A DNA stretch of 64,000 nucleotides from assembly GCF_014126825.1 (NCBI RefSeq), contig NZ_CP059900.1:1674001-1738000 (forward strand), in the 5' to 3' direction. This DNA is from Tomitella gaofuii. Lineage in GTDB: Bacteria; Actinomycetota; Actinomycetes; Mycobacteriales; Mycobacteriaceae. The notes beneath the pieces are model-generated. The model saw only the letters and a list, made by a program, of their open reading frames with translations, ran no database searches and was not told where the DNA came from. Below, in pieces: positions 1 to 64,000 of this stretch. A program made the position numbers and the translations under genes. Position 1 is the first letter of the stretch, and every line of letters starts with the position of its first letter.

Positions 1-408
1 CGCACGCGCGAGTACGACAAGTTCGCCGCCTACGGGCAGTCGAAGTCGGCGAACGCACTGATGGCCGTGGAACTCGAGGCGCGCTTCGCGGAATCCGGAG
101 TGCATGCCTTCGCGGTGCATCCCGGCTCGTGCAGGACGAGGCTCGCGCGACACATGGACCGCGGCGACTTCGCGCGGATGCGGAAATTGGTCGCGGACCG
201 CGGCTCTTCGGCGCTCGACACGCTCAAGTCGCCCGCGCAGGGCGCCGCGACCTCCGTGTGGGCCGCGACCGCGCCCGGCCTCGACCGTCATGGCGGCGCC
301 TACCTGTCGGACTGCGCGATCGGGCAGGCGGCTGCGCACGCCCGTGACCCGGAGACCGCGGAGACGCTGTGGGAGCGCTCCGACACGCTGGTGGCAGAAG
401 CTCGCTGA
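1..408 (+). CDS. Short-chain dehydrogenase/reductase, C-terminal part (5' end outside window)
   Basis: The reading frame is open from the first base and ends at TGA 406-408. The visible part begins just before the SDR active site: Y-G-Q-S-K-S-A-N gives the catalytic Tyr-x-x-x-Lys pair about 11 residues in. It is followed by an AVHPG segment typical of the retinol-dehydrogenase/WW-oxidoreductase-like SDR branch. The NAD(P)-binding Rossmann half lies upstream of the window, so cofactor and substrate cannot be judged. The next gene is on the opposite strand, so this ends a transcription unit. Confidence 0.8.
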   Translation, partial: RTREYDKFAAYGQSKSANALMAVELEARFAESGVHAFAVHPGSCRTRLARHMDRGDFARMRKLVADRGSSALDTLKSPAQGAATSVWAATAPGLDRHGGAYLSDCAIGQAAAHARDPETAETLWERSDTLVAEAR

Positions 409-454
409 GGCCGCTTGTGCGGGTGCAGCTCTGCGTCAGCGCGGCGGCGCGGCG

Positions 455-1024
455 TCAGCCGTCGACGTCGATCAGATGATGTTCGAGGTCGTGGACGAGG
501 TACGCAGCCAGTGAGAGGGCGGTGAACCGCGCGCCGTCGCCGCGGGCGCCCTCCCGCCGCCATGCGTCGCCGTGCACCGCGGCGAAACCGTCCGCCAATG
601 CCGCAGCGGCCGCAGCGTATTCGTCCACCACTGCGTCGGGGTCCTGCGCGTTGTAGCGGCCGCCCGCCTGCGCGGCATTTTGATCCCAGTCCGGGAAGCG
701 AGCGGGCGGAGCCTCGGGCGGGGTGCGGACGATGAGATCCAGGCGTTGCGCGAATGTACGGCAGACGTCGCGCACGTGGCACGTGTACTCCAGCGGCGAC
801 CACACGTCCGGGGAGGGCCGGACGGTGCTTCCCACGCGCCCGGGCACCCGCGCCCACCGCGGGATCGTGGCGCGGATGCGGCCGGGCACCGCCGCAGGGG
901 TGACGGTGGACGGGTCGAATCCGCATTCCGCGCATGGCTCGCGGGTGATCGTCGTCCAGTCGCGCGCCTCCGGGGGCACGGGTTCGGCGGGATCGTGCAT
1001 AGGGGGTTCTGGCGCGGTCGGCAT
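455..1024 (-). CDS. DinB-superfamily protein (mycothiol-dependent enzyme-like fold)
   Basis: The product is 189 residues from ATG 1024; an internal Met at 1000 is an equally good start, since neither has a clear Shine-Dalgarno. WSPLEYTCHVRD near the middle and YLVHDLEHHLIDV at the C-terminus look like the metal-binding helices of the DinB/YfiT four-helix fold, with His residues placed as ligands. An early C-A-E-C-G pair is also visible. Family members in actinobacteria include mycothiol-dependent transferases and isomerases, but the substrate of this one is unknown. It is convergent with the SDR gene before it. Confidence 0.6.
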   Translation of the reverse strand: MPTAPEPPMHDPAEPVPPEARDWTTITREPCAECGFDPSTVTPAAVPGRIRATIPRWARVPGRVGSTVRPSPDVWSPLEYTCHVRDVCRTFAQRLDLIVRTPPEAPPARFPDWDQNAAQAGGRYNAQDPDAVVDEYAAAAAALADGFAAVHGDAWRREGARGDGARFTALSLAAYLVHDLEHHLIDVDG

Positions 1025-1103
1025 GCCACCATCATCGCCCGGGGCGCCGCGGCGCGCACCACCCGCCGCTCAGCCGGATCGGGGCGGGGGCTGCCGGCGG
1101 CCG

Positions 1104-1469
1104 TCAGTCCAGCGCGGACTCGAGGAAGCCGCGGATCGCGGCGTCGTCGAAGCCCAATGCGCGGACCGTGCGGACGAATTCGACGGCCGCCAACTCCGCC
1201 GAGCGACGCGTGACGTCGCCGGCGCCGACGATGAAGGTGCCCTTGCGCCCGCGCGTCTCGACGACTCCTGCGGCCTCGAGCTCGCGATAGGAACGTGCCG
1301 CGGTGTTCGCGGCGATGCCGAGGGTCTGCGCCAACTCACGGACGGCCGGCAGCTTCTGCCCGGCGATGAGCCCGCCGTCGCGCACGAGGGCGATGATCTG
1401 CAGCCGCACCTGGTCGAACGGGGCGGTCGGCGAGTCATGGTCGATGGTGATCGAACCGATGCCGGTCAT
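1104..1469 (-). CDS. GntR-family transcriptional regulator, YtrA-like (short)
   Basis: The product is 121 residues. Residues 15-80 form a GntR winged helix-turn-helix (VRELAQTLGIAANTAARSYRELEAAGVV). The remainder is a short helical tail instead of a full ligand-binding domain, as in the YtrA subfamily, whose members usually control neighbouring transporter or envelope genes. A GAGGAG ribosome site lies before ATG 1469. It starts 16 bases after the mannosyltransferase gene on the same strand, so the two are probably cotranscribed. Confidence 0.8.
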   Translation of the reverse strand: MTGIGSITIDHDSPTAPFDQVRLQIIALVRDGGLIAGQKLPAVRELAQTLGIAANTAARSYRELEAAGVVETRGRKGTFIVGAGDVTRRSAELAAVEFVRTVRALGFDDAAIRGFLESALD

Positions 1470-1485
1470 GGTCTTCTCCTCGCGG

Positions 1486-3207
1486 TCAGCGCCAACTGGG
1501 CAGCCACAGTTCCATTTGCCAGTGTGCTTCGGAGATGGTGCCGCCGGTGAGGATCGGCCACAGCCACACGTAGTTGGCGATGACGAGGGCGACGTAGCCG
1601 CAGACGATCGCGAGGCCGAGCCGCCGGCGTTCGCCGGGGCGGTAGGCCCGCGGATCCGGGGCGGGGGGCGCGGGCGCGGGTCCGGTCGGGTGCGGCGGGG
1701 GGTGCGGCCTCCGCGTGCCGAGGATCTCGCCGAGGACGAGGGTGATCGCCAGGATGAGGAACGGGGCCAGGCCCACCGAGTAGAAGAAGTACATCTGCCG
1801 GTCGAGGTTGAGGAACCATGGCAGGTAGCCGGCCGCGTAGCCGACGAGGATCCACGTGTAGCGCCAGTCGCGCCGCGTGGCGATCCGCCACACGGCCCAC
1901 GCGGCCACCGGCAGCGACAACCACCACATCGCCGGGGTGCCGACGATCATCATCGCGCTCACACACTTGTCCGAGCCGCAGCCGGTCACCTTGTCGCCGT
2001 CGGCGAAGTAGTACAGCAGCGGCCGCAGGCTCATCGGCCAGGTCCACGGCTTGGACTCCCACGGGTGCCGGTTGCCGGCGGAGTTGGTGAGGTGTTCATG
2101 GAACTCGAGCACGTGGGCGCTGTAGTACCAGAGGCTGCGCAACGCGTCGGGCACGAAGGCGAAGTCGCCGCCGGTCCCGATCTTCCACCCCACGGCGTGC
2201 CGGTCCACGCCCACTTCGCTCGCGAACCATGCCCACCAGGACCCCAGGTAGGTGAGCAGGGGCACCAGTACGAGGCTGGCCAGCGCGGCCGGGGTGTCGC
2301 GCACGAGCGCGCCCGCCCACGGGCGCCGCACCCCGAAGCGCCGGCGCGCCGCAACGTCGGACATCACGCAGAGCAGCCCGAAGAACGCGACGTAGTAGAG
2401 GCCGCCCCACTTCGCGGCGCAGGAGAGTCCCAGCAGGACCCCGGCGCCGAACCGCCACCACCGGAAGCCCAGCCGCGGGCCGAACGCCGAGTCGTGGATC
2501 CGACCCTCGGCCGCGACGAGCGACATCCTGTCGAGCACCTGCTCGCGGTCCCGCAGCAGGCAGGCGAACGCGGCGACCATGAAGACGGTGAGGAAGATGT
2601 CGAGCAGCGCGGTCCGCGACGACACAGTGAGCACGCCGTCGGCGGTGGCCAGCAGCCCCGCGACGGCGCCGAGCATCGTCGACCCGGTCATCCGCCGCGC
2701 GATCCGGATGATGAGCAGCACCAGCACCGTGCCCGCCACCGCGGAGGCGAAGCGCCACCCGAAGCCGTCATAGCCGAACATCCATTGCCCCAGGGCCATC
2801 AGCTGTTTGGCGAGGGGCGGATGCACCACCAGCTCGTACCCGGGGTTGTCCTCGATCCACCCGCCGCCGAGCATCTGCCACGCCTGCGGTGCGTAGTGCT
2901 TCTCGTCGAACACGGGGGTGCCGGCGTCCGTCGGGTTGCCCAGCGTGACGAACCGGGTGACGCCCGCGATCGCCGTGATGACGAGCGTGGTGATCCAGCC
3001 GCGGAGCCTGTCGGTGGGCGCCGCCTCCGGCGAGGGCGACGGCCGATGCGGGCCGCCGTCCTCGTGGGTGCCGCGAAGCCGGGTGCGGCTCGGCGCGGTC
3101 CCCGGCGGCGTCGCACGCCGGCCGAATGCGGCGTGCTCCGGGGTCGAGGGCCGGGGCACCGGCGCCGACGCGTCGCCCGTGGCGGCAGCACTGCGGGCGG
3201 TGGTCAT
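1486..3207 (-). CDS. pmt: Dolichyl-phosphate-mannose-protein mannosyltransferase (GT39)
   Basis: This integral-membrane enzyme of about 573 residues transfers mannose from polyprenyl-phosphate mannose to Ser/Thr of exported proteins. Its position next to rsmI matches Rv1002c. After a disordered cytoplasmic N-terminus comes the conserved first-loop acidic motif VFDEKHYAPQAW, then VHPPLAKQLMALG, and many hydrophobic segments up to the C-terminus. I chose ATG 3207 because upstream residues run into the divergent rsmI promoter. The gene is divergent from rsmI with little space between, so the promoters overlap. It is followed closely by a GntR gene. Confidence 0.9.
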   Translation of the reverse strand: MTTARSAAATGDASAPVPRPSTPEHAAFGRRATPPGTAPSRTRLRGTHEDGGPHRPSPSPEAAPTDRLRGWITTLVITAIAGVTRFVTLGNPTDAGTPVFDEKHYAPQAWQMLGGGWIEDNPGYELVVHPPLAKQLMALGQWMFGYDGFGWRFASAVAGTVLVLLIIRIARRMTGSTMLGAVAGLLATADGVLTVSSRTALLDIFLTVFMVAAFACLLRDREQVLDRMSLVAAEGRIHDSAFGPRLGFRWWRFGAGVLLGLSCAAKWGGLYYVAFFGLLCVMSDVAARRRFGVRRPWAGALVRDTPAALASLVLVPLLTYLGSWWAWFASEVGVDRHAVGWKIGTGGDFAFVPDALRSLWYYSAHVLEFHEHLTNSAGNRHPWESKPWTWPMSLRPLLYYFADGDKVTGCGSDKCVSAMMIVGTPAMWWLSLPVAAWAVWRIATRRDWRYTWILVGYAAGYLPWFLNLDRQMYFFYSVGLAPFLILAITLVLGEILGTRRPHPPPHPTGPAPAPPAPDPRAYRPGERRRLGLAIVCGYVALVIANYVWLWPILTGGTISEAHWQMELWLPSWR

Positions 3208-3222
3208 CGGCGGCACACGACG

Positions 3223-4221
3223 ATGGTAGGCGTTGCGTCGCGGGCGCCGGATGTCCGTAGGCTCAGCTGGCATGGACGAGAGCGACACCGGGACGGACGC
3301 CGGCAGGGCGAACGCGACGATGTCGGCGCCGACGCCTCCGGCGCGCCGCGCGGCGGGTCGCCTGATCGCGATGCGGCGACCGGGGGCGGAGACGGCGGGC
3401 GCCTGGTGCTGGCGGCGACGCCGCTGGGGGAGACCGCTGACGCCTCACCGCGCCTGCGCGCGGCGCTCGCGGACGCGGACGTGGTGGCGGCCGAGGACAC
3501 GCGGCGTACGCGGGCGCTCGCCGCAGCGCTGGGGGTGGCCATCGGCGGGCGGGTGGTCAGCTTCTACGACCAGGTCGAGTCGGCCCGGATACCCGCGCTG
3601 GTGGAGGCGATCGCCGCCGGGGAGACGGTGCTGTTGGTGACCGACGCGGGGATGCCGTCGGTGAGCGACCCGGGCTACAGCGTGGTCGACGCGACCATCA
3701 CCGCGGGCCACCGGGTGACCTGCCTTCCGGGACCGTCCGCGGTGACGACGGCCCTCGCTCTGTCCGGCCTGCCCGTGGACAGGTTCTGCTTCGACGGGTT
3801 CGCGCCGCGCAAGCAGGGGAAGCGCCGCGAGTTCCTCACGACGCTGCGCGACGAACCGCGCGCGAGCGTGTTCTTTGAGTCGCCCCACCGGCTCGCCGCG
3901 TGCCTCGAGGACGCGGTCGCTGTGCTCGGCCCCGACCGGCGCGCCGCGGTGTGCCGGGAGATGACGAAGACCTACGAGGAGGTGCGCCGCGGCACGCTCG
4001 GCGAGCTGGCAGCGTGGGCCGCAGAGGGGGTGCGTGGCGAGATCTCCGTCGTACTCGCCGGCGCGGCGCCCCGCCGACGCTCGGCGGCGGAGCTGGTGGG
4101 GGAGGTGGAACTCCGCGTGGACGGCGGAGCTCGGCTCAAGGACGCCTGCGCGCAGGTGGGCGAGGAGCACGGGGTGTCGAAAAGGCAGCTCTACCAGGCG
4201 GTCCTCACCGCGCGGGGATGA
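3223..4221 (+). CDS. rsmI: 16S rRNA (cytidine(1402)-2'-O)-methyltransferase RsmI; 5' end probably frameshifted
   Basis: RsmI uses SAM to methylate the ribose of C1402 in the 16S decoding centre. The body is canonical: LVLAATPLGETADASPRL, ADVVAAEDTRRTR, VTDAGMPSVSDPGY, CLPGPSAVTTALALSGLP and FFESPHRL. Family proteins begin only a few residues before LVLAATP. Here the first in-frame ATG (3223) adds a poorly coding leader of about 57 residues, whereas the reading frame with coding-like third positions in 3272-3365 is the next one. A one-base indel near 3365-3400 is likely. GTG 3406 is an alternative start but would remove part of strand 1. The end overlaps convergent pabB by 17 bases. Confidence 0.85.
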   Translation: MVGVASRAPDVRRLSWHGRERHRDGRRQGERDDVGADASGAPRGGSPDRDAATGGGDGGRLVLAATPLGETADASPRLRAALADADVVAAEDTRRTRALAAALGVAIGGRVVSFYDQVESARIPALVEAIAAGETVLLVTDAGMPSVSDPGYSVVDATITAGHRVTCLPGPSAVTTALALSGLPVDRFCFDGFAPRKQGKRREFLTTLRDEPRASVFFESPHRLAACLEDAVAVLGPDRRAAVCREMTKTYEEVRRGTLGELAAWAAEGVRGEISVVLAGAAPRRRSAAELVGEVELRVDGGARLKDACAQVGEEHGVSKRQLYQAVLTARG

Positions 4222-5512
4222 CGGGATGCGCATCGCCGGTGATGCATGACGGCACGAGGCCGACGATGCTCGCCGCCTTGTCCAGGCACTCCTGCCATTC
4301 CGACTCGGGGTCCGAGTCCGCGGTGATCCCCCCGCCGACGCCCAGCACCGCCTCCCCGTCGGGGCGGAACTCGACCGTGCGGATGGCCACGTTGAGTTCG
4401 AGGCCGGCGGCCGGAGAGAGCATGCCGACCGTGCCGCAGTAAACGCCGCGGGGCCGGTTCTCCCACCCGTCGAGGAGGTCGCGTGCCCGGGCCTTGGGCG
4501 TTCCGGTGACCGACGCCGGGGGGAACGCCGCGGCGATCAGGTCGGCGTCGGCCGTTCCCGGCCGGAGCGTCGCGGCCACTGTGGAGACCAGGTGCCACAC
4601 GCCGGGCGCCCGCTGCACCTCCAACAGGCGTCGGGCGCGCACCGAGCCGGTGGCGGCGACGCGGCCGAGGTCGTTGCGCACCAGGTCGACGATCATGATG
4701 TTCTCGGCCACGTCCTTGACGGATCGGCGGAGCGCGCCCGGCGGTGCGGTCAGCGGGGCGGTCCCCTTGATGGGGCTCGACTCGACCCGGTCCCCGCTGC
4801 GGCTGAGGAAGGTCTCGGGCGACAGTGAGGCGACCGCGCCGCCGGGGCCGTCGATGTATGCGGCGCGCAGGGGCGTGGTGGCGGCCGTGGCGTCGGCGAA
4901 GAACCCCAACGGCGACCCCGCGAAGCGCCCCGTGAAGGCGGTGCACACGCACGCCTGGTAGATCTCCCCGGCCGCGATGGCCTCGAGGCACGCGGTGACG
5001 TTGCGGCGATGCCGCGTCTCGTCGGGGCGGTGCCAGTCCACGGACCAGTCCGGCCCCGGGGCACCACCGTCGTCGGTGTGCGCGGTGAGCGCGGCGATGT
5101 CGCTCGGGCAACGCGCATCGGTCAGCGACTCCCACCACCAGCATCCGCCGGTGTCGAGTACGAGCACGCTGTCCGTCCAGGCCCCGGCGGCGGGGGGAAG
5201 CCCGGTGTGGCGGGTGGTCGCGCGAGCGCCGTCGGGGTAGGACAGGTAACCGATCCAGCCGCCACCGATCGCGGGGCGACCCGCTGCGGGGGCATCTCCC
5301 GCTGACGCAGTGGGCCGGTGCGCGGCGACGCCGAATGCGTTTCGGGGTTCGACAGGGAGTGCCCGGCACTCGGCTGCGATCACTGCCGCGGCCCCGAACC
5401 ACCGGCCGGTCAGCGCGGCGGGTCCCGCAGTGGCGCGGCGGACGGCCCGTGCGCCGAGGCCCCGGAGCACCGCGGACACGGACGCTCCGGGGCCCAGGCA
5501 CTGTTGCAGCAT
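4205..5512 (-). CDS. pabB: Aminodeoxychorismate synthase component I (PabB-type)
   Basis: The product is 435 residues and makes 4-amino-4-deoxychorismate from chorismate with ammonia supplied by a separate glutaminase subunit, for folate synthesis. The C-terminal chorismate-binding domain shows the usual blocks in order: SPIKGTAP, NIMIVDLVRNDLGRVA, PPASVTGTPKARA and GGGITADSDPESEWQE. No glutamine amidotransferase domain is fused. The N-terminal 130 residues are the less conserved component-I region with a GGGWIGYLSYP strand. The neighbourhood (rsmI, pabB, metG) matches Rv1005c. An anthranilate or salicylate synthase is less likely given the SPIKG motif and context. Confidence 0.88.
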   Translation of the reverse strand: MLQQCLGPGASVSAVLRGLGARAVRRATAGPAALTGRWFGAAAVIAAECRALPVEPRNAFGVAAHRPTASAGDAPAAGRPAIGGGWIGYLSYPDGARATTRHTGLPPAAGAWTDSVLVLDTGGCWWWESLTDARCPSDIAALTAHTDDGGAPGPDWSVDWHRPDETRHRRNVTACLEAIAAGEIYQACVCTAFTGRFAGSPLGFFADATAATTPLRAAYIDGPGGAVASLSPETFLSRSGDRVESSPIKGTAPLTAPPGALRRSVKDVAENIMIVDLVRNDLGRVAATGSVRARRLLEVQRAPGVWHLVSTVAATLRPGTADADLIAAAFPPASVTGTPKARARDLLDGWENRPRGVYCGTVGMLSPAAGLELNVAIRTVEFRPDGEAVLGVGGGITADSDPESEWQECLDKAASIVGLVPSCITGDAHPVIPAR

Positions 5513-5573
5513 CGCATCAGGGTGTCACGGCCACTGTCCGGGTGCGAACGGGCCACGACCGGGCCCGCCGCTG

Positions 5574-6968
5574 TCACGCGCCGGGAAGCGGGACGCGGCC
5601 CGGGATTCGGCGGCCGCCGGCGGTGATGGTCGCGGTTTCCGCGGCGTCCGTACCGGCGCACCAGCCGACGGGGTCGACCTTTCCCGCGTGCGTGGGGCGT
5701 GAATGCGGGAACAAGCGCTGGGCCTCCTTGCGCACAGCGTCATCCTGAGCGCGCAGAACGGGGACGAGGGCCCCGTCGCACACGCCTGCGTCGGCGGCCG
5801 CGTCCCGGGTCGCCTGCCGGTGCGATTCGGCCAACCGCTGCCCGATCCGCGTGGCGAATCCGACGAGGAACGACCGACGGAATGCGGCGGTGCGCCCGGG
5901 CCCGACGGCGCCCGGGGACCGGGCCTGCATGGCACGCGTGCACTGCACCAGCAGCGACGTGTAGAGCAGTTCCACCTGTTCCAGTGCGTCCTCGGTGCCG
6001 ATCACGGTCGCGATGGCCAGCCGCTTGGACCAGACGGTCCGCACCGTGTTCACCCGGCCGATGACGGAGAGCAGCGTCACCTTTTCACGCAGGTACGGGT
6101 TGTTCAGATGGATCCGCCGTGCGGACACGGCGAACCCGTCCGCGTCAGCGTCCGTGTCGCGGTGGAGCAGCGCGGTGTCGACCGCATGCCGGGTGATCAA
6201 TTCCTGGGCCTTCGCCGTCAGTGCCTCGGCCTCGTGCGGGAAGTCGGTGGATTCCGCCTTGGCGAGCAGGCCCCGGATGCGGGCGGGCACCTTGGGATCG
6301 ACCGCGCGCGGCCCGGAGTCCGCCGCCGGAGTGCCTCCTGCGGGGCCGGCCGACGCGGCGTGCGGGCTCCACAGCGAGGGCGGCGGGCACAGGTGCGGCC
6401 AGTCCGGCAGCGATTCCCACAGCAGTACGAGCCCGCCGGCGGAGAAACGGTCCGCGGCGGACCCGATGCCGGGCAGCGATGGATGGCCGGCGCCGCCTCC
6501 CGGCCGTTCCCTGCTGCCGCACCCCGGTCGGCCGTGCTCTGCGGCCGACCCCGCGTACCGGCGCGCCGCGGCGTCCGCCGTGGGCTCGGCGAGCGCCATC
6601 GCGCGGATCTGATCCGACCACGCCGGGGGAGCCCAGGCCAGCGGGGTGACCCGATAGGCATGGGCGAGGAGCAACGACGCGATCAGCCCGGCCTTGACGT
6701 CGGAGAAGTGCCGGCCGGTGACGTGCAGGACGTCCTGCGGCTGCCAGCCCCGCTCGTAGACGTCGGTGAGGGCGCCCAGCACGAGCGCGGCCGAGTGCCG
6801 CGCGGAACCGTCGGCCACGCAGCCGTGATCCCCGCAGCCGTATCCCTCGCAGCACAGGTCTTCGGTGTAGCCCCTGTCATAGTGATCCCCCCCGTGCGGG
6901 CCCGTGCGGCGCCCGTGGCGATCGCGGTGCGCCGTGCTGGAAGCGGGCCCGGTAGCGGCTCGGTACAT
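5574..6968 (-). CDS. DUF2786 domain protein, function unknown
   Basis: The product is 464 residues. ATG 6968 is supported by a GGGGGAG ribosome site eight bases upstream. The N-terminus is His/Cys-rich (a D-L-C-C-E-G-Y-G-C-G-D-H-G-C stretch), which could bind a metal. Residues about 35-150 form a helical region, and then comes a linker rich in Gly/Ala/Pro. The DUF2786 region begins at VPARIRGLLAKAESTDFPHEAEALTAKAQELI, a motif shared by actinobacterial and phage proteins of unknown role. It is divergent from metG. No function is assigned. Confidence 0.7.
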   Translation of the reverse strand: MYRAATGPASSTAHRDRHGRRTGPHGGDHYDRGYTEDLCCEGYGCGDHGCVADGSARHSAALVLGALTDVYERGWQPQDVLHVTGRHFSDVKAGLIASLLLAHAYRVTPLAWAPPAWSDQIRAMALAEPTADAAARRYAGSAAEHGRPGCGSRERPGGGAGHPSLPGIGSAADRFSAGGLVLLWESLPDWPHLCPPPSLWSPHAASAGPAGGTPAADSGPRAVDPKVPARIRGLLAKAESTDFPHEAEALTAKAQELITRHAVDTALLHRDTDADADGFAVSARRIHLNNPYLREKVTLLSVIGRVNTVRTVWSKRLAIATVIGTEDALEQVELLYTSLLVQCTRAMQARSPGAVGPGRTAAFRRSFLVGFATRIGQRLAESHRQATRDAAADAGVCDGALVPVLRAQDDAVRKEAQRLFPHSRPTHAGKVDPVGWCAGTDAAETATITAGGRRIPGRVPLPGA

Positions 6969-7191
6969 GATCGTGCTCCCCCTCGTGCTCGATGTGCGCG
7001 TGCCTGTGTGCGGCCGATGCGGCGGATCCCCACGGCGGTCTCCCACTGCCGTCACCCGCGCGGATCCGCACCGGGATCCGCACGGGTGACCGGAAACCGT
7101 CATCCATACATGTGTTCTATCGATCGCACGTTCGCAATCATGCATGAACCCACCGACAAGTTCTGCGCCCCGCACGCAATAAGCTGTGCGC

Positions 7192-9036
7192 ATGTCTTCC
7201 TCTGTGCTCACCGCCGTCGCGTGGCCCTACGCCAACGGGCCGCGTCACATCGGCCACGTGTCCGGCTTCGGGGTGCCCTCCGACGTCTTCTCGCGCTATC
7301 AGCGGATGATCGGGAACCGCGTTCTGATGGTCTCGGGCACGGACGAGCACGGCACGCCGATCCTGGTGCAGGCGGACGCGGAGGGCATCGCACCGATGGA
7401 CCTGGCGGACCGCTACAACCGCGTCATCGTGGACGACCTGCAGGGCCTCGGCCTGAGCTACGATCTGTTCACCCGCACCACCACGCGCAACCATTACGCG
7501 GTGGTGCAGGAGCTGTTCCGCACGCTGCACAAGAACGGCTACCTGGTGCCGAAGACCACCACGGGCGCGATCAGCCCGTCCACCGGCCGCACGCTTCCGG
7601 ACAGGTTCGTCGAGGGCACGTGCCCCATCTGCGGGTACGACGGTGCCCGCGGCGACCAGTGCGACAACTGCGGAAATCAGCTCGACCCCGCAGACCTGAT
7701 CAACCCGCGCAGCAAGATCAACGGGGAGACACCGAAGTTCGTCGAGTCCGAGCACTGGTTCCTCGATCTGCCCGCGCTGGCGGACTCGCTGGGCGACTGG
7801 CTCAAGGGCCGGACCGGGTGGCGGCCGAACGTGCTGCGCTTCAGCCTCAACCTCATCGACGACATGCGCCCGCGCGCGATGAGCCGCGATATCGACTGGG
7901 GCATCCCCATCCCGCTCGAGGGGTGGCAGGACCGCGGAGACAAGAAGCTCTACGTCTGGTTCGATGCCGTCATCGGATACCTGTCCGCGTCGATGGAATG
8001 GGCCGCGCGCACCGGGGATCCCGAGGCGTGGCGCGAGTGGTGGACGGACCCGAATGCCGTCAGCAATTACTTCATGGGCAAGGACAACATCACCTTCCAC
8101 TCGCAGATCTGGCCGTCGGAGCTGCTGGGCTACCGGGGCGACGGCGCCAACGGCGGCGAGCCCGGTCCGCTCGGCGCGCTGAACCTGCCCACCGAGGTGG
8201 TGTCCTCGGAGTTCCTCACGATGAGCGGATCGAAGTTCTCGACCTCCCGCGGCACGGTCATCTACGTGCGGGACTTCTTGCGCGAGTTCGGCCCCGACGC
8301 GTTGCGTTACTTCATCTCCGTGGCCGGCCCGGAGACGCAGGACACGGACTTCACCTGGGAGGAGTTCGTCCGCCGGACCAACTTCGAGCTGGCCAACGAG
8401 TGGGGCAACCTGGTCAACCGGTCGGTGTCCATGGCGTTCAAGAATTTCGGCGCCGTTCCGCGGCCCGGCACGGTGACCGACGCCGACGCGGAGCTGCTGC
8501 GGACCGCGCACGCGGCGTTCGACACCGTCGGAGCAGACCTGGCGCGCAGCAGGTTCCGCTCGGCGGCGTCCGAGGCGATGCGCGTGGTGTCGGCCGCCAA
8601 CAAGTACATCTCCGACACCGAACCGTGGAAGCTGGCCAAGGACCCGGCGCAGGCCGACAGGCTCGCCACCGTGCTGCACACCTCGCTGCAGGTGGTCTCC
8701 GATGCCAACGCGCTGCTCACGCCGTTCCTCCCGCACTCGGCGCAGTCCGTGCACGAGCTGCTCGGCGGCAGCGGCGTGTGGGCGGCGCAGCCGGAGGTCC
8801 GCGAGGTCGACGATCTTGTCTCGCCGTCCCTGCCGGAGGGGCCGGTAGGCGCCGGTCTGCCCGCGGAGGGGCGCAGCTACCCCGTGCTCATGGGCGATTA
8901 CGCCGCCGAGCAGGCGGCGTGGCGGCGCACCGAGGTGCAGCCGGGCACGCCGCTGTCCAAGCCCGCCCCGCTGTTCCGCAAGCTGGCGCCGGAACTGGGG
9001 GAGACCGGCCCGGAGTGGGCCCCGGTGGACAAGTGA
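7192..9036 (+). CDS. metG: Methionyl-tRNA synthetase
   Basis: The product is 614 residues and charges tRNA-Met using ATP. The class I HIGH signature reads literally H-I-G-H about 18 residues in. The KMSKS loop is K-F-S-T-S. A zinc knuckle with two CxxC pairs (CPIC and CDNC) sits in the connective domain, followed by an anticodon-binding helical domain ([14 protein letters not shown]). The final segment carries no tRNA-binding EMAP domain. ATG 7192 is preferred over a GTG six bases earlier. Its stop overlaps the GTG of tatD, so the two are translationally coupled, as in other Mycobacteriales. Confidence 0.96.
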
Positions 9037-9881
9037 AGCGCGAGCGCCCGGCGCCGCCGGTACCGGAACCGGCCGGCGACTTGATCGACGCGCACACGCA
9101 CTTGGACGCGTGCGGCGTGCACGACGAGGCCTCGCTGGCCGCGGTGCTCGACCGCGCCGGCCGGGCGGGGGTGGGGCGCGTCGTGACCATCGCCGACGAC
9201 CTCGAGGCGGCGCGTTTCGCGGTGCGCGCGGCGCACTGGGACGAACGCGTCCACGCCGCGGTGGCGCTGCATCCCACCCGTGCGAACGCGTTGGACGACG
9301 CGGCGCGTGCGGAGCTGGAGGCGCTGGCCGCAGACGACCGGGTGGTGGCGGTCGGCGAAACCGGGCTGGACTGGTACTGGCCCGGGAAGATGGACGGGTG
9401 CGCCGAGCGTGGAGACCAGCTCGAGGCCTTCGCATGGCACATTGACCTCGCCAAGCGCACCGGCCTGCCGCTGATGATCCACAACCGCGAGGCCGACGAC
9501 GACGTGCTGGCCGTGCTGGCATCCGAGGGAGCGCCGGACACGGTGATCTTCCACTGCTTCTCGTCGGGCCCGGAGACCGCGCGCCGGTGTGTGGACGCCG
9601 GTTACGTGCTGAGTTTCTCGGGGACGGTGAGCTTCCGCAACGCCAAGGAGCTGCATGCCGCGGCGGCGATCCCGCCGGATGACGGTTTCCTGCTCGAGAC
9701 CGACGCGCCGTTCCTCACTCCGCACCCGTACCGCGGGGCGCCCAACGAGCCGTACTGCCTGCCGTACACCGCCCGCGCGCTGGCTCATCTGCGCGGCGTG
9801 GCCGCGGAAGAGGTCGCCGCGTGCGCGACGGCCAACGCCGAGCGCGTGTACGGCATCGGCGGCCGCGACCTGCACCTGTAG
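9033..9881 (+). CDS. tatD: TatD-family metal-dependent DNase
   Basis: The product is 282 residues from GTG 9033, which shares GTGA with the metG stop. The fold is an amidohydrolase TIM barrel: DAHTHLD (first two metal His), [10 protein letters not shown] (Glu), LMIHNRE (His), IFHCFSS (His) and [11 protein letters not shown] (catalytic Asp). The family has Mg-dependent 3'-5' exonuclease activity used in DNA repair and RNA/DNA turnover. The metG-tatD-rpfB-ksgA order is the mycobacterial one. All metal ligands are present. Confidence 0.94.
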
Positions 9882-11312
<1,431 letters not shown>

Positions 11313-11321
11313 ATTCTGAGG

Positions 11322-12247
11322 ATGCCCGACACTTCTGACGATGGCGGCGCGGCCACGGGCCGCGCCGCCCTTCTCGGCCCCGCCGAGGTCCGTGTGCTCG
11401 CCGAACGGCTGGGCGTCCGGCCGACCAAGACGCTCGGCCAGAACTTCGTGCACGACGCGAACACCGTGCGGCGGATCGTGGAGAAGGCCGACGTGCGGGC
11501 GGACGACACGGTGCTCGAGGTGGGGCCCGGGCTCGGGTCGCTCACGCTGGCGCTGCTCGACGCGGCCGCCGCGGTGGTGGCCGTCGAGATCGATCCGGTG
11601 CTGGCGCGGCAGTTGCCGGCCACGGCGGCCGAGAGGGCGCCGCACGCGGCCGACCGTCTCACCGTCGTGGAGGCCGACGCGCTGCGGGTGCGCCGCGAGG
11701 ACCTGCCCGCCGCGCCGACGGTGCTCGTCGCGAACCTCCCCTACAACGTCGCCGTCCCGGTGCTGCTGCATCTGCTCGCGGAGGTCCCGTCGTTGCGCGG
11801 TGCGCTCGTGATGGTGCAGGAGGAGGTCGCCGACCGGCTCGCGGCCGGTCCGGGCAGCCGCACGTACGGGGTGCCCAGCGTGAAGGCGGGGTTCTTCGGG
11901 ACCGTCCGGCGAGCCGGCTCGGTGGGCAGGGCGGTGTTCTGGCCGGTCCCCAAAGTGGAGTCGGGTCTGGTGCGCATCGACCGGTACGCCGCCGCCCCGT
12001 GGCCGACCGACGAGACGCATCGGCGCGTGGTCTTCGAGGTGGTCGACGCGGCGTTCGCGCAGCGCCGCAAGACCTGCGCGCCGCGCTGGCCGGCTGGGCG
12101 GGCGGGGCGGCCGAGGCCGAGCGACGCCTGCGGGCGGCGGGGATCGACCCGTCCGCCCGGGGGGAACGGATCGACACGGCCGGATTCGTGCGACTGGCCG
12201 CGGCCGGGGCGCCGCGCGCCCCGGAGCCCGGCGGGACGCTCGACTAG
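11322..12247 (+). pseudogene. ksgA: 16S rRNA dimethyladenosine transferase KsgA/RsmA, broken by one missing base
   Basis: It dimethylates A1518 and A1519 in helix 45 of 16S rRNA. Motifs are intact: [32 protein letters not shown], the active-site NLPYNVAVP and the C-terminal [11 protein letters not shown]. After codon 12072 the frame changes. Adding one C to the run at 12073-12075 restores the expected [20 protein letters not shown]-terminus, ending at TAG 12245-12247. As sequenced, the frame instead runs without a stop into ispE, giving an apparent 644-residue fusion. A sequencing error is the simplest explanation; loss of RsmA would confer kasugamycin resistance. Confidence 0.85.
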
Positions 12248-12257
12248 GCTGTGGGCC

Positions 12258-13256
12258 GTGCTGACAGTCGTTCACGAACCCGTGGTGGTGCAGGTGCCGG
12301 CCAAGGTCAACCTGCATCTGGGCGTGGGGGGCCTGCGTGCCGACGGCTATCACGAGTTGACCACCGTCTTCCAGGCGCTGTCGCTGCATGACACCGTCAG
12401 CGTCGTCCCTGCGCACGGCCTGGAGGTGCGCGTGCGGGGCGAGGGCGCCCGGTTCGTCCCCACCGACCGCCGCAACCTGGTGTGGCGTGCCGCGGAGGCG
12501 ATCGCCGCGTACGCCGGCCGCGAGCCGAAGGCCCGGATCACGGTGGACAAGGGGATCCCCGTCGCGGGGGGCATGGCGGGCGGCAGCGCGGACGCCGCCG
12601 GCACGCTGGTGGCGCTCGACGCGATGTGGGGGCTCGACCTGCCGCGCGACGAACTGCGGCGGATCGCGGCCGGGTTGGGCAGCGACGTCCCCTTCATCCT
12701 GTTCGGCGGCACGGCGCTCGGCACGGGGCGCGGGGAGGACCTGACGACGGTGCTCACGCGCAACGACTGCCACTGGGTCCTGGCCTTCGCCAAGGGCGGG
12801 CTGCGCACACCCGACGTCTTCGCCGAGCTCGACCGGCTGCGTGCCAAAGGCGATTCGGACGCTTCCGGGGACGAGGTGTCCGGCGGACGGCGGTCCGGGC
12901 CGCGGCGGCTCGGCTCCGCCGACGACCTCCTGCAGGCTCTGGCCGCGGGGGACGTGCACAGGCTCGGCCCCGTCCTGGGCAACGATCTGCAGGCGGCGGC
13001 GCTGTCGCTGCGGCCGGACCTGCGGCGCACGCTCGCGGCCGGGGAACGGGCCGGGGCGCTGCGCGGCATCGTCTCCGGTTCGGGTCCCACGTGCGCGTTC
13101 CTGTGCGCGGACGAGGACGCCGCCCTGGCGGTGAGCCTGGAGCTCGCCGGCGAGGGCGTGTGCCGCACCGTGCGCGTCGCATCCGGGCCGGTGGCGGGCG
13201 CGCGCGTGCTCAGCGACGACCACAACGACTACGACGACCCCGAGGATCTTGCCTGA
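12258..13256 (+). CDS. ispE: 4-diphosphocytidyl-2-C-methyl-D-erythritol kinase
   Basis: This GHMP kinase of about 332 residues phosphorylates CDP-methylerythritol in the non-mevalonate isoprenoid pathway. [21 protein letters not shown] is the substrate-binding start, [17 protein letters not shown] is the ATP glycine loop, and [11 protein letters not shown] is the C-terminal GHMP motif. Start GTG 12258 lies 10 bases after the restored ksgA stop. A Ser/Gly/Arg-rich insert (about residues 198-215) is not typical but lies in a loop. Its TGA overlaps the ATG of the ABC-F gene. Confidence 0.95.
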
Positions 13257-15133
13257 TGGCCCACCGAGTCCTGGTCAACCTCGAATCCGTGTCGAAGAGC
13301 TTCGGCATCACATCCCTCCTCGACGACGTGTCGGCCGGGGTGCACGAGGGCGACCGCATCGGGGTCGTCGGGCTCAACGGGGGCGGCAAGACGACGCTGC
13401 TGGAGGTGCTCACCGGGCTGGAGCCGCCGGACGCGGGCCGCGTCAGCCGCGCGGGCGACCTGCGCCTCGCGGTGGTGACCCAGCGGGGCGACCTGCCGCC
13501 GGGGGCGACGGTGGGCGAGGTGGTGTTCGGTCCGCTGGGCCTGGCGGAACACGAGTGGGCGTCGGATCGCCGCATCCGCGACATCCTGCACGGCATCGGG
13601 TTCGGCGCGGAACTGGGCGGCGCCACCGCGAGCGGTGCGGATCCGGAGGGCAGGCGTCTGCACACCCCGGTCGACGAACTCTCCGGCGGCGAGCGGCGAC
13701 GGGTGGCGCTGGCCGCGGCGCTCGTCCAGGACCTCGACCTGCTCGTCCTGGACGAGCCGACCAACCACCTGGACGTGGAGGGCGTGCGCTGGCTGGCCGA
13801 GCACCTTCTGTCGCGGAGGAGCGCCCTGGTGGTGGTCACGCACGACCGCTGGTTCCTCGACACCGTCGCCACGCGCACCTGGGAGGTCGTCGGTGGAAAA
13901 GTCGAGGGCTACGAGGGCGGCTACAACGATTGGGTCTTCGCACGCGCCGAGCGGGCACGCCAGGCCGACGCAGCAGAGGAACGCCGGCGCAACCTGGCAC
14001 GCAAGGAACTCGCGTGGCTGCGCGCCGGGGCGCGCCGGCCCGCACGTCCAAGCCGCGCTATCGGGTGGAGGCGGCCGAGGCGCTCATCGCCGACGTGCCG
14101 CCGCCGCGCGACTCCATCGCGCTGAGCTCGTTCGCGCGCCGGCGCCTCGGCAAAGTGGTGATCGAGCTCGAGGACGCCGAACTGCGCGCCCCGGCGGCGG
14201 GGCGCGGGGGAACAGGGCCGCGTGCTGGCGCGCGACCTCACCTGGAGGCTGGCGCCCGGCGAGCGCGTGGGACTGGTCGGGGTCAACGGTTCGGGCAAGA
14301 CGACGCTGCTGCGGACCCTCGGCGGCGAATGGCCCCTGGCGTCGGGCACGAGGATCCAGGGAAAGACGGTGCGGATCGGCTGGCTGCGTCAGGAACTCGA
14401 TGACCTGCCCACCGACATGCGCCTGCTCGAGGCCGTCGAGGACGTGGCACGCGTCGTCCAGCTGGGCGACCGCGAGTTGTCGGCGTCCCAGCTGGCCGAA
14501 CGGCTCGGTTTCAGCCCCGCTCGGCAGCGCACTCCGGTGGGCGACCTGTCCGGCGGCGAGCGGCGCCGACTCCAGCTCACCCGCGTGCTCATGGGCGAGC
14601 CGAACGTGCTGCTGCTCGACGAGCCGACCAACGACCTCGACATCGACACGCTGCAGCAGCTCGAGGACCTGCTCGACGGTTGGGCCGGAACGATGGTCGT
14701 GATCAGCCACGACCGCTACCTCATCGAGCGGATCTGCGATTCGGTGTGGGCGCTGTTCGGCGACGGCCGGCTCACCCACCTGCCGCGGGGCATCGCGCAG
14801 TACCTGGAGCGGCGCGAGGAACTCGCCGCGCAGACGGGGTCCACCGCTGGAAACGCGGGCACGGCGCCGGACCGGGCGCCGCAGGACGGCGCCGGGACCG
14901 CCGACGCGGGACCGTCCGCGGCCGAGCACCGCTCGATGACCAAGGAGCTCGGCAGGCTCGAACGTTCGGTGGCCAAGCTGGATACGCGGATCGCCGCTCT
15001 GCACGCCCGGCTGGCGGAGGCCGCCACCGACCCCGACCGGCTCATCGAGCTCAACGCCGACCTGGCGCAGGCGGTCGGGGAGAAGGACGCGGCGGAGGAG
15101 CGGTGGATGGAGATCGCCGCCGAGATCGGGTGA
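13256..15133 (+). pseudogene. ABC-F family ATPase, two compensating frameshifts
   Basis: Two ATP-binding cassettes are present: Walker A GLNGGGKTTLLEVL, signature LSGGERRRVALA and Walker B LVLDEPTNHLD in the first; VNGSGKTTLLRTL, LSGGERRRLQL and LLLDEPTNDLD in the second. A C-terminal coiled coil follows (about 14930-15120). ABC-F proteins act on the ribosome instead of transporting. As sequenced, the first frame stops at 14125. Residues of the linker (P-A-R-T-S-K-P-R, then ALIADVPPPRDS) are found in the next frame from about 14035 to 14190, and the original frame resumes near 14200. Two small indels restore a protein of roughly 620 residues. Confidence 0.8.
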
Positions 15134-15255
15134 GCGGCCGTGCCCGACGAGCACAGCGTGACGCTGAGACGTGCATCACTCACGCGGGTCCCTCGTGCTC
15201 CGCTCACACGTCCCGGGCTTAGGGTGCGGGATACGACTTTCTGAGGGGAGCTGCG

Positions 15256-16275
15256 TTGAGTTCATATGTGGAGAGCACCATCGACGGCACGGTCGGACAG
15301 ATCGTCCTCAATCGGCCGTCCGCCCTGAACGCCCTGGACACCCCCATGATCCGCGAGCTCTACGCGGTGCTGGTGGGGTGGAAGGACGACGACGCGGTGC
15401 AGACCGTGCTCGTGCGCAGCGCCTCGGACAAGGCGTTTTGCGCGGGCGGCGACATCCGCTCGGTGCGCGAGTCGGTCCTGGCCGACATGAACGGCGAGGT
15501 CTACGGGTTCTTCTCGGAGGAGTACCGGCTCAACCAGCTCATCGCCGACTACCCCAAGCCGTACGTGTCGCTGATCGACGGCGTCAACATGGGCGGGGGC
15601 CTCGGCATCTCCGTGCACGGGGCTGTCCGGGTGGTCACCGAGCGCGCGATGTTCGCGATGCCGGAAACCGCCATCGGATTCATTCCGGACGTGGGCGCCA
15701 GCTGGTTCCTGCCCCGTATCCCCGGGGCCGCGGGACTGTACGCGGGCCTGACCGGCGCCCGCCTGAACGCCGGAGACGCCCTGGAGCTCGGCCTCGCGAC
15801 GCATTTCGTACCCTCCGCGGGGCTCGACGCCTTCGCGAAGTCCGTCGTCGCCGAAGGGCTGGAGGCGGCTCTCGGGAAGCTCGACGCCACGCAGGCCCCG
15901 GAGTCCGCCATCGCAGCGGTGCGCCCGGCCATCGACGAGGCGTTCGCCGGATACGACCTGGCCGTCATCTCCCAGCGGGTGGCCCAGGGCGATGAGCCGT
16001 GGCGGGTCGCTGCGCGTGAGGCGCTGGCCTCGGCGTCGCCGTGGTCGCTGTCGGTGAGCACCGAGCTGCTGCGCCGCGGCGGCGAGTCCGCGACGCTGGA
16101 GGAGTGCCTGGGCCGCGAGCTGCGCGCCGCGGTGAAGATGACCGCCTGCCCGGACTTCGCCGAGGGAGTGCGCGCGGTGCTGGTGGACAAGGACCGGAAC
16201 CCGGCCTGGACCCCGGCTGCGATCGCGGAGGTGTCGACAGACGCGGTGAACGAGGTCTTCGACTCGCCGATCTGA
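15256..16275 (+). CDS. Enoyl-CoA hydratase/isomerase family protein, 3-hydroxyisobutyryl-CoA hydrolase type
   Basis: The product is 339 residues from TTG 15256, supported by GAGGGGAG six bases upstream. The crotonase core shows KAFCAGGDIRSVRE (oxyanion hole) and GVNMGGGLGISVHGAVRVVTERAMFAMPETAIGFIPDVGASWFLPR, where the Glu and Asp positions match hydroxyisobutyryl-CoA hydrolases. The C-terminal half (FAEGVRAVLVDKDRNPAW) is the extended helical part specific to that subfamily. The reaction releases 3-hydroxyisobutyrate from its CoA ester in valine breakdown. No other valine genes are nearby, so the exact substrate is inferred. Confidence 0.82.
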   Translation: MSSYVESTIDGTVGQIVLNRPSALNALDTPMIRELYAVLVGWKDDDAVQTVLVRSASDKAFCAGGDIRSVRESVLADMNGEVYGFFSEEYRLNQLIADYPKPYVSLIDGVNMGGGLGISVHGAVRVVTERAMFAMPETAIGFIPDVGASWFLPRIPGAAGLYAGLTGARLNAGDALELGLATHFVPSAGLDAFAKSVVAEGLEAALGKLDATQAPESAIAAVRPAIDEAFAGYDLAVISQRVAQGDEPWRVAAREALASASPWSLSVSTELLRRGGESATLEECLGRELRAAVKMTACPDFAEGVRAVLVDKDRNPAWTPAAIAEVSTDAVNEVFDSPI

Positions 16276-16314
16276 TCGGGTTCTCTCCGGCGGGTCGTGC
16301 CGATCCGTTGCCTC

Positions 16315-16536
16315 TTACGTGCCGGGGGCGGCCACGTCGCCGCACCCGCACGGGGGCACGATCTCCCCGCACTCGACGACCAGCGCGTGGCGCACTCGAT
16401 CGAGTGCGGTGCAGCCCGCATCGGTGCACTCCATGACCACATCACGGTGGACGATCAGCGTGCCGTGGCAATGATCCAGGTCAGCGGCGCACAGTGGGCA
16501 TGCCTTCTCGCTCGCCGCGCCGTCGTCGCGGGCCAT
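16315..16536 (-). CDS. Small Cys-rich (zinc-finger-like) protein downstream of ku
   Basis: The product is 73 residues. Cysteine pairs CPLC, then CHG, CTDAGC and a final CGCG, with nearby His, suggest one or two zinc sites. Its ATG (16536) is four bases after the ku stop, so it is surely in the ligD-ku transcript. I recognise no named family and assign no function. Its place makes it a candidate accessory of end joining, but it could equally be a chance operon member. Confidence 0.65.
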   Translation of the reverse strand: MARDDGAASEKACPLCAADLDHCHGTLIVHRDVVMECTDAGCTALDRVRHALVVECGEIVPPCGCGDVAAPGT

Positions 16537-16540
16537 GCGA

Positions 16541-17509
16541 TCACGCTCCCTTCGAGGTGCGCGGCTTGCTGTTCGCGGTCTTCTTCTTCGACGCTGCTGT
16601 GCGGCCTGTGGAGGTGGTGGCGCTCTTCTTCGCAGCGGCCGGCTTCTTGCGGGTGCCCGACTTTTTCGGGCTGGACTTGTTCGTGCCGGACTTCGAGCCC
16701 GACCCGGAGTCGTCGACGCTGGCGCTGAGGGCGCGAAGGAGGTCGGACACGTCCTCGTCCTCTCCGCTGCCTTTGCCCTTTCCCGATCGGCTCCGATGGC
16801 GTGCGCCGTCGGACGCGTGTGTCCGGTTGTCGGTCAGCTTCTCTTCGACGAGTGCGGCGACCGCGTCCCGGTACCGGTCGTGATAGGCCGCCGGGTCGAA
16901 GACGTCGTCGGCCATGTGGTCGACCAAGGTCATGGCCATCGACATCTCTTCACCGCCTGCCTGCGGGTGCTCTTCGTGAAGAAAGGGGAAGGTCGGGGTG
17001 CGGACCTCGTCCGCCCAGTGCATCGTGCTGAGCATGATCACGTCGGACGCCACCCGCAGCACGGCCATCGCCTCACGGTTGCGCAGGGTGATCCGCACGA
17101 TGGCGACACGGTCGGACTTGTGGAGCACGTCGCGCAGCAGCAAATAGGGCCGGACGGCGGATTTCTGCGGCTCGAGATAGTAGGTCTTGTCGTAGTAGAT
17201 GGGGTCGATGGACTCGAGCGGGACGAACTCGACCACCTGCGCCGAGCGTGAAGACTGCGGCTCGGCGCCCGCGAGTTCTTCGGGCGTGATGACGACGAGT
17301 TCGCCGCCCTCAGTCTGATACCCCTTGGCGATCTCCGAGTACGGAACCTCCTCGCCGTCCTCGGAGCACACGCGCTGATACCGGATCTGCCCGCCGTCCT
17401 GCGCGTGCACCTGCCGGAATCTGACGCTGTTGTTCTCCGTGGCCGCATACAGTCGGATAGGGATGCTGACCAGACCGAACTCGACCTGCCCGTTCCAGAT
17501 CGATCTCAT
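16541..17509 (-). CDS. ku: Non-homologous end-joining protein Ku
   Basis: The product is 322 residues from ATG 17509, preceded by GGAGGTGG. The N-terminus MRSIWNGQVEFGLVSIPIRLY and the VEFVPLESIDPIYYDKTYYL strand are classic bacterial Ku. The homodimer rings DNA ends and recruits LigD. After the core (about residue 255) comes a Lys/Ser-rich tail, typical of actinobacterial Ku and used for DNA contacts. A perfect nine-base-pair hairpin (17528-17550) lies 19 bases before the start, after ligD. It lacks a T run, so it may modulate Ku level and is unlikely to be a terminator. Confidence 0.96.
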   Translation of the reverse strand: MRSIWNGQVEFGLVSIPIRLYAATENNSVRFRQVHAQDGGQIRYQRVCSEDGEEVPYSEIAKGYQTEGGELVVITPEELAGAEPQSSRSAQVVEFVPLESIDPIYYDKTYYLEPQKSAVRPYLLLRDVLHKSDRVAIVRITLRNREAMAVLRVASDVIMLSTMHWADEVRTPTFPFLHEEHPQAGGEEMSMAMTLVDHMADDVFDPAAYHDRYRDAVAALVEEKLTDNRTHASDGARHRSRSGKGKGSGEDEDVSDLLRALSASVDDSGSGSKSGTNKSSPKKSGTRKKPAAAKKSATTSTGRTAASKKKTANSKPRTSKGA

Positions 17510-17597
17510 GGGGACCACCTCCCGTGGCGGCGCCGCACTCGGCGGCGCCGGGCGTCGACGCCGAACGTACTCGCACAGTTGCGCATACGCGTGACCA

Positions 17598-20102
17598 TCA
17601 CAGATCGACGGGCGACTTGTCGCTGCGCAGGCTGCGCCACGACGGGTGCCGGAAGCGCCCTGCCTCGGTGCGGCCGGAATGGCGGATCTCGCCGACGAGC
17701 CGCGGAGTGACCCATAAAGGGTCGGGGGCGTCGGAGCGGGGTACCGCATCATTGAACGGACTGGTCTTGCGGCGGATCCGGTGCATCGAGGCGGTCAGTC
17801 GCACGAGCTCGTGCTCGTCGAAGCCGGTGCCCACTTTGCCGGCGTAGCGCAGCCGCCCGCCGCCGTCGGGTTCGCCCAACAGCAGCGCGCCGAATGTCTC
17901 CGCCCGCGAGCCGCTTCCGCGGGTGTAACCGCCGATCACCAGCTCGTCACTGGCGAAGTGCTTGTGCTTGATCCACGCGTCGGAGCGCCTGCCGTCGGCA
18001 TACCGGGAACCGAGCCGCTTGGCGATGATGCCCTCCAGGCCGTCGTCGCTGCTGCGGCGCATCGCTTCACGAGGTCCGCAGTCATACGGTGCGGGTACCT
18101 CGGCGGTGTGCAGCAGCGGGGCGAGGGCGTCGAGGACCTTGCGGCGATTGCGGTAGGCGACGCGCAGCAGCGATCGCCCGTCGAGGTGGAGGATGTCGAA
18201 CACGTAGAGCCGCAGTTCGGTGGCCGCGGTGCGGCGCTGCAAGCGCGCGAAGTCGGGGATGCCGCGCGCGCCGGGCGCCACCAGTTCGGCGTCGAGTACG
18301 GCGTCGTGACCGTCGAGATCCTCGGCCAGGGCGGCGAACCGGCCGAGCTCGTCGGTCACGTCGCGACCGTTGCGGCTGTGCAATCGCACCGCTGCGTCGC
18401 GGACCTCGATGATCACGCGGTGCCCGTCCCACTTGCCCTCGAACGCCCACTCATCCGGATCGAGTCCGATGATGTCGCCGGGCGTCGCGAGCATGGGCCG
18501 GAGTCCGCGCGGGAACGGCGCCCGCGATCCCCGGCGGGTCGCGGTGGTCTGCCCGGCGCCGTCGCCGGATGGCTTACCGGTGGAGGGTCGGTCACCGGAG
18601 CCGTGCGTGCCGGGCGGCCGGATTTCCGGTTGATCCTGCATCAGGTGCACCAGCCAATGGGTGCCGGACGCGTGACCGCCGTCAGCACCGTCACCGCCGG
18701 ACTTCGTCCCGCGTCGGCCCCTGCGTCGGCCGACCCCGGGCGTGTGGATGAGGGCGTACCGTCCGCGCAGGCGTTCACCGTGCAGGTCCACGACCACCTC
18801 GTCGTCGCGCCACTTCACCGTCGAATAGGGGCCCGAGTCCCAGATCTCGACCCGGCCCCCGCCGTACTGGTCCTGCGGGATCTCGCCCTCGAACGAGGCG
18901 TACTCGAGGGGATGGTCCTCGGTGTGCACCGCGAGGCGGTCCTGGCCGGTGCTAACGGGGAGGTTCTGCGGGACCGCCCACGACACGAGCACGCCGTCGC
19001 GTTCCAGCCGGAAGTCCCAGTGCAGCGTGCTGGCGTGGTGTTCCTGGATGACGAATCCGGCTCCGCCGTCCGCGCCGCGCGAGTCCGTTTCCGGCAGCGG
19101 CTCGGGGGTGCGTCCCGAATGCCGGCGCGCGCGGTATTCGCCCAACCGGCCGGTACCGCCACGGGTTCCGTACGCGTGGCCCGTGCCCCGGCTACGGTCC
19201 GGGCCAGAGCCCTTCACCAGGTCGGCCAACAGGTCGCCGTGCTCGTCCACGCGGCGCAGCACCTCGTCGAAGGTGAGCTGGCGGAGTGCCGGCCCCTCGA
19301 TCTCCTCCCAGGTGCGCGGCGCGGCGACCGTGGGGCGGGCCCGCCCGCGCAGCGAATACGGCGCGACGGTGGTCTTGGCGCCGTTGTTCTGGCTCCAGTC
19401 GATGAACACCTTTCCGCGGCGCTCCGACTTCCGCATCGTCGTGGTGACGGTGCGAGGGTGGCGCCCGGCGACCTCATCGGCGACCCGTCGGGCGACGTCC
19501 ACCGCGTCATCCGAGGTCACCGGGCGGTCCAGGGCCACGTACAGGTGGATGCCCTTGCTTCCCGACGTGACGGGGTGGCAGGTGAGTCCGTTCGATTCGG
19601 TGAGGTCGCGTATCGCCGTCGCCACCCGCGCACAGTCGGTGAGGCCGGTCTGTTCTCCGGGGTCGAGGTCGAACACCAGGCGGTCGGCGAGGAACGCGCC
19701 GGGGGAGTCCGGTGCATCCGAACCGGGGTCGGGACGGTCGTGTCGCCACTGAGGGACGTGCAGCTCCAGCGCCGCCTGCTGGCCGAGCCACGTCAGGGTC
19801 GCCTCGGAATCGGCCATCGGATAGGTGGTCCGGTGCGTGCGGTGGACCAGAGTGCAGTGGTCGATCCAGTCGGGCGCGGAGGACGGCAGCTGCTTTTCGA
19901 AGAACGACTCCTCGGCTACGCCGCGCGGCCAGCGCTTGCGGGTGACCGGCCGTTCACACAGGAGGGGCAGAATCACGGGTGCGATCTCGCGGTAGTAGCC
20001 GACGACGTCCGACTTCGTCACCGCGCCGGACCGCCCCCGCGCCGGGTAGAACTCACGGTCGGGGTGGGTGATCGCCACGCTGCGGCCGCCTACGGTGACC
20101 AT
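17598..20102 (-). CDS. ligD: Multifunctional NHEJ DNA ligase LigD (polymerase-phosphoesterase-ligase)
   Basis: The product is 834 residues in the mycobacterial domain order. The primase-like polymerase (1-300) has the metal pair in LVFDLDPGE and the SGSKGIHLY motif. The 3'-phosphoesterase (about 350-470) has HHASTLHWDFRLERDG and PQDQYGGGRVEIWDSG. The ATP-dependent ligase (about 540-834) has the lysine nucleophile in FEGKWDGHRV, plus LEGIIAKRLGSRY and the OB-fold C-terminus. It fills, trims and seals breaks held by Ku. Linkers between domains are long and low-complexity. The ku gene follows after 88 bases on the same strand. Confidence 0.95.
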   Translation of the reverse strand: MVTVGGRSVAITHPDREFYPARGRSGAVTKSDVVGYYREIAPVILPLLCERPVTRKRWPRGVAEESFFEKQLPSSAPDWIDHCTLVHRTHRTTYPMADSEATLTWLGQQAALELHVPQWRHDRPDPGSDAPDSPGAFLADRLVFDLDPGEQTGLTDCARVATAIRDLTESNGLTCHPVTSGSKGIHLYVALDRPVTSDDAVDVARRVADEVAGRHPRTVTTTMRKSERRGKVFIDWSQNNGAKTTVAPYSLRGRARPTVAAPRTWEEIEGPALRQLTFDEVLRRVDEHGDLLADLVKGSGPDRSRGTGHAYGTRGGTGRLGEYRARRHSGRTPEPLPETDSRGADGGAGFVIQEHHASTLHWDFRLERDGVLVSWAVPQNLPVSTGQDRLAVHTEDHPLEYASFEGEIPQDQYGGGRVEIWDSGPYSTVKWRDDEVVVDLHGERLRGRYALIHTPGVGRRRGRRGTKSGGDGADGGHASGTHWLVHLMQDQPEIRPPGTHGSGDRPSTGKPSGDGAGQTTATRRGSRAPFPRGLRPMLATPGDIIGLDPDEWAFEGKWDGHRVIIEVRDAAVRLHSRNGRDVTDELGRFAALAEDLDGHDAVLDAELVAPGARGIPDFARLQRRTAATELRLYVFDILHLDGRSLLRVAYRNRRKVLDALAPLLHTAEVPAPYDCGPREAMRRSSDDGLEGIIAKRLGSRYADGRRSDAWIKHKHFASDELVIGGYTRGSGSRAETFGALLLGEPDGGGRLRYAGKVGTGFDEHELVRLTASMHRIRRKTSPFNDAVPRSDAPDPLWVTPRLVGEIRHSGRTEAGRFRHPSWRSLRSDKSPVDL

Positions 20103-20175
20103 GACTGAGGGTAGCCGGGATCCGCGCCCGCAAACCCGACGATCGCCGACGGCAGCGTTGGGGTCGCCGGCCGCA

Positions 20176-20236
20176 GTGCTTCAGTCGCTCGCCGCGGCGT
20201 TTCAGTCGCTCGCCGCTGTGTTTCAGTCGCTGGCAG
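20176..20236 (-). repeat. Three-copy 21-base tandem repeat carrying the prfC stop codon
   Basis: On the minus strand the end of prfC reads GCC-AGC-GAC-TGA. Two further 21-base units follow, each ending GCG-AGC-GAC-TGA in the same frame. Each unit is seven codons, so readthrough would append N-T-A-A-S-D and then N-A-A-A-S-D before the next TGA. The units differ at a few bases. This looks like slipped-strand duplication of the 3' end of the gene including its stop. Confidence 0.7.
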
Positions 20237-21869
20237 CAACGAGAGGCCGCAGCGTGAGCTCCGGGTTCTCCTTCTCGATGTACTGCAACCGCCACTTGTC
20301 GCTGAACAGCGCGAGGATGGCGCCGTCGGAACGGGTGAATACCTCGACGCCGCGCTGGCGGTCCAGTCCGGGCGCGGATTCCTTGTCGGTCTCGCGCGCG
20401 ACGGTGTAGCCGAGATTGTTCACGACGGTCTCCACGCCGAACTCGGCCTGCATCCGCGCGGTGACCACCTCGAACTGCATCGGGCCGACGGCGGCCATCA
20501 CCGGGGAGGCATCGCCACGGGCGTCGTTGCGCAGCACCTGGACCACGCCCTCGGTGTCGAGCTGGTCGATTGCCTTGCGGAATTGCTTGTACTTGCCGGC
20601 GCTGCGGGCGCTGATCATCGCGAAGTGTTCGGGCGCGAACGACGGGATGGGCGCGAACTCGACGCGCGGATCGCTGTAGAGGGTGTGCCCGGGGGCGAGC
20701 GCGTTGGCATTGACGAGGCCCACGATGTCGCCCGGGTAGGCGTCTTCGACGGTATTGCGGTCGCGTCCGAACACGGTGAGCGCGTACTTGGTGGCGAACG
20801 GGCGGCCGGTCTGCGCGTGCGTGACCACCATGCCCCGCTCGAATGTCCCGGAGACCACCCGCATGAACGCGAGCCTGTCGCGGTGTGCGGTGTCCATGCC
20901 CGCCTGCACCTTGAACACGACGGCGCTGAACGGGTCGCTCACCTGGCGTGACGTCCCGTCGACGCCTTCGCGTGCGCGCGGCGGCGGGGCGTAAGCGACG
21001 AGCGTGTCGAGGATCTGCCGCACGCCGAAATTCAGCATGGCCGACGCGAAGATCACCGGGGACGTCTGCCCGGCCAGGTACATCTCCTGGTCGTGGTCGG
21101 CCCCGGTCTCCGAGAGCAGCTCGCTCTCTTCGACGGCCGACTGCCACGCGTCGCCCTCGCGGGCCGCGGCGGCGTCGGCGTCCAGGTGCTCCTCGGGGGC
21201 GACGGTGGCGCCGCCGGAGGTGCGCGTGAAGCGGATGAAGCCTTCGTCGCTGCGGCGCAGCAGGCCGCGGAAATCGCCCGCGATGCCCACCGGCCAGTAC
21301 AGGGGGGTCGGGATGAGACCGATGCGCTCCTCGATCTCGTCGAGCAGCTCCAGCGGCGACCGGCCGGGCCGATCCCACTTGTTGATGACGGTGACCACCG
21401 GAATGCCGCGGTGCTTGCACACTTGGAAAAGTTTGAGCGTCTGCGGCTCGAGTCCCTTGCCCGCGTCGATGAGCATCACCGCGGCGTCGACGGCCGTGAG
21501 CACCCGGTAGGTGTCCTCGGAGAAATCGGAGTGGCCGGGGGTGTCGACGAGGTTGATCACGTGGTCGTCATAGGTGAATTGCAGGGCCGTCGAACTGACC
21601 GAGATGCCGCGGGCCTTCTCCATCTCCATCCAGTCCGACACCGTGGACTTGCGACCCGCCTTGCCGTGCACCGCGCCGGCCTCGGAGATCACCCGGGCGT
21701 GCAGCGCCAGCGCCTCGGTGAGCGTCGACTTGCCGGCGTCGGGGTGCGAGATCACCGCGAACGTGCGCCGGCGCCGCGCCTCGGCGCCCGCGCCGTCGCC
21801 AGGGGAGTGCGCCCCGCTCGCCGCCGTCGCGGGATCGGTGTTGAGGTGCGAGGCGTGCTCGGTGGTCAC
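20223..21869 (-). CDS. prfC: Peptide chain release factor 3 (GTPase)
   Basis: The product is 548 residues. GTG 21869 has an AAGGA site upstream and leaves a short disordered leader before the G domain. G1 is SHPDAGKSTLTEAL, G3 is DTPGHSDFSEDTYR and G4 is NKWD. RF3 recycles RF1/RF2 from post-termination ribosomes. The C-terminal domains (VEVFTRSDGAILALFSDKWRLQY) are complete. Actinobacteria do not all carry RF3, so its presence is a useful marker. The 3' end sits in a tandem repeat holding three in-frame stops. Confidence 0.93.
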   Translation of the reverse strand: MTTEHASHLNTDPATAASGAHSPGDGAGAEARRRRTFAVISHPDAGKSTLTEALALHARVISEAGAVHGKAGRKSTVSDWMEMEKARGISVSSTALQFTYDDHVINLVDTPGHSDFSEDTYRVLTAVDAAVMLIDAGKGLEPQTLKLFQVCKHRGIPVVTVINKWDRPGRSPLELLDEIEERIGLIPTPLYWPVGIAGDFRGLLRRSDEGFIRFTRTSGGATVAPEEHLDADAAAAREGDAWQSAVEESELLSETGADHDQEMYLAGQTSPVIFASAMLNFGVRQILDTLVAYAPPPRAREGVDGTSRQVSDPFSAVVFKVQAGMDTAHRDRLAFMRVVSGTFERGMVVTHAQTGRPFATKYALTVFGRDRNTVEDAYPGDIVGLVNANALAPGHTLYSDPRVEFAPIPSFAPEHFAMISARSAGKYKQFRKAIDQLDTEGVVQVLRNDARGDASPVMAAVGPMQFEVVTARMQAEFGVETVVNNLGYTVARETDKESAPGLDRQRGVEVFTRSDGAILALFSDKWRLQYIEKENPELTLRPLVAASD

Positions 21870-22068
21870 CGGGGGTCCTTCCGGGATAGCGGGTGGTGCG
21901 GCACCGGCGGTGCGGCATGCGCTGATGCGCTGCACCGGGGACGGTGATGGCGCGCGGCAGGTCTCTCAGCGGGGTCCGCTCTCGGTGGAATCCGTCCGCG
22001 GCGGCCCTGGCGAACCGCGTTCCGCGCAGCCGTCGGCCGAGTTTACCCGGCGCTGGGGACGTTGCGGT

Positions 22069-22698
22069 TCACGCCCCGTGCAGGCGGTTCTGCGCGAAGC
22101 CGAGCCCCCGCTCGGCCACGAGCTCTGCGGCATCGGCGGCCTCCTCGCAGAACACGCCGAGCTCTTTGCGTTCTGCCGCCGAGAACGGCTTGAGGACGTA
22201 GGAGGCCGGATCCATCCGCCCGGGCGGGCGCCCGATGCCCGCGCGCACGCGCAGGTAGTCGCGTGTGCCCAGCGACGACGACACCGAGCGCAGTCCGTTG
22301 TGTCCGCCTTCGCCGCCACCGGATTTCACCCGGACCGTGCCGAAGTCCAGGTCCAGCTCGTCGTGCACGACGAGGACCCTGTCCGCGGGCACGGAGAAGA
22401 ACTTGGCCGCGGCCGCCACCTGCCGCCCGGAGACGTTCATGAACGCGCGGGGCTTGACCACGGTCACGGGGCGCCCCGCCAGGCGGCCCTGCGCGATCTG
22501 CGCTCCGCTGCGCTTGTGCACCGTGAACCGCGCGGACATGCGGTCGGCGAGCACGTCTGCCACCAGAGAACCGATGTTGTGCCGGGTGCGCTCGTACTCA
22601 GGGCCCGGATTGCCCAGCCCCGCGATGACCAGGGGACGGGTGTCCGGGCCGTCGGGGTCGGTGATGGCGGATCCCAGCGTGTTCACGGGGAGCATCAT
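22069..22698 (-). CDS. pth: Peptidyl-tRNA hydrolase
   Basis: The product is 209 residues. The core contains [21 protein letters not shown] with the catalytic His, [10 protein letters not shown] with the substrate-binding Asn, and [11 protein letters not shown] with the activating Asp. It frees tRNA from stalled peptides. It lies downstream of rplY but is separated from it by a strong hairpin, so it probably has its own promoter. The rplY-pth pairing matches Rv1015c-Rv1014c. Confidence 0.96.
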
Positions 22699-22735
22699 CG
22701 CATCCCGGCCTCCCGGTGCCGCATCCCGATAGCAC

Positions 22736-22784
22736 GCGACGACGGTGTCCCGCCCCCAGGCGGGGGACGGGACACCGTCGTCGC
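22736..22784 (-). terminator. Intrinsic-type terminator between rplY and pth
   Basis: GCGACGACGGTGTCCCG pairs with CGGGACACCGTCGTCGC, and the stem extends by five more G-C pairs next to a single bulge. It is very stable and sits 27 bases after the rplY stop. No long T run follows, as is usual in high-GC actinobacteria. Confidence 0.75.
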
Positions 22785-22811
22785 GTAATGGCTGTCAGGT
22801 GAAGGGCCGGG

Positions 22812-23414
22812 TCACTCCGCGGCGGCCTCGCCCGCCTCGCCCTCGGCGGCCTCGTCCTCGTCGGGCGCGGACCGCTGCTCGGCGACGTTCACCAGCAGAA
22901 GCTCGGCGTCGTCTTCGAGCTCGGTGCCCGCGGGAATCTGCACGTCGCCGGCGACGACCTGGGCCCCGACCTCGGCGCCCTCGATCGAGACCTCGATCTC
23001 CTCGGGGATGGACAGGGCGTCGGCCTGCAGGCGCAGCGTGGTGACTTCGTGGAAGACGATGGTGCCGGGCGCGGCTTCGCCGGTGACGACCAGCGGAACC
23101 TCGACGACGACCTTCTCGCCGCGCTTGACGGTGAGCAGGTCGGCGTGCTCGATGTAGTTGCGCACGGGGTGGATCCTGACCTCCTTGGTCAGGGCCATGT
23201 GCTCCTTGCCGTCGATGTCCAGCGTGACGATGGCGTTGGTGCCGTGATTGCGCACGACCGCGGCGAACTCGAGGGAGGGGAGGTTCAGGTGGATCGGGTC
23301 GGCCCCGTGGCCGTAAAGGACGGCCGGAACCAGGCCTTCGCGGCGGGCGCGGCGCGAGGGACCCTTACCGAACTCGGTGCGGGGCGTGGCGGCGATGCGC
23401 AGTTTGTCGGCCAT
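22812..23414 (-). CDS. rplY: 50S ribosomal protein L25/general stress protein Ctc
   Basis: The product is 200 residues from ATG 23414, with AAGGAG upstream. The N-terminal 5S-rRNA-binding L25 domain (RTEFGKGPSRRARREGLVPAVLYG) is followed by the C-terminal TL5/CTC beta domain and an acidic Glu/Ala tail. The long form is the norm in actinobacteria. Transcription ends at the hairpin just downstream. About 215 bases separate it from the SDR gene upstream and hold its promoter region. Confidence 0.95.
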   Translation of the reverse strand: MADKLRIAATPRTEFGKGPSRRARREGLVPAVLYGHGADPIHLNLPSLEFAAVVRNHGTNAIVTLDIDGKEHMALTKEVRIHPVRNYIEHADLLTVKRGEKVVVEVPLVVTGEAAPGTIVFHEVTTLRLQADALSIPEEIEVSIEGAEVGAQVVAGDVQIPAGTELEDDAELLLVNVAEQRSAPDEDEAAEGEAGEAAAE

Positions 23415-23630
23415 CGGTGTCTCCTTGGAAGAAGTGCGGTTGCGGGGTGCTCGGCTGCGAGCGCCGACCGCGCGCCGCGCCGCGCACCGGACACACCGGT
23501 GACACCGCTGGTCGCGTCGATAACGGTCCGCCCGGGCCGGTGATCGGCCGCGAGCCACCCTCGCCGAGACAACGTCGATGAGAATACCCGGTGGCGCGGG
23601 TCCGCGAGTGAGTGGGCCCGCGGGCCCCGG

Positions 23631-24572
23631 TCACAGCGGGAACTCTGTGCCCGTCAGCTTCTCGGACAGCGCCCACAGGCGCGCCGCGGCGGCCTCGTCC
23701 AGCGCGCGCACGGAGCGGCCGACGGCGGTGGGCGCGCCGCGCAACTGGAACAGCCCGCGGGGGCCGACGTACGTGTCGCCGGGGACGTCCTCGACGGCCG
23801 CGAACAGCGTGGGCAGGGCGCCGCCGCCGGCGTCCTGCCCGACGAACCTGCTGCCGAACCGGAACAGCGCCGTCGCGCCGGGGACGGACAGCTGGTCGCC
23901 GAGCCCGGTCGACGAGGCGCCGGGATGCGCGGCCACCGAGCGCACCGGGGAACCGACATCGGCGAGCCGGCGCTGCAGGTGCGCCGCGCACAGCAGGTTC
24001 GCCAGCTTCGCCTGACCATACGCCCGGGCCCGAGAGTAGGGACGGCGCTCGTAGTTGAGGTCGTCCAGGTCGAGCCGCCCCGCCCGCTCCGCCAGCGACG
24101 CCACCGTCACCACCCGGTCGCGCACGTGCGGCAGGAGCAGATTGGTCAGAGCGAAGTGGCCCAGGTGGTTGGTCCCCATCTGCATCTCGAAACCGTCGGC
24201 AGTGCGCTGCAGCGGCGGCGTCATCACTCCGGCGTTGTTCACGAGCACGTCGATCGGGCCGGTCCAGTCCTGCGCGAACCTGCGTACGGATGCGAGATCC
24301 GCCAGGTCCAGCGCCCGGACCGAGACCGCGCCCGGCGCCGGCCAGGGTGCGCCGCGCGGGCGCGCGGCGATGGCATCGGCGACGGCGCGGCCCTTGACCT
24401 CGTTGCGCACGGCCAGCGTGACGTCCGCGCCGGCCGCGTACAGGGCTGCCGCCGTCTCGAGGCCGATTCCGCTGGTGGCACCGGTGACAACGAACGTCCT
24501 GCCCGTCAGCGCCGGAACGTCACGCGCGGACCACCTGCCACCGCGCCGGACCCGTGCGGGGCCCCGTTTCAC
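23631..24572 (-). CDS. SDR-family oxidoreductase (protochlorophyllide reductase/retinol dehydrogenase-like)
   Basis: The product is 313 residues. The cofactor motif is VVTGATSGIGLETAAAL, followed by DVLVNNAGVMTPP, MGTNHLGHFALTNLLLP and the catalytic Y-G-Q-A-K. Such SDRs reduce hydrophobic carbonyls, but the substrate is unknown. Its start overlaps the stop of the arsC-like gene by four bases (ATGA), so the two are cotranscribed. The Arg after the glycine motif (AVRNEVKG) suggests NADP(H). Confidence 0.8.
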   Translation of the reverse strand: MKRGPARVRRGGRWSARDVPALTGRTFVVTGATSGIGLETAAALYAAGADVTLAVRNEVKGRAVADAIAARPRGAPWPAPGAVSVRALDLADLASVRRFAQDWTGPIDVLVNNAGVMTPPLQRTADGFEMQMGTNHLGHFALTNLLLPHVRDRVVTVASLAERAGRLDLDDLNYERRPYSRARAYGQAKLANLLCAAHLQRRLADVGSPVRSVAAHPGASSTGLGDQLSVPGATALFRFGSRFVGQDAGGGALPTLFAAVEDVPGDTYVGPRGLFQLRGAPTAVGRSVRALDEAAAARLWALSEKLTGTEFPL

Positions 24573-24928
24573 CGGGGCAGGATCTCCTCGACGTTCTGGA
24601 TGGGCCGTGCCAGCCGGACCCCGAGGTCCGTCACCACCAGCGGGCGCTCGATGAGGATCGGATGGGCGGCCATCGCGTCGAGCAATGCGTCGTCATCGGC
24701 ATCCGCGAGGCCGAGCTCCTTGTAGACGGCCTCCTTGGTGCGGATCGCCTGGCGCGGGGTCAGACCCGCCTTCTCGATGAGCCGGGCGAGCTCGCTGCGG
24801 GTGGGCGGCGTGTCGAGATACTTGACGATCGTGGGCTCGATGCCGTTGTCCCGCAGCAATTGGAGGGTGTTCCGGGAGGTGCTGCAGCGCGGGTTGTGGT
24901 AGATCGTCGCGGACGTGTCGTCGGACAT
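24569..24928 (-). CDS. ArsC-family (glutaredoxin-type) arsenate reductase-like protein
   Basis: The product is 119 residues with the thioredoxin-like ArsC fold. IYHNPRCSTSRNTLQLL carries the single active Cys, and LIERPLVVTDLGVRLARP holds the conserved Arg-Pro region. Classical ArsC reduces arsenate with glutaredoxin or mycothiol systems. There is no arsenite pump or ArsR next to it, so a role outside arsenic resistance is possible. It is coupled to the SDR gene downstream. Confidence 0.85.
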   Translation of the reverse strand: MSDDTSATIYHNPRCSTSRNTLQLLRDNGIEPTIVKYLDTPPTRSELARLIEKAGLTPRQAIRTKEAVYKELGLADADDDALLDAMAAHPILIERPLVVTDLGVRLARPIQNVEEILPR

Positions 24929-24982
24929 GGAACCTCCTGGTGTGGGGCGTGCGGAGCCGCTGCGGATGCCGTCGGAACAACC

Positions 24983-26506
24983 CTAGCGGGCGGCCGCGGC
25001 GCTGAGTCCGGCCCGGCGGCCGAAGTAGCTGCCGTCGCCCAGCGACGCGCCGCTCGCGTAGCCCCAGGCGGCGAGGCCCGACGTGCACCGGCCCGCGGCG
25101 AACAGGCCCGGCACGGGGTCGCCGTCCACGTGCAGCACCCGGGAGTCGGGGTCGGTGCGCAGCCCGCCCAGGGCGAAGCCGCCGGTGCGTCCGCGCAGGT
25201 CGATGACGGCGATGTTGCCCTCGAGGGGACGCAGCCACTGCGCGTCCTTCCCGAACATCGGGTCCTCGCCGCGCGCCGCGTGCCGGTTGTACAACGCCAC
25301 CGTCGCCTGCAAGGAACCTTCGGGCAGTCCCGCCTCCGACTCGACTTCCGCGACCGTCTCGCCCACCCACTTCGGGCGGAAACGCAGAAACGGGGTGGCG
25401 CTGACGGTGGTTCCCGCCTCCTCGTATGCGCGTTCGTCGATGACGAGGTAGGCCTCGTTGCCCTGGTGCAGTGCCATCTCCTGGCCGATGCGCCCCGGGT
25501 AGGTGTCCTCCGTGACGAAGCGTTGGCCGCGCCCGTTGACGAGGATGCCGCGCACCATCATCTGCGGGTCGCAGTGGATCGCCACCTCGGCGGCGTCCAT
25601 GTGCATCAGGTCGGCGCCGACGGCCTGGCCCATCCGGATGGCGCGGCCGTCGTGCTGCTCCACCGCCGAGCCGGGGCGGCCGGCGAGCAGTGGCACGTGC
25701 GCGCGCATCATCGCGTCGTTGTAGGTGAAGCTGCCGGCGGCCAGCACCACGCCGCGGCGGGCCCGCACAGTCATTTCGGCACCGAAGCGCGTGCCGACGA
25801 CCCCGACGACCCTGTCGGAGCCGTCAGCGTCGGCGGACACGACGAGGCGGCGGGTCGTCACGTCGTACTCGCTGCGCACGCCCAGCTCGGCGATGCGCTC
25901 GGACAGCGGGGTCATGAGCATCAGCCCCGCGCTCTGCTCGCCGGCCTTCTTCGCGCTCATCTGCGGCACGTGGCCGCGCGGGGCCGGCGTGGTGACGGTG
26001 TTGAACGGTGCCGCATTCTCCCCGCCCGTATACATCAGGCCGTCGTCGGCCGGGGGCTCCCAGCCGGGCTCGCCGAAGAAGGCGGGCTTGAAGCGCACCC
26101 CTGCGTCCACCAGCCAGTCGTAGTGAGCGACGCTGCCTTCGCAGTAGGCGTCGATCTTCGCCTGGTCCGCCCCGGGGCCCATCGCGGCCGACAGGAACGC
26201 CTTCATATTCTCGACGTCGTCGTCGAAACCCAGCTCGCGCTGCAGCCCAGTGCCGCCGCCCATGTAGATGAACCCGCCGGCCAGGGCCGCGGCACCGCCC
26301 CATCCGCCGGCGCGCTCGAGGATCACGACCTCCGCGCCCGCCCTGGCCGCCTCGATCGCCGCGCAAGCGCCCGCGATGCCGTAGCCCACGACCACGACGT
26401 CGGCCTCGATGTCCCACTCGGGGGCGTCGACGAGGGCGCCGATGCGCAGGGGGCGGACCGATTCGGGCGAGACCGGCGCGCCGGTGCGCGGTGCGGTGTG
26501 CATCAT
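24983..26506 (-). CDS. FAD-binding oxidoreductase, KstD/fumarate-reductase flavoprotein-like
   Basis: The product is 507 residues. The N-terminal dinucleotide fold reads DVVVVGYGIAGACAAIEAARAGAEVVILE, and the C-terminal FAD-closing motif is PVPGLFAAGRCTSGLAAWGYASGASLGDGSYFGRRAG. The length and the GGFIYMGGGT and ANP/MMVRGILVNGRGQRF segments resemble 3-ketosteroid delta1-dehydrogenase and related flavoproteins. No steroid genes are adjacent, so the substrate is uncertain. The start is ATG 26506 or the next ATG. No Shine-Dalgarno is visible but GATATAC lies just upstream, so a leaderless message is possible. It is divergent from egtA. Confidence 0.78.
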   Translation of the reverse strand: MMHTAPRTGAPVSPESVRPLRIGALVDAPEWDIEADVVVVGYGIAGACAAIEAARAGAEVVILERAGGWGGAAALAGGFIYMGGGTGLQRELGFDDDVENMKAFLSAAMGPGADQAKIDAYCEGSVAHYDWLVDAGVRFKPAFFGEPGWEPPADDGLMYTGGENAAPFNTVTTPAPRGHVPQMSAKKAGEQSAGLMLMTPLSERIAELGVRSEYDVTTRRLVVSADADGSDRVVGVVGTRFGAEMTVRARRGVVLAAGSFTYNDAMMRAHVPLLAGRPGSAVEQHDGRAIRMGQAVGADLMHMDAAEVAIHCDPQMMVRGILVNGRGQRFVTEDTYPGRIGQEMALHQGNEAYLVIDERAYEEAGTTVSATPFLRFRPKWVGETVAEVESEAGLPEGSLQATVALYNRHAARGEDPMFGKDAQWLRPLEGNIAVIDLRGRTGGFALGGLRTDPDSRVLHVDGDPVPGLFAAGRCTSGLAAWGYASGASLGDGSYFGRRAGLSAAAAR

Positions 26507-26710
26507 GCAACGGGTATATCCGAGCCGCCGTCGAAGTGCGGAGGGGGTCTCCCGTGCACTGAGATCGGTCGCGGGGACGGGTGTCGGTGAATACGGCGGG
26601 AGCCGCCGGGGTAGGACTGGTCGATGATGCTCGGATCGCCCCGCCCGGGGCCGCGGACGGTTACTGTCGGTGGGGACCCGCGTTCGCGTGAATCGAGGCG
26701 CCCAACTGAG

Positions 26711-28197
26711 ATGTCCCACCCCACCGAAACGACGCACCCCACCGGATCGGCCGGGCCGACCGTAGCCGGCCGGACGGCCGGGGCAGGACACCGCGACGCT
26801 CCGGCCACCGCGGACGAAGGGCGCGCGCCTGTCGCGGCGGATACCGCCCGGGACCGCATCGTCCAGCGGTGCTTCGGACTGCGCCCGCCGCGCCTGGTCG
26901 GCGCTGAACTCGAGTGGTGCACCCGGACCGCGACGGGGAGCAGGCCCGCGGCTGCGCACCTGGTGGAGGCGCTGGGCGCGCACGCCCCCCGCAGCATCGC
27001 CCCGGGGTCGCCGCATACGCCACTGCCGGCCGGGGGCGCGGTCACTGTCGAACCGGGCGGGCAGGTGGAGATATCCAGCCTTCCGCTGGCAGACGTCGAC
27101 GGGCTCTGCGCCGCGTTGGCCGCGGACGCTGCGGCGCTGCGCACGCTGCTCGGCGCCCGGGGCATCGAGATGCTCCCGGGCGCCGTCGACCATGTACGGG
27201 AGCCTTCCCGCATCCTGACTGTGCCGCGCTACGCGGCCATGCAGGAGCGCTTCGACCGGAGAGGCCCGCGGGGGGCGCAGATGATGTGCAACACCGCGGC
27301 CATCCACGTGAGCGTCGATTGCGGGGCCCACCGCGAGGATCTGGCGCTGCGGTGGCGGATGCTCAATGCGGTGGGGCCCGCGCTGGTGGCGGCGTTCGCC
27401 GACGGTGGCTCCACTGCGGGCGCCGAAGACGGGCACGGAGGTAGCGCACCCGTCGGGCCGATGGGCGTCGGAACGCATGCGCACCTGGCTGACACTCGAC
27501 CCGTCCCGTACCGGGCTCGACGCCGCGGCGCCCGGGGCGTCCGCCGACCCCGTCGCCTCCTACACCCGGTGGGCGCTGGGAGCGCCGCTGCTGTGCGTCC
27601 GGCGTGGGAACGGCGATTGGTCCGTCCCCGGTGACGTGACCTTCCGCCCAGTGGATCGCGGGTGACGCCGGCGCGCCGGACCGCGAGCCCACGATCGCCG
27701 ACCTCGACTACCACCTCACCACCCTCTTTCCGCCGGTGCGCCCGTGCGGGCATCTCGAGGTGCGCTACCTCGACGCACAGCCGGCGGGACCCCGCGGCGG
27801 GCCAGGAGAGGAATTCTGGCGGGCGCCGGTCGCCGTGGTCGCCGCGCTGGCCGGAACGCCGGACGCCGCGCGGCGGGCGGCTGCGATCGCGGAATCGACG
27901 CGCGGGGAGTGGCGTCGCGCGGCACGCCACGGCCTCGCCGACGCAGAGTTGCGGGAGACCGCGCGCGCGTTGCTCGACCTCGCGGCCGAGGCGGCCTCCG
28001 GCGTCCGCGCGGCGGAGACGACGGCGGCGATCGAGTCGGCGGCCCGGCGCATCCCGGGCCGGGCCGGGCCCCCCGGCCCCCGCACGCGCCGGAGAAGCGT
28101 CGACGGTGGAAACCGGTGCCGCATTGCGGGCCGCATGCCGTCGAGCGCTGGAACGGGCCCGCAGCCGGACGCGGGTCCTCACGGACATTCCCGATGA
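26711..28197 (+). pseudogene. egtA: Glutamate-cysteine ligase EgtA (ergothioneine pathway), two frameshifts
   Basis: EgtA makes gamma-glutamylcysteine for ergothioneine. The protein is recognisable in three frames. The first runs to about 27450 (GAELEWCTRT, VTVEPGGQVEISSLPL, CNTAAIHVSVDCG). The second spans about 27460-27645 (ASERMRTWLTLDPSRT, YTRWALGAPLLCVR). The third follows from about 27650 (QWIAGDAGAPDREPTIADLDYHLTTLFPPVRP, GHLEVRYLDAQ). Removing one C at 27647-27649 joins the last two exactly. The first junction needs one base less near 27440-27460. The tail overlaps egtB by about 90 bases. The otherwise intact motifs point to sequence errors. Confidence 0.8.
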
Positions 28198-29626
28198 TCA
28201 ACTGACGGCGCAGCATTCCGAACTCATGTCGCCACTGGTGTGGGACCTGGCGCATATCGGCAACCAGGAGGACCGGTGGCTGGTGCGCGCCGCGGGCCGG
28301 CGCGCTGCCACCCCGGCACGCACCGGAGGCCATGATCCGTCCGGTCCGGACGGTGCACCTGGCCCGGATGCGGTGTCCGGTCTGGATGCGGTGTCCGGTC
28401 TGGATGCGGTGTCCGGTCTGGATGCGGTGTCCGGTCTGGATGACCTATACGACGCTTTCCAGCATCCCCGCAGCACGCGTCCGTCGCTTCCGATCCTGGG
28501 ACCGGCGGAGGCGCGTGCCTATACCGAGTCCGTCAGGACCCGCGCATTCGACGTGCTCGATCACAGCGGGTTCGACGGCGACGCGCTCACCGCGGACGGC
28601 TTCGTGTTCGGCATGGTCGCACAGCATGAGCAGCAGCACGACGAGACCATGCTCGCCACCCATCAGTTGCGCACGGGGCCGGCGCTGCTGCACGCCCCGG
28701 CGGCCCCGCGCGCCCGCGCGACCGCAGGTCCCGTTGCCGCCGACCACGATCCGGCCGTTGTCGATTCCGCGTCCGAGGTCGTCGTGCCCGGGGGCGCGTT
28801 CACCATGGGCACCGACGGCACGGCCGGGCCGGAATCGTGGGCGCTGGACAACGAACGCCCGGCGCACCGTGTGGAAGTCGCCGCGTTCGCCATCGAGGCG
28901 CTGCCCGTGACCAACCGCCGGTATGCGCGCTTCATCGCCGACGGCGGCTACCGGCGCCGCGCGTTGTGGTCCGAGCGGGGATGGCGCCACCGTGTGGAGG
29001 AGGGGCTGGAGGCGCCGCAGTTCTGGAGCCGCGACGGCGACGGCCGTTGGCTGCGCCGCCGGTTCGGGGTGACGGTGGAGCTCGAGCCGGACGAGCCGGT
29101 GGTGCACGTGAGCTACTTCGAGGCGCAGGCGTTCGCGGCGTGGGCCGGGAAGCGGCTGCCCACCGAGGCCGAGTGGGAGAAGGCCGCACGACACGACGCG
29201 GTGGCCGGGCGTTCGCGCCCCTATCCCTGGGGAGACGCCGAGCCCACCGAGCACCACGCGAATCTGGGGCAACGGCATCTGTCGCCCGCCGGGGTGGGTG
29301 CCTACCCGGCCGGGGCCACCGCGTCCGGAATCCACCAGCTCATCGGCGACGTGTGGGAGTGGACCTCGTCCGGCTTCGAGGCCTATCCGGGCTTTCGGGC
29401 CTTCCCGTACCGCGAGTACTCGGAGGTGTTCTTCGGGGGCGACTACAGGGTGCTGCGCGGCGGCTCGTTCGGCACGGACGCGGTCGCCTGCCGCGGCACG
29501 TTCCGCAACTGGGACCACCCCATGCGGCGGCAGATCTTCGCGGGCATCCGGCTCGCACGCGACTGCCCGGCGAAACACGGCGACGGCACCGCCGCAGCTC
29601 CCGACACCGACGGTGCGCGCGGCTGA
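28106..29626 (+). CDS. egtB: Hercynine oxygenase EgtB (sulfoxide synthase)
   Basis: EgtB couples gamma-glutamylcysteine (or cysteine) to hercynine with O2 at a non-haem iron. The N-terminal DinB domain supplies iron ligands: MSPLVWDLAHIGNQE (first His) and AQHEQQHDETML (HxxxH motif). The C-terminal FGE-sulfatase domain begins at VVVPGGAFTMGTDG and ends with RRQIFAGIRLARDC. The start is GTG 28106, which places the first helix as in homologues. An 18-base unit repeated four times (28373-28444) inserts D-A-V-S-G-L repeats in the linker before the second DinB helices. The stop overlaps the egtC start. Confidence 0.93.
   Translation: METGAALRAACRRALERARSRTRVLTDIPDDQLTAQHSELMSPLVWDLAHIGNQEDRWLVRAAGRRAATPARTGGHDPSGPDGAPGPDAVSGLDAVSGLDAVSGLDAVSGLDDLYDAFQHPRSTRPSLPILGPAEARAYTESVRTRAFDVLDHSGFDGDALTADGFVFGMVAQHEQQHDETMLATHQLRTGPALLHAPAAPRARATAGPVAADHDPAVVDSASEVVVPGGAFTMGTDGTAGPESWALDNERPAHRVEVAAFAIEALPVTNRRYARFIADGGYRRRALWSERGWRHRVEEGLEAPQFWSRDGDGRWLRRRFGVTVELEPDEPVVHVSYFEAQAFAAWAGKRLPTEAEWEKAARHDAVAGRSRPYPWGDAEPTEHHANLGQRHLSPAGVGAYPAGATASGIHQLIGDVWEWTSSGFEAYPGFRAFPYREYSEVFFGGDYRVLRGGSFGTDAVACRGTFRNWDHPMRRQIFAGIRLARDCPAKHGDGTAAAPDTDGARG
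28373..28444 (+). repeat. Four-copy 18-base in-frame tandem repeat inside egtB
   Basis: GATGCGGTGTCCGGTCTG is repeated four times head to tail, with identical copies after the first, then diverges into GATGAC. It keeps the frame and encodes D-A-V-S-G-L units after a Gly/Pro-rich linker. Identity of the copies suggests recent expansion and likely length variation between strains. Confidence 0.85.
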
Positions 29627-30444
29627 TGTGCCGTCATCTGGTGTGCCTGGGGCCCGCGCGCACAGTGGCCTCGGCGGCGACGCACGGCCGGCATGCGCTG
29701 GCCCGGCAGGCGTGGGCACCGCAGCAGATGCGCGGCGGCGGCACGATCAACGCCGACGGGTTCGGCGCCTGCTGGTGGGCCTCCGACGGCCCGCCGGGAG
29801 TGGGGCAGCACCGCACCACGCTGCCGATCTGGTCCGACCCGGCACTGGGCCGCGCGGTGGCCGGCGACGGGGCCGACGCCGGGGAGGGCGACGGCCCGGC
29901 TGTGCGCGGGGCGCTCGAGCAGATCCGGGCGACGGCGATCCTCGCAGCCGTACGCTCGGCGACCGCGGGCATGGCGGTGTCGGCGCAGGCGTGCGCGCCG
30001 TTCACCGACGGCCGGTGGGCGTTCAGCCACAACGGGGTCGTCCGCGGGTGGCCCGGCTCCGTGGCCGGCCTGGCGGCCGAGATCCCGGCGGCCGAGGCGA
30101 TGCGGTCGGAGGCCGCCACCGATTCGGTCTTTCTCTGGCAGCTGTTCCGTGCGCGTATCGCGGCGGGCCTGGACGCTGCGGACGCGGCGGCGACGCTGGT
30201 GCAGGACGTCGAGGCGCGCGCCCCCGGATCCCGGCTGAACCTGCTCGCCACCGACGGCGAACGCGTTGTCGGCACCGCCTGGCGCCATTCCCTGTGGGTG
30301 CACGACATGCCGGACGAGCTGTGGATCGCCTCGGAGCCGACCACCGACGCGGGGTGGTCGGAGGTGGACGACGGGGCGCTCGTCGATGCGCGGATCGGAC
30401 ACGTCCGGTCGGAACCGATTTCCATGGCAGCGACCAGCCGGTGA
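29626..30444 (+). CDS. egtC: Gamma-glutamyl-hercynylcysteine sulfoxide hydrolase EgtC
   Basis: The product is 272 residues with a class II glutamine-amidotransferase fold. The nucleophile is Cys2 (M-C-R-H-L), with NADGFGACWW and FSHNGVVRGWPG as further fold markers. It removes the glutamyl group from the EgtB product. ATG 29626 overlaps the egtB TGA by one base. Its presence implies that EgtB here uses gamma-glutamylcysteine, in keeping with egtA in the cluster. Confidence 0.94.
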   Translation: MCRHLVCLGPARTVASAATHGRHALARQAWAPQQMRGGGTINADGFGACWWASDGPPGVGQHRTTLPIWSDPALGRAVAGDGADAGEGDGPAVRGALEQIRATAILAAVRSATAGMAVSAQACAPFTDGRWAFSHNGVVRGWPGSVAGLAAEIPAAEAMRSEAATDSVFLWQLFRARIAAGLDAADAAATLVQDVEARAPGSRLNLLATDGERVVGTAWRHSLWVHDMPDELWIASEPTTDAGWSEVDDGALVDARIGHVRSEPISMAATSR

Positions 30445-30460
30445 AGGGAGCCCGCAACCG

Positions 30461-31435
30461 ATGACGACGACCCTGGTGGACGTGCACCTGACCGAGGCGG
30501 ACTTGGAGGAACAGTTGCGGGCCGACGTCGCATCGGGCCTGGCCGCGCACCCGAAGAGTCTGCCCCCCAAGTGGTTCTACGATGAGCGTGGCGGCGAGCT
30601 GTTCGAGGCGATCACACGGCTACCCGAGTATTACCCGACGCGGACCGAGCGTGCGCTGCTGGTGCGGGCTGCGCCGGAGATCGCCGCCGCGAGCGAGGCC
30701 ACGACCCTTGTCGAGCTCGGCTCGGGGTCCTCGGAGAAGACGCGGCTGCTGCTCACCGCTTTCGCCGAGCACGAGGGCCTGGAGATGTATGTGCCGCAGG
30801 ACGTCTCGGAATCGTCCATCCGTCTCGCCGCGGACGCGCTGGCGATCGAGTTCCCCGACCTGCCGGTGCGGGGGGTGGTCGGCGATTTCACGGACACGAC
30901 GGCGTCGCTGCCGAGGGCGGGGCGCCGCCTCGTCGCGTTCCTGGGCGGCACCATCGGCAACCTGGAACCGGGCCCCAGGGCCGCCTTTCTGCACGGCGTC
31001 GCAGGGGCTCTGGATCCTGGGGAATGCCTGCTGGTCGGAATCGGACTCGTGGCCGACCCCCCGGTGATGATCGCCGCATACGACGACGCGGAGGGCGTCA
31101 CCGCGGAGTTCAACCGCAACGTGCTGCACGTGCTCAACCGGCGCCTGGGTGCCGACTTCGTGCCGCACATGTTCGACCATGTCGCACTGTGGAACGCGGC
31201 GGACAGCTGGATCGAGATGCGTCTGCGCGCCCGGCGCGCGATGCGCGTGCACATCCCCGCGGTGGAGATCGGGGTCGACTTCGCCGCGGGGGAGGAGCTG
31301 CGCACCGAGATTTCCGCCAAGTTCACGCTCGACGCGTTCGGCCGCGAACTCGCCGCGGCCGGCCTCGACCCGGCCCGCACCTGGACCGACGAGGCGGGGC
31401 GCTTTTCCCTGGTGCTGGCGCGCCGTCGCCGCTGA
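30461..31435 (+). CDS. egtD: L-histidine N(alpha)-methyltransferase EgtD
   Basis: The product is 324 residues and trimethylates histidine to hercynine with SAM, the first committed step of ergothioneine synthesis. KWFYDERGGELFEAITRLPEYYPTRTE, VELGSGSSEKTRLLL (SAM site) and AFLGGTIGNLEP are characteristic. The C-terminus (EIGVDFAAGEELRTEISAKF) holds the histidine-binding Glu and Ser region. It is 16 bases after egtC with AAGGGAG upstream. The cluster stops here: the next gene is convergent and egtE is not present. Confidence 0.95.
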   Translation: MTTTLVDVHLTEADLEEQLRADVASGLAAHPKSLPPKWFYDERGGELFEAITRLPEYYPTRTERALLVRAAPEIAAASEATTLVELGSGSSEKTRLLLTAFAEHEGLEMYVPQDVSESSIRLAADALAIEFPDLPVRGVVGDFTDTTASLPRAGRRLVAFLGGTIGNLEPGPRAAFLHGVAGALDPGECLLVGIGLVADPPVMIAAYDDAEGVTAEFNRNVLHVLNRRLGADFVPHMFDHVALWNAADSWIEMRLRARRAMRVHIPAVEIGVDFAAGEELRTEISAKFTLDAFGRELAAAGLDPARTWTDEAGRFSLVLARRRR

Positions 31436-31447
31436 CGATGCGGAAGG

Positions 31448-31921
31448 TCAGAGCCCGTCCAGGGTGAACCCGCCGGGCGGCTCGCGTCGCGGCTCGTCGC
31501 GGCCGCCCTGTCCCGGCGGCGACGGAGGCGGCGGCTCCGGCGGGCCGGGATGCGGCGGGCGCGGCCCGGGGCCGGCGGCAGGAGGAGCCGGGGGCGGGGG
31601 AGCCTGCGGCGGGGGCGGTCCTCCGGGCCCCGGCGGCGGAGGGGGCGGCGCGCCGGCGGTGCCGGCGTCCGGGGGCGGCGCCCCGGCCGGGCCGGACTGC
31701 GCGTGCCATTGGTCGAGACGCGCAAGCGCGTCCACCACATCCTGGCGCGGGCCGCCGGAACGCTGTTCGGCGTAGAAGGCCTCGCCCAGTGCGCGATACA
31801 TATCGCTCGCCTCGCGCTGCTGCTGGTACTCGTCGAGCTTCTGCTGGCCCTGATCCAGGCCCTGCTGCGCCATGGCCGCCGCGCGCTCGGCAGCCTCTTT
31901 GGCCTTGTCCATGAACCCCAT
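31448..31921 (-). CDS. Proline-rich protein with N-terminal coiled coil, function unknown
   Basis: The product is 157 residues. Residues 1-45 are an Ala/Gln/Glu-rich helix (KAKEAAERAAAMAQQGLDQGQQKLDEYQQQ), followed by a short helical segment with LGEAFYAEQRSGG. A C-terminal half dominated by Pro, Gly and Ala is probably disordered. There is no signal peptide or membrane segment. Its ATG overlaps the stop of the AIM24 gene (TGATG), so the two are translationally coupled and may act together. I recognise no named function. Confidence 0.7.
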   Translation of the reverse strand: MGFMDKAKEAAERAAAMAQQGLDQGQQKLDEYQQQREASDMYRALGEAFYAEQRSGGPRQDVVDALARLDQWHAQSGPAGAPPPDAGTAGAPPPPPPGPGGPPPPQAPPPPAPPAAGPGPRPPHPGPPEPPPPSPPGQGGRDEPRREPPGGFTLDGL

Positions 31922-32718
31922 CAGTCCATACTTCCAGAGAACAGCCCGCCGGTGAATCCCTTGCGGTCCTCGTCCGGCCCCACGTTCTTCATCAGCGCCT
32001 GCGCTATACCGGCCGTCGTCATCGATTGGATGATCACCCGGCCGTCGCCCTCCAGCGTGGCCAGGTGCACGCCCTCGCCGCCGAAAGCCATGTTCATCAC
32101 ACCCTTCATGTCCAGGCCGCCCACGCGCTCCACCCCGTACTTGACGGAGCTCTCGAACGCGACGATGCACCCGGTGTCCACCTGGATCTTGCCGCCGTAG
32201 TCGGCGGGGTTGAGGTCGACGAAGTCGCCGGCGCCGGCGATGAACGCCGTGCCGGTGCCGCCGAGCTTCTCCAGGATGAAGCCCTCGCCGCCCCAACGGC
32301 CGGTCTTGCCTCCGGAGAAGGCGATGTCGAAGTCGATCGTGGATTCGGCGGCGACGAAGGCGTCCTTCTGCGCCAGCCATTGCGTGGACCCGTCGAGTTC
32401 GAGCGCACGGACCTGTCCGGGCAGCACGCCGGCGAAGGCGACGAGGCCGGGCTGCTGCTGCGCCGAGTACACCTGCACTGCGAGCGACTCGCCGGCGATC
32501 ATCCGCTTGCCGACGTTCTTGGCGAGCCCCAGCAGCGATGACGCGGTGGTCGGGCCGCCGCCGGGGTTGCCGGACGGCGCCCCGAGGGTGGTGCGGACGT
32601 CCACGTTGGTGGTTTTCCACAGGAACTTGCCGGGTTCGCAGAACACCGATTGGCCTTGCGCTAGTTGGCAGGCCACCATCTGCATGGAGCCGCCGACGAG
32701 CTTGTGCGTGACTGTCAT
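31921..32718 (-). CDS. AIM24 family protein
   Basis: The product is 265 residues from ATG 32718, with GAGGAG upstream. The beta-rich AIM24/TIGR00266 fold is visible in SQMVACQLAQGQSVFCEPGKFLWKT-like strands, GRWGGEGFILEKLGGTGTAFIAGAGDFVDL and GEGVHLATLEGDGRVIIQSM. Bacterial members have no settled role; mitochondrial AIM24 affects membrane organisation. It forms a two-gene unit with the Pro-rich protein. Confidence 0.85.
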   Translation of the reverse strand: MTVTHKLVGGSMQMVACQLAQGQSVFCEPGKFLWKTTNVDVRTTLGAPSGNPGGGPTTASSLLGLAKNVGKRMIAGESLAVQVYSAQQQPGLVAFAGVLPGQVRALELDGSTQWLAQKDAFVAAESTIDFDIAFSGGKTGRWGGEGFILEKLGGTGTAFIAGAGDFVDLNPADYGGKIQVDTGCIVAFESSVKYGVERVGGLDMKGVMNMAFGGEGVHLATLEGDGRVIIQSMTTAGIAQALMKNVGPDEDRKGFTGGLFSGSMD

Positions 32719-32847
32719 GGGCGCTCCTCGATCGTTGCGTGTGCGGCGACGCACACTGTAATTCGTGCCCGTGAAGTATAGGGCGCGGCACGCGCGCGTG
32801 GCAGGCGATCCTCGTTGGAGCCGTTCCGATCCGCGGCGTGGCGCCGT

Positions 32848-33642
32848 TCAATCGAGCAGCGCGAGAACCCGCGCGGGCCCGCCGGAGCCGCCGCGGTGTT
32901 TGAGCGGCGCCACCACGATCGTCGCGCCCACGGGCGGCAGTGTGCGGAGTGCGGCGAGCATCTCGATGGCGTAGCGCCCGGCGCCCAGGACGGCGTGGTG
33001 GGCGGGGAAGTCGGCGGACGCTCCGCAGTCGATGCTGGGCGCGTCGGTGCCGACGGCGACGACGGCCCGTCGGTGCACCAGGTACTCGACGGACTCGCGC
33101 GAGAACCCCGGCCAGTGCGCATCACCGGCGGCATCGGGTGTCAACGATCGTGCCAGCACACCCACTTCCGCATCGCCGTCCGGGGCCGCGTGCGGCGCCG
33201 GCTCCGCGGCGGATCTGGGCCCCGCGGGTGCGGGCCTGGTGATGAGCGCGACGAGGGCGCCGCCCGGGATGCGTCCGTGCAGCGATTCCCAGGCGGCGAT
33301 GTCCGCAGGCGTGGCGAGGGCGTCGGGCTCGGACTCGGCGCGGCCGGCGATGTCGATGAGCACGAGTGGGGCGACGAGGTCGTCGACGCGGATCCTGTCG
33401 ACGCCGGCCCCGCCGGGTGCGCAGTGCAGGGGCGCGTCGACGTGGGTGCCGGTGTGTTCGCCGAAGCAGAGCTCGTGCACGACGAACCCGGGCGATGCGG
33501 GGACGCGGCGCATACGGAAGAGCGGATCGCCGGGCCACAGTGGGAAGTGCTCATCGAGAGTGTGGGTGAGGTCGACGATCCGGCGGGGGCGAGCGGTGGG
33601 CGTGGCGGCGGACTGGTGGTGGTGCACAGACACAGTCTGCAT
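32848..33642 (-). CDS. Cyclase family protein (kynurenine formamidase-like metal hydrolase)
   Basis: The product is 264 residues from ATG 33642. The metal-binding signature H-T-G-T-H-V-D-A-P-L-H is intact, preceded by DLTHTLDEHFPLWPGDP. The family includes arylformamidases and polyketide-cyclase-like hydrolases. An Ala/Pro-rich insert (about 150-175) is unusual. It is divergent from the TauE-type gene and shares with it an intergenic region that carries a TGTCTGACA palindrome, so the GntR protein may control both. Confidence 0.8.
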   Translation of the reverse strand: MQTVSVHHHQSAATPTARPRRIVDLTHTLDEHFPLWPGDPLFRMRRVPASPGFVVHELCFGEHTGTHVDAPLHCAPGGAGVDRIRVDDLVAPLVLIDIAGRAESEPDALATPADIAAWESLHGRIPGGALVALITRPAPAGPRSAAEPAPHAAPDGDAEVGVLARSLTPDAAGDAHWPGFSRESVEYLVHRRAVVAVGTDAPSIDCGASADFPAHHAVLGAGRYAIEMLAALRTLPPVGATIVVAPLKHRGGSGGPARVLALLD

Positions 33643-33695
33643 GCCGGGCCGGCCCGGCCCAGACCGGTTCCGTATGGACAAGGCAGTCAAGCACC

Positions 33696-33704
33696 TGTCT
33701 GACA
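33696..33704. promoter_or_regulatory. Putative GntR/FadR-type operator TGTCTGACA
   Basis: A perfect palindrome around a central T lies between the divergent cyclase and TauE genes. A sister site, TGTCAGACA, lies before the gntR gene (34685-34693). The pattern fits the FadR-subfamily T-x-GT-N-AC-x-A type. Two copies in one locus next to a FadR-type gene make a chance match less likely. Confidence 0.5.
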
Positions 33705-33756
33705 AGTGCTAGTGTTCCCATCTGAACTGACGACTCAGATGAAGGGGCCCCTTGTC

Positions 33757-34713
33757 ATGTCCTATGAACAAAGGTCGGAAGGCGCCGTGTCCTTGCGGGG
33801 AGCCCGCGCCACCTCGTGGACAGGGGGCACGGGGGTGCGGATGGAACTCGCAGTCGGAGGGATCGGCGGCGTCATCGGCGGACTTCTCGGCGGCGGGAGC
33901 GGCGTGTTCTACGTCCCGGCACTGGAAAAGCTCACCTCGCTGCCGCGGCCAGCGCTCCACGGCACCGCCGGCGCAGCGAACATCGCCGTCACCGGCATCG
34001 GCGCCGCGACGTTCGCGGTCGTGGGCGGTTCCATCGACCTGAGGGCGGGGACCGGACTCGTCGTCGGCGGTACGCTCGGCGCCTTCTTCGGGGCGCGGCT
34101 CATCCTGCGCATCTCGCGCCGGCTCTTGCGGTGGCTGTTCGTGATCATCCTGATGGCCACGTGCCTCAAGCTCCTCCTTGACGTCGTAGGCGCCGACCCG
34201 TTGCGCGGATCGGCGATCGTGCCGGAGCACTTGATCGACAACCTGTGGTTCACCGTGCCCGTCTCCCTGGCGCTGGGGATCGTCATCGGTGCATGGTCGG
34301 CGGGTATGGGCCTCGGCGGCGGACTTCTGGCGGTGCCGGTGCTCATGATGCTGTTCGGCGCGGATCTCGTCACTGCGGAGGGGACGTCTCTTCTGATGTT
34401 CTTCCCCAACGCGGTCGTCGGAACGGTCGTCCACATGCGCCAGGGGACCGCCGACCCGCGGCTGGCTACCGTGCTGAATATCGGTGCACTTCCTGGGACG
34501 GTCATCGGCGTGTTGCTGGCGCTGACGATGGACATGAAGATCCTCAGCGTCGTCTTCGCAGTCTTCGCATTGGTCATCGCGATGCGCGAGTTGTACCGGA
34601 TGTTCGACCGGCAGCGTCACGGCGCGGAGGAGCAGGATCGCACCGGTGATCGCGGACCCGGAGCCGCGCGATGGAAGGTTAAACTGTCAGACAACCGGAT
34701 GACTAAGGGATAA
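33757..34713 (+). CDS. Sulfite exporter TauE/SafE family membrane protein
   Basis: From ATG 33757 the product is 318 residues; ATG 33739 and the later ATG 33841 are possible. About eight hydrophobic segments begin at MELAVGGIGGVIGGLLGGGSGVFYVPAL, and the repeated GxGLGGGLLAVPVL-type motif of the family appears in both halves. Substrates in the family are sulfur-containing organic anions; this one is unknown. It is followed by a GntR regulator three bases after its stop. Confidence 0.85.
   Translation: MSYEQRSEGAVSLRGARATSWTGGTGVRMELAVGGIGGVIGGLLGGGSGVFYVPALEKLTSLPRPALHGTAGAANIAVTGIGAATFAVVGGSIDLRAGTGLVVGGTLGAFFGARLILRISRRLLRWLFVIILMATCLKLLLDVVGADPLRGSAIVPEHLIDNLWFTVPVSLALGIVIGAWSAGMGLGGGLLAVPVLMMLFGADLVTAEGTSLLMFFPNAVVGTVVHMRQGTADPRLATVLNIGALPGTVIGVLLALTMDMKILSVVFAVFALVIAMRELYRMFDRQRHGAEEQDRTGDRGPGAARWKVKLSDNRMTKG
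34685..34693. promoter_or_regulatory. Putative GntR/FadR-type operator TGTCAGACA before gntR
   Basis: This perfect palindrome is in the last codons of the TauE gene, 24 bases before the gntR start, and matches the site at 33696-33704 except for the central base. It would suit autoregulation. Confidence 0.45.
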
Positions 34714-34716
34714 TGA

Positions 34717-35394
34717 ATGGAATCACTGACGCGCGTACCCCTGTCACAGCAGGCCGCCGATGCGATGCTCGACGCGATCGGCTCCGGCCGTTGGGAGGTC
34801 GGAGAGCAATTGCCGGGCGAGCTCGCTCTCGCGGGCGAGCTCAAGGTGAGCCGCTCGACGATCCGCGAGGCCATTCGCCAGCTCGCCGCGCGGGGCGTGC
34901 TCACCAGCAGGCAGGGGATCGGCGTGTTCGTCACGTCGGCCACGCCTACGGACGGGTGGGACCGCCTCGCCCGGCTCGGGGCCATCGCCGAGGTGGTGCA
35001 GGTGCGGATCGCGATCGAGTCGCGTGCAGCCGCGCTCGCCGCGGCGGAGCATGACGGATCCGACGCGGAGACGATCCGGCGTGCCCTCGCCGAACGCAAC
35101 ACGATGGCGGGTCGGGCAGTGCCCGCGGAGCTCGCTCAGGCGGACATCGCCTTCCACCGCGCAGTGGTCGCCGCGGCCCGCAACGAGCTGCTGCTGGCCC
35201 TGTTCGACAGCCTCCGGCCGCGGCTGGTGGCGTCGATGGCGGACCTGCTGGAGATCGTGGACGTCACAGAAAACGATGCGCACGAGCACACCGCGATCGT
35301 CGAGGCGATCCTCGCGCGCCGTGCCGACCGTGCGGAGGTGCTGACCCGCGGGCATCTGCTGGGACTGGCCGACGCGCTGCGGAGGCGGTCGTGA
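34717..35394 (+). CDS. FadR/GntR-family transcriptional regulator
   Basis: The product is 225 residues. The N-terminal winged helix is QLPGELALAGELKVSRSTIREAIRQLAARGVL. The C-terminal FCD domain (RIAIESRAAALAAAEHD to HEHTAIVEAILARRADRAE) contains the metal/ligand His and Asp positions. It probably represses the TauE operon through the two TGTCWGACA sites. An AAGGGA site precedes ATG 34717. Its stop overlaps the GTG of the ABC ATPase gene (GTGA). Confidence 0.9.
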   Translation: MESLTRVPLSQQAADAMLDAIGSGRWEVGEQLPGELALAGELKVSRSTIREAIRQLAARGVLTSRQGIGVFVTSATPTDGWDRLARLGAIAEVVQVRIAIESRAAALAAAEHDGSDAETIRRALAERNTMAGRAVPAELAQADIAFHRAVVAAARNELLLALFDSLRPRLVASMADLLEIVDVTENDAHEHTAIVEAILARRADRAEVLTRGHLLGLADALRRRS

Positions 35395-36275
35395 GCGCGG
35401 CGGAGGCGGTTGTGGGCACCGCGCACAGCGGCGCCGTGCTGTGCGTGGACGGCGTGACGGTCATGCGCCAGGGGAGGGCACTGGTCGATGCGGTCTCCGT
35501 CGAGGTCCATGCCGGCGAACACTGGGCGGTGATCGGTCCGAACGGCGCGGGAAAGTCGACGCTGCTCGCGCTGTGCGGCGCGAAGCTGCATCCGACCAGC
35601 GGCACGGTGCACGTGCTGGGACACCGGCTGGGCCGCGTCGACATGCGGGAGCTGCGCACGCATATCGGGCACATCGACCCGCGCACCCGTATCGAGGCGG
35701 ACCTCTCCGTGCGGGAGGCGGTGCTGACCGGTCTGGTCGCGGCCTCGGACCTGCCCGCGCGGTGGGCGCCGACCGCCGCGGACACTGCGCTGGCCGACGA
35801 GCTGACAGAAACGCTCGGGCTCACCGCCCGCCTGGCCACGCGCTGGTCGGTGCTCTCGCAGGGGGAACGCGGCCGCGTACTCATCGCGCGGGCGCTGATG
35901 ACGCGGCCGCAGCTGCTCCTGCTCGACGAGCCGACGACGGGCCTGGACCTGGCCGCGCGGGAGATCCTCCTCGATGTGCTCTCCGGGCTCCGCGAGGCGC
36001 ATCCCCGGTTGTCGACGCTGTTGGTCACGCACCATCTGGAGGAGCTTCCGGCGTCTACGACACACGTGCTGGTCCTCGCCGCGGGCCGGGTGCTCACGTC
36101 CGGTCCGGCCGGGCAGGTGCTCACCTCGGCGACCATCACCGAGGCCTTCGGCTATCCCATCGCTGTCGAGCGGCGAGCAGGCAGGTGGACCGCGTCCAGC
36201 GCGGCGACGGGGCAACGTGACGTCCTCGCCGGGAACGGCACCGGAAACGAGGCCGGGATCGTGCGGATCCCGTGA
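35391..36275 (+). CDS. ABC transporter ATP-binding protein without adjacent permease
   Basis: The product is 294 residues from GTG 35391. Walker A is GPNGAGKSTLLALCG, the signature is degenerate (LSQGERGRVLIARAL), Walker B is LLLLDEPTTGLD, and the switch His is in LVTHHLEELP. The overall form resembles ModF/iron-type stand-alone ATPases. No membrane partner is next to it. It is translationally coupled to the GntR gene, so it belongs to the TauE-GntR operon. Confidence 0.88.
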   Translation: MSAAEAVVGTAHSGAVLCVDGVTVMRQGRALVDAVSVEVHAGEHWAVIGPNGAGKSTLLALCGAKLHPTSGTVHVLGHRLGRVDMRELRTHIGHIDPRTRIEADLSVREAVLTGLVAASDLPARWAPTAADTALADELTETLGLTARLATRWSVLSQGERGRVLIARALMTRPQLLLLDEPTTGLDLAAREILLDVLSGLREAHPRLSTLLVTHHLEELPASTTHVLVLAAGRVLTSGPAGQVLTSATITEAFGYPIAVERRAGRWTASSAATGQRDVLAGNGTGNEAGIVRIP

Positions 36276-36286
36276 TCGAGCGGGGG

Positions 36287-37021
36287 CTATCCCGTCTGCA
36301 GCCGGCGCGCCTTCTCCAAGGCGGCGAGGGTGTGCAGGACGGTGGTGCGCTGGCGCTCGAGGTCCTTGATGCGCGCGCGGGCGGCGAGGCCTCCCGAGGC
36401 GGACTTCTCGGTGATCTGCGCATCGATGGCGCCGAGCTTGTCGAGCAGTGTGGTCACCCGGGACTCGAGCGTCTGCAGGTCGACGTCCGTCGCCGGTGAC
36501 GACGCCTTGCGCGTGGGCCGCGCGCGGCCCGCGCCGGTTCCGGATCCGGTCTTGCGCGGGGCGCGGCTCGGAGCCGGCTTCTGGGCGTCCTGCGGCTGCG
36601 GCGTGGCGTTCCCGGCGTCGACGTCGATCGACTCGACGCGCTCGACGGCGCTGCTGCGCGCGCCCGTCATGGCCTTGCGGATCTGCTCGCGGCTCGGCGG
36701 CTCGGCCAGGCGCCGCGCGTTGAGCGCGGCGCGGGCGTCGCGCGCGGCGACCCGATGCTCGCGCTCCTCCTCGTCCTCGGAATCGAGGGACCCGCCCAGC
36801 GGGCGCAGGCCGTACATGCCCAGGAAATCGCGCGCCTCCGCGACGATGTTCTCGTGCTGACGGCAAGTGGCGCAACGATGTTCGTTCTTGTAGACCTCGA
36901 TGGAATCCTCGCCGCCGCACCACACGCACAGGCCGGGGGACCAGTGGCGCGCGGGGGTGGAAAGTGCTGAGGAGCCGGATGCGGTGGAACAGTGCGTGGG
37001 GAGATCCTGAGCGAGAGTCAC
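36287..37021 (-). CDS. Zinc-ribbon protein with Lys/Arg-rich linker and coiled coil, function unknown
   Basis: From GTG 37021 the product is 244 residues. Two Cys pairs, L-C-V-W-C-G-G and R-C-A-T-C-R-Q-H, form a probable zinc ribbon at about 32-55. A basic Pro/Ala/Thr linker (about 145-185) precedes a C-terminal coiled coil (SRVTTLLDKLGAIDAQITEK to LERQRTTVLHTLAALEKARRL). The GTG start fits a leaderless promoter eight bases upstream; a longer reading to 37111 cannot be excluded. It is convergent with the ABC ATPase gene. Confidence 0.65.
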   Translation of the reverse strand: MTLAQDLPTHCSTASGSSALSTPARHWSPGLCVWCGGEDSIEVYKNEHRCATCRQHENIVAEARDFLGMYGLRPLGGSLDSEDEEEREHRVAARDARAALNARRLAEPPSREQIRKAMTGARSSAVERVESIDVDAGNATPQPQDAQKPAPSRAPRKTGSGTGAGRARPTRKASSPATDVDLQTLESRVTTLLDKLGAIDAQITEKSASGGLAARARIKDLERQRTTVLHTLAALEKARRLQTG

Positions 37022-37029
37022 GAGCGGCA

Positions 37030-37058
37030 ACACTAGGTGACTGTTGGAACACTGTCGA
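37030..37058 (-). promoter_or_regulatory. SigA-like promoter for a leaderless message
   Basis: On the minus strand TCGACA (37053-37058), a 17-base spacer and TAGTGT (37030-37035) are followed after eight bases by GTG 37021. That spacing puts the transcription start at or next to the start codon, a common arrangement in Mycobacteriales. Confidence 0.5.
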
Positions 37059-37139
37059 CACCGGGACCGCCCTGGCGTTGCCGAAGTCACACGGGCAGTG
37101 TGGGCCGCCAAGAGTCGTACGTCCGTCCGACTTTGGGGT

Positions 37140-37817
37140 TCAGCCCACCACCTGCGTCAGCCACTCGACCAGCGGGCCGACGGCGCGCCAGGATGCGCGG
37201 ACACGGTCGAGCGCGACCGGAGTCTGCACCCACTCGGGGCAGCCGTGGTCGCGCCGCGCGGTGAGGGATCGGTGACGCAGCAACCGGATCCGCGGATGGT
37301 CGGCGGGAAACCCGCGAGGGTGCGTCTTGAGGCGGTCGCCGCCGATCGTGAAACCGGCGTGTGCGAGTGCGTCGACGATGCCCTCGAGCTCGGCGCCGCG
37401 CACGTCGTCGTCGACCGCGGTGCGCAGCCGCGCGAGCTGCTCCGGAGCCAGCGCGTACGAGCCGCCCGCCGTCGACAGCCCGGCGGCGTCGATCTGCGCG
37501 TAGTAGCCCGTGCCCGGCGCGGTGGCCACGAACAGGCCCTGGTGCGTCTTGTAGGGCGTCTTGTCCTTGCTGAATCGCACGTCCCGGTACGGGCGGAACA
37601 CCTTGGCGGTGCCGAACTCGTCCTCCAGCGCGGCGGCGAGCGCCTCCACGGGTGCCCGGACGGTGTCGCGGTAGAAGTCCTTGTGCGCCTGCCACCACAC
37701 CCGGGAGTTGTCGGCTTCGAGGTCCTCGTAGAAGTCCAGGGCGGCGAACGGGATCCCCGCGAAGCCCCCGCCGCCGTCATCCTCGGCGGCGGCGGCGGGG
37801 GCTTCGGCCGGTGGCAT
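37140..37817 (-). CDS. DUF2461 (TIGR02453 family) protein
   Basis: The product is 225 residues from ATG 37817. After an Ala/Gly-rich leader, LDFYEDLEADNSRVWWQAHKDFYRD and FRPYRDVRFSKDKTPYKTHQGLFV are hallmark motifs of this family, which has no known reaction. It is 29 bases downstream of prs on the same strand and may be cotranscribed with glmU-prs. Confidence 0.85.
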   Translation of the reverse strand: MPPAEAPAAAAEDDGGGGFAGIPFAALDFYEDLEADNSRVWWQAHKDFYRDTVRAPVEALAAALEDEFGTAKVFRPYRDVRFSKDKTPYKTHQGLFVATAPGTGYYAQIDAAGLSTAGGSYALAPEQLARLRTAVDDDVRGAELEGIVDALAHAGFTIGGDRLKTHPRGFPADHPRIRLLRHRSLTARRDHGCPEWVQTPVALDRVRASWRAVGPLVEWLTQVVG

Positions 37818-37846
37818 GTGCGCGAGCTCGCGGAGTCGGCGCGGAC

Positions 37847-38827
37847 TCAGGCGATGCCGTTGAACAGCGAGGTCACCGAGCCGTTGTCGAAGACCTCGCG
37901 GATGGTGCGGGCCAGCAGCGGCGCGATGGACAGCACGGTGAGGTTGTCGAACTGCTTGTCCCCGTTGATCGGCAGTGTGTCGGTGACGATGACCTCCCGC
38001 GCGCCGCAGTTCGCCAGGCGTTCGGCGGCCGGGTCGGAGAGCACACCGTGCGTGGCGGCGATGATGACGTCGGCCGCGCCGGCCTCCTTGAGCACCCGGA
38101 CGGCGCCGGCGATGGTCCCGCCGGTGTCGATCATGTCGTCGATGAGCACGCACGTGCGACCCTCGACGTCGCCCACGACACGGTTGGATTTGACCTGATT
38201 GGGCACCAGCGGGTCACGGGTCTTGTGGATGAACGCCAGCGGGGCGCCGTCGAACGAGTCCGCCCACTTCTCCGCCACGCGTACGCGGCCGGAATCGGGG
38301 GAGACGACGGTCATGTTGTCGGTGCCGTAGCGCTCGCGCACGTAGTCGCCCAGCTGGCCCTGCGCGTGCATGTGGTCCACCGGGCCGTCGAAGAAACCCT
38401 GGATCTGGTCGGTGTGCAGGTCGACGGTGATGATGCGGTCGGCGCCCGCGGTCTTGAGCAGGTCGGCGACGAGGCGGGCGGAGATAGGCTCGCGGCCGCG
38501 ATGCTTCTTGTCCTGGCGGGCGTAAGGGTAGAACGGCAGGATCGCGGTGATCCGTTTGGCGGAGCCGCGCTTGAGCGCGTCGATCATGATGAGCTGTTCC
38601 ATGATCCACTGGTTGAGCGGATACGGGTTGCTCTGCAGCACGAAGGCGTCGCTGCCGCGCACCGACTCCTCGAAGCGTACGAAGATCTCGCCGTTGGCGA
38701 ACTCGCGGGCCGTCTGCGGGGTGAGTTCCACACCCAGTTCCTTGGCCACCCGCTCCGCCAGCTCCGGGTGGGCGCGGCCACCGAAGAGCATCAGGTTCTT
38801 GTGGTTGTCCGCCGAAAGTGCGCTCAC
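37847..38827 (-). CDS. prs: Ribose-phosphate pyrophosphokinase (PRPP synthase)
   Basis: The product is 326 residues from GTG 38827, sharing GTGA with the glmU stop. The catalytic flexible-loop region is [23 protein letters not shown], the metal/ATP site is [11 protein letters not shown], and the PRPP loop is [13 protein letters not shown]. It supplies PRPP for nucleotides, His, Trp and, in this group, decaprenylphosphoryl-arabinose. The glmU-prs order matches Rv1018c-Rv1017c. Confidence 0.97.
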
Positions 38828-40311
38828 TGGTCTCCGCCGTCCTCGTGATCGTCCTGTTGTTTCTGCGCAAGCCGCGCGGCGTCGGCCGACGCAGTCTGCG
38901 GCCACCTCCGCCCGACCCAACCCTCGAGGTTGCGCTGCGCCCCGACCGTCATGGCCAGGGCCCCCGGGGGGACGTCCTTGCGTACGACGGTGCCGGCGGC
39001 CGTGTAGGCGCCGTCGCCGATCGTCAGGGGGGCCACGAACATCGTGTCCGACCCTGCGCGCACGTACGAGCCGACGGTCGTGTGGTGCTTCTCGAGGCCG
39101 TCGTAGTTGACGAATACGCAGGACGCGCCGATGTTGGTGTGCTCGCCGATCGTCGCGTCGCCCACGTACGTCAGGTGGGGCACCTTGGAGGCCACGCCGA
39201 TGTCGGCGTTCTTCGTCTCACAGAAAGCGCCGATCTTGCCGCCCGCGCCGAGGACCGTGCCGGGGCGCAGGTATGCGAACGGCCCGACGGAGGCACCGGG
39301 GGCGATCCGTGCGCCGGTGCCGTGCGTGCGGATCACCGTCGCACCGGCGCCCACCTCGACGTCGGTCAATGTGGTGTCGGGGCCCACCGCGGCACCCTCA
39401 TCGACGACGGTGGCGCCGTGCAGCTGCACGCCCGGATGCACCGTGACATCGGGGGCCAGGCGCACTCCGACGTCGATGTGCGTGGTGGCGGGATCGACCA
39501 CTGTGACCCCGGCCCGCATCCACTCCTCGACGATGCGCCGGTTGAGCTCGGCGCTGAGTGAGGACAACTGGACGCGGTCGTTGACCCCGGCGACCAGGTG
39601 GGCGTCGTCGACGTGTGTGGCGCCCACGCCGAGGCCGGCGGCGCGGGCCGCGGACACCGTGTCGGTGAGGTAGATCTCGCCCTGCGCGTTGTCGGAATCG
39701 AGCCGGCCCAGCGCGCCGCGCAGGAACGGCGCGTCGAACGCGTACACGCCGGAGTTCACCTCGCGGATCGCGCGCTGGCCCTCGTCGGCGTCGGACTGTT
39801 CGACGATGCCGACCACCGCGCCGTCGGCGTCGCGGATGATCCGGCCGTACCCCGTGGGGTCGGCGAGCGTGGTGGTGAGCAGCGACACTGCGGCCGCAGT
39901 GGCGCGGTGCTCGGCGACGAGTGCGCGCAGGGTCGCGGCGTCGAGCAACGGCACGTCGCCGGCGGTCACGACGACAGTTCCGGCGAAGTCCGCGGGAAGC
40001 CCCTCGAGTCCGTGGGCGACGGCGTGGCCGGTGCCGTCCTGGCTGGGCTGGACGACGCCGGTCACCGGGGTGCCGAGCTGCGCCCCCACGCGCTGCGCCT
40101 CGGCGGAGACCGCCTCGGCCTGGTGGCCGAGCACCGTGACCAGGTGCGCAGGGGAGGCTCCGGCGGCGGCGTGGAGCGCGTGCGCGAGCATCGAGCGCCC
40201 GGCGAGCGTGTGCAGGACCTTGGGGGTGGCCGAACGCATCCGGGTGCCGGCCCCGGCGGCGAGGACGATCACGGCGAGCGCGTCATCAGGTGATGATGCC
40301 TGCTCAGGCAT
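38824..40311 (-). CDS. glmU: Bifunctional UDP-N-acetylglucosamine pyrophosphorylase/glucosamine-1-phosphate acetyltransferase
   Basis: The product is 495 residues. The N-terminal nucleotidyltransferase has [25 protein letters not shown] and [11 protein letters not shown]. The C-terminal left-handed beta-helix (hexapeptide repeats from about 255, including [26 protein letters not shown]) carries the acetyltransferase site. It makes UDP-GlcNAc for peptidoglycan and arabinogalactan linker. The C-terminal tail is extended, as in mycobacteria. It is coupled to prs. Confidence 0.97.
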
Positions 40312-40456
40312 GAAGCTCCCTTGCGTATAGCGGGCTGATGCGACGGCGGGCGCATCGAGACAGCGACGATCTTACGGAACACGGAGAAGATCGCAGGCCC
40401 GGGGTCGGCGCGCACGCCCGCCGGTGAAAGCGGTGGTCGGCGCGCGGACCGACGGC

Positions 40457-40771
40457 TCAGTCGACCAGCTTGAGGCCGATCACGCAGCCGATGATACCCG
40501 TCAGTAACAGTACCTTGACCAGGGATGCGGACTCGTCGCCCGTCGCCATGGCGTAGACGACGGTGGCGCACGCGCCGACGGCGACCCAGATCGCGTAGGA
40601 CGTGCCGGTGGGCAGTTCCCGCATGGCGTACGCCAGGCCGCCCATGCTCACTGCGACGGCGGCCGCGAAGATCAACGAGGGCCACAGGCGGGTGAACCCC
40701 TCCGACTTGCCCAGCGCCGTCGCCCACACGGCCTCGAACAGGCCGGAGATGATCAGTACGAGCCAGTGCAT
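40457..40771 (-). CDS. sugE: SMR-family guanidinium exporter (Gdx/SugE type)
   Basis: The product is 104 residues with four hydrophobic helices. The conserved membrane Glu is in LIISGLFEAVWATALGKSEGFTR, and the G-x-L-A-Y-A-M and PTGTSYAIWVAVGA motifs are those of the Gdx branch, where SugE was first called a quaternary-ammonium pump. The family works as a dual-topology dimer exchanging guanidinium for protons. The guanidine-III riboswitch in its leader supports this substrate strongly. Confidence 0.93.
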   Translation of the reverse strand: MHWLVLIISGLFEAVWATALGKSEGFTRLWPSLIFAAAVAVSMGGLAYAMRELPTGTSYAIWVAVGACATVVYAMATGDESASLVKVLLLTGIIGCVIGLKLVD

Positions 40772-40784
40772 CGTGCGCTCCTGT

Positions 40785-40828
40785 GAGGCCGTCTTGTCGC
40801 GCACCGGGTACGGCCCCGCTCGTCCGGG
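40785..40828 (-). ncRNA. Guanidine-III (ykkC-III) riboswitch in the leader of the guanidinium exporter
   Basis: On the minus strand the leader contains CCGGACGAG, then GGCCGTACCCGGT, then GACAAGACGGCC, in the same order and nearly the same spacing as the compact guanidine-III pseudoknot. CCGGACGAG and the CCGTACCCGG core match my memory of the known consensus essentially base for base. CCGG can pair with the later CCGG, and GGCCGT pairs with ACGGCC. It ends 13 bases before the ATG and overlaps the region of the ribosome site, so guanidine binding would expose or free the start. Confidence 0.88.
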
Positions 40829-41021
40829 AGCCCGGACGGGCCCTGCCCGAGATGGTCGCACATGCCGCCCCCGGACCCACAGACCGTCCGCGACCGCGGG
40901 ATGCGCGCGGCTTCGGCGCCCCGAGGCGGCTTCACTTCGGCGGCCGCGGCATGACACCATCTAGGCTGTGAGCCGCGTGCGGCGCAGCGCGGGAGCGATT
41001 CCGCGGCGCGCGGCGGCGCGT

Positions 41022-41092
41022 TCCGCCGTGGTGTAATGGCAGCACCTCTGATTTTGGTTCAGATAGTTCAGGTTCGAGTCCTGGCGGCGGAG
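41022..41092 (+). tRNA. tRNA-Gln (anticodon TTG)
   Basis: The cloverleaf is complete: acceptor stem TCCGCCG/CGGCGGA, anticodon stem TCTGA/TCAGA with loop TTTTGGT giving anticodon TTG, and T-loop TTCGAGT. The discriminator is G and only CA follows. Its 3' 29 bases are repeated at 41892-41920. Confidence 0.95.
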
Positions 41093-41094
41093 CA
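41066..41094 (+). repeat. Direct repeat (att-like), copy 1, within tRNA-Gln
   Basis: These 29 bases from the T-arm to just after the acceptor stem recur exactly at 41892-41920. Such a duplication of a tRNA 3' end is the usual footprint of site-specific integration. Confidence 0.9.
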
Positions 41095-41138
41095 AGTGCA
41101 CTCTGACCTGCACCAGGGGCTCTGAGGGGGGCTCGGTC

Positions 41139-41480
41139 TCACTCGGCTAGCGCGGAGGCAAGATCGGCCGGGATACGCATCGGCGTCATCAGCCCTGCGC
41201 TCACCCTGCCGGTGTTGCCCTCGGGGTAGCGGCCCGCGAACGAACCGGGCGCCGCGACGAGGATCCGCAGCACCTGGCCGAGCGCTTCGCGTCGATCGCG
41301 TTGTCGCAGTGCCAAGGCGAGCATCGCCGCATGATTGCAGGTGTGCAGCCAGGGGTCGGCTTGGGAAGCGATGTGGGCGCGTTCGAGGTGCCGCCACCGG
41401 TCATCGCCCGCCGCAGCGGCCTTCGCCGCCGTCATTTCGTGTCGGTACGCCTTGCGGGCGCTTTCGGTCATCGATGCCAT
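41139..41480 (-). CDS. DUF3703 domain protein
   Basis: The product is 113 residues. HLERAHIASQADPWLHTCNHAAMLALALRQRD and the ending TGRVSAGLMTPMRIPADL are typical of DUF3703, short helical proteins usually found beside ArsR/SmtB regulators and cation efflux genes. The start codon overlaps the ArsR stop (TGATG). No transporter accompanies it here, so its role is unknown. Confidence 0.8.
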   Translation of the reverse strand: MASMTESARKAYRHEMTAAKAAAAGDDRWRHLERAHIASQADPWLHTCNHAAMLALALRQRDRREALGQVLRILVAAPGSFAGRYPEGNTGRVSAGLMTPMRIPADLASALAE

Positions 41481-41818
41481 CAGGCCTGTTCTTTCTCTCC
41501 GGGGCAGCAGGACGGGTCGACCACCACGACGAGGCCGAGTAGATCGTCCAGGGCGTGCCCGATGCGAGGATCCGCGAGCTGGTACCGGCTTCTTCGGCCT
41601 TCCCGAACAGTGACGACGAGCCCGCAGCCGCGTAGGCACGCCAGGTGATTGGACAGCGTCTGCCGTGATACGCCGATCTGCTCCGCCAACGCGGACGGAT
41701 AGCCCGGGCCGTCCCGCAGCGACAGCAGGATCCGCGTCCGCGTGGCGTCGGACAGCGCATACCCGAAGCGGGCGAGAGCGTCGCGGTGCGGGACCGATTC
41801 CATGCCCGAACAGTACAT
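41480..41818 (-). CDS. ArsR/SmtB-family metal-responsive repressor
   Basis: The product is 112 residues from ATG 41818 (ATG 41803 is an alternative). The winged helix reads LAEQIGVSRQTLSNHLACLRGCGLVV. A Cys in the recognition region (L-A-C-L-R-G-C) and the C-terminal D-P-S-C-C-P resemble the CmtR-type Cd/Pb sensor ligands. It probably represses itself and the DUF3703 gene, relieved by a soft metal ion. The exact metal is inferred. Confidence 0.87.
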   Translation of the reverse strand: MYCSGMESVPHRDALARFGYALSDATRTRILLSLRDGPGYPSALAEQIGVSRQTLSNHLACLRGCGLVVTVREGRRSRYQLADPRIGHALDDLLGLVVVVDPSCCPGEKEQA

Positions 41819-41891
41819 GAGTGAGTGTATTCACAAGAATCTGTATCAACGTGAGTCGGGCCGGGCGGGTGCATCGACTAGTGTTCGCCAT

Positions 41892-41920
41892 GTTCAGGTT
41901 CGAGTCCTGGCGGCGGAGCA
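41892..41920 (+). repeat. Direct repeat (att-like), copy 2
   Basis: This is an exact 29-base copy of the tRNA-Gln 3' end at 41066-41094. It has no other tRNA parts and marks the distal edge of the mini-island. Confidence 0.9.
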
Positions 41921-41999
41921 GACGGACGCACCCGGCCGGCACCGGGCAGTGCGGTGGTGACGGCCCTCTCCGTACGCCCGCGGCGAAGGGTGGGAAACC

Positions 42000-42725
42000 A
42001 TGGCGGAGACGGTCGGGCAGGACACCGCCCAGAAGAACGGGCCACGGCCCCGCAAGCGGATGTCCGGCACCGAGCGCCGGGAGCAGCTCATCGCCATCGG
42101 CAGGTCGCTGTTCTCCGAGCGAGGCTACGAGGCCACCGCCATCGAGGAGATCGCGCAGCGCGCCCACGTCTCCAAGCCCGTCGTGTACGAGCACTTCGGC
42201 GGCAAGGAAGGGCTGTACGCGGTGGTCGTGGACCGCGAGATGGCCACGCTGCACAAAGCCATCACCGCCTCACTGTCCACGCACAGGAACCTGGCCCCGC
42301 ACAGTTCCCGGCTGCGGCTCGAGCGGGTGACGCTGGCGCTGCTCACCTACGTCGAGGAGCACTCCGAGGGGTTCCGCATCCTGGTGCGCGATTCGCCGGT
42401 GGCGGCGGCGGACGGCACGTACTCGAGCCTGCTCAACGAGGCCATCGGTCAGGTGGAATACCTGCTGGCCGCCGACTTCGCGCGCCGGTCCCTGGACCCG
42501 GACCTTGCGGCGCTGTACGCGCAGGCGCTGGTGGGTGTCGTGTCGTCGTCGGCCACCTGGTGGCTGGACGTGCGCCGTCCCTCCAAGGAAGCCATGGCCA
42601 CACACCTGGTGAACCTGTGTTGGAACGGGTTGGCGCACCTGTCCGCCGAGCCCACCCTGGACCCGCGCACCCTCGAGTTCGGTGCTCGCGGCGCAGGGCT
42701 CGCCCCGGCTGCGGAACCCGACTGA
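42000..42725 (+). CDS. TetR-family transcriptional regulator (upstream of mfd)
   Basis: The product is 241 residues. A basic leader precedes the TetR helix-turn-helix ERGYEATAIEEIAQRAHVSKPVVYEHFGGKEGLY. The C-terminal ligand domain is of the TetR_C_33-like type. Its place between glmU and mfd matches Rv1019. The ligand and targets are unknown. Confidence 0.9.
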   Translation: MAETVGQDTAQKNGPRPRKRMSGTERREQLIAIGRSLFSERGYEATAIEEIAQRAHVSKPVVYEHFGGKEGLYAVVVDREMATLHKAITASLSTHRNLAPHSSRLRLERVTLALLTYVEEHSEGFRILVRDSPVAAADGTYSSLLNEAIGQVEYLLAADFARRSLDPDLAALYAQALVGVVSSSATWWLDVRRPSKEAMATHLVNLCWNGLAHLSAEPTLDPRTLEFGARGAGLAPAAEPD

Positions 42726-43096
42726 ACGCAGTCGGCCGGGCACGGCTCCCGTCGACCAAGCGGAAAATGCACGATCGGCGGCGAAAATGTGCACCGATTG
42801 CTTGATCGACGGCCGGCGGGCGGCCGCCGTGCAGTAGGCGCGACGGGCGCGCCGCCGCCGGGGACTAGAATCGGCCACGGCCGCGTTGCGCACCATGAGA
42901 GTCCTGCCCGCACCATGAGAGTCCTGTCGCCGGGCAGGCACGTCATCGCCGCCGCAGCATCGACCCGCCCCTAGACGCCTATGCCGGTCCCGGCCGTATC
43001 GCGCCGGCCGGTCCGACGCCGTGCCGCACATTTACGAATCGGGCCGGCCCGAGTCCACCGCACTGCGGCCCGGGCAGCCCGCGAGGAGCCTTCTCG
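42726..43096 (+). other. Gene-free stretch before mfd with short repeats
   Basis: These 371 bases hold no convincing gene. Two exact copies of GCACCATGAGAGTCCTG lie at 42890-42906 and 42910-42926. An earlier pair of similar stretches (AAAATGCACGATCGG and AAAATGTGCACCGAT) lies at about 42761-42800. TAGAAT at 42866-42871 could be a -10 box but has no good -35 partner. The region probably contains the mfd promoter. Confidence 0.4.
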
Positions 43097-46000
43097 TTGT
43101 CCACCATCGCCCCGTCGTCGACCCCCGCCACCCCGATGTCCGCGCTCGCAGACGTCGCCCTGTCCGACCATGCGCTGTGCGAGTTCGCGGACATGGCGGG
43201 GCGGCCGGAACTGTCCGTCGTCGCCCCGTCCGCGGCGCGGTCGCTGCTCGCGGCCGCCCTGGGCCGGCGCGCGCCGGTGCTGCTCGTCACGGCGAGCGGC
43301 CGGGAGGCGGACGACCGCACCCGCGAGCTGCAGGAGATCCTGGGCGACGCGGTCGCCCAGTTCCCGTCGTGGGAGACGCTGCCGCATGAGCGGCTGTCCC
43401 CGGGCGCGGACACCGTGGGCCGCCGTCTGTCGGTGCTGCGCCGGCTGGCGCGCCCCGGGGACGCCGTCTACGGTCCGCCGCTGCAGGTCATCGTCGCCAC
43501 GGTGCGCTCGCTGGTGCAGCCGATGGCCCCGGGGCTCGGCGAGATCGAGCCGGTGATCGTGCGCGAGGACGAGGAACACGACCTGGAGGGCCTCGTCGCG
43601 CGCCTGGTCGAGCTGGCCTACACCCGGGTGGACATGGTGGGAAAGCGCGGCGAGTTCGCCGTGCGCGGCGGCATCCTCGACGTCTTTCCGCCCACCTCCG
43701 ACCACGCGGTGCGTATCGAGTTCTGGGGCGACGAGGTCTCCGAGCTGCGCCCGTTCTCGGTGGCCGACCAGCGTTCCATCACAGAGGTGGAGGTGCCGGT
43801 GCTCATCGCGCCGCCCTGCCGTGAGCTGCTGCTCACCGCGGACGTGCGCGAGCGTGCCGCGGCGCTCGCTGCCGGGCATCCCGAGGACGCCGCGCTGGTC
43901 GAATTGCTCGAATCCCTGGCCCAGGGGATCCCCGCCGAGGGCATGGAGGCGCTCATCCCCGCGCTGGTCCCGGGCGGCACCACGTTGCTCACCGACGTGC
44001 TTCCCGCTGGCGCCCACGTGCTGATCGCCGATCCGGAACGTGTCCGTACCCGGGCGACGGACCTGGTCAAGACGGGCAAGGAGTTCTTGGAAGCGTCGTG
44101 GAGCGCGGCCTCGGTGGGCGGCGACGCGCCGTTGGACACTTCCCGGCTCGATCTGGGCGACACCGCCTACCGCTCGCTACGGCAGGTGCACGAGGCGGCC
44201 GTGGAAGCGGGCGTCCCGTGGTGGACGGTGAGCCCGCTCGCGTCGGGCGACGACGGCGAGTACGTGCCGGAGCTGTCCGCATCGCCCACGGCGCGCGGGT
44301 CGGAGGAGCAGATCGCCACCATTTTCGCGACGCTGCGGGCACACGTCACCGGCGGCGGCCGGGCGGCGTTGATCGTCGGCGGCGCGGGGACCGTGACGCG
44401 CCTGCTGCAGCGGCTCGCGGAGGCCGAGGTCCCCGCGGTGCGCGCGGGCACGCACGACGATGTTGCGCCGGGGCGCGTCGCGGTGCTCCGCGGTGCGATG
44501 CAGGACGGCCTTGTGTTGCCCGACGCCGAGCTGGTGCTCATCACCGAGGCCGACCTGACCGGCAACCGGGTCGCCGCGGTGGGCGACGGCAAGCGAATGC
44601 CGCCCAAGCGGCGCAATCAGGTGGATCCGCTGGCGCTGACCGCGGGCGACCTGGTGGTGCACGACCAGCACGGCATCGGCCGGTTCGTGGAGATGACCTC
44701 GCGCACCGTCTCCGGGGCGCGCCGCGAATATCTGGTGCTCGAGTATGCGGGCAAACGCGGCCAGCCGGGCGACAAGCTGTTCGTCCCCATGGAGTCGCTC
44801 GACCAGCTCTCGCGCTATGTGGGCGGCGAGCTGCCGTCGCTGAGCAAGCTTGGCGGGTCGGACTGGAAGAACACCAAACGCAAAGCGCGCAAGGCGGTCC
44901 GCGAGATCGCCGGAGAACTGGTGCAGCTCTACGCCAAGCGCCAGGCGGCGCCCGGCCACCGGTTCGCGTCGGACAGCCCGTGGCAGCGCGAGATGGAGGA
45001 CGCATTCGCCTTCACCGAGACCGGCGACCAGCTCACCGCCATCGACGAGGTCAAGTCCGACATGGAGAAGGCCGTGCCGATGGACCGCGTCATCTGCGGC
45101 GACGTGGGCTACGGCAAGACGGAGATCGCGGTGCGCGCCGCGTTCAAGGCGGTGCAGGACGGCAAACAGGTGGCGGTACTGGTGCCGACGACGCTGCTGG
45201 CGCAGCAGCATCAGCAGACGTTCGAGGACCGCATGGCCGGTTTCCCCGTCACCATCAAGGGACTCTCGCGCTTCACCGACCCGGCCGAGTCACGCACCAC
45301 CGTCGAGCAGTTGGCCACCGGGGAGGTCGACGTGGTCATCGGCACGCACCGGCTGCTGCAGACGGGCGTGCGGTGGAAGGACCTGGGTCTGGTCATCGTC
45401 GACGAGGAGCAGCGCTTCGGCGTGGAGCACAAGGAGCACATCAAGGCGCTGCGCAGCCACGTGGACGTGCTCACCATGTCCGCCACGCCCATCCCCCGCA
45501 CTTTGGAGATGAGCCTGGCCGGCATCCGCGAGATGTCGACCATCCTCACCCCGCCCGAGGAGCGCCACCCCATCCTCACCTACGTGGGCGCGTATGCGGA
45601 CAAGCAGGTGGCGGCCGCGATCCGGCGCGAGCTGCTGCGCGACGGCCAGGTGTTCTACGTGCACAACCGGGTCAGTTCCATCGACAAGGCGGCGGCGCGG
45701 CTGCGCGAACTGGTGCCGGAGGCCCGGGTGGTGACCGCGCACGGCCAGATGAACGAGGAGATGCTCGAGCAGACCGTGCAGGGGTTCTGGAACCGCGAGT
45801 TCGACGTGCTGGTGTGCACGACCATCATCGAGACGGGCCTGGACATCTCCAACGCGAACACCCTGATCGTGGAGCGGGCCGACGCGCTGGGCCTGGCGCA
45901 GCTGCACCAGCTGCGCGGCCGGGTGGGCCGCGGGCGCGAACGGGGCTACGCCTACTTCTTGTATCCGCCGGAGAAGCCGCTGACGGAGACCGCCTACGAC

Positions 46001-46732
46001 AGGCTCACCACCATCGCCCGCAACAACGAACTGGGTGCGGGCATGGCGGTGGCCATGAAGGACCTCGAATTGCGCGGCGCCGGCAACGTGCTGGGCGCCG
46101 AGCAGTCCGGGCACGTCGCGGGGGTCGGCTTCGACCTGTATGTGCGGCTGGTGGGGGAGGCCGTGGAGGCATACCGGGCGGTGGCCGACGGCGCCCCCGT
46201 GGCCGCCGCAGAGGAGACCAAGGAGGTGCACGTGGACCTGCCGGTGGACGCGCACATCCCGCCGGACTACATCGACGGCGACCGCCTGCGCCTCGAGGCC
46301 TACCGCAAGATCGCCGCGGCCGCCGATGAGGCCGGGATCGCCGCGGTGGTCGACGAGCTGGTCGACCGCTACGGCCCCGTTCCGGAGGAGGTGCGGCGCC
46401 TGGTCGCCGTGGCGCGGCTGCGCCTGCTGTGCCGGCAGTACGGCGTCACGGACGTCGGCGTCAGCGGCACCCAGGTGCGGCTCTCGCCGATGCCCCTCGC
46501 CGATTCCAAGCAGCTCCGGCTCAAGCGGCTCTACAAGGGCGCGGCGTACCGGGCGACCACCTCGACGGTGCAGATCCCGCTGCCGCGTACGGGCGGCCTG
46601 GGGTCGGCCCGTCTGCGTGACACCGAGCTGCTGCAGTTCGTCGTCGACTTCCTCCTGGCGCTCGACGGCAAGCCGGCCGGGATGGTAGATCTGTCCGCGA
46701 GTCTGGGCACGGCGGCCCCGGCGCCGGCATGA
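43097..46732 (+). CDS. mfd: Transcription-repair coupling factor Mfd
   Basis: The product is 1211 residues from TTG 43097, with a GAGGAG-like site upstream. It has a UvrB-like N-terminus that binds UvrA, an RNA-polymerase interaction domain ([24 protein letters not shown]), RecG-like helicase motifs [25 protein letters not shown] and [11 protein letters not shown], and the C-terminal TRCF domain. It pushes stalled RNA polymerase off lesions and recruits nucleotide excision repair. The mazG gene follows with ATGA overlap. Confidence 0.97.
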
Positions 46733-47409
46733 CGGGGCCGGACGGCACGCCGCGGGAAGGAGCCCGGCTGCTTGACGCGGTGGCGCTCATGGACACGCTG
46801 TGCACCGACGGCGCGTGGGAATCGCAGCAGACGCACTCCAGCCTCACCGGCTACCTCGTGGAGGAGACCTACGAGCTGCTTGACGCCATCGCCTCCGGGA
46901 ACCGCGACGAGATGGTGGCCGAGTTGGGCGACGTGCTGCTCCAAGTGCTTTTCCACGCCCGCATCGGCGCGGACTTCACCATCGACGACGTGGCCGAGTC
47001 GTTCATCCGCAAGGTAACGGCGCGTTCCGCCGGGGTGCTGGCCGGCGGCGTGGACCTGGCCACCCAGGTCGACGACTGGGAACGCGCCAAGTCCCGGGAA
47101 CGGCCCGACGCGTCGGCCATGGACGGCATCCCGGCGGCCCAGCCTGCGCTGGCGCTCGCCGCGAAGGTCCTCGCCAGGGCGCGCGACGCCGGAGTGCCCG
47201 CCGACGCGATCCCGGCAGCACTGACCACAGTGACCGTGAGCCCCGACGGGGGCGCTGAGGAACGACTGCGCTCCGAGGCCCTGGAGTTCGCGCGACGGAT
47301 CCGGGCGGCCGAGCGTGCGATGCGGGCGTGTGGCGCGGGGACGGACCGCGAAGGTGGGGAGCGGCGCGCGCGCCCCAGCGCCGACGAGTGGCGTGCCGCG
47401 TTGCGCTGA
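46729..47409 (+). CDS. mazG: MazG-family nucleoside triphosphate pyrophosphohydrolase
   Basis: The product is 226 residues. The MazG helical motif is [35 protein letters not shown], with the Glu/Asp residues that bind Mg intact. It hydrolyses noncanonical or damaged NTPs to NMPs. It is translationally coupled to mfd, matching Rv1020-Rv1021. Mycobacterial MazG similarly has one catalytic MazG domain. Confidence 0.94.
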
Positions 47410-47514
47410 TCCGTCGTCGCCGAGCCCCACCACCGAACGTGTTCGCGCGGCGAACCGGCATGCCGCCCCCGGGTCCGTAGCATGGGCTGGCCGCCGGCAC
47501 CGGCGACGGTGCAG

Positions 47515-47612
47515 TGGGCTAGGTGCACGGCGGTGAGTGCAGTGCGGTGGGCGCAATGTGGTGGGCGCAGTGCAGGTGAGTGCAATGCAGGTGAGTGCAG
47601 TGCGGTGAAGAC
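47515..47612 (+). repeat. Degenerate G/T-rich short tandem repeats upstream of the transglycosylase gene
   Basis: Variants of GTGAGTGCAGTGCGGTG and GGGCGCAATGTGGTG recur at least six times over about 100 bases, with no C-rich coding signal. The array lies directly before the ribosome site of the lipoprotein gene, so it is probably in its leader or promoter. Confidence 0.55.
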
Positions 47613-47629
47613 GAACCAGGAGGCCGACG

Positions 47630-48394
47630 GTGGGCGGTGCCAGACGAGTGCGCAGTCGCGCCGCGGCGATGATCGCCGCGGTGATGCCCGCCGTGGTGGT
47701 CAGCGGTGTCGTGGGCGCCGCCGTGGTCTCCTGTTCTCTGGTCGAGCGCCCGACAGTCCCCGACCTCAACCCGCCGGGCGCGGGTGCGCCGTTGCCGCCG
47801 ATCGACGTGGAGGCGCCCGGACGCAGCGCCGATCAGCTGGCGGATTGGGCGTCGGGTCTGAGCGACCAGCTGGGTATCTCGCAGACGGCCCTCGAGGCGT
47901 ACGGCTATGCGCAGGCGGTGATGGCGGTGGCGCGGCCCGATTGCCACCTGGGGTGGACGACCGTTGCGGGGATCGGGTCCGTGGAGAGCAAGCACGGGAC
48001 GCACGGCGGCGCATCGGTGTCCGCAAACGGCCAGGTGAATCCGCCCATCCGGGGCGTGGCGCTGGACGGCAGTCCCGGCGTGGCGAAAATCGACGACACC
48101 GACGGCGGGGCCATGGACGGAGACCCGGTGCATGATCGGGCGATGGGGCCGATGCAGTTCATCCCGGAGACGTGGCAACGCTGGGGTGTGGACGCGAACG
48201 GCGACGGCATCGCCGACCCTGACAACCTCGACGACGCGGCGCTTACCGCGGGGCGCTATTTGTGCGGCTTCGGGCGCGATCTGTCCACCGCGGCGGGATG
48301 GACCGACGCGCTCGCCTCCTACAACATGTCGGAGGCGTACGCGCGTGAAGTGCAGTTCCGGGCCAACGCCTACTCGGTAGGCGTGCGGCCCTGA
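47630..48394 (+). CDS. Lipoprotein lytic transglycosylase, LpqU-like
   Basis: The product is 254 residues from GTG 47630, preceded by AGGAGG. A hydrophobic signal (residues 14-34) ends in a lipobox V-V-S-C. The SLT-like catalytic domain contains GIGSVESKHGTHGG, with the catalytic Glu, and GPMQFIPETWQRWGVDANGDG. It cleaves glycan strands outside the membrane. The mazG-lpqU-eno order matches Rv1021-Rv1023, here with an insertion of other genes before eno. Confidence 0.9.
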   Translation: MGGARRVRSRAAAMIAAVMPAVVVSGVVGAAVVSCSLVERPTVPDLNPPGAGAPLPPIDVEAPGRSADQLADWASGLSDQLGISQTALEAYGYAQAVMAVARPDCHLGWTTVAGIGSVESKHGTHGGASVSANGQVNPPIRGVALDGSPGVAKIDDTDGGAMDGDPVHDRAMGPMQFIPETWQRWGVDANGDGIADPDNLDDAALTAGRYLCGFGRDLSTAAGWTDALASYNMSEAYAREVQFRANAYSVGVRP

Positions 48395-49336
48395 CCGCAG
48401 CGGGGCATTAGACCGTTCGGCTGACATTTAGACGCACGTTTTTCGTAGTAACGATTACACAACATGTTCTACTCGGTGTGGTCACGGTGTGCTGTTCGGC
48501 CGAGGGTGCAGGTCGTATCGATGCTGGTTGCGGGCCCGGTTGTGGCAATGTGCGATGTTCGCGCGCTGGGCGGTATTGCCGTATTCGATATTGATCGAAC
48601 GTCCAGTTATGCGTAATGAGGAGTACTCAAGTAGATGAACTGCGACAACGGTGTTAGCGTTTCACCAGGTCTTTGTGGTCGCCGCCGACCCGCGTCGGGT
48701 GTTGCGCTGGTCGCGATCCGGGAAGCGGCGGGGAGTAGTTGTTCGTACGTATGAATCGGTGTCCATACGTAAGGGTTCCGTGGCTCCCGGGCGGTGGCGT
48801 CGACGGCCGCATCGCCGAAGTCGTCCGGCGGGACACCGCCGGGAGTGACGACGCGGAAAGGGCTGTGCCGGCTGCTGCTCCCGCCCGAGCGGCGCCCCGG
48901 CCTCGACCGCGTCCGCGGGTGATCGTCCGCACCCGCATTCCGGGCCCGGCCCGCAGCCGTCCGCCAACGGCGCGGGGCGGGCCCGGGTCAGTTTCGCCGC
49001 CGGGGTGCTGTTCCGGAAACTCTCACGGTGCGACCGCCCGGAGGGGATCAGGTGCGTGGTGCGTTGTGATGCCCGGCCACTGATCTGCATCAGTGCGATT
49101 CGTGCGCGCTGCTTATGGCAATTTCTAGTGTCATCTGAACGACCTACAAAACCCCTTCAAGAGTCCGTAAACCGCAGTAACGGTATGAGGACTTGTCGGT
49201 GGCGGGGCCTAGTATTCGGCGTGTTCCTGATTCGCAGCGTGGAATCGGGGGCGGGAGCTGTGACAACCGGTGACGGTAACGGGCTTGACAACAGAGTTGG
49301 CCGCCCGGTCTTTTTGGAAACGAGTGGGAGATGAAA
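48395..49336 (+). other. 940-base gene-poor region before a secreted-protein gene
   Basis: No open frame here has convincing coding character; a reading at 48739-49083 is low-complexity Arg/Pro/Ala. The first 250 bases are richer in A and T than their surroundings. TAGTAT at about 49212 could be the -10 box of the secreted-protein gene. A GTGGGAG ribosome site lies just before its start. A small RNA or long leader is possible but nothing recognisable is seen. Confidence 0.4.
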
Positions 49337-50158
49337 ATGCGCGCGAAAAAGTTCGCCGGAGCCTCTGCGGCCGGCATCGCCTCAGTGGCTCTGGTGCTTG
49401 GAGGCACGGGTGTGGCAGGTGCCCTCCCGGGGGCCGGCAGCCTCGGATCGCTGACCGGCTCGGCCGGCGGCGACCAGTGCGGCACCACTGTGGTGACGCA
49501 GAACGATCTGCAGACGGACGGAAACGGTGCCACGCTTCCCGCGGGCACCTGGTACACCCCGGGCGACGAAAACCCCGCAGTGATCGGCGCGGCGACGGAC
49601 GACGCGCACGGCACCGGAGTCCTCGAATTCACGCAGGATGCGTCGTTGGGCACGTCGCTGTACCGAGCGTCGGACCTGACGCTGGCCGAGCTGGCCGCTG
49701 AAGGACCTATCCAGTACGAGTTCACTGCGAGCAATGACAATGCGGCCAGCAGTAATACTCCTGCGCTGCAGATCCGCGTGCTCGGTGCGGCGACCGGGTC
49801 AGACGACGGTTTTGCCACCATCGTCTGGTCGCCACCCGCCGCTGAAGGCGAATGGGTGACGGCCAAGGCGGAGGCGACCGACGGTTCCTTCTGGGTCACC
49901 CGGGACATCCTCGACGGGAACGGGGATGTCGTACTCGAGAGTGGTGCTCCGGCGACGCTGCACCAGATTGCCGAGTGGAACCCGGACGCGACGATCCTCG
50001 GCGTCGGCGTCCAGCAGACGAAGGGGAACGACTCCACCGATGTCAAGGTGGACAACTTCACCATCGGCTGCCAGGTCACCGATTTCGAGGTGACCGCACC
50101 CGGTCCGTTCGGTTCGTTGGCCGGCCTGTTCGGGAGTTTCGGTTCGAGCGAACAGTGA
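49337..50158 (+). CDS. Secreted protein of unknown function
   Basis: The product is 273 residues. ATG 49337 is preferred because GGGAG is six bases upstream; ATG 49331 is possible. A signal peptide (basic start, AAGIASVALVLGGTGVAGA, cleavage after A-L-A-like site near 31) leads into a beta-rich domain with one early Cys and one late Cys (G-D-Q-C-G and I-G-C-Q-V). These could form a disulfide. Gly/Phe/Ser repeats end the protein. I recognise no family. It has its own long upstream region and a terminator behind. Confidence 0.75.
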   Translation: MRAKKFAGASAAGIASVALVLGGTGVAGALPGAGSLGSLTGSAGGDQCGTTVVTQNDLQTDGNGATLPAGTWYTPGDENPAVIGAATDDAHGTGVLEFTQDASLGTSLYRASDLTLAELAAEGPIQYEFTASNDNAASSNTPALQIRVLGAATGSDDGFATIVWSPPAAEGEWVTAKAEATDGSFWVTRDILDGNGDVVLESGAPATLHQIAEWNPDATILGVGVQQTKGNDSTDVKVDNFTIGCQVTDFEVTAPGPFGSLAGLFGSFGSSEQ

Positions 50159-50164
50159 CGATCC

Positions 50165-50197
50165 CCGTGACCGTTGATCTTCCGTCACCGGTCACGG
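50165..50197 (+). terminator. Hairpin terminator after the secreted-protein gene
   Basis: CCGTGACCG pairs with CGGTCACGG across a 15-base loop, starting seven bases after the stop and followed by AAAG. Confidence 0.5.
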
Positions 50198-50207
50198 AAA
50201 GACACAC

Positions 50208-50236
50208 GGGCGCCCCGCCGGTCCAGCGGGGCGCCC
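50208..50236 (-). terminator. Strong hairpin terminator after the TauD gene (convergent region)
   Basis: GGGCGCCCCGC pairs perfectly with GCGGGGCGCCC around a seven-base loop, nine bases after the dioxygenase stop on the minus strand. It may work in both directions for the convergent genes. Confidence 0.7.
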
Positions 50237-50245
50237 GGGCACGCG

Positions 50246-51211
50246 TCAGTCCCCGATGCCCACCGGCACGTCGCCGACGATCGAGATCCGGTCCATCACA
50301 CGCTTCTGCGGGAAGTAGTCGCTCGCCGCATAGTGCTGGCAGGTGCGGTTGTCCCACATGGCCACCGTGTCGGGGCGCCAGCGCAGCCGCACCTGGAACT
50401 CGGGCCGCTGCACGTGCCGGTAGATCACCGAGAGGATCTCGTCCGACTCCTCCTGCGGGATGCCGAGCACGCGGGTGGTGAATACCTGGCAGGCGAACAG
50501 CACCCGCCGGCCGGACTCGGGGATCACCCGCACCAGCGGATGCTGCACCGCAGGCAGGTGCGGCCGCAGCATCTCCACGGCCTCGGACGGCATCGACGTG
50601 CCGAAGGCCTGCATCCAGTCGTGTTCGGCGACGAGCCCGTCGATGCGCTCGCGGAACGCGGCGGGCAGGGTGTCGTAGGCGGCGGCCGTGTCGGTCCACA
50701 GGGTGTCGCCGCCGCTCGCGGGCAGCTCCACCGCGCGCAGAACTGCGCCGAAGGAGGGAGTGGCGCTCCACGTCACATCGTTGTGCCAGGAGTTCTCGAC
50801 GCCCGCGCTCGCCATCCCCTTGGCGAGCGTGGTCACGTCGACGTCCGTCTGTCCCGGCTGGGTGTACTTGAAGAAGGGGTGCTGCTCGAGCTCGCCCCAC
50901 AGCTCGGCGAAGGCGCGGTGGTCCGCGCGGCTGATGTGCTGGTCGCGGAAGAACAGCACCTTCCATTCCAGCAGGGCGCGGCGAAGCTCGGCCAGCGTGG
51001 CCGCGTCGAGGTCGCCGCCGAGGCGCAGGCCCGACACCTCGGCGCCGATGGTGGTGCCGGCGGGCGCCACGGTGATGTGTTCGTAGGGCCGCGGTTCGGC
51101 GCCCCCGGGCAGGCGGTCGGCCACGATGGGCCCGTACATGAGCAGCGGGTCGGTGGTGGAGTCGCCGTAGATGGTCGAGGTGGGGACTGCGGGGGCGTCG
51201 GTGGCGGTCAT
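50246..51211 (-). CDS. TauD/TfdA-family Fe(II)/2-oxoglutarate dioxygenase
   Basis: The product is 321 residues from ATG 51211, with AGGAGG upstream. The facial triad starts at S-W-H-N-D-V-T-W (His and Asp). The distal Fe His and the 2-oxoglutarate Arg are in DTVAMWDNRTCQHYA and the following region. The EVSGLRLGGDLDAATLAELRRALLEWKVLFFRDQ segment is standard for the family. Substrates include taurine, alkyl sulfates and herbicide acids; this one is unknown. It is coupled to a TetR gene, which suggests induction by its substrate. Confidence 0.9.
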   Translation of the reverse strand: MTATDAPAVPTSTIYGDSTTDPLLMYGPIVADRLPGGAEPRPYEHITVAPAGTTIGAEVSGLRLGGDLDAATLAELRRALLEWKVLFFRDQHISRADHRAFAELWGELEQHPFFKYTQPGQTDVDVTTLAKGMASAGVENSWHNDVTWSATPSFGAVLRAVELPASGGDTLWTDTAAAYDTLPAAFRERIDGLVAEHDWMQAFGTSMPSEAVEMLRPHLPAVQHPLVRVIPESGRRVLFACQVFTTRVLGIPQEESDEILSVIYRHVQRPEFQVRLRWRPDTVAMWDNRTCQHYAASDYFPQKRVMDRISIVGDVPVGIGD

Positions 51212-51987
51212 CGGTGTTCCTCCTGGATCGGTGGTGGGGTGTGCGGGGCGAGGGAGTGCAGGTCGAGCGTGTCCGGACCGGCGGGCGCGGTGAGCAGGCC
51301 GTGGCACGTGTCGACGAGCCGCGCCGTGACACGGCCGGGCGACGTCGCGGCGCCGGGGACGGGGAACGACGGCGGGGGGAACGGGAACGCGGGGGAGTGC
51401 ACGGCGCCGTCGGCCGCGGCCTCGGCGGCGGCGAGAGCGCCCACCACGTGCCCCAGCAGGCCGGCGGTGCGCCAGCGCGCGGTCTCCTCGTCGAGGCCGG
51501 GTCGGGTGCCTGCGGCGGTGAGCACCGCGACCATGCGCCTGCGCGTCTCTTCGACGGTGAACAGGGTGCTGTGTTCGGTGATGAGGCCGGCGAGCTCGGG
51601 CGAGACCATCGATTGCGCGAGAAAGCGCGCGTACGCCGAGCCGGGGACGAGCAGAACTCGACGGGCCAGCGGCACCACGAACGCCTCGGCCAGGGCGCGC
51701 AGCATCGCCTCGGGGTGCGTCGGCGGGTCGGCGTCGAGCGCGTCGAGCATGGCCTGGCGGTGTACGGCGATGGGGTCCATGCGCTCGGCCAACACCGCGC
51801 CGACCAGGCCGTCGCGGGTCCCGAAGTGGTAATTGGCGGCCGACTTGTTGGACTGGCCGGCGGCCTCCTGCACGGCGCGCAGAGTGAGGCCCGTGAGCCC
51901 GCGCTCGGCGACGATGCGCTCGGCGGCGTCGATCATCGCGGCGCGGGCGGGGGAGTCGCGTCGGGCGGTGGCGCTGGTCGGTGTCAC
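51208..51987 (-). CDS. TetR-family regulator of the TauD-type dioxygenase
   Basis: The product is 259 residues from GTG 51987. The HTH reads AERIVAERGLTGLTLRAVQEAAGQSNKSAANYHFGTRDGLV. The C-terminus is a long helical ligand domain with a Pro-rich loop. Its stop overlaps the dioxygenase ATG (ATGA). A 20-base palindrome lies nine bases upstream of the start, fitting autoregulation of the two-gene operon. Confidence 0.9.
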   Translation of the reverse strand: MTPTSATARRDSPARAAMIDAAERIVAERGLTGLTLRAVQEAAGQSNKSAANYHFGTRDGLVGAVLAERMDPIAVHRQAMLDALDADPPTHPEAMLRALAEAFVVPLARRVLLVPGSAYARFLAQSMVSPELAGLITEHSTLFTVEETRRRMVAVLTAAGTRPGLDEETARWRTAGLLGHVVGALAAAEAAADGAVHSPAFPFPPPSFPVPGAATSPGRVTARLVDTCHGLLTAPAGPDTLDLHSLAPHTPPPIQEEHR

Positions 51988-51996
51988 ACCTCACAT

Positions 51997-52016
51997 ATTA
52001 AGGATTAGTCCTTAAT
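51997..52016. promoter_or_regulatory. Palindromic TetR operator
   Basis: ATTAAGGA and TCCTTAAT form a perfect eight-base inverted repeat around TTAG. It is strikingly AT-rich for this genome and lies just upstream of the TetR start, where promoter elements must be. Confidence 0.65.
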
Positions 52017-52176
52017 GCGGCAATCGCCGGGCAGCGGGGAACCTCCGATCGCCTGCCCCATCCCGCCGCGTGCCTGCGAGACGCGGCTCGGTGGGGCAGA
52101 TAAGCTGACCCGAGTTGCGCGGGCCCGCGCGGAACCGCCACATCGACGATCGACAACCGACGACACCGATCGATGA

Positions 52177-53510
<1,334 letters not shown>

Positions 53511-53511
<1 letters not shown>

Positions 53512-54227
53512 TGGCGGAGCGGGGCAGGCGGCGGCCGGCGGGCAGCCCGGGCGGCAGGGAACCGGGGCGCAGTGCGCGCACCCGGGACTCGCGTTCGCGC
53601 GCGTCCGGCCGCGCGCAGGCCCCGCGGTCGTCGTCGGCCCGGCGCACCGCCACGGCGGCGCAGGCGCGCCGGGGGGCGTCGACCCGGCCGGGCACCGCCG
53701 TACGGCCGGGCGCGTCGGCGCGCGCCGGGTCCGCGCCGCTCACGGCGCGCGCCTCGAGCGCCTGGCGGCGGATGTCCGAGCGGACGGAGGGTTCGGGCCA
53801 GGGCATGTCTCCGCGCCGCGTCGTCGTCGTCATCGTCATGGTGTGTTTTCTGGCGCTGGCACTGGCCAACCCGGTGCGGACCTACTTCACCCAGCGCCAG
53901 GACGCGGCGGAGGCTGCGGCACACCACGCCGAACTGGTGGCGCAGATCGCCGAGTTGAAGAAGAAGGAAAAGCTCCTCGAGGACCCCGACTACATCCGCG
54001 CCCAGGCGCGCGACCGGCTGGGATTCGTCGAAGCCGGCCGCACCCCGTACATCGTCGAGTTGCCGGGGGATCCGGTCGAGGCACAAGTCCAGCACGACAA
54101 GGCCGAGGCCGCGAATCGTCCCTGGTACGGGTCCGTGTGGGATTCCATCTCGCATGCCGCCGAGGACGACGCCGACGTGCCGGTGCCCAACGTGATCCCG
54201 GCCCCGGCACCCCCGCCCGGAGAGTGA
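53511..54227 (+). CDS. FtsB/DivIC-type septum formation initiator protein
   Basis: The product is 238 residues. A long basic, Arg/Ala/Ser-rich cytoplasmic tail (1-97) precedes one transmembrane segment (VVVVIVMVCFLALALANPV). A coiled coil (EAAAHHAELVAQIAELKKKEKLL) and the conserved DPDYIRAQARDRLGFVEAG block of FtsB-like divisome proteins follow. It matches Rv1024. ATG overlaps the eno stop. The tail is low-complexity and likely disordered. Confidence 0.92.
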
Positions 54228-54304
54228 CGCGCGTCCGGCCGGCGTCCGGCGCGGGCGAGGGGTCGGCAGCAATGACATACCGCAACCGGAGAGGCGATCC
54301 ACCG

Positions 54305-54892
54305 GTGAACGAACCAGACAACGACCCTGCGCTCGCGGCCGATCTCGCCGTCGTCGCCGAGCAGCTCGGCCGCATTCCGCGCGGCGTGCTGGCCGTGGCG
54401 TACCGCTGCCCGGACGGCGTGCCCGCAGTGGTCCGCACGGCCCCGCGGCTCCCGGACGGCACGCCGTTCCCCACGCTGTACTACCTGACAGAGCCGCGGC
54501 TCACGGCGGCCGTGGGCAGGCTCGAATCGGCCGGGCTCATGCGGGAGATGAGCGTCAGGCTCACGCGGGATCCGGCGCTGGCCGCGGCGTACCGGTGCGC
54601 GCACGAGGACTACCTGGCCGAGCGCAACGCGCTCGAGGACCTCGGCACCGACTTCACCGGGGGCGGCATGCCCGAGCGGGTCAAGTGCCTGCACGTGCTC
54701 GCCGCCCATGCGCTGGTGCGCGGGCCCGGCACCAACCCGCTGGGCGACGAGGCGGTCGCGCTCGTCGCGGACGGTGAGCACGGGGGAGCGGTGCTGCGCG
54801 GAACCGCGGTCCCCGCCGACTGGCCGCGACTGGCGGAGCTGCCGTTCCGGGCGGGCGCCGGCGCCGCCGACGGGGCGAAGGAGGGCCGATGA
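54305..54892 (+). CDS. DUF501 domain protein
   Basis: The product is 195 residues from GTG 54305, which has GGAGAGG eleven bases upstream; ATG 54272 is an alternative. RCPDGVPAVVRTAPRLPDGTPFPTLYYLTEPRL and ERVKCLHVLAAHALVRGPGTNPLGDEAV are defining segments of this actinobacterial family (Rv1025). The function is unknown. Conserved Cys and His residues hint at metal binding. The stop overlaps the ppx start. Confidence 0.92.
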   Translation: MNEPDNDPALAADLAVVAEQLGRIPRGVLAVAYRCPDGVPAVVRTAPRLPDGTPFPTLYYLTEPRLTAAVGRLESAGLMREMSVRLTRDPALAAAYRCAHEDYLAERNALEDLGTDFTGGGMPERVKCLHVLAAHALVRGPGTNPLGDEAVALVADGEHGGAVLRGTAVPADWPRLAELPFRAGAGAADGAKEGR

Positions 54893-55848
54893 CGAGGGTG
54901 GCAGCCGTCGACTGCGGCACGAACTCGATCCGGCTTCTCGTCGCCGACGTCGACGGCGGCTCCGGGGGTACTGCGGGCCCGCTCACGGACGTCGCCCGGG
55001 AGATGCGGGTGGTGCGGCTCGGCCAGGGGGTCGACGCCACCGGAGCGTTCGTGCCCGAGGCGATCGCGCGCACGCGGGCGGCCCTCGAAGAGTATGCGGG
55101 GATCATCGCGGACACCGGGGCGACGGCCGTGCGCATGGTGGCGACATCCGCGACCCGCGACGCCGCGAACCGCGACGAGTTCTTCGACATGACCGCAGAG
55201 GTGCTGGGGGCTGTGATCCCCGGGGCTGTCGCCGAGGTCATCAGCGGCGACGAGGAGGCCGAACTCTCTTTCGCGGGCGCCGTCGGCGAGCTCGACGCGG
55301 ACGGCGGGCCGTTCGCGGTGGTGGACCTGGGTGGGGGCTCCACGGAGATCGTGCTCGGCAACGGTGCGGGGGTGCACGCGGCGCGGTCGTCGGACATCGG
55401 TTGCGTCCGCGTCACCGAACGGTGCCTGCCCGGTGATCCGCCCGGCGCCGGCGAGGTGGCGGCCGCCGAAGAGTTCATCGCCGAGAGGTTCGCCGCCGCG
55501 CTCGACGTCGTGCCGGTGGAGCAGGCCCGGACGTGGGTGGGGGTCGCCGGGACGATGACGACCATCGCTGCCATCGCGCTGGGCCTGGACCGCTATGACC
55601 CCGAGCGGATCCACTTGGCGCGCATTCCGTTCGGGCAGTTGCGGGACGTGTGCGACAGGCTCGTCGCCATGACCCGTGCGGAGCGTGCCGCGCTGCCGGT
55701 GATGCACCCGGGCCGCGTGGACGTGATCGGCGGGGGCGCGCTGATCACGCGGGCGCTGGCGACGGTGTTCGAGGAGCGCGCTGGCATCGGCGAACTCGTG
55801 GTGAGTGAACACGACATCCTCGACGGGATCGCACTGTCGATCGGTTAG
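54889..55848 (+). CDS. ppx: Exopolyphosphatase/guanosine pentaphosphate phosphohydrolase (Ppx/GppA family)
   Basis: The product is 319 residues with the ASKHA fold. AAVDCGTNSIRLLVADV is the phosphate-1 loop, MVATSATRDAANRDEF and VVDLGGGSTEIVLG the central motifs, and VIGGGALITRAL the adenosine-type motif. The short form matches Rv1026. It degrades short-chain polyphosphate or pppGpp in the stringent response. ATGA overlap with DUF501 marks the end of the eno operon, and a strong terminator follows. Confidence 0.94.
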   Translation: MTRVAAVDCGTNSIRLLVADVDGGSGGTAGPLTDVAREMRVVRLGQGVDATGAFVPEAIARTRAALEEYAGIIADTGATAVRMVATSATRDAANRDEFFDMTAEVLGAVIPGAVAEVISGDEEAELSFAGAVGELDADGGPFAVVDLGGGSTEIVLGNGAGVHAARSSDIGCVRVTERCLPGDPPGAGEVAAAEEFIAERFAAALDVVPVEQARTWVGVAGTMTTIAAIALGLDRYDPERIHLARIPFGQLRDVCDRLVAMTRAERAALPVMHPGRVDVIGGGALITRALATVFEERAGIGELVVSEHDILDGIALSIG

Positions 55849-56034
55849 AGGCGTCGGCGGGGGGCAGACGGAGCGTGCGCGGGAAGGTCGTGCTGCGCGA
55901 GAGTGCCGTGGTGAGTGGTGGGGCCCCGGCCGCTTCCCTCGGCCGGGACCGGTTCCATGATAGAACATGCATTCGGATATCGGCCAGTGCGGGGTGTGAA
56001 CCTCCGGGTCCTTTTCATCTCCTGCGGAAAGAGC

Positions 56035-56068
56035 GACTGCCGCTCCCCATGTCCGGGGAGCGGCAGTC
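56035..56068 (+). terminator. Terminator downstream of the eno-ppx operon
   Basis: GACTGCCGCTCCCC pairs perfectly over 14 bases with GGGGAGCGGCAGTC around a six-base loop. It lies about 190 bases after ppx. Confidence 0.75.
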
Positions 56069-56205
56069 CGTGACGAGTGTGAGCGCAGCCCGTCAGTGTC
56101 CGCCTCGCGTCGGCCGACGGCGCGGAGGCGTGCGATCGCGGGGCGGAACACCCGCCGCCCGAAGGAGTCCCGGCGGCGGGGAGACCCGCCCGCCCAGCGA
56201 TAGCA

Positions 56206-56224
56206 TGAGGTTAGCCTAGCCTTC
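56206..56224. promoter_or_regulatory. IdeR/DtxR-like iron box without an obvious target gene
   Basis: TGAGGTTAGCCTAGCCTTC matches the 19-base IdeR consensus at 15 positions, with the central GGTTAGCCTA intact. The next features are tRNA-Leu and insertion sequences, so no iron gene follows within the window. Confidence 0.4.
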
Positions 56225-56330
56225 TCTATGAGTGCAAGTCCTTTCTCCGGGCGCGGTGGTCGCGCCGTCGGAGCCCCGCCGCACGATAAGCTGCACGCGT
56301 CCCGCGGGCATCCGACGGCTGTCCGCGTGG

Positions 56331-56407
56331 GCCCCCATAGCCCAATTGGCAGAGGCGGCGGACTTAAAATCCGCGCAGTGTCGGTTCGAGTCCGACTGGG
56401 GGCACCA
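56331..56407 (+). tRNA. tRNA-Leu (anticodon TAA)
   Basis: The acceptor stem is GCCCCCA/TGGGGGC, the anticodon loop CTTAAAA within stem GCGGA/TCCGC gives anticodon TAA, the T-loop is TTCGAGT, and CCA is encoded. The variable arm is short, as in actinobacterial tRNA-Leu(TAA). Mobile DNA begins 87 bases downstream. Confidence 0.93.
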
Positions 56408-56582
56408 CGAAAGCCCAGGTCAGAGGCGATCTCGTTGGTCTGCCCTCAGCTACCACGTCGGCCACCCCGGCATTACCCCGGCGCGTGCGGGGGGTGTGCG
56501 ACACGTTTGTAGGTTCCGCCGGTTGGCGCTGCTAGCGTGAAAGTCTGGTTGTGGTAGTGGCAACCAGATGATGGAGGCAGCG

Positions 56583-56990
56583 ATGCCAGGGCCCTCACTC
56601 GAAGAGTTAGAGACGCGACGAGCACGGTTGTATGAGCAGTTGGTGCAGGTCGGAGACTTCCGCCGCGGCTCGGTCAGTGAGAATTACCGGCGCTGCGGCA
56701 AGCGGAACTGCGCCTGCGCCCGCGCGGGCCATCCCGGGCATGGTCCGCGGCTGTTGTGGACCCGGTCGGTGCCCGGCCAGGGCACCCGGGGCCGGCAACT
56801 CGCGCGCGGGGAAGTCGCCAAGGTCCGCGCGGAGTTGGCGGCCTATGAACGGTTCGCCGCGTTGACCGCGCAACTCACTGAGGTCAACGAGCTGATCTGC
56901 GAGGCGCGGCCGCCCGATACGCCGGCGCAGAGCCCGCCGGCGTCGGCAGACGCCGAAAAAGGGGGCTCGTCGACACGCTCGCCGCCGTGA
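56583..56990 (+). CDS. ISKra4 accessory protein OrfA (DUF6788-like), copy 1
   Basis: The product is 135 residues from ATG 56583 (ATG 56568 is possible). It has an N-terminal helix, VSENYRRCGKRNCACARAGHPGHGP (four Cys and two His, zinc-ribbon-like) and a C-terminal helix. It overlaps the transposase start by four bases (GTGA). It is identical in copy 2. It is probably DNA-binding and required with the transposase. Confidence 0.75.
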   Translation: MPGPSLEELETRRARLYEQLVQVGDFRRGSVSENYRRCGKRNCACARAGHPGHGPRLLWTRSVPGQGTRGRQLARGEVAKVRAELAAYERFAALTAQLTEVNELICEARPPDTPAQSPPASADAEKGGSSTRSPP

Positions 56991-58351
56991 TCATCGGCGA
57001 GGTCGAGGACCTGGCGGCGCTCGCGGCCCGCCCGCTACGGCCCGCCGCCTCCGCCGACGGAGGCGGTGGCGGCACCGGTATGGCGGCGATCGAACAGGCG
57101 GTGCGCGCGGCGATGCTGCGGGTCGGGGCGGTGGTGCTCGAAGAGCTGTTGGGCGCCGACGCGGGGTATCGCGGCCCGCGGATCGACTGTGGCGGTGGGC
57201 ATACCGCACGGTTTATCGGGTACCGGGACAAGTCGATCGACACGGTTGTTGGGCGGATCCGGTTGCGGCGGGCCTATTACCACTGCGCCTGCTGCGGCAG
57301 CGGTGTGGTGCCGCGGGACGCCGAGGCGGGTGTGGCCGGCCGGTCGTGTTCGCCGGGGCTGGCGGGCGCGTGTGCCCGGGCCGGGGCGGCCATGCCGTTT
57401 GCGGCGGCGGCGGCGCTGGTCGGCGATTTGGCCGGCATCGAGGTCGGGGCCAAACGACTCGAACGTGCCGCCGAGGCGTCCGGGGCTGTGGTGGCGGCGG
57501 CCGTCGATGCCGAGGCCGCCGCGATCACGGCCGGGCGTCTGGCGGTGTTGCCGCCTCCGGGGCGACCGGACATGCTCTACATCGCCGTTGATGGCACCGG
57601 GGTTCCGATGCGTCCGGCCGAGACGGCGGGGCGGGCCGGAAAGTATCCGGACGGGCGGGCGCGGACCCGGGAGGTGAAACTGGCGTGCGTGTTCACCCAG
57701 ACCGGGTGCGACCGTGACGGGAGTCCGGTCCGCGACGCCGATTCGACGAGTTATGTGGCCACGTTCGCCCCGGCCGACCAGTTCGGCGCACTCGCCCGGG
57801 CCGAGGCCGCCCGCCGCGGCAGCGAGCATGTGCGCCAGCTCGTGGTCCTCGGTGACGGGGCGCCGTGGATCTGGAACCAGGCCACCGCCCGCTGGCCCGA
57901 AGCCACCCAGATCGTCGATCTCTACCATGCCCGGGAACACCTCTACGAGATCGCCGGGCTGCTCGCCGACACGCTCGGCGACGATCTGGAGGCGTGGACG
58001 GGCGAACGGATCGCTGAGCTCGACGCCGGGCACATCGATGCCCTCGTCGCGGCGGCACGCCGGCCCCTGGCCCGTGAGGGCAAATGCCACATCGTCGACA
58101 AGGCCCTGCCGTATTTCCAGCGCAACGCCCACCGCATGCAGTACGCCCGGTTCCGACGGCTGGGCATGTTCGTCGGTTCGGGCACCGTCGAGGCCGGCTG
58201 CAAGTCGATCATCGGGGCAAGACTCAAGCAGTCCGGGATGCGCTGGTCGATCCGCGGGGCTACCGACATCATCGCCCTGCGTTGCGCCGCGGGCAGCGGC
58301 CGGTGGGACCACGTCGGTACCCCGGACAACAACCAGATGGCCACCGCATGA
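56987..58351 (+). CDS. ISKra4-family transposase, copy 1
   Basis: The product is 454 residues from GTG 56987. A zinc-finger region (YHCACCGSGVVPRDAEAG) precedes the DDE catalytic core: YIAVDGTGVPMRP (first Asp), LVVLGDGAPWIWN (second Asp) and GSGTVEAGCKSIIGARLKQSGM (Glu). All three acids are intact, so the copy is likely active. Confidence 0.9.
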   Translation: MIIGEVEDLAALAARPLRPAASADGGGGGTGMAAIEQAVRAAMLRVGAVVLEELLGADAGYRGPRIDCGGGHTARFIGYRDKSIDTVVGRIRLRRAYYHCACCGSGVVPRDAEAGVAGRSCSPGLAGACARAGAAMPFAAAAALVGDLAGIEVGAKRLERAAEASGAVVAAAVDAEAAAITAGRLAVLPPPGRPDMLYIAVDGTGVPMRPAETAGRAGKYPDGRARTREVKLACVFTQTGCDRDGSPVRDADSTSYVATFAPADQFGALARAEAARRGSEHVRQLVVLGDGAPWIWNQATARWPEATQIVDLYHAREHLYEIAGLLADTLGDDLEAWTGERIAELDAGHIDALVAAARRPLAREGKCHIVDKALPYFQRNAHRMQYARFRRLGMFVGSGTVEAGCKSIIGARLKQSGMRWSIRGATDIIALRCAAGSGRWDHVGTPDNNQMATA

Positions 58352-58401
58352 GACCTACCCGCCAGTCACCAACAAAACTGACGCACACCCGCGTGCGGGG
58401 G

Positions 58402-60093
58402 GTGTGCGACACGTTTGTAGGTTCCGCCGGTTGGCGCTGCTAGCGTGAAAGTCTGGTTGTGGTAGTGGCAACCAGATGATGGAGGCAGCGATGCCAGGGC
58501 CCTCACTCGAAGAGTTAGAGACGCGACGAGCACGGTTGTATGAGCAGTTGGTGCAGGTCGGAGACTTCCGCCGCGGCTCGGTCAGTGAGAATTACCGGCG
58601 CTGCGGCAAGCGGAACTGCGCCTGCGCCCGCGCGGGCCATCCCGGGCATGGTCCGCGGCTGTTGTGGACCCGGTCGGTGCCCGGCCAGGGCACCCGGGGC
58701 CGGCAACTCGCGCGCGGGGAAGTCGCCAAGGTCCGCGCGGAGTTGGCGGCCTATGAACGGTTCGCCGCGTTGACCGCGCAACTCACTGAGGTCAACGAGC
58801 TGATCTGCGAGGCGCGGCCGCCCGATACGCCGGCGCAGAGCCCGCCGGCGTCGGCAGACGCCGAAAAAGGGGGCTCGTCGACACGCTCGCCGCCGTGATC
58901 ATCGGCGAGGTCGAGGACCTGGCGGCGCTCGCGGCCCGCCCGCTACGGCCCGCCGCCTCCGCCGACGGAGGCGGTGGCGGCACCGGTATGGCGGCGATCG
59001 AACAGGCGGTGCGCGCGGCGATGCTGCGGGTCGGGGCGGTGGTGCTCGAAGAGCTGTTGGGCGCCGACGCGGGGTATCGCGGCCCGCGGATCGACTGTGG
59101 CGGTGGGCATACCGCACGGTTTATCGGGTACCGGGACAAGTCGATCGACACGGTTGTTGGGCGGATCCGGTTGCGGCGGGCCTATTACCACTGCGCCTGC
59201 TGCGGCAGCGGTGTGGTGCCGCGGGACGCCGAGGCGGGTGTGGCCGGCCGGTCGTGTTCGCCGGGGCTGGCGGGCGCGTGTGCCCGGGCCGGGGCGGCCA
59301 TGCCGTTTGCGGCGGCGGCGGCGCTGGTCGGCGATTTGGCCGGCATCGAGGTCGGGGCCAAACGACTCGAACGTGCCGCCGAGGCGTCCGGGGCTGTGGT
59401 GGCGGCGGCCGTCGATGCCGAGGCCGCCGCGATCACGGCCGGGCGTCTGGCGGTGTTGCCGCCTCCGGGGCGACCGGACATGCTCTACATCGCCGTTGAT
59501 GGCACCGGGGTTCCGATGCGTCCGGCCGAGACGGCGGGGCGGGCCGGAAAGTATCCGGACGGGCGGGCGCGGACCCGGGAGGTGAAACTGGCGTGCGTGT
59601 TCACCCAGACCGGGTGCGACCGTGACGGGAGTCCGGTCCGCGACGCCGATTCGACGAGTTATGTGGCCACGTTCGCCCCGGCCGACCAGTTCGGCGCACT
59701 CGCCCGGGCCGAGGCCGCCCGCCGCGGCAGCGAGCATGTGCGCCAGCTCGTGGTCCTCGGTGACGGGGCGCCGTGGATCTGGAACCAGGCCACCGCCCGC
59801 TGGCCCGAAGCCACCCAGATCGTCGATCTCTACCATGCCCGGGAACACCTCTACGAGATCGCCGGGCTGCTCGCCGACACGCTCGGCGACGATCTGGAGG
59901 CGTGGACGGGCGAACGGATCGCTGAGCTCGACGCCGGGCACATCGATGCCCTCGTCGCGGCGGCACGCCGGCCCCTGGCCCGTGAGGGCAAATGCCACAT
60001 CGTCGACAAGGCCCTGCCGTATTTCCAGCGCAACGCCCACCGCATGCAGTACGCCCGGTTCCGACGGCTGGGCATGTTCGTCGGTTCGGGCAC
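58402..60093 (+). mobile_element. ISKra4-family insertion sequence, copy 2 (3' end cut by IS3)
   Basis: It appears identical to copy 1 up to 60093, in the same orientation, with a unit spacing of 1908 bases. The sequence then changes abruptly to an IS3-type left end. The missing part is the last 86 codons of the transposase and the right end. Confidence 0.85.
58491..58898 (+). CDS. ISKra4 accessory protein OrfA, copy 2
   Basis: It is identical in sequence to the copy 1 protein (56583-56990), with 135 residues and the same Cys/His cluster. It is intact and followed by an overlapping but truncated transposase. Confidence 0.75.
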   Translation: MPGPSLEELETRRARLYEQLVQVGDFRRGSVSENYRRCGKRNCACARAGHPGHGPRLLWTRSVPGQGTRGRQLARGEVAKVRAELAAYERFAALTAQLTEVNELICEARPPDTPAQSPPASADAEKGGSSTRSPP

Positions 60094-60112
60094 TGAACCG
60101 TCTCGGGTTTGA
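58895..60112 (+). pseudogene. ISKra4-family transposase, copy 2, truncated by IS3 insertion
   Basis: It is identical to copy 1 as far as F-V-G-S-G-T (60093), then reads six foreign residues of IS3 end sequence to a stop at 60112. The catalytic Glu in GTVEAGCK is lost, so the protein cannot catalyse transposition. Confidence 0.85.
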
Positions 60113-60880
60113 TGGAGGGTAGTTAACACGGAAGGACCGCTCCTCCATGCCCCGCCCATCGAAGTACCCCGCCGAGCTCCGCGACCGCGCCACCCGCATG
60201 ACCGTCGAGGCCCGCAAGGACCCCGAGACGCGCACCGGCGCGATCCGGCGGATCGCCGAACAACTCGGCGTGCATCCTGAAGCCCTGCGCAACTGGGTCA
60301 AACAAGTCGAGTCCGGCCAGGCCGACCTTCCCGGCCTGGCCACGGTGTCCGACCTGGAACGGATCCGCCAACTCGAGCAGGAGAACCGGGAGTTGCGCCG
60401 CGCCAACGACATCCTGAAGTCCGCATCGGCTTTCTTCGCGGCGGAGCCAGGTCGCCCACATCGGTGATCGTCGCGTTCATCGACGACCACAAGCACGAGT
60501 GGGGAATCGAGCCGATCTGCAGAGTGCTCACCGAGCACGGCTGCCCGATCGCCCCCTCGACCTACTACGCCGCCAAGCAGCGCACGCCCTCGGCCCGCGC
60601 CGTACGGGACGGCGAGCTCACAGAGCTGATCATGGAGATCTACAACGACTCCAAGCAGGTGTACGGCATCCGCAAGATCCACGCCGAACTGCGCCGACGC
60701 GGCACCAAAGTCGCCCAGTGCACCGTGGAACGGCTCTGCCGCGACCTCGGGATACGCGGTGTCGTGCGCGGCAAGTTCCCGCGCAGGCCACGCCTCGCGC
60801 CGGAGACCGACCGGCCCGACGACCGAGTCGAGCGCGAGTTCACCGCAGACGGTCTGAACGAGCTGTGGGTCGCCGACATC
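60094..60880 (+). mobile_element. IS3-family insertion sequence (3' part displaced by the RIT element)
   Basis: The left end TGAACCGTCTCGGGTTTGAT is of the type used by actinobacterial IS3 elements. OrfA and the first part of OrfB follow. OrfB stops being IS3-like at 60880, where palindromic sequence of the next element begins. The remainder may lie beyond the window, on the far side of the RIT insertion. Confidence 0.8.
60147..60467 (+). CDS. IS3-family transposase OrfA
   Basis: The product is 106 residues with an HTH: TRTGAIRRIAEQLGVHPEALRNWVKQ. A leucine-zipper-like helix follows, LERIRQLEQENRELRRANDILK. It binds the element ends and multimerises with OrfB. The stop overlaps the GTG of OrfB. 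Confidence 0.9.
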   Translation: MPRPSKYPAELRDRATRMTVEARKDPETRTGAIRRIAEQLGVHPEALRNWVKQVESGQADLPGLATVSDLERIRQLEQENRELRRANDILKSASAFFAAEPGRPHR

Positions 60881-60883
60881 TAA
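60464..60883 (+). pseudogene. IS3-family transposase OrfB, truncated
   Basis: The first 139 residues are intact: the HTH_21-like region (YGIRKIHAELRRRGTKVAQCTVERLCRDLGIRGVVRG) and the start of the integrase core N-E-L-W-V-A-D-I, which normally continues T-Y-V. The frame ends at the RIT palindrome. Only the first catalytic Asp remains; the other two are missing in the window. Confidence 0.88.
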
Positions 60884-60906
60884 TGCCGACGTCGGCATTA
60901 GATGTC
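60875..60906. repeat. 32-base perfect palindrome at the RIT/IS3 junction
   Basis: GACATCTAATGCCGAC is followed directly by its reverse complement. The motif ATGCCGA or its complement occurs here twice and again at 60909, 60926 and 60979. Confidence 0.9.
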
Positions 60907-60988
60907 CTATGCCGACCTCGGGACTATGCCGATCATCCGGGTGAGGGGGCAGGTCAGCCGGATGCTGGGAGTTGAAAGGTCGGCATAG
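60907..60988. repeat. Inverted repeat in the left end of the RIT element
   Basis: CTATGCCGACCT (60907-60918) pairs with AGGTCGGCATAG (60977-60988). GACTATGCCGA also occurs in between. The set looks like multiple recombinase-binding sites. Confidence 0.75.
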
Positions 60989-61039
60989 TCAGGTCGTCGG
61001 GGCGACGCTTCAGGCACAGGTTGCCTGGAGGTGAGGTCA

Positions 61040-62283
61040 ATGACGCAGAGATCTGCGACGGCGCGGCCGTATGCGGACCGGGTTCCGCGGATACCGGTGG
61101 GGCCCTTGGCATCGACAGTGCTGGAGGAGTGCCGACGGTGGCTGGTGGCACAGGGGTATTCGCCGGGCTCATCGACCCCGGTGGTGAACCTGCTGGCACG
61201 CCTGAGCGTGTGGATGCAGGAGGTCGGTGCCGGGATCGACGACATCGACGAGGAGCTGCTGGACCGGTTCGTCGTCCGGGAACGATCTCGGGTGGTCGTG
61301 TGCACCACGGTGAAGTGCTCCTGGAACACGATGCGCAAGTTCTTGACCGCTGCCGGGTACCTGGCCCCGGCCCCGGGCGAGGTTGACCCGGTCACGCCGG
61401 CGCAGGTCGCGGTCACGACATGGTGCTCGTGGATGCGGTACGAGTGCGAGCTGAGCGAGCAGACCATCAATGCTCGTCGCCGTTACGCTGGCGGGCTGCT
61501 GGAGGCGATCACCGGAGCCGACGGCAGCCTGGACTGGGACAGGCTCGACACCGACGTGGTCAATGATTACGTCGCCGGGCGTGGTCGCCCCTACGGTCAG
61601 GCGGCGCGTGTTCATATCGTCGGCGCGGTCCGCAGCCTGCTGCGTTGGGCGTTGAGCACCGGCCGTCTCGATCGGGATATCAACGCCGGGATCCTGCAGC
61701 CTGCCTTCGACCGGGCGCGGGTTGCCGAAAGGAGTGAGCAGCGAGCAGGTCGGTGCCCTGCTGGCCGTGTGCGATCCTGCCACGCCGATCGGGGCCAGGG
61801 ACCGCGCGGTCATCACCGTCCTGGTCCGCCTGGGCCTGCGCGCCGGTGAAGTCGCCCGCCTGCGGCTGGAGGATATCGACTGGGCCAACGGGACAACTGA
61901 AGGTCACCGGTAAGGGCCGTGAGCACGCGCTGCCGATCCCTTGCGACGTCGGTCAGGCGCTGACGGTCTGGCTTCGGGTGCGCCCGGCCGCCCTGGACCG
62001 GGCGTGTTCGTGCGGATGCGGGCACCACGGAAGATGATGACGACCCAGGGGCTCTCCGGGATCGTCGCCCGGCTGTCCGGCCTGGCGGGGATCGACCCCA
62101 TCTACGCTCATCGCCTGCGGCACACCGCGGCGATGGACGTCCTGGCCGCGCGGCGGGACCCTGACCGAGGCCAGGGAACTCCTCGGCCACGCCTACACGG
62201 TCACCACGATGTCCTACGCGAAGGTCGAGACCTGGTCTCGCTGCGCGAGCTGGCCGTCCCGTTCGGCGCAGGTGCCCCGATGA
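61040..62283 (+). pseudogene. RIT tyrosine recombinase 1 (RitA-like), frameshifted
   Basis: ATG 61040 has GGAGGTGAGG just upstream. The N-terminal SAM-like DNA-binding part is intact in one frame to about 61725. The catalytic domain then appears in alternating frames: LVRLGLRAGEVARLRLEDIDW (Arg), GQLKVTGKGREHALPIP, YAHRLRHTAAMDVL (HxxR) and ELLGHAYTVTTMSYAKV (His and the Tyr nucleophile). About five one-base indels separate them. Repaired, it would have about 410 residues. Confidence 0.75.
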
Positions 62284-63212
62284 CGACTCTTCGCCAGCAC
62301 CTGGGCCGGTACCTGGCGCTGCGCCGCGGATCTGGGCTTCCAGCTCGACGACGTCGAACGTCAGGTCGGACTGTTCTGCACCTGGCTCGAAGCTCGTGGC
62401 CAGGTGGACACCTTCACCATCGAGGACGCGGTGACCTGGGCCCGGGCCAACCCCGAAGCGCATCCGTCGTGGTGGGCCACCCAGCTGTCGCTGGTGCGCC
62501 GCTTCGCGGCCCACCTGCACGCCAACGGTGTCGACGTGCCGGTCATCCCTCTCCGGGCTGCTGCCGGCCCGCAAGCCGCGGGCGGTGCCCTTCATCTACA
62601 GCCAGGACGACGTCGACGCCCTCCTTGTCGCCTGCGAGGCCGAGTTCACCGACGAACGGATCGCGGCCACCGTGCGCACCGTCATCGGGCTGCTGGCGTG
62701 CACAGGCCTGCGGATCGGCGAGGCGCTGGCCCTGGGCGTCGACGACGTCGACCTCGACAACCACGTCCTGGTCGTCCAGGCCGGCAAGTCTGCCCAGCGG
62801 CTCGTGCCCGTGCACCCTCGACCATCACAGCGTTAGAGGACTACCTGGCCCTGCCGGCCCGGGTGGCCACGAATCCCGACCCCCACGGCCCGGTCTTCGT
62901 GACCGCCAAGGGCACCGGGTACGTCTACGTTTCCTTTTACGCCCTGTTCAAACGAGCCCGCGAGGCTGCCGGCCTCCTCCCACGCGGCAGGGCCCGCCCC
63001 CGCCTGCACGACCTGAGGCACACCTTCGCCACGGCCCACATGACCGCGGCCTACGCCACGGCCACGATCCCGAGCGGGTCCTGTCCCTGCTGGCGACCTG
63101 GCTCGGGCACTCCGACGCCGCGCACACCTACTGGTACCTGACCTCGACGGCGGACCTGATGGCCCTGGCCGCCGGCCGACTCGAACCCGCCGACGAGAGC
63201 GAAACCTCATGA
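62280..63212 (+). pseudogene. RIT tyrosine recombinase 2 (RitB-like), frameshifted
   Basis: It begins MTTLRQHLGRYLALRR at ATG 62280. Further segments lie in different frames: ERQVGLFCTWLEARGQVDTFTIEDAV, ACTGLRIGEALALGVDDVDL (Arg), RLHDLRHTFATAH (HxxR) and TWLGHSDAAHTYWYLTST (His and Tyr). About four indels are needed to join them. The end, E-S-E-T-S at 63212, overlaps the next start. Confidence 0.75.
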
Positions 63213-64000
63213 CCGCCCTGGCTACCAGCCTGCAGACCTACTTCACCACCTTCGCCCGCACCCAGCGTGACCTGTCGGCGAACACGATCAGCTCCTACCG
63301 CGACACCTGGCGGATGCTGCTAAAGCACCTGAGTACCACGCTAGGAACCCCGGTCGACGCCCTCGACCTGGAGGACCTGACCGCGGCCAACGTCACCGCC
63401 TTCCTGGAGCACCTGCAGCGAGCGCGGCAACAACGCAAAGAAGACCCGTAACACCCGTCTGACCGCGATCCGCTCGGTCCTGGCCCGTGCCCTGCCCGAC
63501 CATCCCGAGCACGCCGCGACCATCACCCAGGTGCTTGCAATCCCACCACGGCGCACCACCAGGCCCGTCATCGAGTTCCTCACCCCCGCCGAGACCCAGG
63601 CCCTGCTCAACGCGCCCGACCAGCAGACCTGGACCGGGCATCGCGACCACGCGCTGCTCCTCATGGCTGTGCAGACCGGACTTCGCGTCAGCGAGATCAC
63701 CTCGCTGACCTACGACGACATCCACCTCGGCTCCGGACCCCACATCGCCTGCACCGGCAAGGGACGACGCCAGCGCATCACTCCGCTGACGAAGACGACA
63801 GTGACCACGATGACGAACTACCTCACCGAGCGCAGGTCCCGACTCGGGAACGCGCTGTTCTGCGGACCGCACGGACAACAACTGTCCCGCGACGCCCTCG
63901 AGCGCCGCCTGGCCCCGACACGTCAGCACCGCCACGACCACCTGCCCCAGCATCGGCGCCAAGCACGTCACCATGCACACCCTGCGACACACCGCAGCGA
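63209..64000 (+). pseudogene. RIT tyrosine recombinase 3 (RitC-like), frameshifted and cut by the window end
   Basis: It begins MTALATSLQTYFTTFARTQRDLSANTISSYRDTWRMLL at ATG 63209. A shift near 63424 leads to NTRLTAIRSVLARALPDHPEH, MAVQTGLRVSEITSLTYDDI (Arg) and GKGRRQRITPLTK. Another near 63915 leads to THTLRHTAA-type sequence (HxxR) at the window edge. The Tyr lies outside. Confidence 0.75.

What the first reader, a model, noticed from the sequence alone, without database searches (positions are those of the whole stretch)
60875..64000. Recombinase-in-trio (RIT) element inside an IS3 transposase gene
Three back-to-back tyrosine recombinase genes with overlapping start and stop codons sit behind palindromic DNA and interrupt IS3 OrfB at its catalytic domain. 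RIT elements are rarely described and their transposition mechanism is poorly known. The interrupted OrfB gives an unusually clear left junction.
Basis: partly seen in the sequence, partly recalled or inferred. Interest (0 to 1): 0.75.

Follow-up and report, generated by a model that had tools for sequence, protein, structure and literature searches.

The report
RIT transposon homing into transposase genes
A small mobile element made of three recombinase genes sits twice in one genome, in opposite directions, in the same active-site codons of another mobile element's transposase gene, and comparing it with its relatives shows how such elements probably choose their targets and insert.

Summary
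The finding is real. Window 60907-64282 (its last 282 bases lie past the window) is a 3.37-kb recombinase-in-trio (RIT) element inside IS3 orfB. The genome holds a second copy, with three intact genes, at the same orfB codon of another copy of that IS3, in the OPPOSITE orientation. The inverted repeats mirror each other; the 20-bp palindrome does not, as it sits at one end only.

Many relatives in actinobacteria and proteobacteria, including one on the RIT-bearing plasmid pHG1, show the same anatomy: inverted repeats, 6-bp cores, and an arm-arm palindrome at one end, ritA or ritC (21:19, 6 undetermined). Empty sites in nine homologues of one target show exact insertion at a 6-bp core, with the target's core left at the non-palindrome end. 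Best model: a circle whose junction is a palindrome holding two head-to-head core sites, either usable, so orientation does not matter.

Of 41 targets scanned, 32 are transposase, IstB or site-specific recombinase genes, several cut at a conserved catalytic motif; target class partly follows RIT phylogeny. The element is a new member of a known family. The mechanism and targeting rule address questions that the papers I could read call open; Ricker 2013 could not be read.

The parts
60094..60880 (+). 5' part of the host IS3 element: left end TGAACCG.., orfA 60147-60467, orfB from 60464 up to ..WVADI
   Evidence: NCBIfam NF033516 IS3 transposase, match ends at profile position 223; Pfam HTH_Tnp_1 in orfA, HTH_21 in orfB
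60875..60880 (+). 6-bp core c1 (GACATC), codons D-I of orfB, palindrome side
   Evidence: core length fixed by empty sites of a related insertion
60881..60900 (.). 20-bp perfect palindrome (arm-arm), at this end only
60901..60906 (.). second 6-bp core c2 (GATGTC, inverted GACATC)
60907..60991 (+). left terminal inverted repeat with three ATGCCGA-type sites (60909 +, 60926 +, 60980 inverted)
60907..64000 (+). RIT element (3376 bp here; continues to about window position 64282, then core c3 GACATC, orfB remainder from 64289, IS3 right end about 64833)
61040..62283 (+). ritA, frame-broken in this copy; intact 412-aa sister in copy B
62280..63212 (+). ritB, frame-broken in this copy; intact 310-aa sister in copy B
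63209..64000 (+). ritC (runs to about 64200), frame-broken in this copy; intact 329-aa sister in copy B

Best explanation
A RIT transposon that moves by site-specific tyrosine recombination and homes to a conserved stretch of transposase genes. Inferred cycle: the two ends are joined into a circle whose junction is a palindrome, [ritC-end arm]-6bp-[arm.arm]-6bp-[ritA-end arm], that is, two head-to-head core sites. RitA/B/C recombine either core site with a 6-bp core in the target whose first bases match. One end of the inserted element then keeps the 20-bp arm-arm palindrome plus the circle's two 6-bp cores, and the other end receives the target's own 6 bp. Because the two core sites are equivalent, the element enters in either orientation. 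In this clade the target is the codons around the first Asp of the DDE domain of IS3/rve-type transposases. SHOWN by comparison: exact insertion at a 6-bp core with the target core at the non-palindrome end (one target, nine empty homologues), palindrome at either end, opposite orientations at one site, recurrent target. INFERRED: the circle, which strands are exchanged, the roles of the three proteins, and whether the donor copy is lost (cut-and-paste) or kept (copy-out).
For: Two copies in one genome at the same orfB codon, opposite orientation, palindrome on the orfB 5' side in both. IS3 flanks differ more (7 of 1331 bp) than the RIT copies (1 of 3364 bp), which suggests two insertions rather than one duplicated unit. 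R. lusitanum plasmids p3/p4: elements with 0 substitutions and 1 gap in 3488 bp, the 200 bp on one side (dnaE2 in p3, its homologue in p4) differ at 15 of 199 bp, same site, opposite orientation. Genome G364: elements with 0-1 substitutions over about 3370 bp in different genes, palindrome at the ritA end in g1, g2, g4 and at the ritC end in g3 and x. Empty site of g3: 9 of 9 homologues examined read left flank + 6 bp (GACGAC/G/T) + right flank, matching the core at g3's non-palindrome end; 2 of 4 IS3 homologues examined span the window's site and also lack the insert. End with palindrome: ritA 21, ritC 19, undetermined 6, several from one genome. Core positions 1-2 agree between c1 and c3 in 27 and 28 of 28, position 6 in 11 of 28. 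All six catalytic residues aligned with XerD are present in copy-B RitA, RitB and RitC, and in 30 of 30 loci except one residue of one RitC.
Against: No circle or transposition has been seen; everything is read from integrated copies. The IS3-versus-RIT divergence is modest: 4 of the 7 IS3 differences lie within 5 bp, and counted as one event Fisher p is 0.025 (0.0009 otherwise). The two window-genome copies have identical cores, so they cannot show which core came from where. In R. lusitanum the other flank is alike only over about the first 25 bp. Exceptions: Mesorhizobium AR07, Citricoccus and EbN1 have inverted repeats but no palindrome seen, Polaromonas has one at both ends, B. septentrionale was not resolved; RopB4 and NGR234 palindromes are poor (5 and 4 of 10 mismatches) and PbFT54's non-palindrome end also scores as a palindrome; G483 has the palindrome but a wider spacing (22 instead of 17) to its end. 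RIT copy A carries 17 gap positions against 0 in its IS3 flanks, unexplained.
Confidence: 0.75

Rival explanations
1. One RIT insertion into IS3, then duplication of the whole IS3::RIT unit, then inversion of the RIT between its inverted repeats (by homologous recombination or by the Rit proteins) in one copy.
For: The two copies share the whole IS3 unit (window 60094 to about 64833) and no RIT-free copy of this IS3 was found in the genome (2 hits, both interrupted). Inverted repeats 97.5% identical over 80 bp are present.
Against: IS3 parts have diverged more than the RIT parts (modest statistics). The same opposite-orientation pattern occurs in R. lusitanum in clearly diverged targets, where a recent duplicated unit does not fit, and the ritA:ritC palindrome ratio is 21:19 across many targets.
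Confidence: 0.2
2. The palindrome belongs to the target (RITs insert next to pre-existing palindromes) or is a scar of another element.
For: It lies on the orfB 5' side in both copies.
Against: Absent from 9 of 9 empty homologues of the g3 target and from both IS3 homologues that span the site; its arms resemble the element's own ends across clades.
Confidence: 0.03
3. The targeting of catalytic motifs is a by-product: these are simply the best conserved DNA stretches of abundant multi-copy genes, and the recombinases have no particular tie to mobile elements.
For: 5 of 41 scanned targets are other genes (dnaE2 twice, ParB, SRAP, TIGR03299) and g3 lies in a gene with the same DNA motif but no family match. 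A DNA-level motif suffices.
Against: Does not contradict the mechanism; it competes only with a reading of RITs as specialised parasites of mobile elements. 32 of 41 in mobile-element genes looks like a heavy bias, but no background rate was measured.
Confidence: 0.4

Closest known systems
RIT elements (C. metallidurans CH34, C. necator pHG1, A. aromaticum EbN1)
   Same: Three adjacent overlapping tyrosine-recombinase genes in order A-B-C with ATGA overlaps, about 3.5 kb, terminal inverted repeats and palindromes, insertions in transposase genes (passages; tree)
   Different: This clade mostly targets IS3/rve-type transposases; a one-sided palindrome with 6-bp cores and orientation indifference is not described in the passages read
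SEs (strand-biased circularizing integrative elements) and Tn554
   Same: Tyrosine recombinases, a 6-bp spacer or footprint carried from the old site and a 6-bp target core kept at one end (PMC10214605, passages); Tn554-type elements disrupt radC (PMC3788773, one passage), as some RITs do (PMC2864759 passage)
   Different: In SEs the 6 bp go to fixed ends; here the end varies with orientation and the joint would hold two core sites. Different gene sets
[quoted passage not shown]
   Same: Several recombinase genes acting together (PMC10214605 passages)
   Different: Four genes, and the GinC product is said to lack the catalytic motif, whereas all three Rit proteins keep the catalytic residues
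Inteins and group I introns (recalled, no call)
   Same: Insertion at conserved active-site codons as a way to find homologous targets
   Different: RITs are not spliced out and destroy the target gene

Membership tests
RIT elements | three adjacent tyrosine-recombinase genes, same strand, short overlaps | tested here: met
   copy B: 412, 310 and 329 aa with ATGA overlaps; window copy has the same order but broken frames
RIT elements | the three proteins belong to the RitA, RitB and RitC families respectively | tested here: met
   each group is one side of a branch, supports 98/97, 100/100, 100/94, with pHG1 and EbN1 trios inside
RIT elements | length about 3.5 kb with terminal inverted repeats and overlapping palindrome | tested here: met
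   3376 and 3369 bp; repeats 97.5% over 80 bp; palindrome at one end only
RIT elements | catalytic residues in all three proteins | tested here: met
   residue numbers of XerD from recall, letters confirmed in the call; copy B only, the window copy is broken
RIT elements | RitA with two core-binding domains, RitC with an extra C-terminal helix (PMC8138268 passage) | not tested
   no structure predicted; Pfam finds one SAM-like domain in RitA at 131-206, with about 130 residues before it
RIT elements | mobility | tested here: inconclusive
   near-identical copies in different genes and diverged targets argue for recent movement; no experiment
Tn554/SE | gene set tnpABC or intA-tfp-intB-srap | tested here: not met
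   the element holds only the three Rit-type genes, which group with other RIT trios; no Tn554 or SE protein was put in the tree

The most novel reading that the evidence does not exclude
RITs are a large group of homing transposons that live off other mobile elements. Each clade's recombinases read the DNA that encodes one conserved, often catalytic, motif (first DDE Asp of IS3/rve transposases; IstB Walker B; HxxR of tyrosine recombinases; others) and insert there in either orientation through a palindromic double-core joint. The three proteins together solve a problem I know of in no other tyrosine-recombinase transposon: a junction with two inverted, competing core sites.
Probability: 0.5. 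Interest if true: 0.8.

Novelty: new member of a known kind. Interest (0 to 1): 0.7.

Why it matters
[quoted passage not shown] PMC3414803 (passages) found it hard to see how three recombinases fit the reaction and found no convincing binding sites beyond an inverted repeat and palindrome. The comparison here gives exact ends, core length, a predicted joint and predicted targets, so each of these becomes a simple PCR or plasmid test. If the targeting rule holds, RITs are a natural brake on transposases and a set of recombinases with different, predictable DNA specificities.

Tried and rejected
Ricker 2013, Van Houdt 2009 and Nielsen 2017 are not held, so prior knowledge there is unchecked. Literature searches made. 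Idea that IS3 moved the RIT as cargo: no 3-bp target duplication is visible by eye around either IS3 copy, and the flank divergence speaks against it. Structure prediction was not attempted: its stated rule admits only window proteins and loci of certain other tools, and the window copy is broken. I did not establish the organism.

What was left out. Loci not resolved or not used: Citricoccus L073, EbN1 L071, Polaromonas L116, B. septentrionale L119, G734b L053 (palindrome near its contig end), R. opacus 1CP L118 (fetched, not analysed), G977c/d L102-L103 (palindrome, no trio gene found), G734:C199 (not fetched). G364g2 (same as g1) was dropped before the counts; the core counts also drop G000B and, for c1-c3, G1550, StrNBC1483 and RhizNZLR1. 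The 30-element count mixes elements found by protein with elements found by the palindrome itself. Counting only loci found by gene similarity: 18 of 19 genome copies have the palindrome (not G156, where only one end is on the contig; G002's is on two flanking contigs, G483's has odd spacing, G734b's core-arm pattern was not confirmed), and 12 of 17 plasmid loci analysed have it at one end (two poor, DMU1's other end not found, PbFT54's other end also scoring); the other five are listed above or in the Against line. Reading frames of the targets were picked by me among six, in part by recognisable motifs, and many family matches are to fragments below the curated cut-offs. Of the non-self loci, L135-L143 were examined for empty sites; L144 and L145 (short hits) were not.
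Full report
What is there. The window is bases 1674001-1738000 of a one-contig 4.35-Mb genome whose organism I did not establish. At its right edge an IS3 element (left end about 60094, right end about 64833) carries orfA and the first part of orfB. OrfB reads ..NELWVAD-I and is cut there. Reading on: core GACATC (60875-60880), a perfect 20-bp palindrome (60881-60900), GATGTC (60901-60906), the element (60907-64282), GACATC (64283-64288), and orfB again, ACC TAC GTC = T-Y-V. The element holds ritA (61040-62283), ritB (62280-63212) and ritC (63209 to about 64200).

Second copy. The same genome has another copy at about 93781-97161. Its three genes are intact, 412, 310 and 329 aa, each start overlapping the previous stop as ATGA. 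The window copy differs from it by 1 substitution and 17 gap positions over 3364 aligned bases, and the gaps break all three frames; the IS3 parts have 7 substitutions in 1331 bases and no gaps. A true pseudogene and unpolished long-read sequence inside a repeat are both possible. Both copies sit in the same IS3 at the same codon, but the RIT lies in opposite orientations relative to orfB, and the palindrome is on the orfB 5' side in both. No RIT-free copy of this IS3 was found in the genome.

It is a RIT. A tree of RitA, RitB and RitC from 30 loci with E. coli XerD and lambda Int puts the three proteins one each into three groups that also hold trios from pHG1 and EbN1 plasmid 2; PMC3414803 names both plasmids as carrying RITs, and PMC2864759 names pHG1 (passages). 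The two outgroup proteins lie outside the three groups, beside RitA with weak support. RitA, RitB and RitC of copy B keep all six catalytic residues, and so do 30 of 30 loci in each family except one residue in one RitC.

Anatomy is shared. In the window's clade each end typically carries ATGCCGA-type sites at 0 and +17 and an inverted one 54-55 further. At one end a second, back-to-back pair of arms forms the palindrome, separated from the element by a 6-bp core. Among 30 elements with both ends in hand, 28 have at most 3 of 10 mismatches in the 20 bp outside the core at the palindrome end, and 1 of 30 (PbFT54) at the other (part of this set was found through the palindrome, so see the similarity-only counts, 18 of 19 and 12 of 17, in Tried and rejected). 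The palindrome is at the ritA end in 21 and the ritC end in 19 elements, 6 undetermined (copies within one genome are counted singly). Pattern searches for it found 5 of 396 genomes of the phylum (the window genome being one) and 6 of 293 of G885's order (two of them known before); the reversed control found none in the listed rows, though for the bare palindrome it hit once in the window genome. Exceptions are listed in the Against line.

How insertion works. For copy g3 of genome G364, 9 of 9 homologues examined of the interrupted gene in other genomes of its genus have an empty site: left flank, six bases GACGAC/G/T, right flank. The core at g3's non-palindrome end is GACGAC, so the target's six bases stay there, and the palindrome with the other two cores came with the element. 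Two of four IS3 homologues examined span the window's site with six bases and no palindrome. Between circle-derived core c1 and target-end core c3, positions 1 to 6 match in 27, 28, 24, 20, 23 and 11 of 28. Three copy pairs fit a simple pedigree in which the joint takes c3 from the non-palindrome end and c2 from the other: x to g4, g4 to g3 (G364), and R. lusitanum p4 to p3 (cores; inference, not tested; g1 does not fit it). The R. lusitanum pair is the cleanest natural experiment: elements with 0 substitutions in 3488 bases, lying next to dnaE2-type sequences that differ at 15 of 199 bases on one side, in opposite orientations; on the other side the two are alike only over about 25 bp. In genome G002 two palindrome-bearing flanks of IS1634 type, 15 of 599 bases apart, show the same site.

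Targets. I scanned 41 interrupted reading frames, one flank each, with NCBIfam or Pfam. 32 match transposase, rve, IstB or site-specific recombinase families (many as fragments below the curated cut-off); 5 match other families (dnaE2 twice, ParB, SRAP, TIGR03299); 4 match nothing or only a weak HTH (g3, G483 with 46 residues, G1550, the M. intracellulare plasmid). G1042 and G1249 were not scanned. The cut falls at the same profile position in unrelated insertions: IS3 model position 223 in G000, G364g1, G885, G717 and G1406 and 222 in G204; IstB model 157 in three RITs; XerC model 242 in four and 239 in two. The IS3-type targets of the window's clade are 68-85% alike over 151-200 aligned bases before the cut, G483 aside. 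By recall, these positions are or adjoin the first DDE Asp, the Walker B Asp, and the HxxR of tyrosine recombinases; the IS481, IS701, IS630 and IS21 cuts look similar, while those in serine recombinases, IS66, IS256, two kinds of IS1634 site and dnaE2 are not clearly catalytic. Target class follows the RitC tree in part: 9 changes against a shuffled mean of 15.5, none of 200 shuffles as low; by class, DDE 0 and tyrosine recombinase 1 of 500 shuffles as low, but IstB 25, other 93 and IS1634 500 of 500 (28 rows).

Literature. PMC3414803 (passages) reports RITs in a Tn6049-like transposase gene and in radC, an inverted repeat and overlapping palindrome near ritA and ritC, and nothing that fits usual core and arm sites. 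PMC2864759 (passage) reports RITs in an IS66 tnpA and in radC. PMC10214605 (passages) says RIT target specificity and movement are not tested and gives SEs and Tn554 a 6-bp footprint. PMC8138268 and PMC5385486 were seen in passages only. I did not find the one-sided palindrome, 6-bp cores, orientation indifference or catalytic-motif targeting of RITs in these passages or in the search listings; Ricker 2013, by title the main RIT paper, is not held.

Verdict. The element is a new member of a known family. The value lies in what two copies at one site, and their relatives, show about an untested mechanism.

Noticed in passing
window 56987-58351 and 58895-60112: Two near-identical ISKra4-family transposase genes in tandem (NF033572); the second is cut at about 60094 by the IS3 element that carries the RIT, so three mobile elements are nested.
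   Followed up: partly
window 40783-40846, minus strand: Guanidine-III riboswitch at 61 bits.
   Followed up: no
G364:C1 4024000-4031000 (L047): A fifth RIT copy whose two flanks apparently come from two different IS3-type genes (read from peptides, no family search of the right flank), suggesting recombination between RIT copies.
   Followed up: partly
L105, L111, L120: Rhizobial RITs sit in dnaE2 or SRAP genes, with Y-family polymerase or ImuA-type genes nearby: a second, SOS-type kind of target.
   Followed up: partly
L074 and L073: Mesorhizobium AR07 and Citricoccus RITs have long inverted repeats but no palindrome seen at either end; they may be immobile or use another joint.
   Followed up: no
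L016 versus L017: All gaps between the two RIT copies lie inside the RIT, in the middle of the repeat, and none in the IS3 flanks, as expected if repeats were left unpolished, but not proven.
   Followed up: no
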